Assembly (NCBI GenBank): GCA_028690485.1 | Contig: JAQVBD010000004.1 | Coordinates: forward strand, 1-58,558 | Source: Endomicrobiaceae bacterium | Lineage (GTDB): Bacteria; Elusimicrobiota; Endomicrobiia; Endomicrobiales; Endomicrobiaceae | Length of the DNA: 58,558 nt | Reading direction: 5' to 3' | Shown: one piece after another, positions 1-58,558 of the stretch | Numbering within the stretch: position 1 is the stretch's first letter | Layout: each line of letters begins with the position of its first letter | Made by a program: the position numbers and the translations under genes | Notes under the pieces: model-generated | What the model was told of the DNA's origin: nothing | Databases searched by the model: none | The model's input: only the letters and a program-made list of their open reading frames with translations

Positions 1-55
1 AGCATCAACAGACACAGTAGCAGCTGATGTTGCAGTAAGTACAGAAACAAATTAA
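1..55 (+). CDS. C-terminal end of an unidentified protein (partial)
   Basis: The reading frame beginning at base 2 is open from the window edge to a TAA at 53-55 and encodes 17 residues ending VAVSTETN. It stops 18 bp before the next start codon, and the gap holds that gene's ribosome binding site, so this is probably the upstream gene of the same operon. The residues (Ala, Thr, Val, Asp) resemble the linker regions of the two lipoproteins that follow, so it could be a third member of that set, but 17 residues cannot show this. No function can be assigned. Confidence 0.5.
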   Translation, partial: ASTDTVAADVAVSTETN

Positions 56-73
56 TTTTCAAGGGGTATAATA

Positions 74-721
74 ATGAAGAAAATTTTGTTTGTGTTATTC
101 TGTTGTACAGTTTTTGTTATTGGCTGTAATAAAAAACAACAAAATGAAAATGCTCAAGATGAAAACTTTGCTACTACGAATGTAGAAGAGGATAAAACTG
201 TTGTTGATAATTCTGCTGCTAACAATGCTGTTGCAGAAGAAATAGATAGGATGGATATAAATACTATTCAGAAAGATATCGGAAAAGATCTTGATATAAA
301 ATCTCTCCCGCAAGAGGAAAGAACAGTTTTTGTTATGGGATATAAAGCAGATTTAAAAACAGATAAAGGAAGTTATCCGGAAGCAATTAATGATTATACA
401 AAGATATTAGAAGTTAAAGAAAATAGTTGGACATATGGGAAAAGAGGAGTTGCAAAAAGCAAGATAGGTGATTTAGAAGGTGCTTTGGCTGATTTTAATA
501 AAGCAATATCTTTAGGAAATGCTGTATCGTGGGTTTATGTTGAAAGAGCAGAAACAAGATGGAGATTAAACGATAAGCAAGGCGCAATTGCAGATTATGA
601 AAAATCATTAATGGATGAAGAAGCTTGGAAATATGAAAAAATAGCTGAAATGAAAAGAGAAATTGGCGATAAAGCAGGAGCAGATGCAGCTATGCAAAAA
701 GCAAAAGAACTTAATAAATAA
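74..721 (+). CDS. TPR-repeat lipoprotein
   Basis: A 215-residue exported lipoprotein. A short signal peptide (MKK, then a hydrophobic run) ends in the lipobox VIGC with the lipidated Cys at position 18. An Asn/Glu/Asp-rich linker follows to about residue 75, then about three TPR-like helical repeats (A-x-x-D-[FY]-x-K-[AS] signatures in ALADFNKAI and AIADYEKSL) run to the end. TPRs are protein-binding scaffolds, so the likely role is envelope assembly or protein-protein contact; the partner is unknown. The SD AAGGGG lies just upstream. The next gene encodes a shorter paralog with an almost identical signal peptide, which points to tandem duplication. Confidence 0.8.
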   Translation: MKKILFVLFCCTVFVIGCNKKQQNENAQDENFATTNVEEDKTVVDNSAANNAVAEEIDRMDINTIQKDIGKDLDIKSLPQEERTVFVMGYKADLKTDKGSYPEAINDYTKILEVKENSWTYGKRGVAKSKIGDLEGALADFNKAISLGNAVSWVYVERAETRWRLNDKQGAIADYEKSLMDEEAWKYEKIAEMKREIGDKAGADAAMQKAKELNK

Positions 722-776
722 GAAAGATAAGTTTCTTTTGTTTGTGGTATGATTTATATTTGAACAGGAGAAAAAA

Positions 777-1238
777 ATGAAAAAGCTTTTGTTTGTGTTG
801 TTATGTTGTACAGTTTTTGTTGTAGGTTGTAATAAGGAAAACAAAGTAGACGAAAATGATCAAATGGAATCATCAGAATCAACTGAATCAATGGATGTAA
901 TTGGAGATACTACAGATAATGTTGCTGATCAAAGTGCTGCAGAAGGTAAAAATGCATTAGAGACAGAAAAAGATTATGCAAAAGCAGTAGCTGCATTTAC
1001 AAAATCATTAGAAAGTAAAGAAGCAGCTTGGGTATATGCAGACAGAGGAAGAGCAAAAGTTTTGTTAGGCGATAAAGAAGGTGCATTAGCAGATTTTTCA
1101 AAAGCTATAGAGTTAGAACAAAGAGATGTTTACTATGAATGGAGATCTGGTTTATATACAGAAATGGGAAATACTGCAGCAGCAACAGCAGATATGGCAT
1201 CATTTGAAAAATTACAAAAAGAAGCAGAAGCTAAGTAA
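777..1238 (+). CDS. TPR-repeat lipoprotein, paralog of the preceding gene
   Basis: A 153-residue lipoprotein whose first 18 residues (signal peptide and lipobox VVGC, Cys18) match the preceding protein almost exactly. A Ser/Glu/Asp-rich linker leads into about two TPR units (GALADFSKAIEL is the clearest). It is 62 residues shorter than its neighbour, mostly for want of one repeat and part of the linker. The ribosome site AGGAG is 7 bases before the ATG. A strong terminator follows, so this is the last gene of its operon. Function is unknown beyond an exported TPR scaffold. Confidence 0.8.
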   Translation: MKKLLFVLLCCTVFVVGCNKENKVDENDQMESSESTESMDVIGDTTDNVADQSAAEGKNALETEKDYAKAVAAFTKSLESKEAAWVYADRGRAKVLLGDKEGALADFSKAIELEQRDVYYEWRSGLYTEMGNTAAATADMASFEKLQKEAEAK

Positions 1239-1261
1239 TATTTATAATTATAATTAAAAAT

Positions 1262-1300
1262 AAAAAAACTCCACAATTAATTTTTGTGGAGTTTTTTTTA
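1262..1300 (+). terminator. Intrinsic terminator after the lipoprotein pair
   Basis: A perfect stem (1262-1276 with 1284-1298) has a core of CTCCACAA/TTGTGGAG extended by A/T pairs, a 7-base loop and a T-run. It lies about 25 bp after the stop codon and separates the lipoprotein genes from glmM. Confidence 0.9.
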
Positions 1301-1337
1301 TTTTTTTGTAAAATATGCCCATATTTTTTTCTAAATT

Positions 1338-1356
1338 ATGTATAATACAACATAGT
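1338..1356 (+). promoter_or_regulatory. Probable -10 region of the glmM promoter
   Basis: TATAAT at 1341-1346 is preceded directly by TG and sits 40 bp before the glmM start. No good -35 is visible. The 19-base block 1338-1356 recurs with one change upstream of the AsmA-like gene (7054-7072). Confidence 0.55.
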
Positions 1357-1385
1357 CAGGATGATACTTCAATAAGGATACATAT

Positions 1386-2735
1386 ATGGATTTTTTTGGG
1401 ACAGATGGTATTAGAGGCAATTCAAATGAATTCCCATTTGATAATAAGACAGTTTCACTTATAGGATATGTCTTAGCAAAAAATATTGCTAAAAATGGTA
1501 ACGGTATTTTAATAGGACGAGATACAAGAGAATCAGGTAATAGGATACTTAAAGCATTACAAAGAGGCATAAATGAGGCAGGTGTTAAAGTTATTGATTT
1601 AGGAGTTGTCCCTACTCCGGCAGTTGCCTATTTGTTAAAACATAATAATTATCAGGCAGGTATTGTTATTTCTGCGTCTCATAATCCGTATCATGATAAC
1701 GGTATCAAGTTTTTTAATTCTAAAGGAATGAAATTGGCAGATGCAATAGAAACTAAATTAGAAAAAGAATTAGTCAAATATATAAATGACAAAAAAGAAA
1801 TAGTATTAAAAAATAAAATTAAAAATCAATCCGGAAAATCACTTATAAAACAGTATCAGAATTTTTTGATATCTTTACTGCCAAAAAATTCTTTAAAAAA
1901 CAAAAAAATAATTATTGATTGTGCAAATGGAGCATCATATAAGATTGCTCAAGATGTATTAAAAAAATTAAAGGCAACAGTCGTTGTAATAAATAACAAG
2001 CCGACTGGTAAAAATATTAATTTGAATTGCGGAGCTTTACATCCGGAAGTTGTTTCGGGAATTGTAAAAAAAGAAAATGCTTTTTGTGGTTTTGCTTTTG
2101 ATGGTGATGCTGACAGAGTAATTGCAGTTGACGATAAAGGTGTTGTCAGAGATGGAGATTATTTCTTGGCAGTAGTAGCAAAACATTTAAAGGGAAATAA
2201 TAAATTAAAAAATAATACTTTAGTTATAACTGTTATGGCAAATTTAGGATTACTTAAAGCCATGAAAGAAGCGGGGATTAATACAGTTGTAAGTAAAGTT
2301 GGTGACAGATATGTGTATGAAGATTTAAAAAAACATAAGGCAATATTAGGCGGAGAACAATCTGGGCATATAATATTTAAAAATCTGTTAGATACCGGTG
2401 ACGGGATAATCAGTGCATTGCAGTTGTTAAATATTTTAGTAGCAGGATCAGGTAATAATAAATTATCAGATTTGTGTAGTTGGATAAAAAAATATCCTCA
2501 GATATTAATCAATGAAAAGGTCGTTAAAAAAGTTCCAATAAAAGATTTACCTGAAACATCAAAACTTATAAAAAATATAGAGTTAAAATTAGCAGATAAT
2601 GGCAGGGTATTAGTCAGATATTCCGGAACAGAAAATCTACTTAGAGTTATGATTGAGGGTCAGGATAAAACAGAAATTAAAAAATTAGCACAAGATATTA
2701 TAAATATTGCAAAACAAGAAATAAGCAAACTTTAA
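1386..2735 (+). CDS. glmM: Phosphoglucosamine mutase
   Basis: Converts glucosamine-6-phosphate to glucosamine-1-phosphate, the step feeding UDP-GlcNAc for peptidoglycan and lipid A; cytoplasmic. At 449 residues it is the normal family length. The N-terminal FGTDGIRG, the phosphoserine loop ISASHNP (catalytic Ser98), the Mg-binding loop DGDADR (Asp239, Asp241, Asp243) and the phosphate-binding RYSGTEN near residue 414 are all present, which separates it from phosphomannomutases. It starts at the ATG after a weak GGATA ribosome site. A terminator upstream and about 100 bp before pdxJ suggest a mono- or bicistronic unit. Confidence 0.95.
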   Translation: MDFFGTDGIRGNSNEFPFDNKTVSLIGYVLAKNIAKNGNGILIGRDTRESGNRILKALQRGINEAGVKVIDLGVVPTPAVAYLLKHNNYQAGIVISASHNPYHDNGIKFFNSKGMKLADAIETKLEKELVKYINDKKEIVLKNKIKNQSGKSLIKQYQNFLISLLPKNSLKNKKIIIDCANGASYKIAQDVLKKLKATVVVINNKPTGKNINLNCGALHPEVVSGIVKKENAFCGFAFDGDADRVIAVDDKGVVRDGDYFLAVVAKHLKGNNKLKNNTLVITVMANLGLLKAMKEAGINTVVSKVGDRYVYEDLKKHKAILGGEQSGHIIFKNLLDTGDGIISALQLLNILVAGSGNNKLSDLCSWIKKYPQILINEKVVKKVPIKDLPETSKLIKNIELKLADNGRVLVRYSGTENLLRVMIEGQDKTEIKKLAQDIINIAKQEISKL

Positions 2736-2838
2736 ACTTTTATATCAGAAAATATTTCACAAATAGATAAAATATAAAATTGTTAAAAAACTAGTAATTT
2801 TAACAGCATAACAGAAATAATAAAATAAAGGGAATACG

Positions 2839-3564
2839 ATGATAAAACTTGGAGTAAACATTGACCATATAGCAACACTTAGACAAGCAAGAATGGAAGA
2901 TTTTCCCAGTCCATTAAAAGCAGCATCTGTCTGCGAAAAAGCAGGTGCAGATTCTATTACTACTCATTTAAGAGAAGATAGAAGACATATTCAAGATAGA
3001 GATATTTTTGAGATAAAAGAATCTTTAAGAACAAGACTCAATTTTGAAATGGCAGCTTGTGATGAAATTGTGCAAATTGCTCTGAAGGTGCAGCCTTATT
3101 CTGTTTGTATAGTCCCTGAAAAAAGACAAGAAGTTACAACTGAAGGCGGATTAGATGTTTTTTCTCAAAAAAAACGTTTGTCTGAAATTGTCAAAAAATT
3201 AAGAGATACAGGTATTATTGTCAGTATGTTTATTGACCCGGAAATCAAACAAATTGAAGCTTGTGCAGATATTAAAGCAGATGCCGTAGAAATACATACA
3301 GGTAAATATGCACAGTTGTTTAAAATAAATTCTCCGGATGTAAATTCTGAACTTGAAAGAATTAAACAAGCTTCTATAGCAGCAACCGAAAGAAAACTTA
3401 TATTTAATGCAGGTCATGGTCTTGATTATAAAAATGTTTCAAAAATTTGTGAGATGAAAAATCTTAACGAATTGAATATCGGTTTTGCAATTCTTGCTCA
3501 GGCTTTGTTTGATGGGTTGGAGAAGGCTGTTGGGGATATGAAAGAAATCCTTTCGCAATACTGA
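2839..3564 (+). CDS. pdxJ: Pyridoxine 5'-phosphate synthase
   Basis: Condenses 1-deoxy-xylulose-5-phosphate with 3-amino-2-oxopropyl phosphate to form pyridoxine phosphate, the last ring-forming step of DXP-dependent vitamin B6 synthesis. The 241-residue TIM barrel starts MIKLGVNIDHIATLRQAR, the family hallmark, and keeps DSITTHLREDRRHI, the glutamate-containing VPEKRQEVTTEGG and AGHGLDYKN. The SD AAAGGGA is well placed. Its product serves PLP enzymes such as the TrpB2 and the aminotransferase in this window. It converges with the glycosyltransferase gene downstream. Confidence 0.95.
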   Translation: MIKLGVNIDHIATLRQARMEDFPSPLKAASVCEKAGADSITTHLREDRRHIQDRDIFEIKESLRTRLNFEMAACDEIVQIALKVQPYSVCIVPEKRQEVTTEGGLDVFSQKKRLSEIVKKLRDTGIIVSMFIDPEIKQIEACADIKADAVEIHTGKYAQLFKINSPDVNSELERIKQASIAATERKLIFNAGHGLDYKNVSKICEMKNLNELNIGFAILAQALFDGLEKAVGDMKEILSQY

Positions 3565-3590
3565 CCGCAATATTTTAGCTGCAATTTTAC

Positions 3591-3643
3591 AACTCATCAT
3601 CTTATGTACTCCTTACAGGAAATGTACACTGCGATGATGAGTT
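3591..3643. terminator. Possible bidirectional hairpin between convergent genes
   Basis: An 11-bp perfect inverted repeat (3591-3601 with 3633-3643) has a smaller TGTAC/GTACA stem inside its loop. It lies between the 3' ends of pdxJ and the glycosyltransferase gene, where a terminator is expected, but neither side has a convincing T-run. Confidence 0.35.
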
Positions 3644-3723
3644 ATTTCATTTCACATAAAATCTTGCTAGTCTGCAAATAATATATCAAAATGTTAAAGT
3701 TTTTGACTGAAACAACAACAATT

Positions 3724-4722
3724 TTAGATTATATTTTTCAGAAGTCTGAAAAAATTAAAACTTTTAATTTGGAAAGTTTTGACAATAAATAAACTAAATT
3801 GTAATTTTAATTTATAAAGAATACTAATATTGATTGATATATTTTTTAAGTATAAAAAGTGTTCAATTATCAACTTTAACAATTTTTGTTGTTCGTTTTT
3901 TGAAACATTTTTAGAAATTTTACCGATAAGATGTAAAAATCCATTAATACATAATTTATTTATTGTCTTATTGGTAAAATTTCTTTTTTCTAATTCTTTT
4001 GTTAACATAATAAAAGAGTTAAGACTTTCAATTCTGAGTTGTTCATTATTGCTTGTCAGACTTGGAATTTGTTTCCTGTATACATATAATTCATCATCAA
4101 TAAGAATGACATTCTTCATATATAAGTTAACCAATATATTGAAAGAAAAATCTTCTTCACTGTAAACATTTTCAAAAAAAGAAATTCTATTGTTTTTTAT
4201 AATATCGATTTTATATAACTTTCCCCATACAGATCTTGAAATATCTGCAATTTTAAAAATATCTTTTATTGTTTTATTCTTTTCGGACAGTATTTTCTGA
4301 TATAAATTATTTATTTTTTTAATATTAGATTCTTTTTCAAATATATTATCTGTATGGTGATAAATAATATGATGAGTAACAACGATATCTGCATTATTTA
4401 AGATAATAGTTGTATACAATTTTTCAAGATAATCATTTGTAATCCAATCATCAGAATCTATAAATGTTAAATATTGGGAAAAAACATTATTTAAACCGGT
4501 GTTTCTTGCTGCAGATACACCTTTGTTCTTTTGAGAAATGATTTTAAATCTTTTGTCTTCTTGTGCATATTCTTTCAAAATTGTCAGAGAAGAATCAGTT
4601 GATTCATCATTCACGCATATACATTCAAAATCTTTAAATGTTTGATAAGTAATACTATCCAGACACTGTCTTAAATATTTCTCAGAATTATAAACCGGGA
4701 TAATTATTGATATTTTTGCCAT
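3724..4722 (-). CDS. Family 2 glycosyltransferase
   Basis: A 332-residue GT-A fold transferase that moves a sugar from a nucleotide sugar to an acceptor, probably an envelope polysaccharide. The N-terminal IIIPVYNSEKYLRQCLDS, the VNDESTDSS segment, the KGVSAARNTGLN loop and the metal-binding FIDSDDW (Asp89, Asp91) are typical of GT2. The C-terminal third is Lys/Ile/Asn-rich and not informative. No other polysaccharide genes flank it, so it is an orphan; it is more A/T-rich than glmM and pdxJ, which could fit horizontal gain. Donor and acceptor cannot be told. Confidence 0.85.
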   Translation of the reverse strand: MAKISIIIPVYNSEKYLRQCLDSITYQTFKDFECICVNDESTDSSLTILKEYAQEDKRFKIISQKNKGVSAARNTGLNNVFSQYLTFIDSDDWITNDYLEKLYTTIILNNADIVVTHHIIYHHTDNIFEKESNIKKINNLYQKILSEKNKTIKDIFKIADISRSVWGKLYKIDIIKNNRISFFENVYSEEDFSFNILVNLYMKNVILIDDELYVYRKQIPSLTSNNEQLRIESLNSFIMLTKELEKRNFTNKTINKLCINGFLHLIGKISKNVSKNEQQKLLKLIIEHFLYLKNISINISILYKLKLQFSLFIVKTFQIKSFNFFRLLKNII

Positions 4723-4875
4723 TTTTTCTTTAAGTATTGATTTAATATATATTTGGATTATATATGAATAAGGACGTTATGTCAACTTATGGATGGTATT
4801 ATGTGGCACCATATGAATAGTGTGCAAGTGTGTCAAAAAATGTGAAAATGAACATATGTGTTTTGGGGGTGTTTT

Positions 4876-5223
4876 ATGACTGAAAATATATATACTCTTA
4901 TAGGTAAAAGAATAAAAGAAGAAAGGCAAAGACTTTCTTTAACTCAGGAAGAACTTGCTACTAAAGCTCATATAGGTACAAAATTTGTCGGGAGTATTGA
5001 AAGAGGTGTAACAAAACCAAGTCTTGATACCTTTATTAAGATAGCAAAAGCACTTAATGTATCTTGTGATTCTTTAATCAATAAAGAAATCAAGAAAAAA
5101 TCTAGTTATAAAACTTCTGTTTCAAAACCATTAGAATATCTGGTATCAGAATTTCCGGATAATAAGCAAGACCAACTATTAAAAGTATTCAAAGATATTC
5201 AAAAATTAACTTCAAAAAAATAA
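4876..5223 (+). CDS. XRE-family helix-turn-helix regulator
   Basis: A 115-residue DNA-binding protein. Residues 5-65 form a Cro/CI-type helix-turn-helix (GKRIKEERQRLSLTQEELA, then FVGSIERGVTKPSLDTF). The remaining 50 residues are polar and may mediate dimerisation. I place the start at the ATG at 4876 rather than the in-frame ATG 18 bp upstream, because GGGGG lies 6 bases before it and the upstream codons MFWGCF overlap that site. It is divergent from the glycosyltransferase gene and convergent with the CLC gene. Target genes are unknown. Confidence 0.85.
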   Translation: MTENIYTLIGKRIKEERQRLSLTQEELATKAHIGTKFVGSIERGVTKPSLDTFIKIAKALNVSCDSLINKEIKKKSSYKTSVSKPLEYLVSEFPDNKQDQLLKVFKDIQKLTSKK

Positions 5224-5254
5224 AAAGTTACCACTGATGATTTTTATTTAAATA

Positions 5255-6970
5255 TTATTTTGTCAGATTAGAATAACGGAGTTTTTGCATTATTTGTTTT
5301 CTGGATAGAACACCTTTTATTTGTTTGTTTCTGCTTATGACAATAATATCTTTAATACCATTTGAATGTAAAATAAATAATGCTTTATATAAATCATCTT
5401 CTTGATTTATATAAATAGGTTCAGGATTCATAATAGTTTCAATATTTGCATTAGGATTGCTTTCTCGTAATGTATAATCTTCTAAATCATCTTTACTTAT
5501 TGTTCCAACTAAATTGCCTTTTTTGTCCATAATAGGGAGGACATCATAATATTCTTCTTTAATTAAGTTTATTACATCTTTTATTTTTGTATCTAACCCA
5601 ATTTTTGTTATGCTTGTATCCATAGCATCAGTAACCATAATTTTAGTTAAAATTGTTTTCTCTTTTGATGGGGTATCTTGTTTTAGAATTAAAGTTGAAT
5701 ATATAGGGGCATGATTCAGTTTTTCTGCAACTAAATCAGCAATGGCAACACTAAACATTACAGGTAAAATATTATGATAATCACCGGTCATTTCAAAAAC
5801 CATTACAACAGCAGTTATTGGTGTTCTTGCAACTGCCGCAAGAAAAGTTCCCATACCTACAATAGAAATTGTTATTAAATTAACCTCAATGCCAAAATAA
5901 TTTGATATCATTCCTATGGCATATCCCAAGAAAGATCCTAACATTAATACCGGCAAAAATATTCCCCCTACTGATCCGGATGAAAAACATAACGGAGTAA
6001 CAAAAAATTTCCCTACAAAAATTAAAGCAATCCATCCTATAGTAAACTTATGTTGTAATAATTGATCTATAGTTAAGTTTCCTCCACCTAAAATATATGG
6101 TAAAAATAAACCTAAGACTCCTATTATAAAACCGGCAATTGCCGGTTTTGCCCAATTAGGGATTTTTTGCATTTTATCATACATTTTAAGATCAAAAAAT
6201 ATAGTTTTAGCAAATAAAACACCTAATATACCTGCTGCTATTCCAAGTGCTATAAAGATAACAAAACTTTCCGGAGATATGTGTACAGATGTGCTGGATA
6301 ATGGGACTAAAAAAGATGGATTTTCACCTAAAAAATATCTGGAAACACTTACTGCGCTTACAGTTGCTACTAATACCGAGAACAATGTAGCTGCAGAGAA
6401 TTTTTGAGTTAGTTCTTCTAAGGCAAATATTGTTGCAGAAATAGGGGCATTGAAAGTTGCTCCAAGAGCAGAAGCAGCTCCGCTGGCAATAAGATTATGC
6501 TGGCTGGTTCCTTTCATCTTAAATATTTTTGCAACAAAAGCTCCTACACCTGCACCAATTTGCACGCTTGGACCTTCTCTCCCTAAAGAGAGACCGGTTC
6601 CAATTCCTATAGCACCACCAAAAAACTTAACAATAATGCTTCTGATTCTGGTTCTTTTTCCTAATCTGGCAAGAGTTAATTTGACAAAAGGGATTCCGCT
6701 TCCCTTTGTTTCAGGTGCAATCTTGAATACCAACAAGCCTGCTATTAATCCGGCAACAGATGTCATAATTGGGAAAATAAAAAGCTTTTCAATGAAAGTA
6801 AAGTGAGAAATAAAACCTTGTGTTAGTGCAAATATTTTAGTTATAGTTAAGTTGAACAGTACTATTAATAATGCAGCTATTACACCTACAAATATAGCTT
6901 GTAGAATTATTTCGCTTCTGGAAATGTCTTGAAAGAATATTTTTGTTTTATTTAATATAGTAGTTTTCAT
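5255..6970 (-). CDS. CLC-family chloride channel/antiporter with CBS pair
   Basis: A 571-residue inner-membrane anion transporter. Residues 20-420 hold the CLC helices with the anion-site motifs GSGIP (90-94), GREGP (130-134, gating Glu132) and GGIFLP. FNAPISATIFALEEL places Glu186 where the E. coli protein has its internal proton glutamate (Glu203), so a Cl-/H+ exchanger is more likely than a channel (inference). The C-terminal 130 residues form two CBS domains, which in other CLCs bind nucleotides and regulate gating. The fluoride-type signature is absent. It starts at an ATG facing the AsmA-like gene. Confidence 0.92.
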   Translation of the reverse strand: MKTTILNKTKIFFQDISRSEIILQAIFVGVIAALLIVLFNLTITKIFALTQGFISHFTFIEKLFIFPIMTSVAGLIAGLLVFKIAPETKGSGIPFVKLTLARLGKRTRIRSIIVKFFGGAIGIGTGLSLGREGPSVQIGAGVGAFVAKIFKMKGTSQHNLIASGAASALGATFNAPISATIFALEELTQKFSAATLFSVLVATVSAVSVSRYFLGENPSFLVPLSSTSVHISPESFVIFIALGIAAGILGVLFAKTIFFDLKMYDKMQKIPNWAKPAIAGFIIGVLGLFLPYILGGGNLTIDQLLQHKFTIGWIALIFVGKFFVTPLCFSSGSVGGIFLPVLMLGSFLGYAIGMISNYFGIEVNLITISIVGMGTFLAAVARTPITAVVMVFEMTGDYHNILPVMFSVAIADLVAEKLNHAPIYSTLILKQDTPSKEKTILTKIMVTDAMDTSITKIGLDTKIKDVINLIKEEYYDVLPIMDKKGNLVGTISKDDLEDYTLRESNPNANIETIMNPEPIYINQEDDLYKALFILHSNGIKDIIVISRNKQIKGVLSRKQIMQKLRYSNLTK

Positions 6971-7053
6971 AAAGATATATTATATAATTTTTAGCAAAGT
7001 TTAAATAAAAACTTGAAAATGCAATTCATGTATCAAAAAACAAATCGCAAATA

Positions 7054-7072
7054 ATGTATAATACAAAATAGT
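7054..7072 (+). promoter_or_regulatory. Probable -10 region of the AsmA-like gene
   Basis: TATAAT at 7057-7062, preceded by TG, about 50 bp before the start codon. The 19-base block matches the glmM promoter block at 18 positions. No clear -35. Confidence 0.5.
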
Positions 7073-7113
7073 ACTAATATTAAAATTTAAGAGTATTAAA
7101 ATAGGTAAATGGT

Positions 7114-9636
7114 ATGAAAAAAATATTATTTTGGTTGATTATTATTTTTTGTTTATTTGCAATTGCGGTATTTATTGCTTTTAAAATATTCTTAACCCAA
7201 GAAAAAATAAAGTCGTATATTATTGACTATGCACATACTGAATTAAACCGAGAAGTTACATTTGATAAACTATCTTTTAATCTGATAGGTTTTAATTTAG
7301 AAAACTTTGCTATGTCAGAAAAATCAACTTTTGCAGACGGTACATTTATTAAAGCAAAACAACTCATTGTAAAAATAAATGTGCTTCCATTGTTACATAA
7401 AGAAATAACAATAGACACTTTAGGTATAGATAATATGTATGTTGAAATCAAAAGAGATGAAGAAGGAAAATTCAATTTTAATGATATTATAGATTCTAAA
7501 AAATCACAAGAAGAGCAAAGAACATCAGAAGATGATAGCAGTAATATGTTACTTAATATAAATGATTTGTATGTAAAAAATTCTACTGTAAAATTTAATG
7601 ATAAAAAAATTAAATTAAATACAGAAATCAGTGATTTCAATATAGATTTGAAAGGATTTTCTTTTACAAATTTGTTTTTATGTAAAAGTTCATTTAATAT
7701 TAAATATAAACAAGATACAATAGATGTTTACCTGCCAATAAATATTAACTTTCAAACAAATTTAAATGATTTTGATCAAGATAAATTGTTCCTAAACATT
7801 TTATCGTTACAAACAAAATATAATAATTCAGATATTATTATAAGCGGTAAAGTCGAAAACCTTAATATGCCAAAAATTGATTGTAATATATCAATGAAAA
7901 ATATTGATGAAACAACATTTAGTGATTTTTTTACCGGTATTAAATATAATATAAAATCACTTGATTTAAAATCACAGGCTACAATAAATATTTCAAGTAA
8001 AACAGCAGTAATTGATAATTTAAGTTTAGTTTTACCACAATCTTCAGCAAATATATCCGGTAATATTGATTGGAGTAAAAAAGATATTTCGTATGATTTA
8101 AAATCAGATATTGATATTTTATTAGATAATTTATCTGAAGTTATACCGGAATACAACTTAAAAGGAAGATTTAAATCTAAAGCTAAAATAACACAAAATT
8201 TATTTGATGGCAGTATAGATTTTGAAGATGTTTTTTCATCAAATCAATCATATGGCAATATAGCAAATCTTAATGCCAAAACACATATAAAAGCTGAAAA
8301 TAAAAAACCATTGTTAAGAGCAGATTTCAAATTTTTTGATATAGATAATCTTAATATAAAAATCACATCATTAAATGCAAATTATAATGATGCGGTATTA
8401 TCTTTAAGCGGACAATTAATAAAATCTGCAGTATCAAAAATAAATCTTAATTTACAATCAAAAAACCTTTCAAATAATACAATTAATAATTTCTATCAAA
8501 GTAAAATAGAGTTTATCATGCCGACTTTAGATTTAGTTGCAGAAACCGCTTTTGATTTTAAGAATAAATCAGCAAATATTGCAAAACTTGACATTAAATT
8601 ACCGGAATCATCGATTACTACATCCGGCAATATTGATTGGAGCCAAAAGAATTTTATATATAAATTGCATCTTGATGTTGACTTGTTATTAGATCAATTG
8701 GCTAAAAATATTACGACATACAATTTAAAAGGAAGGGTAAAATCGCAAGCGACAATATCTGACAGTAATTTTAGTGGAACTTTAAATTGTACGAATGTAG
8801 CTTTTGTCTATTCGCCTTTTGTTGATATATCGGGATTAAATTTGAAAGTTATTGCTCAATCCAAAAATGATATTGTCGTTGAACAGATGAAAGGTGTTTT
8901 TAACACAGGTAATTTTATGGCAAATGCATCATATACGGATGACAATTTAAATATTAAATTAAGAATGGATAAATTAATAATAAAAGAATCTTCACAAACT
9001 AATGCCCAAAAAGAAGAAAATAAAAAAAATGAATCGATATCAAACGACAAAAAATCAAATATAAATATTACTACGGATATAGTTATCAATGAAATCAATA
9101 TACCATATCTTATAAGTAAACAGGCTGTTTTAAATACATCGTTGCAATCCGTATCTGATAAAATGGATAAAACAAACGGGACATTAAATTTGACTATTGC
9201 AAGCGGTAAAATTACAAATGTTAATAAACTTTCAAAAAATAAATTTGCGAAAGTATTTCTTATGATATTTAATGTTTTAAATAACAATATATTAAACAGT
9301 AACAATGTTAACAATAAAGAAAAAGGAATAATATATGATAATATGAACTGCAATTTATTGTTTACAAATGGTTTAATGAAAACTCAGCAAGTTTCTATAA
9401 AAATGCCTCTTACTACAATTGCCACATCAGGTATCATTGATTTTAAGTCAGGCAACATAAGTATGAAAGTTAATACAGGTTTATATGCAGCTATGAAAGT
9501 TTCAGGAACAGTTGATAATCCTAAAACTTCATTTGATTTAATTGGAACAGCTACAGATATATTAAACAGTCCCAAAGGAACTATAGAAGATGTAGGTAAA
9601 AAATTAGGAAAATCTCTTGGAAATATATTTAAATAA
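7114..9636 (+). CDS. AsmA-like inner-membrane-anchored envelope protein
   Basis: An 840-residue protein with one N-terminal membrane helix (about 3-27) and a long beta-rich periplasmic region. The start (KIFLTQEKIKSYIIDYAHTELNREV, then FDKLSF) and the repeated INIS-x-x-S-G-N-I-D-W segments (two copies, near residues 310 and 510) are typical of AsmA/DUF748 proteins. The C-terminal part (TIATSGIIDFKSGNISMKV, GTVDNPKTSFDL) is the conserved AsmA-like tail. Relatives such as YhdP, TamB and YdbH are thought to be bridge-like phospholipid carriers between membranes; that role here is inference. A Lys/Glu/Asn-rich insert sits near residue 630. The TolC gene follows after 55 bp. Confidence 0.8.
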   Translation: MKKILFWLIIIFCLFAIAVFIAFKIFLTQEKIKSYIIDYAHTELNREVTFDKLSFNLIGFNLENFAMSEKSTFADGTFIKAKQLIVKINVLPLLHKEITIDTLGIDNMYVEIKRDEEGKFNFNDIIDSKKSQEEQRTSEDDSSNMLLNINDLYVKNSTVKFNDKKIKLNTEISDFNIDLKGFSFTNLFLCKSSFNIKYKQDTIDVYLPININFQTNLNDFDQDKLFLNILSLQTKYNNSDIIISGKVENLNMPKIDCNISMKNIDETTFSDFFTGIKYNIKSLDLKSQATINISSKTAVIDNLSLVLPQSSANISGNIDWSKKDISYDLKSDIDILLDNLSEVIPEYNLKGRFKSKAKITQNLFDGSIDFEDVFSSNQSYGNIANLNAKTHIKAENKKPLLRADFKFFDIDNLNIKITSLNANYNDAVLSLSGQLIKSAVSKINLNLQSKNLSNNTINNFYQSKIEFIMPTLDLVAETAFDFKNKSANIAKLDIKLPESSITTSGNIDWSQKNFIYKLHLDVDLLLDQLAKNITTYNLKGRVKSQATISDSNFSGTLNCTNVAFVYSPFVDISGLNLKVIAQSKNDIVVEQMKGVFNTGNFMANASYTDDNLNIKLRMDKLIIKESSQTNAQKEENKKNESISNDKKSNINITTDIVINEINIPYLISKQAVLNTSLQSVSDKMDKTNGTLNLTIASGKITNVNKLSKNKFAKVFLMIFNVLNNNILNSNNVNNKEKGIIYDNMNCNLLFTNGLMKTQQVSIKMPLTTIATSGIIDFKSGNISMKVNTGLYAAMKVSGTVDNPKTSFDLIGTATDILNSPKGTIEDVGKKLGKSLGNIFK

Positions 9637-9691
9637 AATAATTATACGATTGTGTAACATTTTAGATAGGAGTGTTGTCTAACTAATCATT

Positions 9692-10954
9692 ATGAGAAAA
9701 ATATATCTATTAATTACCTTGATGTTTTTTACAAATTTGTTGTTTGCACAGGATACAAAAATTTTGACTTGGCAGCAATGTATTGATATGGCAAATAAAT
9801 ATAATCAAGATCTTATAGTTGCAAAGAACAATTTAGCCATTGCTGAATATGATTATTATATTTCTTGGAATAATTATTATCCTTCCGCTGATTTAAAATA
9901 TGGTTTTAACAGAAAAGGCAGTGATGTTACGGAAGACAATTGGGATTTAAGTTTGAATGCTTCTCAAACTCTGTACAATTTTAAAGATATCAGTGAACTG
10001 AAAAGCAAAAAAGCCGGTATAGATAAAACTGTTGCCCAGTTAACACAATCTTGTGCAGAAGTTTATTATTCTATTAAAGATGCTTTTTTACAAATGTGTT
10101 ATGCACAAGAAAACATAACTCTTTTAGAAAACATATATACTTTAAGAACTCAAAGTTCAGATATTGTCAGGTTGCAGTATGAAGGCGGAAAAGAAAGTAA
10201 AGGCAATATGTTAAGAGCTCAGGCACAAAAACATTCAGCATACACTGATGTTTTAAATGCCAAAAGAGATTTAAATTTAGCGAGAAGAACTTTGGCTCAA
10301 GTATTAGGTGTAGATATAAATCAAGATTTTACTGTTAACGGAGAGTTAACTTTAATAGAAGATAAAACAGAATTTGATATAGATTCAAAAGCTTTGGAAG
10401 TTCCGGATGTTATTATTTCGGCTTCTAATGTAAAAATAGCAGAATATAAAGTGTCATATTCAAAAGGAGATTTATATCCTAATTTGTCAGCTTCTGCTTC
10501 TGTAGGTTTATCAGATGCACAAGGGCCAATTCCTCCATCAGATAGCAAATCATGGAGTTTAGGAGTGTCATTAAATTATCCTTTATTTTCAGGCGGGATA
10601 ACCAGTGTTAAAAATACAATTAATTCTTCAAAAGCTGCACTTGAACAAAGTCAGCAGGAATATAAAAAAACAATCTTGACCACAAAAACAAGTTTACAAG
10701 ATGTTCAAATGACAATAGAAAGAACCAAAGATAATGTTACAACATATCAGATGTTTTTAGAGGCATCAATTCAAAGACAAAAAGAAGCTAATATAAAATA
10801 TCTTGCAGGAACTATGGAATTTCAAACATGGCAAGATATAGAACAGGAATTAGTAAACAATCAAATATCACATTTATCAGCTTTGCATAATTATAATATT
10901 GCTTTAGCTAAAAGAGATAAAATGCTTGGTAATACAAATGGAGAAATCAAATGA
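9692..10954 (+). CDS. TolC-family outer membrane efflux protein
   Basis: A 420-residue protein with a signal peptide (cleavage near LLFAQ, residue 20) and the two-fold outer-membrane factor architecture: long heptad helices with N-terminal LTWQQCIDMANKYNQDLIVAKNNL and the matching second half near residues 230-415 (YPNLSASASVGLSDAQG, LNYPLFSGG). TolC trimers form a channel across the outer membrane and periplasm. Its stop codon overlaps the adaptor start (ATGA), followed by the ABC gene, so it is the exit duct of that pump. Confidence 0.92.
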   Translation: MRKIYLLITLMFFTNLLFAQDTKILTWQQCIDMANKYNQDLIVAKNNLAIAEYDYYISWNNYYPSADLKYGFNRKGSDVTEDNWDLSLNASQTLYNFKDISELKSKKAGIDKTVAQLTQSCAEVYYSIKDAFLQMCYAQENITLLENIYTLRTQSSDIVRLQYEGGKESKGNMLRAQAQKHSAYTDVLNAKRDLNLARRTLAQVLGVDINQDFTVNGELTLIEDKTEFDIDSKALEVPDVIISASNVKIAEYKVSYSKGDLYPNLSASASVGLSDAQGPIPPSDSKSWSLGVSLNYPLFSGGITSVKNTINSSKAALEQSQQEYKKTILTTKTSLQDVQMTIERTKDNVTTYQMFLEASIQRQKEANIKYLAGTMEFQTWQDIEQELVNNQISHLSALHNYNIALAKRDKMLGNTNGEIK

Positions 10955-11952
10955 AAAGAAAGATAATAATTGCTTTAATTATAGTGATACTGTGTTTTGT
11001 TGTATATAAATTGTTTATTAAAAAAGAAAAATTAGTACAGGCATCATATATGCCGGTAACAGTTGTATTATCTGATGTAAAAGAAATAATTAATACAACC
11101 GGAGAAGTTTCGGCATTAAACAGAGTTGAAATTAAGCCAAGTGTTGCAGGCAGAGTAGATACATTGTTAGTTAATGAAGGTGATAAAGTCCGCAAAGGAC
11201 AAATTTTAGCTTATTTAAGTTCATCCGACAGAGTTGCTATTTTAGATGCAGTTAGAGCAAATGAGAAAGAGAATTTATCTGACTGGGAAAGTACATATAA
11301 ACCAACACCTGTTATATCTCCAATGAATGGTAAAATTATTTTACGAAATGTTGTTGAAGGTCAAACAATAGCTACAAGTGATGTGTTGTTTGCTTTAGCA
11401 GATGAATTAATAGTTGAAGCTAGTGTTGATGAAGCTGATATAGGCAAAGTTAAAGTAGGGCAGAGAGCTGTAATTAGCTTAGATGCATATAAGGATATTT
11501 CTGTTGGCGGAAATGTATTCCAAATTTTGGAAGAAGGGCAGAATGTTAGTAATGTTATCACATATTATGTAAAAATCAGACCGGATGAAACTCCAAAATT
11601 TTTTAAATCATTAATGACAGCAAATATAGAAATAACTGTAAAAGATAAAAAAAATGTTGTTGTTATACCTTGGAATAGTGTCAACGAAACACAAGAAGGT
11701 AAATCTTATGTATTAGTTGGTGATAATCTTATCCAAAACACAAAAGAGATAGTTACCGGTATTGTTGACGGAGATAATGTAGAAGTTGTTTCCGGGTTGA
11801 ATGACGGAGATACTATCTTAGTTAAAGCAGATAAATATCAATTAGAAAACACAACAGAAAGTACTAAAGGGTTTCTCCAGATGACACCACAAAAGAGAAA
11901 GAGTAATAGTGAAATTTTAGCGGGTTCGGAAACTACAAAAACCAAAAAATAA
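10951..11952 (+). CDS. MacA-type periplasmic adaptor with no alpha-hairpin
   Basis: A 333-residue membrane-fusion protein: N-terminal membrane anchor (4-22), lipoyl half 1 (GEVSALNRVEIKPSVAGRV), lipoyl half 2 (PTPVISPMNGKIILRNVVEG), then beta-barrel and membrane-proximal domains. It should link the MacB-like ATPase to TolC. The unusual part is the gap between the lipoyl halves: only about 25 residues (AILDAVRANEKENLSDWE) instead of the 60-100 that form the coiled-coil hairpin contacting TolC in classical MacA. The C-terminal 25 residues are polar. Translation is coupled to the TolC gene by a 4-bp overlap. Confidence 0.88.
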   Translation: MKRKIIIALIIVILCFVVYKLFIKKEKLVQASYMPVTVVLSDVKEIINTTGEVSALNRVEIKPSVAGRVDTLLVNEGDKVRKGQILAYLSSSDRVAILDAVRANEKENLSDWESTYKPTPVISPMNGKIILRNVVEGQTIATSDVLFALADELIVEASVDEADIGKVKVGQRAVISLDAYKDISVGGNVFQILEEGQNVSNVITYYVKIRPDETPKFFKSLMTANIEITVKDKKNVVVIPWNSVNETQEGKSYVLVGDNLIQNTKEIVTGIVDGDNVEVVSGLNDGDTILVKADKYQLENTTESTKGFLQMTPQKRKSNSEILAGSETTKTKK

Positions 11953-11972
11953 AAAAACTAATTGGAAAATAA

Positions 11973-13931
11973 ATGCCAAAAGAAAACAAGCCGTTAATAT
12001 CAATTAAAAATATAACAAAGGTTTATGAAGTCAGTGATACTAAATTAGAAATTTTAAAAGGAATAAACCTCACAATAGAAGAAGGAGAATTCGTCGCTAT
12101 TATGGGTCCTTCCGGTTCCGGGAAAAGTACATTGATGCATATACTTGGACTTTTAGACAGACCAACTGATGGTGTGTATGAAATATATGGGCAAAATGTT
12201 TTAAAATTTGATGATAACCAAACAGCTTTTTTAAGGTCTAAAATTATAGGTTTTGTATTCCAACAATACAATTTATTAAACAAAATGACAGCTTGCGATA
12301 ATGTTGCATTGCCTCTTATTTATTCAGGCGGGAAAAATCGTATAGAAAGAGCAAAAAAACTTTTAGAAGATGTCGGTCTTGAAGACAGAACAGATCATAA
12401 ACCTAATCAATTGTCCGGCGGACAACAGCAAAGGGTAGCAATTGCAAGGTCGTTAGTTAATGATCCTAAAATTATTTTTGCGGATGAACCAACAGGGAAT
12501 CTTGCTTCTGCACAGTCAAATGAAATAATGCAGATATTAACAGATTTGAATAAAAAAGGTATTAGTGTTATTTTGGTAACACATGAACCTGATATAGCTC
12601 AATGGGCAAACAGGGTAATAACAATAAAAGACGGACAAGTTATATCAGATACAAAAAAAGAAGAGACTCAGGAATTTGTATCAAAACCTTTAAAAATAAA
12701 AAAAGATGAGGCACATCTCAGCTTAGCGGAATTTTCAGAAAACTTCTTTTCAGCAATAAGAGCAATTTTGTCAAATAAAACACGTTCAATTTTAACAATG
12801 CTTGGTATTATTATAGGTGTAGCTTCAATTATATCAATGTTAGCTCTGGGTAATGGTGCTCAAAAATCTTTAGAAAAACAAATTACATCAATGGGAACAA
12901 ATCTTTTATATCTTATGCCGGGTAGAATTTCTTTAGCCGGAGTTGCCGGCAGCGTAGTAAGAAGAATAACTTTAGATGATGTTGAAGCTTTGGCTACAAA
13001 TACAAAACTTATAAAAAACATAGATCCTAATGTTAGTGGTTCTGCTCAGGTAGTTTATGGTAACAAAAATACAAATACAACTATTACTGGAGTAACTATA
13101 GCATATCAATATATGCAAAGTTCAGTTCCTCAATATGGTAGATTTTTTACAAAAAGTGAAAATGATTCATCTGCAAAAGTTTGTGTAATTGGGACAACAG
13201 TTGTAAAAAATATTTTTGGCAATGAAAATCCTATTGGTAAATATATAAAAATTGATAGAAAACAGTTTAGAATTGTTGGGATATTGCCTGTAAAAGGTGC
13301 ACAAGGACCTAGAGATGGCGACGATAAAATAATTGTCCCTTTAAATACAGCAATGAAAAGGTTGCTTGGCACAAAATATGTGTCATCGGTATCTGTAGAA
13401 GTGCAGGATGGCAAAATTGATGAAACAGAAGCATATTTGTTATCTACGATGTTAGCCAGAAATAAATTAGGATCAGACCAGGCAGATTCTTTTAGAATAA
13501 GGAATATGTCAGATATGATACAAATGCTTTCTTCTACAACAAAAACAATGTCAATGTTGTTAGGTGCAGTTGCAGGTATTTCTCTGATAGTTGGTGGTAT
13601 TGGTATTATGAATATAATGCTTGTCAGTGTTACTGAAAGAACCAGAGAAATTGGTTTAAGGAAAGCTATAGGAGCAACAAAAGTTGCTGTGTTATTACAA
13701 TTTTTGATAGAGTCTTCAGTTTTGTCACTGCTTGGCGGAATACTTGGTGTTAGTCTTGGAGTTCTTATTTCTTTAGCTGTCTCAAAATTTGCAGGGTGGG
13801 CAGCGTTTGTATCAACTTTTTCAGTTATATTGTCAGTTTCATTTTCAGCAGGTGTTGGAATAATATTTGGGTTATGGCCGGCGAAAAAAGCATCAGAATT
13901 ATCTCCAATAGAAGCTCTTCGTTCTGATTAA
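11973..13931 (+). CDS. macB: MacB-like ABC transporter (ATPase fused to permease)
   Basis: A 652-residue half-transporter. The N-terminal 230 residues are the ATPase with Walker A GPSGSGKST, signature LSGGQQQRVAIARSL, Walker B IIFADEPTG and the H-loop VTHEP. One membrane helix follows (LTMLGIIIGVASIISML), then a periplasmic MacB_PCD domain and a C-terminal FtsX-type domain of three helices (GIGIMNIMLVSVTERTREIGLRKAIGA is diagnostic). MacB proteins use a mechanotransmission cycle to push substrates from the periplasm through TolC; known substrates include macrolides, toxins and siderophores. The substrate here is unknown. It is the third gene of the TolC-adaptor-MacB operon. Confidence 0.93.
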   Translation: MPKENKPLISIKNITKVYEVSDTKLEILKGINLTIEEGEFVAIMGPSGSGKSTLMHILGLLDRPTDGVYEIYGQNVLKFDDNQTAFLRSKIIGFVFQQYNLLNKMTACDNVALPLIYSGGKNRIERAKKLLEDVGLEDRTDHKPNQLSGGQQQRVAIARSLVNDPKIIFADEPTGNLASAQSNEIMQILTDLNKKGISVILVTHEPDIAQWANRVITIKDGQVISDTKKEETQEFVSKPLKIKKDEAHLSLAEFSENFFSAIRAILSNKTRSILTMLGIIIGVASIISMLALGNGAQKSLEKQITSMGTNLLYLMPGRISLAGVAGSVVRRITLDDVEALATNTKLIKNIDPNVSGSAQVVYGNKNTNTTITGVTIAYQYMQSSVPQYGRFFTKSENDSSAKVCVIGTTVVKNIFGNENPIGKYIKIDRKQFRIVGILPVKGAQGPRDGDDKIIVPLNTAMKRLLGTKYVSSVSVEVQDGKIDETEAYLLSTMLARNKLGSDQADSFRIRNMSDMIQMLSSTTKTMSMLLGAVAGISLIVGGIGIMNIMLVSVTERTREIGLRKAIGATKVAVLLQFLIESSVLSLLGGILGVSLGVLISLAVSKFAGWAAFVSTFSVILSVSFSAGVGIIFGLWPAKKASELSPIEALRSD

Positions 13932-13944
13932 CAAAGACATTGTA

Positions 13945-15504
13945 TTATTGGATATATTTAAACATTTGTAGTTGTAAAGGTGTTGTGTTTAAAACTTTTA
14001 CTTTGTTTTTTGAAGTTTCAAGAAAATCAATAATATTACCGTCTTTAGCTGCAACTATTTGGTAAGACCAATTAATTGGGTTGCCTCTTAAAATACTTGT
14101 TGGTATAGCAATACTATCTTTATTATTATCAATTGTTTTTAGCAGATTAACTACATTTGCAGAAAATCTATAAATTTTTATATTTACAGGTGTAACTCTT
14201 ATTGCATATTCCCAACAATTTTCCGGGATAAAAAATCCCTCAATCCCTTTTAACATATTTTGACAACCGGTATAAGCAATTCCGTTCATATCTATATAAA
14301 TATCAATATAATCTAATTGTGAAAAATCTGCATTAATCGAAAACAATACAGGATTTTCATTTTCCTTAAAAGAAAATGTTTTTATAATGCCATTATTATT
14401 TATTGTATAAGTATTCCCGTCTTTTATAAATGAACAAATATCTAGCATGTCAGTTTGTTCGGTTGGTTCAATCGTCTCTATTTTTGTTGATTCTTCAAAT
14501 GTAGGTTTTTCTTTACCGGCAAGTTTAAAAATATTTGAATAAGAAATATCAAATATTTTATTAGCATATAAATCATTGTTAAGAATTTTACTGATGACAT
14601 TGTAACTGTACATATTTGTTAATTCATCATACAAAGTTGGATATAAATCAGATTTTCCGAAAATTAAATTATCGTTGCTATTAACTTCATTTGATGCGTT
14701 TACAAGTTTTATAAAAATATCTTGAGGGATGTTTTCTAAAGTTTTTAGTTTTATATTGTCACCATTGATGTACCTGTCATAATCTTTAGCAACTGTATAG
14801 GAAACAGTTAGAGGTAATTCTGTTTCCAAGGTTTTACTCTTATTAAAAAAGGTTATCAGATAAAGCATAAAATCATCATTTTTAATATAGTCTTTTGTTA
14901 ATAACACAGGTATAAATTCTTCATCTTTTTGAGAAAACCATTGAGATATTTGGTTTTTATCTTTTGGAAAATCTGTATAAGTGACAAATATTGCAAGTTT
15001 ATTTTTTATAAAAATTCCTTTTTGTAAATTATCTTCAAGTTCAGCTGTTGTCCATAAAATATTATTTTTATAGAAAGCTTTCAGAGTATCTTCGTTTATA
15101 ATTGCATCTTTTAAAAATAATCCATAGTTTTTTTTGTCGAATGCTAATCTAGAAGTTTTTTTATATGTTTTTAAAAGATTTTTTAAATCAGAAGTTCTGT
15201 CAAATGATTTAGATGATATCGATATTTCAGATGAAATAAGAGGGAAATAAGGTTCAGGATTAAGCATTAAAGTTGGTTCTATTTTATTTGATATGATTAG
15301 ATTTTGGATATTTTCCGGAATCAATGAGTTACTATTTATATTTACGGAAAAACAAAAATTATCTGATGAAGATATTTTTTGTAAAACTTTTGGAGAAATA
15401 CCATCAAGTGATTCAAAAAACAGTACAACACTTTTGTCTTTTGCAAAAATACTTGATGAAAACAACAGTATTATAGATAAAATAGCAAAATTTTTAATAT
15501 TCAT
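13945..15504 (-). CDS. Exported protein, degenerate GH57-like with glucodextranase-type C-terminal domain
   Basis: A 519-residue protein with a clear signal peptide (to about residue 21, IFAKD). Residues 25-300 have the order of motifs seen in GH57 glycosidases (LMLNPEPYFPLIS, then NYGLFLKDAIINEDTLKAFYKNN, then ILWTTAELEDNL), but the acidic catalytic stretches are not recognisable, so it is probably not an active hydrolase. Residues 365-519 (IDIYIDMNGIAYTG, ENCWEYAIRVTPVNIKIYR) resemble the C-terminal domain of glucodextranase-like proteins (PF09985). A role in surface glycan binding is inference. It is the last gene of a minus-strand group, 51 bp after a beta-barrel protein gene. Confidence 0.5.
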   Translation of the reverse strand: MNIKNFAILSIILLFSSSIFAKDKSVVLFFESLDGISPKVLQKISSSDNFCFSVNINSNSLIPENIQNLIISNKIEPTLMLNPEPYFPLISSEISISSKSFDRTSDLKNLLKTYKKTSRLAFDKKNYGLFLKDAIINEDTLKAFYKNNILWTTAELEDNLQKGIFIKNKLAIFVTYTDFPKDKNQISQWFSQKDEEFIPVLLTKDYIKNDDFMLYLITFFNKSKTLETELPLTVSYTVAKDYDRYINGDNIKLKTLENIPQDIFIKLVNASNEVNSNDNLIFGKSDLYPTLYDELTNMYSYNVISKILNNDLYANKIFDISYSNIFKLAGKEKPTFEESTKIETIEPTEQTDMLDICSFIKDGNTYTINNNGIIKTFSFKENENPVLFSINADFSQLDYIDIYIDMNGIAYTGCQNMLKGIEGFFIPENCWEYAIRVTPVNIKIYRFSANVVNLLKTIDNNKDSIAIPTSILRGNPINWSYQIVAAKDGNIIDFLETSKNKVKVLNTTPLQLQMFKYIQ

Positions 15505-15555
15505 TTTAATTAAATTACCACTTAAATATATATATTATTATACATTAAATACTCA

Positions 15556-16314
15556 TTAAAAAATATAGCCGACAGAAAAAGTATATTTTAAATATTCTAT
15601 ATCTATTTCTGCATTTGTTGATTCAATGCTGCTTCTGCCTGTGTTTGTTGAAGATAATAATTCAAAGACAACATTATTATATACAATGCCTAGACCTAAT
15701 GCATAGTATAGCCCGCCCTGTGTTTTGTCTGTGTAATCGTCATATTCGGAATCCGGCATAAAAAAATTATATCCGAGTTGCCCTATAACATATCCATATT
15801 TATAAGGGTCAGTTGGGTTAGATCTTAACTTTGCAGACAAATATATTGGTAAGAAATAAAAACTTCCTGGAGTATCACCAATATCTCTTGAATTTTGTAA
15901 AGTTATACCGGCACCAAGACCGAACACATTCTGTAAATAATGGTAATATTCTGCGCTAAAATTTAGTCCTTTAGGAGAATCTTCGGAAGTTGTATGTCCT
16001 TTGTGTTTATATTTCCCATAAAAATCATATCCGAACTTGATTAAAAACTCATTTGAATTCTCTACTATCGGACCATCATTATCAATATCTAAAAAATCCA
16101 GTTTTTTTTTAGGCTCTTCGTCTTTCTTTATTTCTTTAATATCTTTAGTTGGTATCTTAATTAAATCTTCTTTTTGAATTATATAAACAACCTGATCATC
16201 TTGGTGAGGAATATTGCCGGTATAAGTAGTGCCGTCATTTAAAATAATTGTTTCTGCATAAGAGGATATTACAAAACATAATAATATTGCACAACAACAA
16301 ATCAATTTTTTCAT
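15556..16314 (-). CDS. Outer-membrane beta-barrel-like protein
   Basis: A 252-residue exported protein. A signal peptide (cleavage after SSYA) leads to a small domain, TIILNDGTTYTGNIPHQDDQVVYIIQ..LIKIPTKDIKEIKK, of the SH3-like type common at the start of such proteins. Then come alternating amphipathic strands rich in Tyr, Phe and Gly, ending in YTFSVGYIF with a terminal Phe, as in outer-membrane barrels. I use the ATG at 16314: GGAG lies 5 bases before it, while a GTG 6 bp further out overlaps that site. Function is unknown. Confidence 0.7.
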   Translation of the reverse strand: MKKLICCCAILLCFVISSYAETIILNDGTTYTGNIPHQDDQVVYIIQKEDLIKIPTKDIKEIKKDEEPKKKLDFLDIDNDGPIVENSNEFLIKFGYDFYGKYKHKGHTTSEDSPKGLNFSAEYYHYLQNVFGLGAGITLQNSRDIGDTPGSFYFLPIYLSAKLRSNPTDPYKYGYVIGQLGYNFFMPDSEYDDYTDKTQGGLYYALGLGIVYNNVVFELLSSTNTGRSSIESTNAEIDIEYLKYTFSVGYIF

Positions 16315-16325
16315 AAACACTCCAA

Positions 16326-16598
16326 TTATTTATAATAACTATAAATAGTCCATACACCTATTAAAACAAAAACAAAACCGCTGATTAATTTTAAAGGGAT
16401 ATGGCTTAGATAAGTTTTAGCAAAAGTTCCTGCCAATACTGCTATTATAGAAGATAGTAATAATGCCCCTGCTGCTGCTAAAAACACCATAAAGGGAGAT
16501 AATTTTGAATCGGTTGCGAATAACAAAGTTGCAATTTGTGTTTTGTCTCCAAGCTCTGCTATAAAAACTGATAAAAATATTGTGAAAAATGCACCCAT
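16326..16598 (-). CDS. GDT1/TMEM165 (UPF0016) family cation transporter, single repeat
   Basis: A 90-residue membrane protein with three hydrophobic helices. The signature E-L-G-D-K-T-Q (residues 14-20 of the first helix) identifies the GDT1 family, whose members exchange Mn2+/Ca2+ for H+. Most family members have two such repeats; this has one, so it would have to act as a dimer or pair with a second half-size protein not seen here. The start is the ATG at 16598 with GGAG 6 bases before it; an upstream in-frame TTG overlaps the ribosome site. It ends 11 bp before the barrel protein gene, so the two are probably co-transcribed. Confidence 0.85.
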   Translation of the reverse strand: MGAFFTIFLSVFIAELGDKTQIATLLFATDSKLSPFMVFLAAAGALLLSSIIAVLAGTFAKTYLSHIPLKLISGFVFVLIGVWTIYSYYK

Positions 16599-16681
16599 AA
16601 ACAACTCCGATAATTTAAAAATACAAGTTTTTAAATATTTATGATAATATCTTTCTTACTATCTTGTGATTATGTTGTTAT

Positions 16682-17962
16682 TTAATCTTCTATTCTTACT
16701 TTAACAGTCTTTGCTTTTGTTATGGAAAGTTTATCAATTTCTTTTAAAGCATTTTCAATTTGTTCGCTGAGAGCTCTATGAGTTGTGATAATAATAGAAA
16801 CCTTTTTATCTCTATTTCTATCGTTTTGATATAAACTTGCAATTGATACACCATAACTTCCTAAAATACCTGATATTTTTGAAAGTACACCAGGTTTATC
16901 AACAACAGTAAATCTTAAATAATAATCGCTTTTACTTTGTCCGTGCGATAAAAATTTAATACTTTTATTTTTTGAATATATAACATTCTGAACTTGTCCT
17001 GCAATTCCATTTGAAACAAATTTTGATAAATCTATAATATCAGAAACAACAGCTGCGGCAGCAGGCAGTTGTCCTGCTCCTTTGCCATAAAAAACAACAT
17101 CATCACAAGCATCGCCTGTAATCATAACAGCATTATATTCATTATGTACATTAGCAAAAAAATGATGATGGTCAATTAAACAAGGTTCTACCCAAAGATC
17201 AATCCCTTTGTCTGTTTTTATAGCAGAACCAATAAGTTTGAATACATATCCGAAATCACTTGTTATTTTTACATCTTCAATATCTAATTGATCAATACCT
17301 TTTACTCTTATATCACTAACTTTTATCCAACTCCCCCAAGCAATAGAAGACAAAATTGCAAGTTTGTTAGCTGTATCCAAACCTTTTACATCGGATGTCG
17401 GATTTGCTTCTGCAAAACCGGATTTTTGAGCATCTTTTAAAGCATCATCGTATGACATTGCTTCGTTAGTCATTTTGCTCAAAATAAAGTTAGTAGTACC
17501 ATTTAAAATCCCTGTAATTTTTTTAATTTCATTACCTGCAAGACCTTCATTTAAACCTTGGATAACAGGGATAACTCCACCGACAGAAGCTTCAAAATAT
17601 ACCATCTTTTTTTTGCTTTGAGCTAATGAAAATATTTCATCCCAATATTTTGCAAGAACAGCTTTATTTGCAGTAACTACATTTTTACCATTTTTTAATG
17701 CTTCTGTTATAACAGTTCTGGCAGGTTCATATCCGCCGATTAATTCAACAATAATATCAATGGATGGATCTTTTATTACATCCATATAATTTTTTACGTA
17801 TAATTCTGTTTTGTCTATAGGATGTATATCACATATAGACTTAATCTTAATAGAAACTCCGGATTTTCTGAATACTATTAATTTGTTTTTATCAAGAATT
17901 TTTACAACACCTTTTCCAACAGTTCCATAACCAATAAGACCAATGTTTAAAGTTTTATTCAT
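16682..17962 (-). CDS. hom: Homoserine dehydrogenase
   Basis: Reduces aspartate semialdehyde to homoserine, the branch point to threonine and methionine. At 426 residues it has the standard monofunctional layout: Rossmann domain with GLIGYGTVGKGVV, catalytic domain with the hallmark GILNGTTNFILSKM, the ANPTSDVKGLDTANKLAIL segment and GAGQLPAAAAVVSDI, and a C-terminal ACT domain (YLRFTVVDKPGVLSKISGIL) that usually gives feedback inhibition by threonine. It follows the aminotransferase gene by 6 bp. Confidence 0.95.
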   Translation of the reverse strand: MNKTLNIGLIGYGTVGKGVVKILDKNKLIVFRKSGVSIKIKSICDIHPIDKTELYVKNYMDVIKDPSIDIIVELIGGYEPARTVITEALKNGKNVVTANKAVLAKYWDEIFSLAQSKKKMVYFEASVGGVIPVIQGLNEGLAGNEIKKITGILNGTTNFILSKMTNEAMSYDDALKDAQKSGFAEANPTSDVKGLDTANKLAILSSIAWGSWIKVSDIRVKGIDQLDIEDVKITSDFGYVFKLIGSAIKTDKGIDLWVEPCLIDHHHFFANVHNEYNAVMITGDACDDVVFYGKGAGQLPAAAAVVSDIIDLSKFVSNGIAGQVQNVIYSKNKSIKFLSHGQSKSDYYLRFTVVDKPGVLSKISGILGSYGVSIASLYQNDRNRDKKVSIIITTHRALSEQIENALKEIDKLSITKAKTVKVRIED

Positions 17963-17968
17963 AAAGCA

Positions 17969-19159
17969 TTATCCATTTTTTGTAAAATTTTTTAATCTTA
18001 GCAATGCATCATGAAATCTTTTATCATGAGTTACTAAAGATATTCTTATGTATCCTTCCCCATTTTGTCCGAATCCGACACCAGGGGAAACTACAACACC
18101 TGTTTCTTTAAGTAGTCTTTCTGCGACAGATAAAGAACCTTCTTTCTTTAATTTTTCTGGAAGACTTGCCCAAACATACATAGTGCCTTGGGTGTATCTG
18201 GTTTTCCATCCTATTTTATTTAATCCTTCAACCATTTTTATCATTCTTTTTTCATATATTACAGCCTGTTCTTTTACGCACTGCTGTGAACCGTTTAAAG
18301 CTGCTACAGCTGCAAGTTGTATAAAAGTAGGAACTCCATAATCTAAAAATGATTTGAATTTTTCTAATGGATAAAGAAGTTGCTTTGCTCCACAAACCCA
18401 ACCTACTCTCCATCCGGCCATATTAAATGTTTTTGAAAAAGAGTGAAACTCTAAAGCGACATCTTTAGCTCCGGAAAATTCAAAAATAGAAGTACATACT
18501 GTATCTCCGAAAGTTAATTCAGAATAAGCATTATCAGAAACCAATAGAATATTATATTTTTTGCAAAACTTTATTGCATCTTTCCAAAAATTAGGATCTA
18601 AAGCAAATGCTGCTGTTGGATTATTAGGATAATTCAATAACATAATTTTTGCTTTCTTTGCAATTTTTTCAGGTATTTTAGTAAAGTCAGGCAAGAAGTC
18701 ATTTTGTTCGAGCAGTGGCATAGAATGAACTTTTCCTCCTGCAAGAATAACGCCGTTGAAATGTACAGGATATGCAGGATCGCATACTAAAACATAATCA
18801 CCGGGATTAAGATATGCCATACATAAATGGGCAATACCTTCTTTAGAACCTATAAGAGTAAGAATTTCTGAATTGAAATCTAAATCGACACCAAATCTTC
18901 TTCCCATCCATTCAGCAACTGCTTTTCTGAATTTAGGCATACCTTTGGCTTGAGGATATCTGTGTGTTTTAGTGTGATGTTTTACAGTATCACATAAACA
19001 ATCAACTATATGTGATGGAGTAGGTGTATCAGGATTACCCATGCTTAAATCTATAACATCTAGTTTTTTTGCATAAGCTTCAAGCTTCAATTGATTTATT
19101 CTTGTAAATAAATATGGTGGTAAAGAATCCAATTTAACTGATGGTTTTAATTTTATCAT
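17969..19159 (-). CDS. PLP-dependent class I/II aminotransferase (AlaC / LL-DAP aminotransferase-like)
   Basis: A 396-residue fold-type I aminotransferase. The substrate loop VIDLSMGNPDTPTP, the NYPNNPTAAF segment, VSDNAYSEL, the PLP-lysine motif SFSKTFNMAGWRVGW and the C-terminal YIRISLV are all present. The N-terminal sequence is closest to the AlaC group (alanine-forming), often labelled LL-diaminopimelate aminotransferase; specificity is uncertain. Its position between hup and hom, with a 6-bp gap to hom, suggests aspartate-family amino acid metabolism. It begins 1 bp after the hup stop codon, so translation is probably coupled. Confidence 0.88.
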   Translation of the reverse strand: MIKLKPSVKLDSLPPYLFTRINQLKLEAYAKKLDVIDLSMGNPDTPTPSHIVDCLCDTVKHHTKTHRYPQAKGMPKFRKAVAEWMGRRFGVDLDFNSEILTLIGSKEGIAHLCMAYLNPGDYVLVCDPAYPVHFNGVILAGGKVHSMPLLEQNDFLPDFTKIPEKIAKKAKIMLLNYPNNPTAAFALDPNFWKDAIKFCKKYNILLVSDNAYSELTFGDTVCTSIFEFSGAKDVALEFHSFSKTFNMAGWRVGWVCGAKQLLYPLEKFKSFLDYGVPTFIQLAAVAALNGSQQCVKEQAVIYEKRMIKMVEGLNKIGWKTRYTQGTMYVWASLPEKLKKEGSLSVAERLLKETGVVVSPGVGFGQNGEGYIRISLVTHDKRFHDALLRLKNFTKNG

Positions 19160-19160
19160 T

Positions 19161-19433
19161 TTATTGTATAAGTTTTCTCAGTGTTGTTGTTGGTTTAAAA
19201 GAAACTTTTTTTCCGGCAGGCACAGGAACAATTGTCCCTGTCTTCGGATTCCTTCCTTGTCTAGCTTTTCTGTTTTTTGTTCTAAAAGAACCAAGCCCTG
19301 AAAGAGAAACTATTTCACCTTTTTTAAGATTATCTTGTATAACTTTTACAAGAGCTTTTATAGCTACATTTGCATCTGTTTGTGTAAGCCCAGAATAATC
19401 AGCAACCTGTTTAACAACATCAGGTTTTTTCAT
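19161..19433 (-). CDS. hup: HU-family DNA-binding protein
   Basis: A 90-residue nucleoid protein, exactly the usual HU length. The dimer core (KKPDVVKQVADYSGLTQTDANVAIKALVKVI), the FGSF-like LSGLGSFRTKNRKARQGRNP and the DNA-intercalating arm with GTIVPVPAGKKVSF are conserved. I place the start at the ATG at 19433: a perfect GGAGG is 5 bases upstream, whereas a further in-frame codon 12 bp out would swallow that site. It has its own promoter and is followed at once by the aminotransferase gene. Confidence 0.94.
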   Translation of the reverse strand: MKKPDVVKQVADYSGLTQTDANVAIKALVKVIQDNLKKGEIVSLSGLGSFRTKNRKARQGRNPKTGTIVPVPAGKKVSFKPTTTLRKLIQ

Positions 19434-19480
19434 GCAATCCTCCAAAATACAAACTGCTTATCAGACAATCAATTATCAAA

Positions 19481-19509
19481 AATATATTAAAAATCAATTA
19501 AAAAGTCAA
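19481..19509 (-). promoter_or_regulatory. Promoter of the hup operon
   Basis: On the minus strand TTGACT (complement of 19504-19509) and TATATT (complement of 19481-19486) are separated by exactly 17 bp, a near-consensus housekeeping promoter. It gives a leader of about 40 bases before the hup start. Confidence 0.7.
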
Positions 19510-19531
19510 TTAGATTAATAAATATAATTTA

Positions 19532-21361
19532 TTAATCTTCCATTGATTCATTTTTTGAAAATCTTTTTCTTTCAAGAGAATTTAAAATTTTCTTTCTTAA
19601 TCTTATTGAGATAGGAGTAATTTCAGCGAGTTCATCAGGAGCAATATATTCAACTGCTTGTTCCAAACTCATCACTTTATGAGGTATTAATGTTAAAGCT
19701 TCATCAGAAGCTTTACTTCTCATATTGCTTAATTTTTTAGGTTTACATGGATTAACAACTAAATCTCTTTCTCTTGAATTTTGTCCTATAATCATACCTT
19801 CATAAACTTCTACCGGTGCTCCGACAAACATTTGTCCGCTGATTTGTAAATTATGTAAAGCATAGGCAGTTGTTTTTCCATAAGCCATAGCGATAAAAAC
19901 ACCATTTTGTCTCAAAGCAGATACTGCTACTTTTGGGTAATATCCATAAAAACTATGATGCATTATTCCTTTGCCTCTGGTTGCTGTTAAAAATTCATTT
20001 TTAAATCCAATTAAAGCTCTTGATGGTACGACATATTCAAGTCGCAAATCATCTGTTCCTTCGCTTACCATATTTTCAAGTCTTGCGCTTCGTTTACCTA
20101 TTAATTCAAAAATCTCACCTTGATTTTCAGAACTTATATCCAAAATAAGATATTCCATTGGTTCAAGAATCTGTCCATTTTCTTCTTTAAAAATAACTTC
20201 AGGAGATGATACTGCTAATTCAAAACCTTCTCTTCTCATAGTTTCAATAAGAATTGTTAAATGCAGTTCTCCTCTTCCGGAAACTTTAAATCTGCCCTCA
20301 CCTTCAAGTTGTTCAACTTTTAAGCCGACATTTGTTTGAGCTTCTTTTTCAAGTCTTGCTTTTAAATGTCTGCTGGTCAAGAATTTTCCTTCTTTACCGG
20401 CAAAAGGAGAATCGTTTACAAAAAAATCCATAGATATTGTAGGTTCATCAATTACAAGAGGGGCAAGAGGTAAAGGGTTGTCCATTTGACAAATAGTATC
20501 CCCTACTTTTAATCCTTCAAGACCGGCAATTGATATGATATCTCCTGCTAAAGCTTCATCAACTTCCACTTTTGACAATCCTAAAAATTTTTCTATCTTT
20601 ACAGCCTTAGTATTTTTCATTCCGTCTTGATTAACAAGTAAAATAGATTGACCTTTTTTTATTGTTCCGTTTAAAATTCTTCCGATACCTACATGTCCTA
20701 AAAAATTATTGTAAGCTATCATTGTAATCTGCATTTGCAGAGGTTTTTTTATATCTGCTACCGGCGCAGGAACATATTTTACTATACCGTCAAGCAAAGG
20801 TGATATGTCTACACCCTTTTTATCTATTTTTTTGCTGGCCCAACCTTCTCTTCCGGATGCATAAAATATTGGAAAATCAAGTTGTTCATCATTTGCACCA
20901 AGTTTCATAAATAATTCAAAAACATTATCTATAACCGTGCTAGGATCCGCATTTGCTCTATCCATTTTATTTATAACAACTATAGGTTTAAGTCCAAGAG
21001 ACAAAGCTTTTCTTAAAACAAATCTTGTTTGTGGCATTGGACCATCGACAGCATCAACCATCAAAATTGCACCATCAACCATCTTTAACACTCTTTCAAC
21101 TTCGCTTCCGAAATCAGCATGCCCGGGAGTATCAACAATATTTATCGTGCAGTCTTTATGTATGATAGATGTACATTTTGCAAGAATTGTTATACCTCTT
21201 TCTCGTTCAAGAGGATTGGAGTCTAAAACCATATCTTGAGCTTCATCTTGTTTAACATTAAATTGTCCGCCTAACTTCAACATTGAATCAATTATTGTTG
21301 TTTTACCGTGGTCAACATGGGCAATAATTGCAACATTTCTAACATCATTTCTTTTTGTCAT
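19532..21361 (-). CDS. typA: Ribosome-associated GTPase TypA/BipA
   Basis: A 609-residue translational GTPase of EF-G type that acts in 50S assembly and stress or low-temperature growth. G1 AHVDHGKTT (14-22), the switch RERGITIL, G3 DTPGHADFG, G4 NKMDR and the TypA-specific C-terminal domain (SRALIGFKNEFLTATRGKGIMHHSFYGY in two stretches) are intact, and the length matches the family. An AT-rich hairpin (19513-19537) overlaps its stop codon, and a separate promoter drives hup, so it is probably transcribed mainly alone. Confidence 0.96.
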   Translation of the reverse strand: MTKRNDVRNVAIIAHVDHGKTTIIDSMLKLGGQFNVKQDEAQDMVLDSNPLERERGITILAKCTSIIHKDCTINIVDTPGHADFGSEVERVLKMVDGAILMVDAVDGPMPQTRFVLRKALSLGLKPIVVINKMDRANADPSTVIDNVFELFMKLGANDEQLDFPIFYASGREGWASKKIDKKGVDISPLLDGIVKYVPAPVADIKKPLQMQITMIAYNNFLGHVGIGRILNGTIKKGQSILLVNQDGMKNTKAVKIEKFLGLSKVEVDEALAGDIISIAGLEGLKVGDTICQMDNPLPLAPLVIDEPTISMDFFVNDSPFAGKEGKFLTSRHLKARLEKEAQTNVGLKVEQLEGEGRFKVSGRGELHLTILIETMRREGFELAVSSPEVIFKEENGQILEPMEYLILDISSENQGEIFELIGKRSARLENMVSEGTDDLRLEYVVPSRALIGFKNEFLTATRGKGIMHHSFYGYYPKVAVSALRQNGVFIAMAYGKTTAYALHNLQISGQMFVGAPVEVYEGMIIGQNSRERDLVVNPCKPKKLSNMRSKASDEALTLIPHKVMSLEQAVEYIAPDELAEITPISIRLRKKILNSLERKRFSKNESMED

Positions 21362-21519
21362 ATTCTAAAATTCCTTTGCAAAATAAAAATCCCTGACTAG
21401 TAAACACCAATCTGGGACAAACTAACACAGAATAAAACTAAAAGGTCTAGTCTATATAGTTTATTATTAAATATTATATAATAATAAAAACTTTTGTACA
21501 ACTAATTTGATTAATATGT
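21362..21519. other. AT-rich divergent intergenic region between typA and trpB2
   Basis: The gap between typA and trpB2 is 337 bp. This left part is A/T-rich with runs of TATATAAT-like sequence and must hold the typA promoter, but no single -35/-10 pair stands out. I find no RNA gene or small gene in it. The right part holds the trpB2 promoter and leader, listed separately. Confidence 0.5.
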
Positions 21520-21548
21520 TTGACAAATAACAATGTTTTATATATAAT
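21520..21548 (+). promoter_or_regulatory. Consensus promoter of the trpB2-pyruvate kinase operon
   Basis: TTGACA (21520-21525), a 17-bp spacer and TATAAT (21543-21548) form a perfect housekeeping promoter. Transcription should begin near 21555, leaving an unusually long leader of about 145 bases before trpB2. Confidence 0.85.
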
Positions 21549-21610
21549 AATCAAGATTTTTTATGGGATACAGGTATAGTAATAATCATTTCCAATATAG
21601 TTCAAAAAAA

Positions 21611-21690
21611 TCCTTAGAGTTTCGATGGTGTGCTTTTGTGTGTGCTCTTGGCATTTCATTGAAGTATTGTTTAATTTAAACTCTAAAGGA
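21611..21690 (+). promoter_or_regulatory. Leader hairpin able to mask the trpB2 ribosome binding site
   Basis: TTAGAGTTT (21614-21622) pairs perfectly with AAACTCTAA (21678-21686). The preceding TCC (21611-21613) can pair with GGA (21688-21690), the first bases of the GGAGAG ribosome site, across a one-base bulge. The loop is 55 bases. This is the geometry of a translational on/off switch, but the ligand or trigger is unknown. No T-box consensus and no Trp-codon run are present. Confidence 0.45.
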
Positions 21691-21698
21691 GAGTCATT

Positions 21699-23069
21699 AT
21701 GTCAAAAGAAAATAAGAAAATAATTTTAAGTGAACAGGATATCCCTAAACAATGGTATAATATACAAGCCGATTTGCCGGAACCATTGGAACCGGCTTTC
21801 AATATGAGGACAGGAAAAATTGCAACAAAAGAAGATTTGTGTGTAATATTTCCGGAAGAAATTGTTGAACAAGAAGTTAGTCAGCAAAGATGGATAGATA
21901 TACCTGAAGAAGTAAGAGATATTTATAAAATTTGGAGACCATCTCCTTTAATCAGGGCAAGAAATCTTGAAAAATTTCTTGATACACCTGCAAAAATATA
22001 CTTTAAAAATGAAGGTGTTAGTCCGTCAGGAAGTCATAAATCAAATTCTGCAGTAGCCCAAGCATATTACAACAAAAAAGCAGGTACTAAAAGAATTGCA
22101 ACTGAGACTGGCGCAGGGCAATGGGGCTCAGCTCTTGCTATGGCTTGCCAGATGTTTGGTATAGAATGTGTTATATATATGGTCAAAGTTTCATTTGAAC
22201 AAAAACCTTATAGAAAATCACTAATGCATGTTTATGGTGCAAATGTTTTTTCAAGTCCTTCTAATGAAACAGAAGTTGGCAGAAAAGTTTTAGCAAGTGA
22301 TCCTGATTGCAGGGGTTCACTAGGAATAGCGATTTCTGAAGCAATAGAAGATGTGTTAAATCATAAAAATGCTAAATATTCATTAGGAAGTGTTCTAAAT
22401 CATGTTGCATTGCATCAGACTGTAATAGGTCTTGAAGCAAAAAAACAGTTGGAAATGGTTGATGAATATCCTGATGTTGTCATTGCATGTTTAGGTGGCG
22501 GATCAAATTTCTCAGGGATAGCATTTCCTTTCTTAATGGATAAAATACAGGGAAGAAATCCAAATCTCAGAGCGATAGCCGTTGAACCTTCTGCATGTCC
22601 AAAACTTTCAAAAGGTGTTTATGCATATGATTACGGTGATAATTCAGGTTTTACTCCTGCATTTAAAATGTACACTTTAGGGCATACATTTATTCCTAGC
22701 GGGATACATGCCGGAGGACTTAGATATCATGGAGCATCGCCTTTAGTGTCTGCAATTGTGAAACATAAACTTGCCGAATCTGTTGTTGTCGGACAGAAAG
22801 AAGTTTTTGAAGCTGCTATAACATTTACAAAATGTGAAGGTATTTTACCGGCTCCGGAATCTGCACATGCTATCAGAACAGCAATAGATGAAGCATTAAA
22901 AGCAAAAAAAGAAGGTGTTTCAAAAACTATATTGTTTAATTTGTCGGGGCATGGTCATTTTGATTTATCTGCCTATGAACAATATCTTTCTGGACAAATA
23001 CAAGATTGTAATTATTCAGAAGAAGATGTAAAAAAAGCTTTAGAAGATTTACCTAAAGTAAATATTTAA
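21699..23069 (+). CDS. trpB: Tryptophan synthase beta-like protein, TrpB2 type
   Basis: A 456-residue PLP enzyme that joins indole and serine (or phosphoserine in some relatives) to make tryptophan. The PLP lysine is Lys114 in [11 protein letters not shown] and the phosphate loop is GGGSNF (266-271). The extended N-terminus ([19 protein letters not shown]) and length of about 450 mark the TrpB2 class, which usually lacks a TrpA partner; no trpA lies nearby. Indole salvage is therefore the likely role (inference). The SD GGAGAG is strong but can be masked by a leader hairpin. Pyruvate kinase follows after 14 bp. Confidence 0.9.
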
Positions 23070-23083
23070 TTAGGAGTTGTGTT

Positions 23084-24115
23084 TTGGCTAAAACAGGAAT
23101 TATTTGTACAATGGGACCTTCAACAAGGTCAGAAAAGATTATCAAAAATCTTTCGGATAGCGGTATGACAGTAGCAAGGCTTAATTTTTCTCACGGAACA
23201 TTTGAACAATATGAACAAGATATTGCTTTGATTCGAAATGTTAATAAAAAATATAAAAGAAATATTAAGATCCTCGGTGATTTGGAAGGTCACAGAATTA
23301 GAATAGGAAAATTGAAAGACGGGAAACCAATTGAACTTAAAAAAGATCAAAAATTAACACTTACAAACAAAAAAATTATAGGTGATAATAAGACAGTTTC
23401 CATAGATTATTCAGGACCAATATCTGATTTGAAAAAAGGGCTTTCTATTTTTATTGATGATGGAAATTTAAAACTTATTGTTTTGTCTGTTGCTAAAGAT
23501 TCAGTAGTTACAACAGTTGGGATGGATTATTTTTTAAAAGAGCACAAAGGTGTAAACATACCTGACGGCAAATTACATTTTCCGGAAATAGAAGAACATG
23601 ATAAAGCTCATATAGAATTTGCAATAAAAAACAAATTAGAATATATAGCAAATTCTTTTGTCAGAAATAAATCGGATATGAAAGTATTAAAAAAAGCTGT
23701 TGCAGAAGGGCATCCGACATGTAAACTTGTTGCAAAAATCGAAGATAGAGACGGTATAGATAATATTGCTTCTATTTTAGATGTTTGTGATGGTATAATG
23801 GTTGCTAGAGGTGATATGGGTATTTCTATTCCTCTTTGGACTGTTCCTGTCGTTCAAAAATATATTATAAAAAAATGTCGTGCTAGAAATAAATTTGTTA
23901 TTACAGCAACTCAGATGCTTGAAAGCATGGTAGAAGCACCGATACCTACAAGAGCAGAAGTAAGCGATGTTGCAAATGCTATTATAGATGGCAGCGATTT
24001 TGTTATGCTTTCGGCTGAAACAGCAGTCGGTAAATTCCCTGAAAAAGCTGTTGCCATGATGGGAAACATTATTAAGTTTACAGAGAAGAATATTTATCGT
24101 TTGCCTTTAGTATAA
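23084..24115 (+). CDS. pyk: Short pyruvate kinase lacking the C-terminal domain
   Basis: A 343-residue protein covering only the A and B domains of pyruvate kinase (PEP plus ADP to pyruvate plus ATP); typical enzymes have about 470. Catalytic residues are retained: Arg32 in RLNFSHG, the Lys and Glu of VAKIED, the Asp of VARGDMG and the Thr of ITATQMLESM. The potassium-site segment reads D-L-E-G-H-R-I-R-I (66-74) instead of D-T-K-G-P-E-I-R-T, the pattern of K+-independent enzymes. The start is a TTG with GGAG 7 bases upstream. A strong terminator directly after the stop shows the short length is genuine. PEP-using relatives of other function are not excluded. Confidence 0.85.
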   Translation: MAKTGIICTMGPSTRSEKIIKNLSDSGMTVARLNFSHGTFEQYEQDIALIRNVNKKYKRNIKILGDLEGHRIRIGKLKDGKPIELKKDQKLTLTNKKIIGDNKTVSIDYSGPISDLKKGLSIFIDDGNLKLIVLSVAKDSVVTTVGMDYFLKEHKGVNIPDGKLHFPEIEEHDKAHIEFAIKNKLEYIANSFVRNKSDMKVLKKAVAEGHPTCKLVAKIEDRDGIDNIASILDVCDGIMVARGDMGISIPLWTVPVVQKYIIKKCRARNKFVITATQMLESMVEAPIPTRAEVSDVANAIIDGSDFVMLSAETAVGKFPEKAVAMMGNIIKFTEKNIYRLPLV

Positions 24116-24127
24116 TTTAAAGAAAAT

Positions 24128-24178
24128 AAAAGCTGTTCATTGTATATGATTTTTTTATATTGTGAACAGCTTTTCTAT
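24128..24178 (+). terminator. Intrinsic terminator of the trpB2-pyk operon
   Basis: A 12-bp perfect stem, 24128-24139 with 24163-24174 (AAAAGCTGTTCA and its complement), with an AT-rich loop and a closing T-rich tail. It starts 13 bp after the pyk stop codon. Confidence 0.9.
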
Positions 24179-24195
24179 CTTCGGGACGGGAAAAT

Positions 24196-24906
24196 ATGCA
24201 AGAAATGTTATATTCTTTATTTGCAATGTTTTCTGCTTTGGTTGGAACTTTTTTGGTGTTAAAATTTACAGACTGGTCAAGAAAAAACTCAATACTTCTT
24301 ATAGGTTTTGCTGCCGGTGTAATGTTATCAATAGCATTTATTCATTTAATACCGGAAGCTGTTGAAAGTAATCCAAATTCTTTGATTTATGTGTTTTCTG
24401 GTTTTTTGTTTATGTATGCTATTCAACATTTCTTGTTTTTTCATCCATGTCATGATGAACACTGTCATGTGCATTTAGGTGCATTATCGACTTTTGGTTT
24501 AGCAATGCATTCATTCTTCGACGGAATTATAATCAGTATAGGTTTTGGTGTTAATTCTACAATAGGATTACTTACAACTCTTGCAATCATTTTACATAAA
24601 ATGCCAGATGGTATTACAATTACAGGTATTTTATTGCATTCCAATATGAAAACAAAAAAAATTATATCTTATTCTCTTTTAGTAGCTTTATTTACGCCTA
24701 TAGGGACTGCGTTGGGTTTAATATTTTTTAATTACATTTCTCAAGAAATAATGGGAATATTTTTAGCTTTTACAGCAGGAACTTTTATTTATTTGTCAGC
24801 TTCAGATTTAATCCCTGAAACACATAAAGCATCAAATAAAAAAGCAGGAATCTGTCTTTTTTTTGGTGTTATTTTAGTTGCTTTTGTTGGGCATTTACTG
24901 CATTAA
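24196..24906 (+). CDS. ZIP-family divalent metal transporter
   Basis: A 236-residue inner-membrane protein with about eight hydrophobic helices. The two metal-site helices carry HSFFDGIIISIGFG and ILHKMPDGITITG, the H-S-x-x-D-G and H-K-x-P-[DE]-G signatures of ZIP proteins, which import Zn2+, Fe2+ or Mn2+. A His/Cys-rich loop (HPCHDEHCHVH) lies between helices 3 and 4, a usual metal-sensing or relay segment. The start is an ATG after GACGGGA. A terminator precedes it, so it should have its own promoter. Confidence 0.92.
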   Translation: MQEMLYSLFAMFSALVGTFLVLKFTDWSRKNSILLIGFAAGVMLSIAFIHLIPEAVESNPNSLIYVFSGFLFMYAIQHFLFFHPCHDEHCHVHLGALSTFGLAMHSFFDGIIISIGFGVNSTIGLLTTLAIILHKMPDGITITGILLHSNMKTKKIISYSLLVALFTPIGTALGLIFFNYISQEIMGIFLAFTAGTFIYLSASDLIPETHKASNKKAGICLFFGVILVAFVGHLLH

Positions 24907-24919
24907 TCTGAAAAAAATA

Positions 24920-24946
24920 TTGAAAAAAATATAACAAAGTGATAAT
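24920..24946 (+). promoter_or_regulatory. Possible promoter of the CpXC gene
   Basis: TTGAAA (24920-24925) and GATAAT (24941-24946) with a short 15-bp spacer. Transcription would begin at or within a few bases of the ATG at 24956, and no ribosome site is present, so the mRNA may be leaderless. Confidence 0.35.
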
Positions 24947-24955
24947 ATTCTGATT

Positions 24956-25612
24956 ATGTCAATATCATCGAATTGTGAAATCATATGTGATTGTGGCGAA
25001 ACATTTGAAGCTGAGCTTTGGAAAGCAGTAAATGTTTCGGATAATCCGGAAATAAAAGAGTTGATTACATTGGGTGGATTCAATATTGTTTCTTGCCCAA
25101 AATGTAAACAAGTGTTTTATTGGGAACATTTTTTTGTTTATCAAGATATAGAAAATGAACTTATAGCATATGTCTATCCAAAGCAGTATGAAAAACAAGC
25201 TACCGAATATAGAAATCATATGGTAAAAGAATTTAAAGAAGTTGTTAAATCTATGGAAGAAATTATAAAAATTGATTTTGAACCAACTCTTTATTTTGGG
25301 ATTGAAGATTTAGTATCAACATTAAAAAGTGAAGAATATATAAAAGACGAAATTCAAATATTGAATTTTATTTCCAAGAGGATAGAGTTAGATTTGATTT
25401 TTCTTAAACCTTCTGTTGCACGAAATTTATGTGTAATAAACACAATTCCCAAAATTAAAAAATCCACCGGTGATATAAAAAAAGACATAATATCCGGATT
25501 GGAAATGTTGCTAAAATATAATCCTAATCTATCAGAATACGAAAAACTCCTTTCAAGAATAAAGAAAAATGTTTCATGTTTAGATGAAATATTAATGTAC
25601 AAAAAACAATAA
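24956..25612 (+). CDS. CpXC-domain protein
   Basis: A 218-residue soluble protein. Residues 5-75 match the CpXC family: two Cys pairs (C-D-C-G near residue 11 and S-C-P-K-C-K near 48) for a zinc site, with F-x-A-x-x-W-K-A-V-N, an N-P-E-I-K-E-L-I segment and a downstream F-V-Y-Q-D. The first pair is C-x-C rather than the usual C-x-x-C, with an extra Cys at 7. The rest is helical and charged. The family has no established function. It overlaps the next gene by one base (TAATG), so the pair is translationally coupled. Confidence 0.75.
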   Translation: MSISSNCEIICDCGETFEAELWKAVNVSDNPEIKELITLGGFNIVSCPKCKQVFYWEHFFVYQDIENELIAYVYPKQYEKQATEYRNHMVKEFKEVVKSMEEIIKIDFEPTLYFGIEDLVSTLKSEEYIKDEIQILNFISKRIELDLIFLKPSVARNLCVINTIPKIKKSTGDIKKDIISGLEMLLKYNPNLSEYEKLLSRIKKNVSCLDEILMYKKQ

Positions 25613-25917
25613 TGACATTAGAAATGATTGTTGGTATTATTTTGATTGCGATAAATGTTCCATTAGGTTGGTTTGGAATGTTATGGTTAGGATATTACGG
25701 TAAAAAAACCGGCAAGAAGATATATTATATTTTATCAATAACGGTTTACGTTTTTTCATGGCTTTTATTAGCAGCAGGTTTTTATTTGTGCGGTAAGGAT
25801 TATGCAAGTTTTATTATTGATAAATATATTAAAACTTATATGTATCCGGTAGTAATCTTATCTCTAGTTGCTTTTATTTTAATATTTCTTATAAAAAAAA
25901 GAAGGAATAAGAAATAA
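25612..25917 (+). CDS. Small three-helix membrane protein
   Basis: A 101-residue protein of unknown family with three hydrophobic segments (about 4-27, 38-61 and 76-93) and a basic tail (KKRRNKK), which by the positive-inside rule would be cytoplasmic. Its start overlaps the stop of the CpXC gene, which suggests the two products work together. Confidence 0.65.
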   Translation: MTLEMIVGIILIAINVPLGWFGMLWLGYYGKKTGKKIYYILSITVYVFSWLLLAAGFYLCGKDYASFIIDKYIKTYMYPVVILSLVAFILIFLIKKRRNKK

Positions 25918-25968
25918 AAAGCATTTTAAAATTGATATTTTGTTTTTATTAAAAATGATTGATTTTTA

Positions 25969-25997
25969 TTGACAAAATTCAAAATTTCTTATATACT
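25969..25997 (+). promoter_or_regulatory. Promoter of the TolC-adaptor-RND operon
   Basis: TTGACA (25969-25974), 17-bp spacer, TATACT (25992-25997): a near-perfect housekeeping promoter about 36 bp before the first gene of the four-gene pump operon. Confidence 0.8.
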
Positions 25998-26033
25998 TTC
26001 TTTATTATATTTCACGCTTAACAAGGATTGTTT

Positions 26034-27446
26034 GTGAAGATAAAGTACATATCATTTTTTACGCTAGTATGTGTTTTTTTTGTATCTACTGCATGTTTTG
26101 CTATGGATGAATTTCTTGATGAATGTTTAAAACTTGCTCAGGCTAGAGATATGAAAATAACTGTAGCAGCAGAGCAAATAGAACTTGCACAGATAAGAGT
26201 TACAAATGCTCTTCGTTCTTTTTTTCCTCAAATAACTTTACAAAGACAATCTTCAAAAGGTAAAACTGCTTTGGCAGATGATTTGGGTTTTAGTAAAGAA
26301 GAGTATAATTCTGAGCAAATAGGAGTAAGAGCGGTTCAGGGAATATACGAAGGCGGAGGTACAAAAGCCACATTAACATACAATCAATTAATGATGGATG
26401 CTTCCAAACTTAATTATACTAAGGCAAAAGAAGAATTGTATGCCAAAGTTAAATTAGCATATTATGAATATCTTACATTAAAAGTTGAATACCTTGCATT
26501 AAGCAAAGCTTTCGAAAAAGTTGAAACTTTATTTAATAAAACGAGAGTTGAGTATAAAGCAAAAGCAATATCTGAACTTGATTTAGCTGAATCTGAAAAT
26601 TTTAGAGATAAAGTTGCAAATCTTTTGAATTCTTCAAGGATAAATCTTGAATTTTCAACTAAAAAATTAATAGAAGCTGTAGGTGTAAATACTCTGGAAG
26701 AAATTCCGGCTACTGTTTCTGATGAATTGCCAACTGATGTACCGGAAATGTCATTTACATTACAAGATTGTATCAGCTTTATTCAAACAAATAATTTAGA
26801 TGTACAGATTGCAAAAATGCAAATGGAGATGTCAGATTCAAAAATAAAAATAAATAGAGCGAAAGTTCATCCTAAACTTTACTTAGACGGCTTCTATGGG
26901 AAAAGCGGAGAAGCATTTGTTACAGAACCGTTAGAACTTACTACCTCTTGGAGCGTTGCAGCAAAAATGTCTTGGAGTTTATGGGGAAATTCTCTAGCAG
27001 CATCTTATAGTACAGACAGAACAGACCCTACAGAGATAGTTGATGCAAGTAAAAGAGTTGAAACAACTACTATGGATATACAACTTTCAATTCTAGATGA
27101 TTTACAATATTTTATTGATGCAAAAGAAAGTAAGGTTTCTTTAAAACAAGTAAATGCTGAATTAATAGATCTTTTAAGAGATAGCAGATTATCTGTAGAA
27201 AAAGCATATAATGAATATCTGGTTTCATTAAATGAAGCAAAAACTCTTAGAAAAGAAATTGAATTAAAAGAAAGAAAGTTGGCTTTTATGAAGAGAAGAA
27301 ATGATTTATATGAAATTCAGACTGTAGACTTAATGGAAGAATCTTGGAATTATGCTGAAGCAATTTCATCATATGCAAGAGCATCTTATACAAATCATGC
27401 TTCTGTTGTTGAATTAGAAAAACTTACATTAATGACTTTAAGATAA
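26034..27446 (+). CDS. TolC-family outer membrane efflux protein of the RND pump
   Basis: A 470-residue outer-membrane factor with a signal peptide (cleavage near CFAMD) and long heptad-repeat helices; the two halves begin FLDECLKLAQARDMKITVAAEQIELA and FTLQDCISFIQTNNLDVQIAKMQM, the internal duplication of TolC proteins. I choose the GTG at 26034 as start: AAGGA is 6 bases before it, whereas the in-frame TTG at 26028 abuts that site. It leads the four-gene operon and should be the outer-membrane duct for the pumps behind it. Confidence 0.9.
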   Translation: MKIKYISFFTLVCVFFVSTACFAMDEFLDECLKLAQARDMKITVAAEQIELAQIRVTNALRSFFPQITLQRQSSKGKTALADDLGFSKEEYNSEQIGVRAVQGIYEGGGTKATLTYNQLMMDASKLNYTKAKEELYAKVKLAYYEYLTLKVEYLALSKAFEKVETLFNKTRVEYKAKAISELDLAESENFRDKVANLLNSSRINLEFSTKKLIEAVGVNTLEEIPATVSDELPTDVPEMSFTLQDCISFIQTNNLDVQIAKMQMEMSDSKIKINRAKVHPKLYLDGFYGKSGEAFVTEPLELTTSWSVAAKMSWSLWGNSLAASYSTDRTDPTEIVDASKRVETTTMDIQLSILDDLQYFIDAKESKVSLKQVNAELIDLLRDSRLSVEKAYNEYLVSLNEAKTLRKEIELKERKLAFMKRRNDLYEIQTVDLMEESWNYAEAISSYARASYTNHASVVELEKLTLMTLR

Positions 27447-27470
27447 ATACTATTTGAATTGGGGGGCACA

Positions 27471-28697
27471 TTGAATTTCAAGCATTTTTATTATAAATTT
27501 TTAGAAGGGTTGATTTACAAATATAATCAGATAGTTGCTAGGTATCCTAACTTTAAAAAACATCTCATTATTACACTTTTTTCAATACTTGCAGTTATTT
27601 TAGGTTTGATTATTTATTTTGTATATATTGCAAAGGAAAAGGTTGTTGAAGAAAAACAAGAAATAATAAGTGTCAAAGTAAAAAAAGCTGTAAGACAAGA
27701 TTATACTGATACTTATACTGTTATGGGAACAATAAAAGGTGCAGTAGAAAATGAAATGAGATTTGAGCTTGATGGACAGCTTGCTTCATATAACTATAAA
27801 GAAGGGTCAAAAATAAAACAAGGAGATGTTATTTGTTCTCTAGATCCTAAGGATGCATTAACAAAAGCAGATTATGCAAAGAGTAAATATAAAAGTGAAT
27901 TATCGGCTTACAATTCAGCAAGAGAAAGATATAAAGTTTACGAAGAATTATTTAATATGAAAGCTCTTTCAGAGAGTAAATTATATGAAGCAAAGTATGA
28001 AATTGAATCTTCACAATCAAAAGTAAAAGCATCATTGTCTGAAGTTGAATTATCGCAGTCAAATTTAGCTAAAACTAATCTGATAGCTCCTAGTGATGGT
28101 ATTCTTGCCGAAATAATAATCAAATCAGGAGATTATATAACTCCTCAAGATGTTGTTGCGAAATTTATTAGTGATAAAGGAACAAATTTTGAAGTTGATA
28201 TACCTGAAAAAGATGTTTATAAACTTTCTATAGGACAACAAGTTACAATTAATTGTGATTCATATCAGGGAAAAGATTTTCTTGGCAAATTGACAGAAAT
28301 TGCCCCTACAGTTAAAGAAAGAACAAGAACATCAATGATAAAAGTAAGTGTTGAAAATGAAGAAGGTCTTTTAAGATCAGGAATGTTTGGAAGGGGAGTT
28401 ATTTTATTAAAGGAATTAAAAAATGTTTTATTAGTTCCTTCTGATAGTATAGTTTCTCTGAATGATAATGCATTTCTAGTACCGGTTGTAACTCCTGATT
28501 ACAGAACACCAGGGGAGGGTATTATCATGATGAGACCTTGTCAATTAGGTGAAAAGTTGACGGATAAAACTGTTATAGAACAGGGCCTTCAAATAGGAGA
28601 GCTTGTTGTTACCGAAACACAGGGACAGCTTTCTGATGGTATGAAAGTTAAATTTTTAGAAGCTATAGAAGATAAAGTAGCAGAAACTCAAAAATAA
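27471..28697 (+). CDS. RND-pump periplasmic adaptor (HlyD/AcrA type)
   Basis: A 408-residue membrane-fusion protein. One membrane helix lies near residues 28-50. Lipoyl half 1 (MRFELDGQLASYNYKEGSKI) is followed by a complete alpha-hairpin of about 85 residues (TKADYAKSKYKSELSAYNSA through LSEVELSQSNLAKT), lipoyl half 2 (LIAPSDGILAEIIIKSGDYI), then beta-barrel and membrane-proximal domains. I prefer the TTG at 27471 as start because GGGGGG is 4 bases before it; an upstream TTG at 27459 overlaps that site. Unlike the MacA-like adaptor in this window it has a normal hairpin. Confidence 0.9.
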   Translation: MNFKHFYYKFLEGLIYKYNQIVARYPNFKKHLIITLFSILAVILGLIIYFVYIAKEKVVEEKQEIISVKVKKAVRQDYTDTYTVMGTIKGAVENEMRFELDGQLASYNYKEGSKIKQGDVICSLDPKDALTKADYAKSKYKSELSAYNSARERYKVYEELFNMKALSESKLYEAKYEIESSQSKVKASLSEVELSQSNLAKTNLIAPSDGILAEIIIKSGDYITPQDVVAKFISDKGTNFEVDIPEKDVYKLSIGQQVTINCDSYQGKDFLGKLTEIAPTVKERTRTSMIKVSVENEEGLLRSGMFGRGVILLKELKNVLLVPSDSIVSLNDNAFLVPVVTPDYRTPGEGIIMMRPCQLGEKLTDKTVIEQGLQIGELVVTETQGQLSDGMKVKFLEAIEDKVAETQK

Positions 28698-28752
28698 AAT
28701 ATATAAACATCCCATTAAGCTTATATTGTCATAATATAAGGAATATTTTGAT

Positions 28753-31700
28753 ATGATAGAATTCGGAATAAAAAAGCCAATAACAACGTTAATGATTGTT
28801 ATTGCTATGTTGATGTTTTCTGTTATAACCACATTTAGAATTCCAGTCGAATTAAATCCAAGTGGACAATCCGGGCTTGTCAGTGTTATTACAAGACTTA
28901 GAGGCGGCGTTGCCGCAAGTGAAGTTGAAAAATATGTTACCAGACCATTAGAAGAAGTTTTTTCTGAATTAAATGGTTTGAAAGAAATGATTTCATCATC
29001 TAAAGAATCTGAATCTAATATTATGATGACATTTCATCATAATGTAGATGTGGATTTTATAGTTATTGATATAAGAGAAAAACTTGCAATGGTAAAACAT
29101 CTGCTTCCAAAAGAAACAGAAAAACCAATTATTGCAAAATTTGAACAATCCGATAGCCCGATAATAATATTATCATTAAGTTCCAATGAAAAAAGTCCTG
29201 AACAACTCAGAGAAATTGCAGAAGATCAAATAAAAGAAAAAATACTCAGAGTTTCAGGAGTAGCAAATGTAGAGTTTGGCGGCGGACGGGAAAGAAAATT
29301 TCTAATAGAAATGGATAATGCAAAACTTTTAGGATATAAGCTGTCAATTCTTGAAGTTGTTCAGAAAATTAATTTGGCAAACTTATCAATATCTGCCGGT
29401 GAAATTAATCAATATAATCAAAATTTTGTAATTAGAGCTACAGGAGAATATAATAGTATTGCTGAAATAGAAAATACTGCTATTGCGATAACACCATCAG
29501 GTTCTATCGTGAGAATAGGAGATATTGCAACTATTAAAGATTCTTTTTATGAGGCTACATCTTTTGCGAGATTAAATGTTCAACCGGTTGTTTCTGTATA
29601 TATACAAAAAGAATCAAGTGCAAATACTATTAAAGTTGCTAATGAAGCCTTGAAAATAATTGAAAAATTAAAAACGACTGTAGATAAAGATATTGTTATT
29701 ACAGTTGTAAAGAATGATGCTGAGTTTATTACAAAAGCAATAAGCTCTTTAATTGAAGCATTAATTGTAGGCGGAATACTTTTAGCAAGCATACTTTTTC
29801 TTTTTATGAAAAATGTTAGAAGTGTTTTTATTGTTGCAACAACTATGCCGTTGAGTCTTTTCATGTCAATTTTACTGATGTATTTTACAAATCAGACATT
29901 TAATATTATGACTCTGAGTGGACTTGCTATGGGTATGGCAAATGTTATGGACAATTCTATTGTTGTAATAGAAAATATTTCGTTCCATCATCATAGAAAA
30001 ACATTTGCAACAAAAAAGGAACTAGTTGTACAAGGAACTAAAGAGTTATGGCAACCGATTTTCGCTTCAACTGTGACTACAATTATTGTGTTTTTGCCAT
30101 TGGTTTTTTTGGAGCCTGAAGTCAGACAAATGTATGTTCCGTTTGCTCTTACAATCACTTTTGCACTGGTTGCATCTTTAGTGTCTACAATGATTTTTAT
30201 TCCGCCACAAATTTATAAGTGGCAAAATAAATTCGAACTGGATTTTCAAAAATGGTATATGAAAGTAAGGAAATATTATGGAATGATTTTAAAATTCTGT
30301 TTTAAAAAACAAACTTGGGTATGGATAGCAACATTACTTATTTTCTTTCTGGCAATAAGAGTTTTAATGACAAGAGATTCTGAGTTTATGGATCCTGGCA
30401 GTGTTAATACTTTTCGTATAGGAATTCAATTTCCTCCTGCTACTAGGATAGAAGTATCTAATGAAGTAGTGAAAAAAATGGAAGTAGCTCTTGTCGGATA
30501 CAGAGATCAAGTGGAAAGAGTTTCTTCTAAGGTTGAAAAGTTACACACTTTTATTGAAGTAACCGTATATGATAAGGCAGAAGAATTCAAAGAAGAATTT
30601 AGAAAAAGATTCGGAGAATTTTCACCGGCATTTGTTTATTTTCAAGACTCTCAAAGTGCTGCATCAAAAGAAATCTATGTAGATTTTTATGGGCAAAATT
30701 ATGATACATTAAAACAACTTGCTTTTTCTGCATCAGGTAAATTGCAACAAATAAAGGGTTTGACAGATGTCAAAATCAGAATGAGAGAAGATGAACCGGA
30801 AGTTATTCTTACAGTTGATTATAACAGACTTGCTATTTTTGGTCTTACAACATATTATTTTAGTAACACATTACATTGTCAAATAAGGGGTTTGATTGCA
30901 ACACAATACAGAACAGAAGGTAAGCAGATAGAAACGATATGCAGATTATATCCTGATAGCATTAAAAATGTTGAAGAAATTCCATTTCTCGGTATAGTTA
31001 ATCCCAGACAGGATATTGTTTTTGTTGGTCAGGTAACAGATATGACCAGAGTTAAAGCAAATCAAGAAATTTGGCATAAAAACAAAAAAAGATTTATACA
31101 AATAAGTGCAAACAGGGCAAAAATAGGACTTACAACAGCTGCAGAAAAAATAAAAACTACTTTAAAAGGGGTTGCTTTTCCCCAAGATTATTCATTTAAT
31201 ATATCCGGAGATTATGAAAAGACAGTAAAAAATAAAAGTCAGTTTTTGGTAGCAATATTGCTGACAGTTATATTAATATTTTTTGTGTTGGCTTCTATAT
31301 TTGAATCATATTTACAGCCTGCTCTCATAATGTTTGCTTTGCCATTAAGTATCATAGGTGTATCTTTTTCTTTATGGGCATTTAAAAAGCCAATCAGTCT
31401 TGGTGTGTGGATTGGTATGATGATTTTGTTTGGTTCTATTGTTTACAGTTCGATTATTATTGTTGATAAAATAAACCTTAGAAGAGTTGGCAGAACAAAT
31501 TTATTACGAGTTATTTTTGAATCATGTAAAGAGAGATTAAGACCGGAACTTATAACTCTTCTGATGAAAACTTTAGGGCTTTTACCTATGGTGCTCAGCA
31601 GAGACGAGTCTGCATCTATGTGGAGATCATTAGGATTAACAGTTTTGTTTGGAACTATTTCAGGAACAATGTTAACAATGCTTATTATACCAACAGCTTA

Positions 31701-31827
31701 TTATGTGTTAGAAAAGCCTAAAAGTAGTTTATATAAATTTTTAAAAACTTTAAGAATTATTTTTTTATTTAGTTTATTAAATAAAATTTTCAATAAATTT
31801 AAAGTAAAAGAATATAATAATATATGA
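28753..31827 (+). CDS. RND efflux pump subunit 1
   Basis: A 1024-residue inner-membrane transporter of the AcrB/HAE family: a membrane helix at the N-terminus (KKPITTLMIVIAML), two large periplasmic loops and twelve helices in two halves. The TM4 proton-relay aspartate is present (Asp400 in V-M-D-N, AcrB Asp407), with Asn401 in place of the second Asp, as in many pumps. In TM10 the AcrB Lys940-Asn941 pair aligns with Tyr898-Ser899, so this half of the relay looks lost. The next gene encodes a second RND protein, 10 bp away. Confidence 0.92.
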   Translation: MIEFGIKKPITTLMIVIAMLMFSVITTFRIPVELNPSGQSGLVSVITRLRGGVAASEVEKYVTRPLEEVFSELNGLKEMISSSKESESNIMMTFHHNVDVDFIVIDIREKLAMVKHLLPKETEKPIIAKFEQSDSPIIILSLSSNEKSPEQLREIAEDQIKEKILRVSGVANVEFGGGRERKFLIEMDNAKLLGYKLSILEVVQKINLANLSISAGEINQYNQNFVIRATGEYNSIAEIENTAIAITPSGSIVRIGDIATIKDSFYEATSFARLNVQPVVSVYIQKESSANTIKVANEALKIIEKLKTTVDKDIVITVVKNDAEFITKAISSLIEALIVGGILLASILFLFMKNVRSVFIVATTMPLSLFMSILLMYFTNQTFNIMTLSGLAMGMANVMDNSIVVIENISFHHHRKTFATKKELVVQGTKELWQPIFASTVTTIIVFLPLVFLEPEVRQMYVPFALTITFALVASLVSTMIFIPPQIYKWQNKFELDFQKWYMKVRKYYGMILKFCFKKQTWVWIATLLIFFLAIRVLMTRDSEFMDPGSVNTFRIGIQFPPATRIEVSNEVVKKMEVALVGYRDQVERVSSKVEKLHTFIEVTVYDKAEEFKEEFRKRFGEFSPAFVYFQDSQSAASKEIYVDFYGQNYDTLKQLAFSASGKLQQIKGLTDVKIRMREDEPEVILTVDYNRLAIFGLTTYYFSNTLHCQIRGLIATQYRTEGKQIETICRLYPDSIKNVEEIPFLGIVNPRQDIVFVGQVTDMTRVKANQEIWHKNKKRFIQISANRAKIGLTTAAEKIKTTLKGVAFPQDYSFNISGDYEKTVKNKSQFLVAILLTVILIFFVLASIFESYLQPALIMFALPLSIIGVSFSLWAFKKPISLGVWIGMMILFGSIVYSSIIIVDKINLRRVGRTNLLRVIFESCKERLRPELITLLMKTLGLLPMVLSRDESASMWRSLGLTVLFGTISGTMLTMLIIPTAYYVLEKPKSSLYKFLKTLRIIFLFSLLNKIFNKFKVKEYNNI

Positions 31828-31837
31828 GAGAAAAAAT

Positions 31838-34800
31838 ATGAGTTTATTAAGACTTCCGGTAGATAGACCAGTTACGACTATAATGATATTTCTTGCAATA
31901 ATATTGATGGGTTTTATTTCGTGGACAAGAATTCCACAAGAACTATTCCCTTCAATGGAGTATCCCCAAATAACAATTGTTACAAAATATGAAGGGGCAG
32001 GTCCGGAAGAAGCAGAAAAATTAATCAGCAAAATTATAGAAGAAACAGCCGGTACAGTAAAAAGAATAAAAAGGGTTTCATCTATTTCTAAAGAAGGTGT
32101 ATCTATTGTTTCCTGCGAATTCATTTGGGGAACTAATATGGATTTTGCCTCAATGGATATCAGAGAAAAAATAGATTTAGTGAAAGAATCTTTGCCAAAA
32201 GATTCACTAGATCCAATAGTTTTAAAATATAATCCTATGCAGGTAGAAGCTATGATTTTATCTGCCAATTATAAAGATGGAGAATCGTCTTTGCTTAAAA
32301 TGGCAGAATTGAGAACATTCGTCAAAAAAAATATTAAAGATGAATTAGAAAGATTAGAAGGTGTTGCGAAAGTTGCCATCAGAGGTGGAGAACAAAAAGA
32401 AATTTTAGTTGAAATTGATAAAGGCAGACTGCTTGCAAACCAAGTATCAATCACAGATGTTATAACATCATTACAGACTGCAAATATTACTTATCCGGCA
32501 GGAACTATCAAAGAAGAAAAACATGAATATATTGTTAAAACTGTTGGCGAGTTTCAGAGTTTAGAAGATATAGCATCTCTTTCATTTGGCAAACAAACCC
32601 AGCAACAACAAAGGCAAAGTTATAGAAAAGATAGGACATATCAAGGCGATACCGGCGATAAAATTGTTTATATGCGGGATGTTGCAGATGTTAAGGAATC
32701 ATTAAAAGACAGAAAAGGTTTTTCTAGATATAATTCCAGAGAAAATGTTTCTATCAGTATATATCCGCAGTCAGGTGCAAATTTGATTAATATGTCAAAA
32801 TTAGTTAAAGAGAAGTTAAAAGATTTAAATGATAAAATTCCAAAAGATATTGAAATTGAAATAACTTACGACCAATCAATTTTTATTAAAAAATCATTAA
32901 ATAATATTTATACATCGGGAATTCAGGGTGCTTTGTTATCTTTGATATTGCTATATTTCTTTATGAAAAGTTTTGTCGGTTCAACAATTATCAATACTGC
33001 TATACCTATCAGTTTATGTGTTACACTCAGTATTATGTATTTTCAAGGTATAACAATCAATTCAATGTCGTTAGGCGGTCTTACAATTGGTATAGGTATG
33101 GTTGTGGATAATGGAAATATGGTTCTTGAAAATATTTTAATGTCTGTACATAAAAATAAACATTTACCGAGAAAAGAAGCTATATATCAAGCATCTTCGA
33201 GCTTGCTTCCACCTATTTTGAGTTCTACACTTACAACTGTTGCTATTTTTATACCATTTATTTTTGTTGCCGGTATGATAGGACAATTATTCAAACAACT
33301 TGCATTAACAATAACTTATTCTATGCTTGCATCTATTTTTGCTGCTATGTTTCTTATACCAAGGCTTGCTTTACAAGCAAATATTTCGAAAATTTCAGTT
33401 ACAGCAGGTATGAAAACCATAGATACATATTTTACTCCGTTATTAAAAAATGTATTAAATTTTAAAGTCAGCAAAATATTCTTCTTTACTTTGATATATG
33501 CTGTTTTAGGTTTAGCTACTGTATTTTTGATGCCTAAAGAATTTATGCCAAAAACAGATGAAAGAAGATTTGTTCTAAGTGTATCTCTTCATCCTGATAC
33601 TCCTCTTGAGATAACCAATGGGGTTATTAAAAGAATAGAAAAAGCCATATCAAAATATGATGAGGTTACAGATATATCAACAAGTGTAGGTTCTACAGGA
33701 GAGGATGTCGGATCCGGATCAATAGAAACACTAGGTGTTTATCAAGCAAGAATTATTACAAATCTTACACCAAAAGGCAGATCTACAGATGAAATTGTCA
33801 CTGAATTGAGTGATGAAATAAAAAAATGGAATGTAAAAGATCTTGAGGCTGAATTTGCAACTCAGCAAGGTCTTTTTGGTTCCGGAATTGGTTCATCTTC
33901 AGGTGTAGCAGTAGAATTAAAGGGGAAAGATTTACAAAAACTTAGAGAATATGCAAATAAGTTGAAATCACATATGGAATCGATGCCACAATTTTATGGA
34001 ATTAAAATTGACCCATCTGATGAAATACCGGAGTTAAGATTAACTATAGACAGAGAAAGGTCATCATTGTTTGGACTTTCAACCCAAGATATTGCTGCTA
34101 TGACACTTGCAGGTATTAAAGGTTTTGTTGCAACAAAATTAAAATTACCTGACGATGAAATGGATATAAGAGTAAGAATGAAACCTGATGACAGAGATAC
34201 TCTTGATAAAGTTATGGAAATGACAGCTTATTCATCTTGGGGAATGACAATACAATTAAAACAAATAGCCCAAGCAAGTTTTGTTAAAACTCTTCCTGCA
34301 ATTAAGAGAGTTGAAGGAGAAAGAACATATTTAGTTACTGCAAATGTTAAAGGTAACTTTACAAAAGCTGTTGGTGAATTACAAATATTATTAGATGATA
34401 TGTATAATAATGATGAGGTTTCTACTATTGTTACCGGAGAGATGTTAGCGATGAAAGAAGCTTTATCACAGGTATCTTTTGCAATGATTTTAGGTATTAT
34501 AATTATTTTTATGATTCTTGCATCAGAATTCGAATCTTTATTACAGCCGATAATAGTTATGACGGCAGTTCCTCTTGGAATTATAGGAGCATTAGTAACA
34601 TTATTTATAACAGGACAATCTATTAATTCAATATCAATGTTAGGTATCATAATGTTAGTAGGAAATGTTGTTAATATTTCTATTTTGTTAGTTGATAGAT
34701 ATAATATGCATTATTCCAAAGATCCTGATCAATATAGAGATATAGTATCTTTAAAACAAATGGTGGTATCAACAACAGTTGACCATATCAGACCTATTGC

Positions 34801-34999
34801 AATGACAACTTTGACAACTATTGTTGGACTTGTTCCTCTTGCTCTTGGACTTGGAGAAGGAGCAACAACTAACCAGCCAATGGCAATAGCAGTTGTAGGT
34901 GGTTTATCATTTGCATTAGCATTAGCATTATTGTTTGTACCTTTCGTATATCTTTTTTCAAAAGGGATGAGAAACAAAACAGAAGATGAAATAATTTAA
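31838..34999 (+). CDS. RND efflux pump subunit 2
   Basis: A 1053-residue RND transporter with the full two-fold architecture. TM4 has Asp424-Asn425 (V-V-D-N-G-N) and TM10 has Asn946 in V-V-N-I-S at the AcrB Lys940 position, a common variant. A Gln-rich insert (near residues 255-280, TQQQQRQ) sits in the first periplasmic loop. Two adjacent RND genes served by one adaptor and one TolC recall MdtABC, where two unlike subunits form a mixed trimer; that this pair does so is inference. It ends at a strong terminator. Substrates are unknown. Confidence 0.92.
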   Translation: MSLLRLPVDRPVTTIMIFLAIILMGFISWTRIPQELFPSMEYPQITIVTKYEGAGPEEAEKLISKIIEETAGTVKRIKRVSSISKEGVSIVSCEFIWGTNMDFASMDIREKIDLVKESLPKDSLDPIVLKYNPMQVEAMILSANYKDGESSLLKMAELRTFVKKNIKDELERLEGVAKVAIRGGEQKEILVEIDKGRLLANQVSITDVITSLQTANITYPAGTIKEEKHEYIVKTVGEFQSLEDIASLSFGKQTQQQQRQSYRKDRTYQGDTGDKIVYMRDVADVKESLKDRKGFSRYNSRENVSISIYPQSGANLINMSKLVKEKLKDLNDKIPKDIEIEITYDQSIFIKKSLNNIYTSGIQGALLSLILLYFFMKSFVGSTIINTAIPISLCVTLSIMYFQGITINSMSLGGLTIGIGMVVDNGNMVLENILMSVHKNKHLPRKEAIYQASSSLLPPILSSTLTTVAIFIPFIFVAGMIGQLFKQLALTITYSMLASIFAAMFLIPRLALQANISKISVTAGMKTIDTYFTPLLKNVLNFKVSKIFFFTLIYAVLGLATVFLMPKEFMPKTDERRFVLSVSLHPDTPLEITNGVIKRIEKAISKYDEVTDISTSVGSTGEDVGSGSIETLGVYQARIITNLTPKGRSTDEIVTELSDEIKKWNVKDLEAEFATQQGLFGSGIGSSSGVAVELKGKDLQKLREYANKLKSHMESMPQFYGIKIDPSDEIPELRLTIDRERSSLFGLSTQDIAAMTLAGIKGFVATKLKLPDDEMDIRVRMKPDDRDTLDKVMEMTAYSSWGMTIQLKQIAQASFVKTLPAIKRVEGERTYLVTANVKGNFTKAVGELQILLDDMYNNDEVSTIVTGEMLAMKEALSQVSFAMILGIIIIFMILASEFESLLQPIIVMTAVPLGIIGALVTLFITGQSINSISMLGIIMLVGNVVNISILLVDRYNMHYSKDPDQYRDIVSLKQMVVSTTVDHIRPIAMTTLTTIVGLVPLALGLGEGATTNQPMAIAVVGGLSFALALALLFVPFVYLFSKGMRNKTEDEII

Positions 35000-35010
35000 T
35001 TATGAAAGTA

Positions 35011-35047
35011 AAAAAAAGCCTCTCATTTTATGAGAGGCTTTTTTTAT
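35011..35047. terminator. Bidirectional intrinsic terminator
   Basis: AGCCTCTCA, a short T/A loop and TGAGAGGCT form a strong stem flanked by A-runs on the left and T-runs on the right. It lies between the convergent RND gene and the Lys-rich gene and can terminate both. Confidence 0.92.
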
Positions 35048-35058
35048 AATCTTGAAGT

Positions 35059-35229
35059 TTATTTTTTCTTAGCAGTCTTTTTAGCAACAACTTTCTTCAC
35101 GACTTTCTTAACTGCTTTTTTAATGACAGCTTTTTTTACAACTTTTTTAGCAACAGCTTTTTTTACAACTTTCTTGACAGCTTTCTTTACGACTTTTTTC
35201 GCTGGCTTTGCTTTGCATCCACAAGGCAT
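35059..35229 (-). CDS. Lys-rich histone H1-like small protein
   Basis: A 56-residue protein too short for usual gene lists. After MPCGCKAKPA it consists almost entirely of K-K-[AV]-V units (about ten) ending TAKKK: roughly half Lys, the rest Val and Ala. Such sequences resemble the C-terminal tails of histone H1-like proteins (Hc2, AlgP), which bind DNA non-specifically and compact it; a nucleoid or RNA-binding role is likely. The N-terminal C-G-C could bind metal or form disulphides. The ribosome site GGAG is 7 bases before the ATG, two hairpins lie in the leader and a terminator follows. The plus-strand frame across it is a shadow. Confidence 0.75.
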   Translation of the reverse strand: MPCGCKAKPAKKVVKKAVKKVVKKAVAKKVVKKAVIKKAVKKVVKKVVAKKTAKKK

Positions 35230-35243
35230 GTGTACGCTCCTTT

Positions 35244-35291
35244 TGTCTCATAAGAGACATTTTTTTAAAGCAACTCCGTTATAATTCGGAG
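35244..35291 (-). promoter_or_regulatory. Two hairpins in the leader of the Lys-rich gene
   Basis: Reading the minus strand, CTCCG/CGGAG (35274-35278 with 35287-35291) is followed by TGTCTC/GAGACA (35244-35249 with 35254-35259, 4-base loop). The second ends 3 bases before the AAGGAG ribosome site. They could control translation or mRNA stability. Read on the plus strand the second is followed by a T-run and could back up the pump operon's terminator. Confidence 0.45.
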
Positions 35292-35368
35292 AAGAAAATT
35301 TCAAATATCACATATATATAATAAATCAATTTTCAATAAAATGCAAGTAATTTTTTATTTTCACAGTG

Positions 35369-35821
35369 TTATTTTTGATTGTTTTCACTGTTTAATTTTT
35401 CTTTCTTTTTATCTTTCTCTTTTTTCTTTTTTAAATAATTGATGTAATCAGAAAAAGTCATTATTGTTTTGTCTTTATTGCAAACCCAAATAAAAGCACT
35501 ATAATTTTTCGATAATTCTATTTTTTCTAATTTCCCTGACATTTTATTATCAAACCAAGCCGAAGCTATTATGTTATTTTTCTCACCTTCTTTTTTTGAC
35601 ATAATTAATAATTCTGATTTTAATATTTTTTTAATTTCATCTAAAAGAGGGATTTCATCTTCGAAAATAACATAAATAATCACAGGGTATTTTTTATCAT
35701 ATTGTTTTATTTGTACATTGTAATTTTTTCTTTCGATAGTGTTTATGTTTTCATTTGTAAAACCAATTGCTGTAAAACAAAACATTAACAAAAACCCAAT
35801 TAATAAATTTTTATATTTCAT
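35369..35821 (-). CDS. Exported protein of unknown function
   Basis: A 150-residue protein with a signal peptide (hydrophobic to about residue 18, GFTNEN), a central region that could form an alpha/beta fold (PVIIYVIFEDEIPLLDEIKKI, IIASAWFDNKMSG, YSAFIWVCNKD) and a strongly basic tail (KKKKEKDKKKEK). I start it at the ATG at 35821, inside the end of aroK, rather than a TTG 12 bp further out. It overlaps aroK by 11 bp and is probably translated by coupling. I do not recognise a family. Confidence 0.65.
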   Translation of the reverse strand: MKYKNLLIGFLLMFCFTAIGFTNENINTIERKNYNVQIKQYDKKYPVIIYVIFEDEIPLLDEIKKILKSELLIMSKKEGEKNNIIASAWFDNKMSGKLEKIELSKNYSAFIWVCNKDKTIMTFSDYINYLKKKKEKDKKKEKLNSENNQK

Positions 35822-36353
35822 TTTTTTTCTCAAATTTTAATATTTCATTTACTGCTGAATTAGAAAATATTTTCTCTGCAACTTGTTCAGGAGTTAAACC
35901 TTCAGTATTAATAGTTAAATCGCAATTATCATATGCAACTTTTCTTTGAATTAATAATTTTTTTATTTCATCAAAAGGATGCAGCATTTTTTTTATAATA
36001 GGTCTGTTATCATCTTCACCAATTCTATTTAATATGTGCTGAGCAGAAGCATATAAATTAATTATTATTCCATTTTTGCGTAAAGAGGTAATATTATTTT
36101 TATTCAATACTAATCCTCCTCCGCAAGAAATTACAGAATCTTCTACGTTTGATAATACTGATACAACTTGAATTTCATATTCTCTGAAAGTTTTTTCACC
36201 GACTTTTTTAAAAATTTCCGAGATCGATGTTTCTAACTGTTTTTCAATCATTTCGTCAGTATCAAAAAAAGGTCTATTTAATTTTTTTGCAATCAGTTTG
36301 CCAACAGTTGTTTTGCCTGTTCCCATAAACCCGGTTAATACAAAATTCTTCAT
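35811..36353 (-). CDS. aroK: Shikimate kinase
   Basis: Phosphorylates shikimate at the 3-OH, fifth step of the chorismate pathway. The 180-residue P-loop kinase has Walker A GFMGTGKTTVG (residues 8-18), the shikimate-binding DTDEMIE, the R-E-Y-E segment, CGGGLVLN and the lid (RIGEDDNRPII). Length is normal. The start overlaps the aroC stop by one base and the two encode steps in one pathway, so they form a coupled pair. Confidence 0.95.
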   Translation of the reverse strand: MKNFVLTGFMGTGKTTVGKLIAKKLNRPFFDTDEMIEKQLETSISEIFKKVGEKTFREYEIQVVSVLSNVEDSVISCGGGLVLNKNNITSLRKNGIIINLYASAQHILNRIGEDDNRPIIKKMLHPFDEIKKLLIQRKVAYDNCDLTINTEGLTPEQVAEKIFSNSAVNEILKFEKKNEI

Positions 36354-37510
36354 TATATTACCTGTATTCTTGAAATATATGATTTGTAATTATTTTTCAT
36401 ATCTTCTAAACAATCTCCGCCAAATTTTTCTTGCATAGCTTTTGCAAGTTCAAAAGCGACTGCTGCTTCGGCTACAATTCCTGCTGCAGGTACTGCGCAG
36501 ACATCACTTCTTATAGCTTCAGCTTTTTCAATTTTTTTTGTGTGAACATTAACTGATTTTAATGGTTTTGAAAGAGAAGGTATTGGTTTCATTGTGCAAC
36601 TAACCTCTATACTTTCGCCATTACTTATACCGCCCTCAGTTCCTCCGGCTCTATTTGTAGTCCTGTAGAATCCTTTTTTTGCTGAATAATAAATTTCATC
36701 ATGTGCATCTGAACCAAGAATTTTTGCAAATTTTGTTCCTAACCCAAATTCAACGGATTTTATTGCTTGTATAGAAACTAAACTTTGTGCAATTCGTCCG
36801 TCTAATTTCATATCCCATTGGGTATGACTACCAAGTCCTACAGGTAAGTTTTCTGCAATAATTCTAAATTTACCACCTAAAGTATCTCCCTGAGAAGAAG
36901 CTTTCTTTATGATTTGAATCATCTTTTTTGTTGCTACTGAATCAGGGCATCTCACAAATGACATCTCAGTTTTATGCTGTAATTCATTTTTAGCAATGGA
37001 AGAAACTTTTGCAGATACTCCCCCAATTTCTTCAACATAAGAATAAATATTGATTCCGAATTCTTTTAGTAGTTCTCTGCATACTGCACCAACTGCAACT
37101 CTTGCCGCAGTTTCTCTGGCAGACGCTCTTTCTAAAATATCTCTGAAATCATGTACTCCATATTTCATAAGACCTGCTAAATCTGCATGACCAGGTCTAG
37201 GTTTATGTAAATGTTTGTCGTCGAAATCAACACCTGTTGGTGACATTAATGATTTCCAATTTGCCCAATCTTTATTGCTAATATAAAGAGTTATTGGAGA
37301 ACCAAGGCTTCTTGCATATCTTATGCCTGACAATATTGCTACTTGATCAGTTTCTATTTTCATCCTCTGACCTCTGCCATAACCTTTTTGTCTTCTTGCA
37401 AGATCAACATCAATATCTTCAGTATTTATATTTAACCCTGCAGGTATGCCTTCAAGAATTGCAATTATACCTTGTCCGTGTGATTCACCAGCTGTTGAAA
37501 ACCTTATCAT
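36353..37510 (-). CDS. aroC: Chorismate synthase
   Basis: Makes chorismate from EPSP using reduced FMN, the end of the common aromatic pathway. 385 residues, normal for the family. The three signatures are present: GESHGQGIIAILEGIPAG, the R-R-Q-x-G-Y-G-R-G-x-R-M segment, and the RASARETAARVAVGAV and NRAGGTEGGISNG stretches. The SD GGAG is 6 bases before the ATG and directly abuts a TAA that ends the out-of-frame tail of the upstream membrane protein gene. Confidence 0.96.
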   Translation of the reverse strand: MIRFSTAGESHGQGIIAILEGIPAGLNINTEDIDVDLARRQKGYGRGQRMKIETDQVAILSGIRYARSLGSPITLYISNKDWANWKSLMSPTGVDFDDKHLHKPRPGHADLAGLMKYGVHDFRDILERASARETAARVAVGAVCRELLKEFGINIYSYVEEIGGVSAKVSSIAKNELQHKTEMSFVRCPDSVATKKMIQIIKKASSQGDTLGGKFRIIAENLPVGLGSHTQWDMKLDGRIAQSLVSIQAIKSVEFGLGTKFAKILGSDAHDEIYYSAKKGFYRTTNRAGGTEGGISNGESIEVSCTMKPIPSLSKPLKSVNVHTKKIEKAEAIRSDVCAVPAAGIVAEAAVAFELAKAMQEKFGGDCLEDMKNNYKSYISRIQVI

Positions 37511-37520
37511 GTCTTTCTCC

Positions 37521-37717
37521 TTAATGTAATATAATATTTGAAAATTTATTTAATTTATTAATAATATTATTATATCTAACTATTCTATATTTTTCTAAAG
37601 TTGATAGCTCTGATAGAATTATGCCATCAATAATATTTCTGTTATTGTACAAAATTTGAACAATAATTGATTGCTCAAATAATGAATTTATATCCACTTC
37701 AGCAAGAAGCCTGTTTT
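37521..37717 (-). other. Probable out-of-frame 3' part of the upstream membrane protein gene
   Basis: In the frame one base ahead of the membrane protein gene, an open stretch continues past that gene's stop for 64 residues (from NRLLAEVDINSLFEQ to SNIILH) and ends at a TAA abutting the ribosome site of aroC. Codon use is like real genes here (purine-rich first positions, A/T thirds). Removing one T from the T6 run at 37714-37719 would join it to the upstream frame and give a 441-residue protein. Without the join, about 188 bp before aroC would be unexplained inside an otherwise tightly packed operon. Confidence 0.5.
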
Positions 37718-38847
37718 TTCCGGTAAAAAGGTAATAAATTTGATACGTTGGATATACCAATGTTCTCTCTTAAATATGTTGACATATCTCTGAAATACAT
37801 ATTTATTTTTGTACTAAATAGAAAACTATTTATTGTGAATGTGATTAATAATAAAAAAATCAGTGCCTTGTATTTTCTAAACTCTGTATTTAATGTTGAA
37901 TATTTCAAACATATAATAAGTACAGCAAATATTAAAGGAATTATAAGATTTAAAATTCTCATATTATTTGCATATATCAATATTAAATTATTATTTAATA
38001 TAAATTTAATATTGACTGCTATAAATAAAAACATTGAAATAAATACAATATAAATATTTTTACTTATTATAGTTAATATTCCGGCAACAATAAAAAAAAT
38101 AAAATACGTAGATTTTAGAGCATGGAAACTATTGGTATATTCGTTCATATTATATTGTGTAGGGTTAACAGTATAATAGTAACTATATATGAAGGATGCA
38201 ATTAAAAAAATGAAACTAATAATTAACAAAATATTTGTTCTTAAATTAATATTGTTTTTTACTTTAATCCATTTTGTAATTCCTACAAACAATAGAAGCG
38301 GTGAAAAAAATAACATTGTTTGATATGCTCTAATTGAAATAAAACTAGCTATTAATAAACATAATAATTTTTCAAAAGATATTTTAGTTAAATCGGAAAA
38401 TAAATATATTAATAAGATAATCCAAAACAAACCAGCTGTTAAATGAGAATCATGAAAAATATAATAAGATGTAAAAATCATACATATCAAATATGATAGT
38501 AATGGGAAAACAACCCAATCTTTTTTATCTTTTGGGAGAGTTAAGTATATTATAATCAAACATAAGACAGTGCTGGCATAAGACCAGAAACCATGTAGAA
38601 TTACTAATAAATTTAAATTATTAATATCTAGAATTTTGAAAATAAAAGTTGGAAAATGTAAAATTATATGTGTAAATAATCTTCCATGGTCTAAATGTAC
38701 TTTTGGATCAAAAAATTCACATAACCAGTAAATTCCATCTGACCATAGACCAATAAAATTTACAGCATTAAATAAAGCAATGCCTGACAACACTGTAAAA
38801 CATACAAGATAAAATCTTTTATCTAAAATATTTATTAATTTTTTCAT
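37699..38847 (-). CDS. Multipass membrane protein, likely frameshifted near its 3' end
   Basis: A 382-residue protein with about ten hydrophobic helices and short polar loops. An early periplasmic-type loop (WSDGIYWLCEFFDPKVHLDHGR) with acidic and His residues recalls the arrangement of GT-C type polyprenyl-sugar transferases, but no family signature is certain. It lies 13 bp after radA and upstream of aroC. Its last residues (RKKQASC) look unnatural, and an open frame continues in the next phase up to aroC, so a single-base indel in an A/T run near 37714 is suspected. Strongly Ile/Leu/Phe/Asn biased. Confidence 0.7.
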   Translation of the reverse strand: MKKLINILDKRFYLVCFTVLSGIALFNAVNFIGLWSDGIYWLCEFFDPKVHLDHGRLFTHIILHFPTFIFKILDINNLNLLVILHGFWSYASTVLCLIIIYLTLPKDKKDWVVFPLLSYLICMIFTSYYIFHDSHLTAGLFWIILLIYLFSDLTKISFEKLLCLLIASFISIRAYQTMLFFSPLLLFVGITKWIKVKNNINLRTNILLIISFIFLIASFIYSYYYTVNPTQYNMNEYTNSFHALKSTYFIFFIVAGILTIISKNIYIVFISMFLFIAVNIKFILNNNLILIYANNMRILNLIIPLIFAVLIICLKYSTLNTEFRKYKALIFLLLITFTINSFLFSTKINMYFRDMSTYLRENIGISNVSNLLPFYRKKQASC

Positions 38848-38859
38848 TATGTTTATTTA

Positions 38860-40233
38860 TTATTTTATTGATCCTATGGCAGAACTAACATTGTCAACTC
38901 CAACAATATTTAGTTTACCTTTGTAATCCAAAGTTCTCAGATTAGCTTTAGGAATAATTGCTTTTTGAAATCCAAGTTTTTCAGATTCAATCAGCCTTTC
39001 TCTGATTTGTCCGACAGCTCTAACTTCTCCGGCAAGTCCAACTTCCCCAAAAATAATAGTTTTTGACGGACATATAAAGTTACTATTTGCTGATGCTATT
39101 GCACAAGCAATAGCTAAATCCGTGGCAGTTTCTTTTATTTTTATACCACCTGCAATATTTACAAACACATCTTGATTTTCAAGGGGGATACCAATTCTTT
39201 TTTCAAGCACAGCAATTATAATAATGATTCTGTTTAAATCATAACCTGATACCATTCTTCTAGGAAATCCAAAAGTTGTTCTTGATACAAGAGACTGAAT
39301 TTCTAAAAGAATTGGTCTGGTGCCCTCTATTGAAGCTGTAATAATATTTCCTGCAACATTACTGGATCTTTCACCTATAAAGATAAGAGATGGATTTTCA
39401 ACTTCAATTAAACCATTTCCTTTCATTTCAAAGATACCGATTTCGCTTGTAGGCCCAAATCTGTTTTTATATGCTCTTAATATTCTATAAATTTGTTGCT
39501 TTTCATTTTCAAAATATAAGACTGTATCTACAATGTGCTCTAAAACTCTTGGACCTGCTAAATCTCCGTCTTTAGTTACATGTCCCAACAGGAATACGGT
39601 TATGTGTTTTGATTTAGCTATTCTTAATAATTCTGCGGAACATTCCCTGACTTGTCCGACAGAGCCGGGTGCGCTTGTGAACTCAGGGTGATAAGTTGTC
39701 TGAATAGAATCAATAATTAAAAATTTAGGGTTAATTTTATTAACGGCATCTATAATATTTTCAAGATTTGTTTCAGATGCTAAAAATATATTATCTTTAG
39801 ATACTTTTAATCTTTCAGCTCTTGATTTTACTTGAGATAAAGATTCTTCGCCGGATATATATAGTACTGTCCCACTTTTTGATATAGCACCGGAAATCTG
39901 AAGCATTAATGTTGATTTTCCTATGCCGGGAGCTCCTCCTAAAAGTATAAGAGAACCGGGAACAATACCGCCGCCAATCATATTATCAAATTCAGATATG
40001 CCTGTTTTTATTCTTTCAAAACTTTTTACAGATACATCATTTAATGCAAAAGTTCCTGAAGAAAAACCTGTTAATTGTCTAAAATTTTGAGAATTAGATA
40101 GGTTAGCATCTACTTGTTTCTCTTCAACAAAGGTGTTCCAGCTTGAACAGCCTGGGCATTTGCCTAACCATTTTAGAGATTCATGTCCACAACTTTGACA
40201 TACAAAAATTGTTTTTGTTTTTTTAGGTTTCAT
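38860..40233 (-). CDS. radA: DNA repair protein RadA/Sms
   Basis: A RecA-like ATPase/helicase that drives branch migration in recombinational repair. At 457 residues it has the standard order: four-Cys zinc finger (CQSCGHESLKWLGKCPGC), Walker A GGAPGIGKST, the RadA-specific KNRFG motif (AYKNRFGPTSEIGIFEM) and the C-terminal Lon-protease-like domain (FVNIAGGIKIKETATDLAIA, FGEVGLAGEVRAV). It sits 3 bp after the MCE gene on the minus strand, an unrelated neighbour in the same operon. Confidence 0.96.
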   Translation of the reverse strand: MKPKKTKTIFVCQSCGHESLKWLGKCPGCSSWNTFVEEKQVDANLSNSQNFRQLTGFSSGTFALNDVSVKSFERIKTGISEFDNMIGGGIVPGSLILLGGAPGIGKSTLMLQISGAISKSGTVLYISGEESLSQVKSRAERLKVSKDNIFLASETNLENIIDAVNKINPKFLIIDSIQTTYHPEFTSAPGSVGQVRECSAELLRIAKSKHITVFLLGHVTKDGDLAGPRVLEHIVDTVLYFENEKQQIYRILRAYKNRFGPTSEIGIFEMKGNGLIEVENPSLIFIGERSSNVAGNIITASIEGTRPILLEIQSLVSRTTFGFPRRMVSGYDLNRIIIIIAVLEKRIGIPLENQDVFVNIAGGIKIKETATDLAIACAIASANSNFICPSKTIIFGEVGLAGEVRAVGQIRERLIESEKLGFQKAIIPKANLRTLDYKGKLNIVGVDNVSSAIGSIK

Positions 40234-40236
40234 AAA

Positions 40237-41574
40237 TTATTTTGTACTTACCGCAGCAATACTTGCAACACCAAATAATGAAGCAAGGTCTTGATCGGTA
40301 ATTTTAATTTTAATATAAGGCATAAATGTTGATTTTGCTACAGCATCCTCAACTTGGAACCCAACATAACACCAATTGAAAATACCAAGTCTGGCACCAA
40401 CAGTAACATTAGGAGTACTTTTTGATTGAGATGAACTGAAATCAAAAACATCAACATTGAAATATAATTTTTTATAACTTGCATAAATTTTGTCAAAAGG
40501 AGAGAATCCAAAACCAATTCCACCTTTAGATCTCATAGCACCGCCATAAGCTTCAAAATTTTCTGATCTAAATCCAATCAAAGCATCTAATTTGTTTAAT
40601 TTATCTTTTTCGATTTCATCAGTTTTCTCGTCATTTGCGTTGCCAAGATTAGAAACCCCAACATAATAAAATTTATGATTATTTGGTCTGAATCTAATAC
40701 CAAAATCACTGCGGAATCTATCAGCTCTTGGATCAAATCTTCCCATATACTCCCAATCGATTTCAAGCTTGCTTGTTTTTCCCATAACAGTTTGAACTTG
40801 TTCAACAGTTGTTTTAATCTCAGTAACAGTTTGCTTCAATTCTTTAGCCATTTCTTCATCATTTATTAAAGTAGCAAGAGTTCCTTTTCCTTCGCTTATT
40901 TTTGTTACAAGTTCATCAACTTTCATAGAAACTTTCTTTAATTCTAATACTATTGCTCTGATATCATCTTTGTTTTCTCTGGTAACTTCAGATAAATCTG
41001 ATGAAAAATTCTTAAAATTATCAATAACAGCTTCTATGGATTTTTCTTTATTAGCAATTGTTTGACTAACTTTTTTTAAATTAGCAACAGTATCTGATAA
41101 ATTTTTAAAAAATTCTTCATTTATTCCATTAGAAATATTATTTAAAACTGTACCGACTTGTTTTGCTACCGAAGAAACCATCTCTTCAAGAGAAGTGGTT
41201 TCTAAAGCAATTACATTATCGCCATTAACCAGTAATCTGTTTGTTGAACTACCAGGTTTAATATCTATATATTTTGTTCCAATAATTCCCATTGATACTA
41301 TTTGTATCTGTGCATCTGAATACAACTTTATATCGTTATTAATCACAAGAATTATTTTTGCTTTACCATTTTCTAAAATAATATCTTTTACATTACCAAC
41401 ATCTACCCCTGAAATTTTTACCTTTGCTTTTTTAGGAAGGCCGGAAGCGTTAGAAAAATAAGCATTTATCTTATACTTAGAAGTCAAACTAAAATTCCCA
41501 AGTAATGTTATAGTAGCAAGGATTGATAAAATTCCTAAAACTACAAAAAAACCAAGCTTTAATTCATTAGACAC
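40237..41574 (-). CDS. MCE-domain (MlaD-like) lipid-transport protein with beta-barrel-like C-terminal domain
   Basis: A 445-residue protein. A single N-terminal membrane helix (7-29) anchors it in the inner membrane. Residues 33-110 form an MCE domain (YKINAYFSNASGLPKKAKVKIS, VSMGIIGTKYIDIKPGS), as in MlaD. A long amphipathic helical segment (130-275) follows. From about 280 the sequence turns into alternating Tyr/Phe/Gly strands (DFGIRFRPNNHKFYYVGVS, GIGFGFSPFDKIYASYKK, VGARLGIFNWCYVGFQVED) that look like outer-membrane strands, giving a possible bridge from inner to outer membrane. Start GTG with GGAG 7 bases upstream. It follows the MlaF-like ATPase gene by 15 bp. Confidence 0.85.
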   Translation of the reverse strand: MSNELKLGFFVVLGILSILATITLLGNFSLTSKYKINAYFSNASGLPKKAKVKISGVDVGNVKDIILENGKAKIILVINNDIKLYSDAQIQIVSMGIIGTKYIDIKPGSSTNRLLVNGDNVIALETTSLEEMVSSVAKQVGTVLNNISNGINEEFFKNLSDTVANLKKVSQTIANKEKSIEAVIDNFKNFSSDLSEVTRENKDDIRAIVLELKKVSMKVDELVTKISEGKGTLATLINDEEMAKELKQTVTEIKTTVEQVQTVMGKTSKLEIDWEYMGRFDPRADRFRSDFGIRFRPNNHKFYYVGVSNLGNANDEKTDEIEKDKLNKLDALIGFRSENFEAYGGAMRSKGGIGFGFSPFDKIYASYKKLYFNVDVFDFSSSQSKSTPNVTVGARLGIFNWCYVGFQVEDAVAKSTFMPYIKIKITDQDLASLFGVASIAAVSTK

Positions 41575-41589
41575 GAAAATTCTCCATAA

Positions 41590-42351
41590 TTACATAGTAA
41601 AGGTAGTTTCAACAGGGATTGGTCCTTCTCTTAATCCCTCAACAAATTGCTTTACATATGTATTTTTTGTTTGTTTTACTTCGTTTGCGGTACCATCGAA
41701 AATAACTTTTCCTTCATATAACATGACAATTCTATCAGCTATTTTATAAGCAGATTGCATATCATGTGTAACAACTATTGATGTGATAGCTAATTCTTTT
41801 TTTAAATATGTAATTAACGAACCTATAACATCAGACATTATTGGATCAAGTCCTGTCGTTGGTTCATCATAACATACGTATTTTGGTTTATAAGCAATAG
41901 CCCTTGCAAGTCCAACTCTTTTTTTCATACCGCCACTAAGTGCAGAAGGTTTTAAATGTTCTATATCGCTAAGTCCAACCATATTTAAGCATTGAGAAAC
42001 TCTTGTTTTAGTTTCTTCTTTAGTTAAGTTTGTAAGATTTTTTATTCCAAAAGCTATATTTTCCTCAATTGTCAAGGAATCAAAAAGAGCTGCTTCCTGA
42101 AATAAAAATCCAATTTTTCTTTGTATTTCATAAATATGAGATTTATCAACTTTGGTTATATCAACATCATCAATTAGAATATTGCCTTTGTCCGGTTTCA
42201 TAAGTCCGACTATATTTTTTAACAATATACTTTTCCCGGCACCTGAACCGCCTATAATAACAAGAGTTTCCCCGTCTTTAACTTCAAGATCAACTCCACA
42301 GAGAACTTTTTTTTGTCCAAATGATTTGTAAAGATTTTTAACTTGTATCAT
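41590..42351 (-). CDS. mlaF: MlaF-like ABC transporter ATPase
   Basis: A 253-residue ATP-binding subunit: Walker A GGSGAGKS, Q-loop LFQEAALFDSLTIEEN, signature LSGGMKKRVGLARAI, Walker B YVCYDEPTTGLDP and H-loop VVTHDM. ALFDSLTIEENIAFG and the S-G-G-M-K-K-R form are typical of the Mla/TTG phospholipid-transport group. With the following MCE protein it should drive lipid movement between membranes, but the MlaE permease is not adjacent and must be encoded elsewhere. It is the first gene of the minus-strand block and faces the SpoIID-like gene. Confidence 0.9.
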   Translation of the reverse strand: MIQVKNLYKSFGQKKVLCGVDLEVKDGETLVIIGGSGAGKSILLKNIVGLMKPDKGNILIDDVDITKVDKSHIYEIQRKIGFLFQEAALFDSLTIEENIAFGIKNLTNLTKEETKTRVSQCLNMVGLSDIEHLKPSALSGGMKKRVGLARAIAYKPKYVCYDEPTTGLDPIMSDVIGSLITYLKKELAITSIVVTHDMQSAYKIADRIVMLYEGKVIFDGTANEVKQTKNTYVKQFVEGLREGPIPVETTFTM

Positions 42352-42451
42352 CTTATCATTTTATAATATTTTATACTGTTTTTACTAGCATAAAATATTT
42401 GTTTTAAATCAGTTACTTTATAATTAATCAAATTATAGTAAATACTAAAAT

Positions 42452-42480
42452 TTGAATTGAAGAAGATTTTGTGCTATTAT
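42452..42480 (+). promoter_or_regulatory. Extended -10 promoter of the SpoIID-like gene
   Basis: TTGAAT (42452-42457), 17-bp spacer and TATTAT (42475-42480) with TG one base before it (42472-42473), an extended -10. The predicted start site coincides with the ATG at 42487, and no ribosome site precedes that ATG, so the message may be leaderless. Confidence 0.5.
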
Positions 42481-42486
42481 TTTATA

Positions 42487-43626
42487 ATGAAATTTATGAA
42501 AATTTTTATATACATTATAGGTTTAATATTTTTTATATGTATAAATTCTTTTGCCCAACTTTCAGTCAAAAACATTATTAAAGTCGGGATTTTGCTAAAT
42601 GTAAAAGAAGTCAGCATTGCATCAGATGAACAATACATATTAGAATCAAATAATAGAAAGAAGTATTTATCTGCAGGGAAAATAAATATCAGCATTTCTG
42701 AAAAAAAAGCGATTATACATAATCAAGTTTATATATTACCTATAAAAATTACTAGTCAATCATTTATAGCTGTTAATAAAAGATTCTATCGTGGAAACAT
42801 ACTTGTAGATTTATCGTCAAATAATAAATTAAATATTATTAACGAAATTTCTGTAGAAGACTATCTCAAAGGGGTTTTGCCAAAAGAATCCGATGTCGGC
42901 GAAATAGAAGCATTAAAGACACAGGCAGTTATAAGTAGAAGTTATGTTTTAAAAAACTTATCAAGACATTCTAAAGAAGGGTTTAGTGTGTGTTCAACCG
43001 AGCATTGCCAAGTTTATGGTGGTGCAAGTGCAGAAAGTAAAGCATGTAATGAAGCAATTGTAGAAACAGAGGGAGAAGTTGTAATTTATAATGGTAAAAT
43101 AGCACAGACTTTATTTCATGCAAATTGCGGCGGTTTTACAGAAGATCCAAAATATGTGTGGGCATGGAAATCAGAAACCCCTGAATATTTAAAAGGAAGA
43201 AAAGATAAATATTGTAAAAAAGGTTCTCATTCTGATTGGACAACAACCCTTTCAGAAAAAGCTATAAGAGAAAAGTTAATAAAGGCAGGATATGAAATAG
43301 GCGAGATAAAAAGCATTAAAGCTTCTGGTACAACAAAAAGTAAAGGTAAAGAGAAAATTATAGTCAAATACAAAAAAGGAACATTGTCTTTAAATTCATA
43401 TAAATTCAGGACAATTGTTGATCCTTGGCTTATAAAGAGTACAATGATTGATAGTATTAAGAAAAAAAATAATAGTTTTGTTTTTGTCGGAAAAGGATGG
43501 GGGCATAGAGTCGGCTTGTGTCAGTGGGGAGCAAAAGTAATGGCAGACAAAGGGTTTTCTTATAAAAAAATTCTTAAATTTTATTATCCGGGTACAGAAA
43601 TAGGAAAAATTAAATATGAACAATAA
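42487..43626 (+). CDS. SpoIID/LytB-domain protein (amidase enhancer-like)
   Basis: A 379-residue exported protein. A hydrophobic N-terminal segment ending near INSFAQ is a signal peptide. Residues 120-360 form a SpoIID domain: EDYLKGVLPKESD, ALKTQAVISRSYVL, CQVYGGASAE, FHANCGGFTED with the metal/catalytic region, and VGKGWGHRVGLCQWGA. SpoIID-type proteins cut or help cut denuded peptidoglycan glycan strands. I use the ATG at 42487; an in-frame TTG at 42457 lies upstream of the likely transcription start. The gene overlaps queA by 11 bp. Confidence 0.85.
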   Translation: MKFMKIFIYIIGLIFFICINSFAQLSVKNIIKVGILLNVKEVSIASDEQYILESNNRKKYLSAGKINISISEKKAIIHNQVYILPIKITSQSFIAVNKRFYRGNILVDLSSNNKLNIINEISVEDYLKGVLPKESDVGEIEALKTQAVISRSYVLKNLSRHSKEGFSVCSTEHCQVYGGASAESKACNEAIVETEGEVVIYNGKIAQTLFHANCGGFTEDPKYVWAWKSETPEYLKGRKDKYCKKGSHSDWTTTLSEKAIREKLIKAGYEIGEIKSIKASGTTKSKGKEKIIVKYKKGTLSLNSYKFRTIVDPWLIKSTMIDSIKKKNNSFVFVGKGWGHRVGLCQWGAKVMADKGFSYKKILKFYYPGTEIGKIKYEQ

Positions 43627-44701
43627 TAATGATGATAGTTTGTTATCGAGTTATAATTATGATATACCAGCGGAATTAATTGCACAAGTACCGGCAAAAC
43701 AAAGAAGCGATTCAAAACTTATAGTTTTAAATCGAAAAAATCAAGCTATAGAGCATCAAAAATTTACAAATATTATAGATATATTGAATGAAAATGATTG
43801 TTTGGTGATAAATACAACTAAAGTCGTGCCTGCAAGATTATATGGACATAAAGCTACTGGCGGTAAAGTAGAGTTATTGTTTTTAGATCCTACAAAAACA
43901 GGGGCAAAACATGCAGTTTTAATTAAACCATATATTAAATCTGGTCAATCTGTGTATTTTGAAGATGGGTATGAATGTATCGTTCACGGTATTGATGAAA
44001 ATGGTAATAGAGTTGTTGAGTTTAATAAAGAAAATATAGCCTCGTTACTTGAGCAACATGGTTTTATGCCGTTGCCTCCATATATAAAAAGGAAAGATGA
44101 ATTAGCAGAAAAAATGTCTTTACTTGATAGACAAAGATATCAAACTGTTTATGCAAATACAAAGGGAGCTATTGCAGCACCAACAGCGGGTTTGCATTTT
44201 ACAGATGAAATAATTGAAAAGTTAATAAATAAAAAAGTACAGATTGCAAAAATTGTTTTACATGTTGGTTGGGGCACTTTTAAGCCTATTGTAAGTGATG
44301 ATATACAACAACATAAAATGTTGCCGGAAACATATATTCTTGATATAGAAAATGCTCAAAAAATAAATAATGCTATATCTAATAAGAATAGAATTATTGC
44401 GGTAGGAACAACGACTGTTAGGAGTTTGGAAACTATTGCTAATATAAAAGGACAGTATGATAATAACGGAAAATTAATGTCAATTGAAAGTTGCTGCGGG
44501 CAAACAGACATTTTTATATATCCCGGATACGATTTTAAAATAGTACAATCCATGTTTACAAATTTACATTTGCCCCATTCTACTCCGTTAATGATGGTTA
44601 GTGCTTTTGCCGGAAGAGAATTTATCTTAAAAGCTTATCAAGAAGCTATATCTGAAAGATACAGATTTTTCTCTTATGGTGATTCAATGTTTATTCAATA
44701 A
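43616..44701 (+). CDS. queA: S-adenosylmethionine:tRNA ribosyltransferase-isomerase
   Basis: Transfers and isomerises the ribose of SAM onto preQ1-modified tRNA to make epoxyqueuosine at the wobble position of His, Asp, Asn and Tyr tRNAs. At 361 residues it is slightly longer than average owing to the Asn/Asp-rich N-terminus. YDIPAELIAQVPAKQR, TKVVPARLYGHKATGGKVE, GAIAAPTAGLHFTDE, HVGWGTFKPI and the FTNLHLPHSTPLMMVSAF motif are all conserved. It is translationally coupled to the SpoIID-like gene. Confidence 0.95.
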   Translation: MNNNNDDSLLSSYNYDIPAELIAQVPAKQRSDSKLIVLNRKNQAIEHQKFTNIIDILNENDCLVINTTKVVPARLYGHKATGGKVELLFLDPTKTGAKHAVLIKPYIKSGQSVYFEDGYECIVHGIDENGNRVVEFNKENIASLLEQHGFMPLPPYIKRKDELAEKMSLLDRQRYQTVYANTKGAIAAPTAGLHFTDEIIEKLINKKVQIAKIVLHVGWGTFKPIVSDDIQQHKMLPETYILDIENAQKINNAISNKNRIIAVGTTTVRSLETIANIKGQYDNNGKLMSIESCCGQTDIFIYPGYDFKIVQSMFTNLHLPHSTPLMMVSAFAGREFILKAYQEAISERYRFFSYGDSMFIQ

Positions 44702-44703
44702 TT

Positions 44704-45492
44704 TTAATTTGATTTTTTCTTTTTCTTTTTTTTCTGTTTATTCTGTAATTTACTTTCATATTGAATGTATTGTTCTTGTGATAATAGGTATCTAGTTTTT
44801 CTTTTTTTATCAAATTTAACTTGTTCTATATCGGTAGTTAAATATTTTATATCAGTTAACAGATTATTTATAATATATTCGTTGAAATCTTGTTTTGATA
44901 ATTCATCATCAAGTAATCTTTGTCTTAGTTTCAATTCATTTCCAAGTGCTATAAGTTTGCTTTCTTCTTCCATTTCTAGATATTCTAATTTTGCTTTTTG
45001 AATTTTTGTCAGATTCCATTTAGTTTTTGGATCTCTGAGGTTTTTGCCGGTTACTAAGTAAATTTTATTTGACGAGTTTGAATTAATATTCGAACCATTT
45101 ATATTGTAAATGGTTCCAGCCATTGCTGGTTGACTTAATAAATGCTTCTGGTTGTTATTGTTTTTTATTTTTTTTGTATTTGTAAAACCGGTGCCGGTTA
45201 TGAAATAAACTTTACTTGTTGAGCTCAAGTCATTGCCGGATATACCGGTTATATTATAAATGTTCTTAGATACTAAAGTTGTTTTGTTCTTTGAACTTGT
45301 AAGATTAGTTCCATTTATAAAATAAACTTTATTTATTGAATTTAAATCATTGTTTAAGATGCCGGTTATGTTATAAATGTTTTGAGGTGTAGTAATATTT
45401 TTGCTATTATTTTTTTGTTTAGGAAAAACATTAACACTTAATGTTAATAAAAATAGAATAAATATAAATTTTTTATATATCTTTTTGTTCAT
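44704..45492 (-). CDS. Exported repeat protein with Spy/CpxP-like helical tail
   Basis: A 262-residue protein. After a signal peptide (to about residue 24) come three imperfect repeats (about 38-65, 77-104, 128-153), each starting IYNI-x-G and ending K-[IV]-Y-[FL]-[IV]-x-G, separated by Asn/Lys/Thr linkers; each repeat is itself two copies of a [IV]-Y-x-[IV]-x-G strand. From residue 160 the sequence is helical and charged, with LTKIQKAKLEYLEMEEESKL and LSQEQYIQYESKL, the L-T-x-x-Q pattern of Spy/CpxP periplasmic chaperones. It ends in a poly-Lys tail. The role is unknown; an envelope chaperone or surface-binding protein is a guess. Confidence 0.65.
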   Translation of the reverse strand: MNKKIYKKFIFILFLLTLSVNVFPKQKNNSKNITTPQNIYNITGILNNDLNSINKVYFINGTNLTSSKNKTTLVSKNIYNITGISGNDLSSTSKVYFITGTGFTNTKKIKNNNNQKHLLSQPAMAGTIYNINGSNINSNSSNKIYLVTGKNLRDPKTKWNLTKIQKAKLEYLEMEEESKLIALGNELKLRQRLLDDELSKQDFNEYIINNLLTDIKYLTTDIEQVKFDKKRKTRYLLSQEQYIQYESKLQNKQKKKKKKKSN

Positions 45493-45612
45493 TTTTTCTT
45501 TTAAAACAAATGTAAAACCAGTATAAATAAAATTATAAATAAAATAATATATTAAATCAATAAGAATATTTTCAATGATTATATAATTGTAATATATTTT
45601 AAAGAATGATGT

Positions 45613-45640
45613 TTGACATTAGATTTTAAAAAGTGATAAT
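45613..45640 (+). promoter_or_regulatory. Promoter of the YjbH-like barrel gene (and accA)
   Basis: TTGACA (45613-45618), 16-bp spacer, GATAAT (45635-45640) with TG at the extended position. Transcription would start near 45647. Confidence 0.65.
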
Positions 45641-45673
45641 ATAGAGAAAATAATGTTGAAGAAGGAATATATT

Positions 45674-46384
45674 TTGATTAAAAAAATAGTATTTGTATTA
45701 ATTGCGGTTTTATCTGTTAATGTGAATTCTTTTGCTAATCAGTCCAATATTACATATTTGATAGATACGCCAACGGATTCAATATTGGATTATGGCAGTT
45801 ACGATTTACAATTCAGGCTGTTTTCTAATGGAGGTGTTCTTTCAAAGCTAAATTTTGGGATTTTTAAAACACTCAATCTTGGTGTTTCTTGGGAACTTTC
45901 AAATATTGTTGGGACAGGAAATGTTGTAGTTGCAGTTCCTACATTACAATTAAAGTTTAATATATATGAAGGTAGTCAAAAAGTTCCTGGTTTTGCAATT
46001 GGTTATGATGGGCAGGGCTTTTTTTATGATGAAGAAGAGGCCGATTTTCTCCAAAAAGGCAAAGGCGTTTATTTTGTTGCCGGAAAAGAAATTTTATTAC
46101 CTACACTCAATTTGAATGTTGGTGTTAATGTTAATGATTTTAAAGATGCAAGGCTAGTTGGTTTTGTAGGGACATCGATTTCTATAATAGAAGAATCTTT
46201 AACAGGAATGCTGGAATGTGATAATATTGGTAAAGGTGCATATACAAGGCTTAATGCAGGTTTAAGATTATGGATAACAGAAAATTTTGATATTGATTTT
46301 ATAGTAAGAAATTTATTAACTAATGATGAAGAAAAATTTGGTTGTGAAAGAATATTAAAATTAAGCTATCAAAGTAGATTTTAA
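45674..46384 (+). CDS. Outer-membrane beta-barrel-like protein (YjbH-like)
   Basis: A 236-residue exported protein: signal peptide (to about SFANQ), then alternating hydrophobic/polar strands. The opening [22 protein letters not shown] and [15 protein letters not shown], and the segment [13 protein letters not shown], are like the barrel domains of YjbH-type exopolysaccharide proteins; it ends in Arg-Phe. I prefer the TTG at 45674 because AAGGA is 7 bases before it and the promoter's start site lies only about 6 bases ahead of the ATG at 45653. That ATG would add seven residues. accA follows after 11 bp. Confidence 0.65.
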
Positions 46385-46395
46385 GAGGTAATTTA

Positions 46396-47412
46396 ATGGC
46401 AGAATTTATATTAGATTTTGAAAAACCTGTTGTGGAGCTTGAAAAGAAAATTTTGAGTTTAAAGGTTTCCGGAGAACATAGTAAAATTGATTTTTCTAGT
46501 GAGATTGCAGATTTGGAAGTGAAAAAGGAAAAATTAAAAAAAGAAATTTATGATACATTGACTCCTTGGCAAAAAGTTTCACTTGCAAGACATCCTAATA
46601 GACCATATACATTGGATTACATAAAAATCATTTGTGAAAATTTTGTTGAATTACACGGTGATAGAGCTTACGGTGATGACTTAGCATTAGTTTGTGGAAT
46701 GGCTACAATTGATGGTAAACCTGTTGTTGTTATAGGTCATCAAAAAGGTAGAACTATACAAGAAAATATGGATAGAAATTTTGCTATGGCTCATCCTGAA
46801 GGATATAGGAAAGCAATGAGAGTTATGAAAATGGCAGAAAAATTTGATAGACCTATCGTTACTTTTATCGATACATCAGGCGCATATCCAGGTATTGCTG
46901 CTGAAGAAAGAGGACAAGCCGAGGCTATTGCCAGAAACTTAAGAGATATGTCTGTTTTGGAAGTTCCTGTAATAAGTATAGTGATTGGAGAAGGTGGTTC
47001 AGGTGGAGCTTTAGGTATTGGAATCGGAAACAAGGTTACAATGCTTGAAAATTCCTACTATTCAGTCATTTCTCCTGAGGGGTGTGCTGCGATTCTTTTT
47101 AGAGATGCGACAAAAGCTCAGGAAGCAACAGAAGCTTTGAAAATCACAGCTAAAGATTTGTTAAAAAATAAAGTTATTGATGAAATAATAAAAGAACCTC
47201 TAGGCGGAGCCCATATGGATGCTGTTGAAACAGCAATGAATATAAAACAATCGATAAACAAATATTTGGCATTATATTCAAAAATGACGAAACAACAAAT
47301 TGTTGAAGATAGGTATAAAAAAATTAGAGCTATGGGAATATTTGAAGAAACAATTAACAAACAATCAAAAAATAAAGTAACAGCAAAAGTTGTCAAAAAA
47401 ATAAAAAAGTAG
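46396..47412 (+). CDS. accA: Acetyl-CoA carboxylase carboxyltransferase subunit alpha
   Basis: With AccD it transfers the carboxyl group from biotin to acetyl-CoA to make malonyl-CoA for fatty acid synthesis. 338 residues, standard. [60 protein letters not shown] and the oxyanion-hole [12 protein letters not shown] are conserved. The extra Lys-rich C-terminus ([12 protein letters not shown]) is a small extension. No accD is adjacent. The SD AGAGG is close to the ATG. Confidence 0.96.
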
Positions 47413-47436
47413 GATGAATTTTAGGAGGAAGGAAAA

Positions 47437-48426
47437 ATGGCATTAGTCCCAATGAAGCAAATTTTGGATGAAGCAAGAAAAAAAGGTTATGGTGTTGGTG
47501 CTTACAATGTAAATAATATGGAACAAGTGCAGGCAATTATGTCGGCTGCAAAAGAAACACAATCTCCTGTTATTATTCAGGCAAGCAGAGGAGCTTTGAA
47601 ATATTCAAGCTTTACATATCTTAAGCATATAATGTTTGCTGCTGTTGAAGAAAATCCTGAAATTCCAATTGCAGTTCATTTGGATCATGGAAATTCATTA
47701 GAAACAGTAAAAAAAGCTATTTCTTTAGGTTTTTCTTCTGTTATGATAGATGGTTCATTAATGGAAGATGGCAAAACCCCTTCAGATTATGCATATAATG
47801 TTGCTGTAACAAAATCAGTTGTTGAGTATGCTCATCAATTTGGTGTTACGGTTGAAGCAGAAATTGGAAGACTTGGCGGAATTGAAGATGGTGTAGGTTC
47901 AGGTTCAATTCATTTAACAGATCCTAAAGAAGCTCAAAAATTTGTTCAAGAAACAGGTGTTGATGCACTTGCTATTGCTATAGGAACTTCTCATGGAGCA
48001 TATAAATTTAAAGGTTCCAAAGAACTTGCATTTGATGTATTAAAAGAAGTTAGACAACTTATTGACATTCCTATAGTTCTTCACGGAGCATCATCTGTTC
48101 CTCAGGAATTAATAGATGCTGTTAATAAATATGGCGGAAAAATGCCTGGTGCAACCGGTGTTCCAATGGAAAGTTTAAAAGAAGCTATAAAACTGGGTGT
48201 TTCAAAAATAAATGTTGATACTGATGGAAGACTTGCTCTTACAGCAGCAATAAGAAAAGTTTTTGTAGAAACTCCGGAAAAATTTGATCCGAGAGATTAT
48301 TTAGGCCCGGCAAGAGATGCTTTAAAGGGCATTATTGCAGGTAAAATGAAAGATTTTGGTACAAATGGACATGCAGGAGATTATAAAGCTATATCTTTAG
48401 ATGAAATGAAAAAGTTTTATAAATAA
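47437..48426 (+). CDS. fba: Class II fructose-bisphosphate aldolase
   Basis: Cleaves fructose-1,6-bisphosphate to DHAP and glyceraldehyde-3-phosphate in glycolysis, and the reverse. 329 residues. The zinc ligands lie in VHLDHGNS, EAEIGRLGG and VLHGASSVP, with IGTSHGAYKF and the substrate loop INVDTDGRLALTAAIR. The SD AGGAGGAAGG is strong, and a 24-bp gap to accA suggests co-transcription. Together with the short pyruvate kinase it supports an active glycolytic pathway. Confidence 0.95.
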   Translation: MALVPMKQILDEARKKGYGVGAYNVNNMEQVQAIMSAAKETQSPVIIQASRGALKYSSFTYLKHIMFAAVEENPEIPIAVHLDHGNSLETVKKAISLGFSSVMIDGSLMEDGKTPSDYAYNVAVTKSVVEYAHQFGVTVEAEIGRLGGIEDGVGSGSIHLTDPKEAQKFVQETGVDALAIAIGTSHGAYKFKGSKELAFDVLKEVRQLIDIPIVLHGASSVPQELIDAVNKYGGKMPGATGVPMESLKEAIKLGVSKINVDTDGRLALTAAIRKVFVETPEKFDPRDYLGPARDALKGIIAGKMKDFGTNGHAGDYKAISLDEMKKFYK

Positions 48427-48429
48427 ATA

Positions 48430-48458
48430 TTGACAATAAACATAATGTCTGTTATAAT
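48430..48458 (+). promoter_or_regulatory. Consensus promoter of the small membrane protein gene
   Basis: TTGACA (48430-48435), 17-bp spacer, TATAAT (48453-48458): a perfect housekeeping promoter starting 4 bases after the fba stop codon. A leader of about 55 bases precedes the gene at 48523. Confidence 0.85.
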
Positions 48459-48522
48459 TTACACAATAATTTAGATAGGTTTAAAATTTTGAAGGTTAAG
48501 ATAAAAAGGGGGATTTAGTATT

Positions 48523-48813
48523 ATGGCAAATTATGAATTAAAAGGTGTTTGTGTAGTTTCTTTGTTTAAGAATTTTCCAATAGTATTTGCATTATTGGGA
48601 GCAGTAATCGGAATATTTACATTTTTTATTTTCCCAACAGAATTAGCAGGAAATCTTGGTTTCGGTGCAAGAATTCTTTCTTGGTTGATTTTTATCGTTC
48701 TATACACTGCTATTATGTCAATTGGTATAGTTGCAGTTGCATGGATTTATAATTTTGTTGTCGCTAAAATTGGTAAAGGTGCAGTTATAAAATTAGAACA
48801 AACAGTAGAATAA
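48523..48813 (+). CDS. Small membrane protein, DUF3566-like
   Basis: A 96-residue protein with two hydrophobic segments (about 17-37 and 50-80). It opens with YELKGVCVVSLFKNFPIVF and ends WIYNFVVAKIGKGAVIKLE, an arrangement like DUF3566 membrane proteins (W-x-Y-N-x-V-A-x-x-x-G-G). Function is unknown. A perfect promoter and a strong SD (AAGGGGGA) on one side and a 14-bp terminator on the other make it a monocistronic, probably highly expressed gene. Confidence 0.7.
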   Translation: MANYELKGVCVVSLFKNFPIVFALLGAVIGIFTFFIFPTELAGNLGFGARILSWLIFIVLYTAIMSIGIVAVAWIYNFVVAKIGKGAVIKLEQTVE

Positions 48814-48822
48814 TTTTTTTAC

Positions 48823-48870
48823 ACCGGTTTATTGAGGTTTTTAATATCTCAATAAACCGGTATTTCTTTT
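48823..48870 (+). terminator. Intrinsic terminator after the small membrane protein gene
   Basis: ACCGGTTTATTGAG (48823-48836) pairs perfectly with CTCAATAAACCGGT (48848-48861), an 11-base loop, followed by ATTTCTTTT. The sensor kinase begins only 26 bp later, so its promoter must overlap this region or it depends on read-through. Confidence 0.9.
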
Positions 48871-48886
48871 CTTAGAAGGGTATTTA

Positions 48887-50311
48887 ATGAATCTAAGATT
48901 TAAGCTTACCCTATACATTTCATTCCTATTATTAATTGTTATTATTGGTGTTTCATATAACATTTTTATAGCTCAAAAAAAATTTTTAACTCAACAATTT
49001 TCAGAAAACAGAGAAAGAACTTTTAAAAGTTTTATTTCTATGTGTAATGAAGCAGCTAAAGTAAAAGATGATTTGCAGGTGTACAAGGCTGTATCTTTAG
49101 TAGTTAGTATATATAAACCATCTGCAGTGTATGCCGGATATGTAAATTCAAATAATGTATCAATGTATGTTTCAAGAGATAATAATAAAAATATTGATTC
49201 TGAATTCAAGAGAAGAATTCAAAAGTCTTCAATAGATTTTTCAGAAAAATATACGTCATTAAGCGGAGAACGAATTTGTGAATTTGTTGCTCCCTTATTT
49301 GCCGATGGTATTAATAATGGAACTTTTATTGTCGGATTTTCGCAGGATGAAATGCAGAGGCAAATTAACAAAGGCATTTCTACAATGACTTATCAAATAA
49401 AAGTTGTTTCAACAATAGCAATGTTATTGGCAATACTTCTTGCTAATTTTTTAGGTTATACTTTTGCAAAACCTTTGAAATTATTGACGGATGCTTCAGA
49501 ACAAATAGCAAAGGGAAATTTAGATATAGAAATTAAACTAAATCGAAAAGATGAAATTGGTATACTTTCAACAACTTTTAATAATATGGCAAAGCAGATT
49601 AAAGAGTTAGATTCTATGAAAGACAGCTTTGTATCCAGTGTGTCACATGAATTAAGATCTCCTCTGTCAGCAATTGACGGGTATTGTGATTTGCTTATAG
49701 ATGGTGTCCAAAAAGATTATTCTAAGGAACAACAGTTAAAAGGATTGCAAATAATAAAACAAGCAACTATAAGATTAACAAATTTTATCAATAATATTCT
49801 TGATTTAGCAAAAATAAAAGCAAATAAACTTGAAATTAAAAAAACAAAAACAGATATGCAGTCTTTAGTAATAGAAATAGTTTCTTTATTTCAACCATTA
49901 GCAATTCAACAGCATAAAGCTATTGATTATGTCATTATGGATAAGATTCCATTGGTAGAAATTGATGCGGAAAAAATAAAACAAGTAATAACAAATCTTG
50001 TAAGTAATGCTATGAAATTTACAAAAGAAAATGGAAAGATTATTATTAAGATATTTCCATTTTCACCTGGATATGGAGATAATTATATTGAGGTGTTTGT
50101 ACAGGATGATGGAATCGGAATACCAAAACACCAAGTTGATTTAGTTTTTGAAAAATTTTATCAAGTTCAAGAAGGAGAATTTAAAAGGCCAAAAGGAACA
50201 GGATTGGGATTAACAATAGTATTTGAAATGATAAAGATGCATAAAGGGTATGTTTGGGCAGAAAGTGATTTAGGTAAAGGGACAACTTTTAAATTTGTTT
50301 TACCAAAATAA
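48887..50311 (+). CDS. Membrane sensor histidine kinase
   Basis: A 474-residue two-component kinase. One membrane helix (6-27), a periplasmic sensor region to about 160, a second helix (about 168-188), a HAMP domain (FAKPLKLLTDASEQIAKGNLDI), the dimerisation/phosphoacceptor helix SVSHELRSPLSAIDGY (His254) and a full ATPase domain (N-box LVSNAMKFTKENG, G1 DDGIGI, F-box FEKFYQ, G2 KGTGLGLTIV). The signal is unknown. It heads a run of signalling genes: REC-GGDEF 12 bp on and an OmpR-type regulator after that. Confidence 0.93.
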   Translation: MNLRFKLTLYISFLLLIVIIGVSYNIFIAQKKFLTQQFSENRERTFKSFISMCNEAAKVKDDLQVYKAVSLVVSIYKPSAVYAGYVNSNNVSMYVSRDNNKNIDSEFKRRIQKSSIDFSEKYTSLSGERICEFVAPLFADGINNGTFIVGFSQDEMQRQINKGISTMTYQIKVVSTIAMLLAILLANFLGYTFAKPLKLLTDASEQIAKGNLDIEIKLNRKDEIGILSTTFNNMAKQIKELDSMKDSFVSSVSHELRSPLSAIDGYCDLLIDGVQKDYSKEQQLKGLQIIKQATIRLTNFINNILDLAKIKANKLEIKKTKTDMQSLVIEIVSLFQPLAIQQHKAIDYVIMDKIPLVEIDAEKIKQVITNLVSNAMKFTKENGKIIIKIFPFSPGYGDNYIEVFVQDDGIGIPKHQVDLVFEKFYQVQEGEFKRPKGTGLGLTIVFEMIKMHKGYVWAESDLGKGTTFKFVLPK

Positions 50312-50323
50312 GGATTTAAATTA

Positions 50324-51259
50324 ATGATTTTTAAAATTTTAGTTATTGATGATGAACCATTGCTAAGAGAAATGTTACGAGATATTTTTACAATTGCAGG
50401 GTACAATGTAATAACAGCTGAGAATGGTAAAGAAGGATTAGATAAAGTATATTCTGAATTACCAGATTTTGTAATTTTAGATGGTTCTATGCCGGTTATG
50501 GATGGTTTTGAAGTTTTAACAATATTAAGGAAAGATCCTAAATTTCTAAATTTACCTATAATGATGTTTTCTGCTTTGTCAGGTGAAACTGAACAAATAA
50601 AAGGGCTTAGTTTAGGAGCAGATGATTATATAACAAAACCGTTTAAAACATCTGTTCTTTTAACAAAAGTTAAAAATATTTTAGAAAGAAAAAAACAAAG
50701 TTTAGATGTAAATCCATTAACAGCATTGCCGGGCAATTTATCTATACAACATGATGTAGAAAGAAGAATTGCTGATAAATTGCATTTTTCTCTTCTATAT
50801 ATGGATTTATCTAATTTTAAAAGTTTTAATGATAAATACGGCTTTTATAAAGGTGATGAAGTAATAAAATTTACGGCAGATTTACTGCAAGAAACAATAA
50901 AAAGATTTGGTGTAACATCTGATTTCTTAGGACATATAGGCGGGGATGATTTTGTTATAATATCAGACATAGACAATAGTATAGGCATAGCAGAAAATAT
51001 TATCAAAGTCTTTGATGATGGTATAAAGAAATTTTATGACAAAGAAGATTTGAAAAATGGATATATTATTTCCGTAGATAGAGAAGATAATGTACAAAAG
51101 TTTCCAATAATTACAATTTCTATTAGTATTATTACAACAAATATTGCACATATATCTCATTTTGCTGAAATTTCTAAAAGAGCTTCAGAACTAAAGAAAG
51201 TAGCTAAAAAAAACAATGGCAGTTCTTATGTATTTGAAAGAAGAAAATATAGTAGATAA
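50324..51259 (+). CDS. Response regulator with GGDEF-like output domain
   Basis: A 311-residue protein. The receiver domain (1-120) has the acidic pocket Asp9-Asp10, phosphoacceptor Asp53 (ILDGSMP) and Lys in ITKPFK. Residues 135-305 form a GGDEF-like domain: LTALPGN, YMDLSNFKSFNDKYGFYKGD and the signature reading G-G-D-D-F (206-210). The product-inhibition site (R-x-x-D) reads V-T-S-D, so feedback by c-di-GMP is not expected. It could make c-di-GMP or be a degenerate binding domain; the sequence does not decide. Likely partner of the upstream kinase. Confidence 0.88.
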   Translation: MIFKILVIDDEPLLREMLRDIFTIAGYNVITAENGKEGLDKVYSELPDFVILDGSMPVMDGFEVLTILRKDPKFLNLPIMMFSALSGETEQIKGLSLGADDYITKPFKTSVLLTKVKNILERKKQSLDVNPLTALPGNLSIQHDVERRIADKLHFSLLYMDLSNFKSFNDKYGFYKGDEVIKFTADLLQETIKRFGVTSDFLGHIGGDDFVIISDIDNSIGIAENIIKVFDDGIKKFYDKEDLKNGYIISVDREDNVQKFPIITISISIITTNIAHISHFAEISKRASELKKVAKKNNGSSYVFERRKYSR

Positions 51260-51282
51260 TTTCTACTTATCAAGAGGAGACA

Positions 51283-51984
51283 ATGATTGAAAATAAAATA
51301 ATAATCGTTGATGATGATGAAAATATTAGAGAATTGGTATCTGATGTTTTAGAAGCTGAAAAATTTAAAGTCATTAAATGTTCTAATACTGATGAAGGTT
51401 ATAAAAGAATTTTGAAGTCAAAACCTGATTTGGCAATTCTTGATGTTAAAATGCCGCAAATAGGTGGGATAGAACTTTGTAGACTGTTAAGGGAAAATTT
51501 AGAAACAAAAAAAATTCCTGTAATAATGTTAACAGTTGAATCTACAGAGACAGATAAAATAATCGGTCTAGGTGTGGGTGCAGATGATTATATAACAAAG
51601 CCTTTTAGTAATAAGGAACTTGTCGCACGAGTCAGGGCTTTATTAAGAAGAATTAATAGAACAGCAGAAAATAATAATATTTTTGAAATTGATGATCTTG
51701 TGATGAATTTAGAAGCCAGAACAGTTTCAATTAATTCAAAAGAAATAAAACTCAGACCAAAAGAGTTTGATTTACTTCATATGTTTTTATTAAAGCAAAA
51801 TGTTGTTCTTACAAGAGAATTTATTTTAGAAGATGTTTTTGAATATAATGTAGCTGTTACAACAAGGACAATAGATACACATATTAAAAATTTAAGAAAA
51901 GCTCTAGGTGATTGGGGAGAGAGAGTTGTAACTATCTTTGGAAGAGGATTTAAATTTGTTCCAAGTATTAAGAAAAAAAAATAA
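51283..51984 (+). CDS. OmpR/PhoB-family response regulator
   Basis: A 233-residue transcription factor: receiver domain (1-120) with Asp10-Asp11, phosphoacceptor Asp54 (ILDVKMP) and TKPFSNKEL, then a winged-helix DNA-binding domain (residues 135-228: EIKLRPKEFDLLHMFLLKQNVVLTRE split by family motifs, ending VTTRTIDTHIKNLRKAL and TIFGRGFKFV). It probably answers the kinase two genes upstream and may control this operon or the PorV-TPR genes that follow. Confidence 0.93.
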   Translation: MIENKIIIVDDDENIRELVSDVLEAEKFKVIKCSNTDEGYKRILKSKPDLAILDVKMPQIGGIELCRLLRENLETKKIPVIMLTVESTETDKIIGLGVGADDYITKPFSNKELVARVRALLRRINRTAENNNIFEIDDLVMNLEARTVSINSKEIKLRPKEFDLLHMFLLKQNVVLTREFILEDVFEYNVAVTTRTIDTHIKNLRKALGDWGERVVTIFGRGFKFVPSIKKKK

Positions 51985-51991
51985 AAGTTTT

Positions 51992-51997
51992 GTATAA
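51992..51997 (+). promoter_or_regulatory. Possible -10 element before the PorV-TPR gene
   Basis: TATAAT with TTG just before it, 35 bp upstream of the start codon. The -35 is poor, so it might be an activator-dependent promoter or part of a larger operon. Confidence 0.4.
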
Positions 51998-52031
51998 TCT
52001 GAACTAATACTAAATAAAAAGGATATCTAAG

Positions 52032-54164
52032 ATGTTGCTCAGAAAATTATTGATAGTTGTTTTACTGATAAACTTTGTATGTTATTCAAAAGCATATGCT
52101 ACTGGTAAAATATATTCTTTAAATCCAGATCCTGTTTCTTCTGCTATGGCAGATTCAGGAGTTGCATTAATGTCTGGTTTTATTACAGGAACAATTATTA
52201 ATCCTGCTTCTTCTGTTGGTATATATAGAACAGTTGCTTCTTTGAGTACTTCAAATATTACCGGGGATATTCAGTATAACTTTGGTGGTATTGGTTTTTT
52301 AACATCTATAGGTGTTTTTGGTGCTTCGTTGATGTATGTAGATTATAACATAGATCAATATTATGATAATGAAGGTAATGTCGAAAATTTTGGGCAAACT
52401 AGCGATGTTGCAGCGGTATTAACTTATGCATTGCCTATAAAAAAATATCTTCCGACTTTTATTGATTATGGAGGATTTGGTGCAAATTTAAAAATAATGA
52501 GAAGCACTTTAGCAGATTATATATCTGAATCTATAGCAGTTGATTTCGGTGGACTTTTTGCAGTACCTAAGGTAAAAAATCTAAGTATTGGTTTTGCTTT
52601 TAAAAATATTGGATCTTCTGAAAAGTTTGTTAAAAGAAGTTCAGAACTTCCACAAACAATTGCTCTTGGTCTTGGTTATACAAATACAAATTATTATAAT
52701 TTAAAATTAGCAGTAGATTTTAATGACCAAAAAAATTATGAAGATTATACATCGGTAGGTATTTCTATTAGTCCGGTATATTTTCTATCATTCAGAGCAG
52801 GTCTTAAAATGGGTGGAGAATCTTTGTTAAATAATGCAAGAATGGGTGTTGGTTTAGAATTCCAAGGTGTAAATTTTGACTATTCTTTCATTCCTACATC
52901 TGATTTGAATGCTACTCATAATTTTAATTTAAGTTTTGCTTTCGGTGAATTTTCAGATCAAAAAAAAGCATATGAATATTATTTAAATAATCATTTCAGG
53001 GAAGCAGAAGCTAATTTTTATGCAAAAGATTTTATAAAAGCAAGACAACAATTTGACGACATATTATCTGTTTATCCTGACCACAAACCTTCTCAGGAAT
53101 ATCTCAAAAAAACTGTTGAAGAACTTCAAAAAATTGATGACTATCATTTAGATCTTGTAAATAATTATATGACAAAAGCAGCAAAAGCTTTAGAAAAAAA
53201 TGATGTAGTGACTGCTGATAGATATTATAGAAAAGTTCTAGAACTGGATCCTACTAATAGAATTGCAAAACTTGGTATAGAACAGTCGGAAACTGTTACA
53301 GATAATGTAAAAGTTCAGCAAAGCAGAGCTGAAAATAGCGAAAGAATAGAATATTTATGGAAGAGATACGAAAAGTTTTATAAGAAAGGTGATCTTGTAA
53401 GAGCTAGAGATTCATTAAAATATTTGTTAGATATTGATTCTGAAAATCAGTTAGCAAATGAGAAAATAGTAAATGTAGATAATCAGTTAGCAAAAATTGC
53501 ATCAGACAAGGCTAATGAAATTTACGAACAGGCAATGAAATATTACAACAATGGTAAATATGAAGAAGCTATAAAATATTTTGAAGCAGTTGTAGTTGCA
53601 GCACCTCATAGACTTGATGTGCAGAATTTAATTGAAAAGGCAGAGAAAAATATTCAGCGTATTGCAGAAGATCAAAGATTGTCAGTTCTTGAAGAGGAAC
53701 AAAGTAAAGTCAGAAATCAGTTAATAGATACATTTAATGACGGTCTTACAAGTTATGAAAAAGGGAAACTTGAAGCATCTGTAGTTTATTTCCAGAAAGC
53801 AAAAGAAATTGCAGAAAAATATGAATTTACAGAATATTACAGAAATGCTCAAAATTATATATCAAAGATTAGTTATAATTTGTCTGAAAAATATTATAAG
53901 AAAGGGTTTGATGCATTTAGAAACAACAAGTTTGAACTTGCAGCTAAGTCATATAAAAAATCTTTAGAATATAATCCTGGCAATACTTCAGCAACTTTTG
54001 AATTAGAAAGAGTTGTTGATCAAGTTTCACAAAATTTCTATGAAAAAGGTATGGCTGCTTATAGTAAAAATGAAATGGATAAAGCCAGAGAATATCTAAG
54101 AATGTCATTATATTATAAACCAAATAAAATTGAAGCTCAACGAGCATTGGAAAGAATTAGATAA
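52032..54164 (+). CDS. PorV/UPF0164-like outer-membrane barrel fused to TPR repeats
   Basis: A 710-residue exported protein. Signal peptide to about residue 24 (SKAYATG). Residues 25-310 match the PorV/PorQ-like barrel (LNPDPVSSAMADSGVALMSG, IINPAS, FGANLKIMRS, VGLEFQGVNFDYSF). From about 315 to the end, seven or more TPR-like units (AEANFYAKDFIKARQQFDDIL, AMKYYNNGKYEEAIKYFEAVV, SYKKSLEYNPGN) form a soluble scaffold. In Bacteroidota PorV is the shuttle protein of the type 9 secretion system. The fusion with TPRs suggests a self-contained surface-assembly platform; role inferred. Its stop overlaps the next start by one base. Confidence 0.8.
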   Translation: MLLRKLLIVVLLINFVCYSKAYATGKIYSLNPDPVSSAMADSGVALMSGFITGTIINPASSVGIYRTVASLSTSNITGDIQYNFGGIGFLTSIGVFGASLMYVDYNIDQYYDNEGNVENFGQTSDVAAVLTYALPIKKYLPTFIDYGGFGANLKIMRSTLADYISESIAVDFGGLFAVPKVKNLSIGFAFKNIGSSEKFVKRSSELPQTIALGLGYTNTNYYNLKLAVDFNDQKNYEDYTSVGISISPVYFLSFRAGLKMGGESLLNNARMGVGLEFQGVNFDYSFIPTSDLNATHNFNLSFAFGEFSDQKKAYEYYLNNHFREAEANFYAKDFIKARQQFDDILSVYPDHKPSQEYLKKTVEELQKIDDYHLDLVNNYMTKAAKALEKNDVVTADRYYRKVLELDPTNRIAKLGIEQSETVTDNVKVQQSRAENSERIEYLWKRYEKFYKKGDLVRARDSLKYLLDIDSENQLANEKIVNVDNQLAKIASDKANEIYEQAMKYYNNGKYEEAIKYFEAVVVAAPHRLDVQNLIEKAEKNIQRIAEDQRLSVLEEEQSKVRNQLIDTFNDGLTSYEKGKLEASVVYFQKAKEIAEKYEFTEYYRNAQNYISKISYNLSEKYYKKGFDAFRNNKFELAAKSYKKSLEYNPGNTSATFELERVVDQVSQNFYEKGMAAYSKNEMDKAREYLRMSLYYKPNKIEAQRALERIR

Positions 54165-54580
54165 TGAAAAAAGCATTTTTAATTTATATCTTTTTTATTT
54201 GTTGCGTGTCTGTTGCAAATGCAGATATTAAAGTTTATCCTAATCCTTGGATACCTGAATCCGGAGTGTCACAAAGTTCAACAGGTGATACAAAAAAACA
54301 TGGAAGTTTGTATGCTGACGGATGGATAAAATTTAAAGGTGTACAAACAGAAACCGGAACATTAAAAATTTATGATGTTGTGGGTAATTTGATTAAAACT
54401 ATAAATTGGAAAGTTCCAGAAAATATACCATTACCAAGTACAACAACTGAAACTAACGATATAGTTCATTGGGATGGCAGAGATAATTATTATAATTATG
54501 TAGGAAGCGGAGTATATATCTGGATTATAAAAGAAGATAATGGTAAAAAATATAATGGTAAAGTAGTAGTTATAAGATAG
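54164..54580 (+). CDS. Small exported protein with FlgD-Ig-like domain
   Basis: A 138-residue protein: signal peptide (to VANAD), then directly IKVYPNPWIPESG, followed by an Ig-like fold (KFKGVQTETGTLKIYDVVGNLI, VHWDGRDNYYNYVGSGVYIWII, NGKKYNGKVVVIR). The Y-P-N-P opening, W-D-G-R-D-N centre and G-x-Y-x-[WF]-x-I end are the pattern of FlgD-Ig and type 9 sorting domains, which normally sit at the C-terminus of large surface proteins. Here the domain is the whole mature protein. Its start overlaps the PorV-TPR stop (TAATG), which implies partnership with that barrel. Confidence 0.8.
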   Translation: MKKAFLIYIFFICCVSVANADIKVYPNPWIPESGVSQSSTGDTKKHGSLYADGWIKFKGVQTETGTLKIYDVVGNLIKTINWKVPENIPLPSTTTETNDIVHWDGRDNYYNYVGSGVYIWIIKEDNGKKYNGKVVVIR

Positions 54581-54610
54581 TATTAATTTAAAATAATCAT
54601 ATTTAAAAAT

Positions 54611-54640
54611 TTGACTATATTATATTATTTAAGCTATAAT
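54611..54640 (+). promoter_or_regulatory. Promoter of the rpmH-rnpA-yidC operon
   Basis: TTGACT (54611-54616), 18-bp spacer, TATAAT (54635-54640), about 38 bp before the rpmH start. Confidence 0.75.
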
Positions 54641-54678
54641 TAACGGATTATTTTGCACTAGTAAAAGAGGAAATTAAA

Positions 54679-54816
54679 ATGGTAAAGAGAACGTTTCAAC
54701 CAAACAAAGAAAAAAGAAAAAAGAAAATTGGTTTTATGGCAAGAATGTCTACAGCAGGCGGCAGAAGAGTTTTAAGTACTAGAAGAAAGAAAGGAAGAGC
54801 AACTCTTTCAGCATAA
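54679..54816 (+). CDS. rpmH: Ribosomal protein bL34
   Basis: A 45-residue basic protein of the large ribosomal subunit, too short for ordinary gene lists. It starts [20 protein letters not shown] and ends [13 protein letters not shown], with [12 protein letters not shown] between, the full bL34 sequence pattern. The SD AGAGGAAA is 7 bases upstream. rnpA starts one base after its stop, as in most bacteria. Confidence 0.96.
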
Positions 54817-54817
54817 G

Positions 54818-55192
54818 ATGCTTAATAGTAGCAGTGGTTTTTCATTTTGCTATCAAGAAAAGTTGCATCTAGGGCATGATTACAAAAAAGTTTTTAAAAA
54901 TGGCAAAAAGATTATAACAAATTTTGTTAATGTTTTTGTTTTTGATAGAAAAGATAATAACGAAATCAGAAGACTTGGCTTGGTAACATCAAAAAAAGTA
55001 GGCAATGCTGCAGAAAGAAATAGAGCTAAAAGAAGATTAAGAGAAATTTTTAGAACAAATAAACATAAGCTGACACCAGGTTTAGATATAATTTTTATAT
55101 TGAAGCCAGAGATTAAATTGATAGGGTACGGCAAAATTAAACAAACTGTTCTGGATTGTCTAAAGAGTGCGAAATTTTATAATGATATCTAA
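54818..55192 (+). CDS. rnpA: Ribonuclease P protein component
   Basis: The protein subunit of RNase P, which matures tRNA 5' ends with the RNA rnpB (not in this window). 124 residues. The RNA-binding segment LVTSKKVGNAAERNRAKRRL with the R-N-R motif, and the C-terminal D-I-I-F-I-L strand, are characteristic; the N-terminal LHLGHDYKKVFKNGKKI also fits. It is tightly linked to rpmH, so both are probably expressed together. Confidence 0.95.
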   Translation: MLNSSSGFSFCYQEKLHLGHDYKKVFKNGKKIITNFVNVFVFDRKDNNEIRRLGLVTSKKVGNAAERNRAKRRLREIFRTNKHKLTPGLDIIFILKPEIKLIGYGKIKQTVLDCLKSAKFYNDI

Positions 55193-55198
55193 TTTAGT

Positions 55199-55420
55199 AT
55201 GAAGTGGTTTGCCCTTTTTCTTATTAGAATATATAGAAGTTTTTCGTCTGTTACCCCTCCCAGATGCAGATTTTATCCTACATGTTCAGCTTATGCTTAT
55301 GAAGCAATTGAAAAATTTGGCATTTTTAAAGGGGCTTTTTTATCTTTAAAAAGATTATTAAAATGCCATCCTTTTCATAAAGGCGGTATAGATTTAGTTC
55401 CAGAAAAAAATAAAAAGTGA
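55199..55420 (+). CDS. yidD: Membrane protein insertion efficiency factor YidD
   Basis: A 73-residue membrane-associated protein that assists insertion by YidC. The conserved C-R-F-Y-P-T-C-S-x-Y-A segment, the [16 protein letters not shown] track and an amphipathic N-terminal helix are present; length is normal. It has no obvious ribosome site and starts 6 bp after rnpA, which suggests translational coupling. Confidence 0.95.
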
Positions 55421-55429
55421 GTAATTAAA

Positions 55430-56992
55430 ATGCAAAAAAATACAGTTATGTTTGTCGTTTTTTCAACATTATTTTTAATGTCTTGGTATCTTTTTTTTCA
55501 ACCAAAACCAACTGAACAATTCATTCAGCAAACAAATAAATCCGAAAATCAAAATATTACAACACAGTCAAATAAAGAAGTTAAACTTAATATAGAAAAA
55601 CAAGAAACAGAACAGCTTTTTAATGTAAATCAAGTAAAAGAAGAAGAAATAACAATAGAAAGCGATAATTATAAGGTTATTTTTTCAAACAAAGGTGCTA
55701 GTATAAAAAATTGGTTTATTAAGGAAAAAAATGGAAGTTTAGTAGATTTAGTTCTTCCTGAAGCATCTCCAATTTTAGGTAATTTCCCGGGATCTGTTTA
55801 TGAGATTAAAGAGCAAACCAAAGATAAAATAGTTTTTGCTTATACTTCAAATCAAAATTGGAAAATAATTAAGACTTTCAACTTATCTCAAAAAAACTTG
55901 CATAAGTTAGATATTGAATTAGCAAAATTAAAAGAAGATGCAAAGTTGCCGGAAATAGAATTAAACTGGGGCCCGGGACTTGGAACGGATAATAAAGAGT
56001 TAAAAGAAAACATTTCAGTTACAAGAATTTTAGGCTATACATCTTCAATGCCTGCAAAATTAGAAAAAATCAAAACAGAAAATAATCCTGCACAGTTGTA
56101 TAAATGGATTGCAATAGATAATAGATATTTTCTTGCAGCTTTTATGCCATCTAATGCTCTGAATTTTTCAAATGTTGGTATGTCAAGACAAAGTAAGAAA
56201 ACAGCCCCAATGATGTTATTATCTGCTAATGTTAAACAAGATATAAATTTACAAAATTTTTCACTACAATTTTATATTGGTCCAAAATCATATTCTTATT
56301 TAAAAACATTTAATATTGGACTTGAAAAAACTGTTGATTTTGGTTTTTTTGGTTGGCTTGGGAAAATAGCAATGACAATATTGTTTTTCCTTTTTGGAAT
56401 TACAGGTAACTATGGTTGGTCAATTATTATTATGACAATAATAATACAAATATTAGTGTTACCATTAACTTTAAAAAGTTTTAAAGCTACAGCTGCTATG
56501 AAAAAAATCCAGCCAAAAATAAAAGATTTGCAAGCTAAATATAAAAGTGATCCAAAAAGATTGCAAGTTGAAATGATGAATTTATACAAAACTCAAAAAG
56601 TAAATCCTTTGGGCGGATGTTTGCCATTATTATTACAATTGCCAATTTTTTGGGCTTTATTTACAACATTAAGAAATGCTTATGAATTAAGATATGCCGG
56701 TTGGATTTTATGGGTTAAAGATTTGTCTGCTAGTGATAGTTTGATGCATATTGGAGGAATTTCGTTAAATTTATTACCGTTAATTATGGGTTTAGGAATG
56801 TTCTTTCAACAGAAAATGACAGCAGCAATTTCTGATCCTATGCAAAAGAAAATGATGTATATAATGCCAATAGTATTTACCTTTATGTTTTGGGGTTTCC
56901 CTTCAGGGCTAGTTATATATTGGCTTACAAACAGTGTTGTTTCAATGATAGTGCAATACTTTGTTTTAAAACGAGATGAACAAAAGATTTAG
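55430..56992 (+). CDS. yidC: Membrane protein insertase YidC
   Basis: Inserts and folds inner-membrane proteins alone or with Sec. At 520 residues it is the long Gram-negative form: N-terminal helix (4-22), a large periplasmic beta domain (about 50-300), and five C-terminal helices starting FFGWLGKIAMTILFFLF. The cytoplasmic coiled loop KATAAMKKIQPKIKDLQAKY, the core P-L-G-G-C-L-P-L-L-L-Q-L-P-I-F and the C-terminal FPSGLVIYWLTNSV are family hallmarks. The long form supports a diderm envelope. Confidence 0.95.
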   Translation: MQKNTVMFVVFSTLFLMSWYLFFQPKPTEQFIQQTNKSENQNITTQSNKEVKLNIEKQETEQLFNVNQVKEEEITIESDNYKVIFSNKGASIKNWFIKEKNGSLVDLVLPEASPILGNFPGSVYEIKEQTKDKIVFAYTSNQNWKIIKTFNLSQKNLHKLDIELAKLKEDAKLPEIELNWGPGLGTDNKELKENISVTRILGYTSSMPAKLEKIKTENNPAQLYKWIAIDNRYFLAAFMPSNALNFSNVGMSRQSKKTAPMMLLSANVKQDINLQNFSLQFYIGPKSYSYLKTFNIGLEKTVDFGFFGWLGKIAMTILFFLFGITGNYGWSIIIMTIIIQILVLPLTLKSFKATAAMKKIQPKIKDLQAKYKSDPKRLQVEMMNLYKTQKVNPLGGCLPLLLQLPIFWALFTTLRNAYELRYAGWILWVKDLSASDSLMHIGGISLNLLPLIMGLGMFFQQKMTAAISDPMQKKMMYIMPIVFTFMFWGFPSGLVIYWLTNSVVSMIVQYFVLKRDEQKI

Positions 56993-57000
56993 GAGGAAAA

Positions 57001-57684
57001 ATGCAAGAACTTGAAGTGTCTGGGAAAAATATAGAAGAAGCAATAACTATAGGAATAAAAAAACTTGATTGTACAAAGGATGAAGTTGAAATAAAAATAC
57101 TTGATGAAGGCACATCAGGGTTATTTGGACTTATGGGTGCAAAGCCGGCAAAAATTTTGTTGACATTAAAAAAAGAGAATAATAAAAATATAAGTGAAAA
57201 AAAAGATGTAGATATTGATTCTGCTCTTGCTTGCAAGAATGTAGAAAGTTATGTAAGAGAGATTATATCTATGATGAATATAAGTTTAAAAACTTTAGAA
57301 ACTTCTTATAAAGATGGAATTATTGAAATTGAAGTAAGTACGGATAATGGTAGTTTGTTAATCGGCAAGGGAGGACAATCATTAGATGCTTTAGAATATA
57401 TTGTTCAACTTATGCTTAATACAAATCCTAAAACAAGGGTGAAAATTAATTTAGATACTGAAAATTACAGATTAAAACAACAAGAAAGATTGAAGGTTAT
57501 TGCAGAAAAAGCAATTGAATATGTGCAAAGGACAAAGAAAATATATAGATTTGATCCGATGTCTGCAAAAGAAAGAAAGTTTATTCATATGTATTTGAAA
57601 GATATAGGTGGATTTGATACTTTCTCAGAAGGGGAAGGAACTATGAGAAAGGTTGGAGTAAAGCTTTTATCAGATAAAAAATGA
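57001..57684 (+). CDS. khpB: RNA-binding protein KhpB (Jag)
   Basis: A 227-residue cytoplasmic RNA-binding protein found beside yidC in many bacteria, acting with KhpA in small-RNA and cell-wall regulation. Jag-N domain (1-52: [35 protein letters not shown]), KH domain (about 78-155, core [19 protein letters not shown]) and R3H domain (157-227, R-K-F-I-H with [15 protein letters not shown]). The short linker between Jag-N and KH is less than in Gram-positive forms. SD AGGAGG. Its TGA overlaps the mnmE ATG. Confidence 0.94.
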
Positions 57685-58558
57685 ATTTATTTAAACAAGA
57701 AGATACTATAGTTGCACTTGCAACTGGGAATGGCAAATCAGCTTTAGCTACTATAAGAATTAGTGGTAAATTTGCCAAGAATATAGTATCTTCTGTTTTT
57801 TTTGATAGCAAACACAATTTTATTAATATCCAAAACAGAACTGTTCATCATGGATATATTTATTCAAACGAAAAAAAATTAGATGAAGTTATTCTAATTT
57901 ATATGAAAGCGCCTAATACATATACAGGTGAAGATACTGTTGAAATTTCCACACATGGCAATATGCTAATAGTTCAATCAATTATAGAATTATTATTATC
58001 AAAAAATGATATCCGCTTAGCAGATAAAGGTGAATTTACATATAGATCTTTTATAAATAATAAAATGGATTTATCTGAAGCTGAAGCTGTATGTGATTTG
58101 ATTAATAGCAATAGTAATAAATCTATAGAATTAGCATTGAATTCGTTGCAAGGTGCTTTATCTTCAAAAATTAAAGAGGTAAAAGAAGATTTAATAGCCT
58201 TGTTTGCATATCTTGAAGTATCGTTAGATTATCCGGAAGAAGATATTGATTTTTTATCAAGAGATCAAAAAAAAGACAGTCTGCAGAAAATAATATCAAA
58301 AATAGATAATATCATAGATTCATATAGTTTAAGCAAAATAGTTATAGATGGAATAAAAATAGCGATTGTTGGAAAACCAAATGCAGGTAAATCGTCAATT
58401 CTCAATTGTATTTTGGGTTATCAAAGATCAATAGTAACAGATATTGCAGGCACAACAACAGATACAATAGAAGAAAAAATAGAATACAAAGGCATTCCTT
58501 TTACAATAGTTGATACAGCGGGCATCAGATGTCATAGTTCTAATCCAATAGAAAAAAT
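57681..58558 (+). CDS. mnmE: tRNA modification GTPase MnmE (N-terminal part, cut by window edge)
   Basis: With MnmG it makes 5-carboxymethylaminomethyl/taurino-type uridine at the wobble position of several tRNAs. About 292 codons are visible without a stop. The N-terminal folate-binding domain ([41 protein letters not shown]) and the helical domain ([15 protein letters not shown]) precede the G domain with G1 GKPNAGKSS, a T-D-I-A-G-T-T-T-D switch and G3 DTAGI. The start is the ATG at 57681, overlapping the khpB stop by 4 bp. Nothing suggests it is broken. Confidence 0.95.

What the first reader, a model, noticed from the sequence alone, without database searches (positions are those of the whole stretch)
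48887..54580. Signalling genes coupled to a PorV-TPR barrel and a stand-alone sorting-domain-like protein
Kinase, REC-GGDEF, OmpR-type regulator, PorV-like barrel with a long TPR tail, and a 138-residue exported protein that is nothing but a FlgD-Ig/type-9-like domain lie in one direction; the last two overlap by one base. In type 9 secretion PorV meets such domains as cargo tags on big proteins. Here the tag-like domain is a separate protein beside a barrel that carries its own scaffold, and no other type 9 genes are visible. This may be an undescribed, regulated surface-assembly or secretion module. Sequence shows order and domains; function is inference.
Basis: partly seen in the sequence, partly recalled or inferred. 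Interest (0 to 1): 0.65.

Follow-up and report, generated by a model that had tools for sequence, protein, structure and literature searches.

The report
Surface barrel with a free tag

Summary
HK, REC-GGDEF, OmpR/PhoB-type regulator, a 14-strand PorV/FadL-like barrel with a TPR tail, and a 138-aa exported tag domain lie co-directionally at 48887-54580; the last two overlap by one base. The pair is conserved: 30 of 33 Endomicrobiaceae genomes with this barrel have the tag gene beside it, and all 7 other genomes of the order have a barrel-tag neighbourhood. In two relatives the same tag is the C-terminus of a neighbouring 1319- or 1464-aa secreted protein, so it really is a type-9-like C-terminal domain that here stands alone.

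The reading "no type 9 genes, hence a separate module" fails. The genome encodes a SprA/Sov homolog, further PorV-family barrels and tagged secreted enzymes. SprA homologs occur in 231 of 251 Elusimicrobiota genomes. PorU's catalytic part and the GldL/M/N motor were not found, though the motor searches lacked a positive control.

Best reading: a dedicated carrier/anchor barrel with a minimal, permanently bound tag partner, inside a divergent T9SS-like export system, possibly sensing its state through the linked two-component genes (compare PorQ-PorZ, and PorA-PorXY-SigP). Binding, export and signalling are inferred. New variant of a known kind.

The parts
48430..48458 (+). sigma-70 promoter-like site (12/12 match) upstream of the 96-aa membrane protein gene
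   Evidence: consensus match only; such sites are about as frequent as in shuffles
48523..48813 (+). 96-aa membrane protein, no family; syntenic with the block in nearly all relatives
48823..48861 (+). strong hairpin, terminator-like, between the 96-aa gene and the kinase gene
48887..50311 (+). membrane histidine kinase (HAMP-HisKA-HATPase_c)
50324..51259 (+). REC-GGDEF response regulator (signature GGDDF)
51283..51984 (+). OmpR/PhoB-type response regulator
52032..54164 (+). PorV/PorQ-like outer-membrane barrel (residues about 30-305, 14 predicted strands) with C-terminal TPR superhelix (about 310-710)
54164..54580 (+). stand-alone type-9-like C-terminal-domain protein (signal peptide + one Ig/FlgD-like beta-sandwich)

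Best explanation
The pair is a dedicated carrier/anchor barrel (PorV/PorQ-like, fused to its own periplasmic TPR scaffold) and its cognate minimal substrate, a CTD (sorting-tag domain) with no cargo attached. Both belong to a divergent T9SS-like export system of Elusimicrobiota whose SprA/Sov-like pore is encoded elsewhere in the genome. Most likely sequence of events: both proteins cross the inner membrane by Sec. The barrel inserts in the outer membrane with its TPR tail in the periplasm, where it does the job of the separate TPR scaffold SprE/PorW of Bacteroidota. The tag protein passes through the SprA-like pore (or, being small, without it) and stays bound, uncleaved, to the barrel's outer loops, as PorZ does on PorQ. 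This gives a constitutively occupied barrel that works as a surface anchor, plug or status gauge. Its genes are probably transcribed with a kinase, a REC-GGDEF protein and an OmpR-type regulator (plus a sigma factor in many relatives), so occupancy or export state could be read out or controlled by these, much as the small CTD protein PorA acts on PorXY-SigP in Porphyromonas gingivalis. Shown here: gene order and conservation, homology of barrel and tag, SprA homolog, tagged enzymes. Inferred: co-transcription, binding, export route, retention and signalling.
For: Barrel: best PDB fold matches are PorV chains 8gl6_F (E 5e-11) and 6h3i_F (E 1.5e-10), 14 strands then TPR helices; profile also hits PorV 6h3i by sequence (E 4e-6) and the protein hits NCBIfam PorQ (E 4e-11, below cut-off). 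Tag: copies in relatives exceed the Por_Secre_tail cut-off; best PDB sequence hit is the CTD of PorZ, 5m11 residues 688-750 (E 0.004, marginal); Lys six residues from the C-terminus in 26 of 28 and Arg in 2, and an invariant Gly74, in line with the CTD features described as functional (PMC10994853, PMC11285876). Pairing: adjacent in 30 of 33 family genomes and in order-level genomes. In G078 and G092 the same domain is the C-terminus of a neighbouring 1464- or 1319-aa secreted protein. System: SprA homolog L090:6777-12326 (TIGR04189 113 bits; profile hits only SprA in PDB, E 2e-19). Further PorV-family barrels next to CTD-tagged proteins in the same genome: a barrel beside two M6 metalloproteases, and a barrel beside a 407-aa tagged protein. 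Precedents: PorQ anchors PorZ (PMC5562754); PorA to PorXY-SigP and a 112-aa CTD protein Fjoh_0547 (PMC7712824); dedicated carriers for type B substrates (PMC12618676, PMC12635249); SprE as a TPR scaffold (PMC10994853).
Against: No physical interaction has been shown; the fused AF2 model came back without coordinates or PAE, so the interface could not be judged. The window tag protein itself misses the Por_Secre_tail cut-off by 0.6 bit, and the barrel is far below PorQ's cut-off. Three family genomes have the barrel without a detectable tag gene, and some have the barrel without a SprA hit (G046, G058, G062, G076). No motor (GldL/M/N) was found to drive a type 9 cycle, so the energy source is unknown. 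The signalling role rests on gene linkage alone.
Confidence: 0.55

Rival explanations
1. Periplasmic pair: the free Ig domain never leaves the periplasm but binds the TPR tail, as a structural or chaperone subunit of an outer-membrane assembly scaffold.
For: TPR arrays commonly bind partner proteins (own knowledge); the tag lacks any cargo that would need export; Sec-type signal peptide only.
Against: The domain keeps CTD hallmarks and is the C-terminal tag of large secreted proteins in two relatives; barrel homologs in Bacteroidota bind CTDs with their outer loops (PMC10994853).
Confidence: 0.2
2. c-di-GMP-regulated exopolysaccharide exporter: barrel + TPR + GGDEF resembles BcsC/PgaA/PelB/AlgK-E; the Ig protein is an accessory subunit.
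For: TPR plus outer-membrane barrel plus REC-GGDEF in one block; established architecture of EPS exporters (own knowledge).
Against: Domain order is reversed (barrel first), barrel fold is PorV/FadL rather than an EPS porin, no synthase, glycosyltransferase or PilZ gene seen in the conserved block, GGDDF instead of GGDEF.
Confidence: 0.07
3. Relict: the free tag is the left-over C-terminus of an ancestral large cargo; the cargo part was lost and the pair is decaying.
For: Large tagged neighbours occur in G078 and G092; the barrel gene is broken in some reduced flagellate endosymbionts (L065-L067).
Against: Stand-alone form conserved in about 30 family genomes and six order-level genomes with its own signal peptide; dN/dS about 0.05, similar to the barrel; often start/stop overlap.
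Confidence: 0.08
4. One reading: an independent new secretion or surface-assembly machine unrelated to a type 9 pore.
For: No motor and no PorU found.
Against: SprA homolog, further PorV barrels and tagged cargo in the same genome; SprA in 231 of 251 genomes of the phylum.
Confidence: 0.1

Closest known systems
PorQ-PorZ (and PorV-PorU) attachment complex of Porphyromonas gingivalis
   Same: An outer-membrane barrel holds a non-cleaved CTD protein at the cell surface (PMC5562754); the window barrel's best NCBIfam hit is PorQ and the tag profile's best PDB sequence hit is PorZ's CTD.
   Different: Barrel carries about 400 residues of TPR; partner is the CTD alone, without PorZ's propellers; no PorU found; scores below curated cut-offs.
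PorA-PorXY-SigP regulation of the P. gingivalis T9SS
   Same: Small CTD protein linked to a kinase, regulator and sigma factor that control secretion genes; PorA's CTD binds PorV (PMC7712824). Here kinase, regulator and, in relatives, a sigma-70 factor lie next to barrel and tag.
   Different: Linkage here is by gene order only; PorA has an extra FimH-like domain; the regulator here is OmpR/PhoB type.
Type B substrate / dedicated PorP/SprF-like carrier pairs of Flavobacterium johnsoniae
   Same: Barrel and its own tagged partner are neighbouring genes; carrier keeps substrate at the surface (PMC12618676, PMC12635249).
   Different: Tag is type-A-like (TIGR04183), the partner has no cargo, and the barrel is PorV-like with a TPR tail.
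SprE/PorW TPR scaffold of the extended T9SS translocon
   Same: TPR scaffold on the periplasmic side of SprA-PorV (PMC10994853).
   Different: There a separate lipoprotein; here TPR fused to the barrel. Homology of the TPR parts was not tested.
Fjoh_0547, 112-aa CTD protein of F. johnsoniae
   Same: Protein hardly larger than a CTD, exported (cited in PMC7712824).
   Different: Whether it has a barrel partner gene was not examined here.

Membership tests
Type IX secretion system (T9SS) | SprA/Sov translocon | tested here: met
   L090:6777-12326 in the same genome: TIGR04189 E 6e-33, 113 bits (cut-off 200, so not an equivalog call), collinear; profile of 7 homologs hits only SprA in PDB, E 2e-19; 231 of 251 phylum genomes
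Type IX secretion system (T9SS) | PorV-family carrier barrel | tested here: met
   Two barrels of the genome exceed the PorV_fam cut-off (118 and 186 bits versus 90); window barrel matches PorV by fold
Type IX secretion system (T9SS) | Secreted proteins with CTD sorting tag | tested here: met
   Por_Secre_tail at or over cut-off on M6 peptidases and a GH81 enzyme
Type IX secretion system (T9SS) | GldL/GldM (PorL/PorM) motor and GldN (PorN) | tested here: inconclusive
   GldM 0 of 26, GldN 0 of 26, GldL only noise; no genome known to hold them was in the search
Type IX secretion system (T9SS) | PorU sortase | tested here: not met
   NF033707 matches lie almost all in the C-terminal tail (about residues 940-1094), a few reaching back to 836; none over cut-off in 21 genomes
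PorV/PorQ family (NF033709, NF033711) | score over curated cut-off | tested here: not met
   window barrel: PorQ 42.6 bits versus 220; PorV_fam not reported
PorV/PorQ family (NF033709, NF033711) | 14-strand FadL/PorV fold | tested here: met
   AF2 model 14 strands, pLDDT 82.6; Foldseek 8gl6_F and 6h3i_F top
T9SS type A CTD (TIGR04183) | score over curated cut-off | tested here: inconclusive
   window protein 22.4 versus 23 bits; several orthologs over cut-off, 26-30 bits
T9SS type A CTD (TIGR04183) | conserved Lys near C-terminus and conserved Gly of loop beta3-beta4 | tested here: met
   Lys in 26 of 28, Arg in 2; Gly74 invariant; the equivalence to the published motif positions is judged from sequence only
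T9SS type A CTD (TIGR04183) | located at the C-terminus of a cargo protein | tested here: not met
   stand-alone in the window; C-terminal in G078 and G092
TPR-barrel exopolysaccharide exporters (BcsC, PgaA, PelB) | TPR N-terminal to barrel, adjacent synthase genes | tested here: not met
   barrel precedes TPR; no synthase seen in the conserved block

The most novel reading that the evidence does not exclude
Elusimicrobiota run a phylum-wide, SprA-based type-9-like export system without the PorL/M motor and PorU sortase, using several dedicated PorV-like carriers; one carrier fused to a TPR scaffold is permanently loaded with a cargo-less tag and serves as a built-in export gauge that signals to its own kinase/regulator operon.
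Probability: 0.2. Interest if true: 0.85.

Novelty: new variant of a known kind. Interest (0 to 1): 0.6.

Why it matters
Reviews place the T9SS in Bacteroidota (PMC10202324, PMC7463736) or the Fibrobacteres-Bacteroidetes-Chlorobi group (PMC11205867). A SprA homolog in nearly every Elusimicrobiota genome, with PorV-like carriers and tagged enzymes, would extend the pore-carrier-tag mechanism to a separate phylum and raise the question of what powers it if the rotary motor is missing. The conserved barrel-plus-free-tag pair is a compact natural test of how carrier barrels recognise tags, and whether a tag-bound carrier can act as a signal.

Tried and rejected
First mixed alignment for the fused model misplaced the tag rows on the barrel (A3); rebuilt as A4. 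The fused AF2 model (read-through of L055, where barrel and tag are in frame) gave strands in the tag region, but no coordinates or PAE were returned, so nothing is claimed about docking. Foldseek on the fused model added nothing beyond PorV. GldL weak hits, including one in the window at 40966-41205 (E 0.06), were treated as noise because the same search rings in Bacillus, Lactococcus and archaea. An alternative as an exopolysaccharide exporter was considered and set low. Co-occurrence of barrel and SprA (Fisher p 4e-8 over 77 genomes, 0.015 in the 35 genomes at least 90% complete) is not used as strong evidence because shared ancestry and genome reduction in endosymbionts confound it.
Full report
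**What is there.** Five co-directional genes at 48887-54580 encode a histidine kinase, a REC-GGDEF protein, an OmpR/PhoB-type regulator, a 710-aa barrel-TPR protein and a 138-aa exported protein. Gaps are 12, 23 and 47 nt and then a 1-base overlap (TAATG). A terminator-like hairpin separates the kinase gene from the upstream 96-aa gene, and an 11/12 promoter-like site follows the tag gene (consensus matches only). The block looks like one transcription unit; this is inference.

**Where it is.** The window is C17 of a 1.63-Mb, 122-contig genome, 96% complete. The family is therefore Endomicrobiaceae, phylum Elusimicrobiota.

**The barrel.** The AF2 model (pLDDT 82.6, pTM 0.45) has 14 strands followed by TPR helices. 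The best solved structures by fold are PorV in the T9SS translocon, 8gl6_F and 6h3i_F. By sequence the profile reaches PorV 6h3i at E 4e-6, and NCBIfam's best barrel hit is PorQ, far below cut-off. A paralog of the same layout lies on C114 beside FHA/beta-propeller, PP2C and single-REC genes.

**The tag.** Twenty-eight aligned copies share PNPW..P, an invariant Gly74, SG.Y.W and a C-terminal Arg. Six residues from the end is Lys in 26 copies and Arg in 2. Published work names a near-C-terminal Lys and a loop Gly as important in CTDs (PMC10994853, PMC11285876); that these are the same positions is my reading of the sequence. Orthologs exceed the Por_Secre_tail cut-off, while the window copy is 0.6 bit short. 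The best PDB sequence hit is the CTD of PorZ at a marginal E of 0.004.

**Conservation of the pair.** Of 33 family genomes with this barrel, 30 have the tag gene beside it; the exceptions are G039, G056 and G058. Outside the family, all 7 genomes of the order have a barrel-tag neighbourhood. Four show the stand-alone tag in the same block (L142, L145, L148, L150), and two show it next to the second barrel paralog (L147, L152). In G078 the neighbouring gene is a 1464-aa fibronectin-type protein ending in the same domain. In class-level genome G092 a 1319-aa neighbour ends in it. The domain is thus a real C-terminal tag that exists alone in most of the order. The kinase, REC-GGDEF, regulator and, in many genomes, a sigma-70 factor travel with it.

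**Type 9 context.** The own genome has a SprA/Sov homolog of 1849 aa. A profile of seven homologs finds only SprA in the PDB, E 2e-19, with the next hit at 0.36. SprA matches occur in 40 of 77 family genomes, 19 of 19 other order and class genomes tested and 231 of 251 phylum genomes at least 85% complete. The own genome also has PorV-family barrels beside tagged proteins: a barrel next to two M6 metalloproteases on C28, and a barrel next to a 407-aa tagged protein on C30, plus a tagged GH81 enzyme on C10.

**What was not found.** PorU's catalytic part was not matched in 21 genomes. GldM and GldN gave nothing and GldL only noise in 26 genomes. No genome known to hold the motor was in those searches, so its absence is not proven. 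The held literature names no T9SS in Elusimicrobia (full text of open papers only).

**Interpretation.** The simplest account is a carrier/anchor barrel with its own minimal tag partner inside a divergent SprA-based system. PorQ anchoring PorZ, type B substrates with dedicated carriers, and PorA acting on PorXY-SigP are the closest models (PMC5562754, PMC12618676, PMC12635249, PMC7712824). A TPR scaffold on the periplasmic side of SprA-PorV is known as SprE (PMC10994853), so the fused TPR may replace it. No step of binding, export or signalling has been shown. Because the PorU test was not met and the motor test is inconclusive, I do not file the system as a T9SS; I call it T9SS-like.

Noticed in passing
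L090:6777-12326 (-); phylum-wide search: SprA/Sov homolog in the own genome and in 231 of 251 Elusimicrobiota genomes at least 85% complete, a phylum where the held literature does not describe a T9SS.
   Followed up: partly
L096:3589-9592 (C28): PorV-family barrel followed by two M6 metalloproteases that each end in a Por_Secre_tail domain.
   Followed up: partly
L072 and L098 (C114, C30): Second barrel-TPR paralog in a block with FHA/beta-propeller, PP2C and REC genes. Contigs C30 and C114 appear to overlap and join, putting a tagged 407-aa protein and another barrel upstream.
   Followed up: partly
window 50324-51259 and homologs: The GGDEF signature is GGDDF in all 21 homologs in which it was found, so cyclase activity is uncertain.
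   Followed up: no
L065, L066, L067: Barrel-TPR gene interrupted or fragmented in flagellate endosymbionts (Endomicrobiellum-type genomes G009, G041, G029), while neighbours persist.
   Followed up: no
L048:10635-14093 and L051:4006-7380: A secreted ankyrin-repeat protein of about 1150 aa lies directly downstream of the tag gene in two termite-gut Endomicrobium genomes.
   Followed up: no
L054, L055, L059, L060 downstream of the tag gene: Large secreted proteins with YD/Rhs-like repeats by eye (771-993 aa) follow the tag gene in several Endomicrobium and Endomicrobiellum genomes; the one scanned has no Pfam hit.
   Followed up: no
window 44704-45492 (-): 262-aa ORF with repeated YNITG/YFITG motifs and a poly-lysine end; no family match, only 46% identical in the sister species while neighbours are 79-91%.
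   Followed up: no
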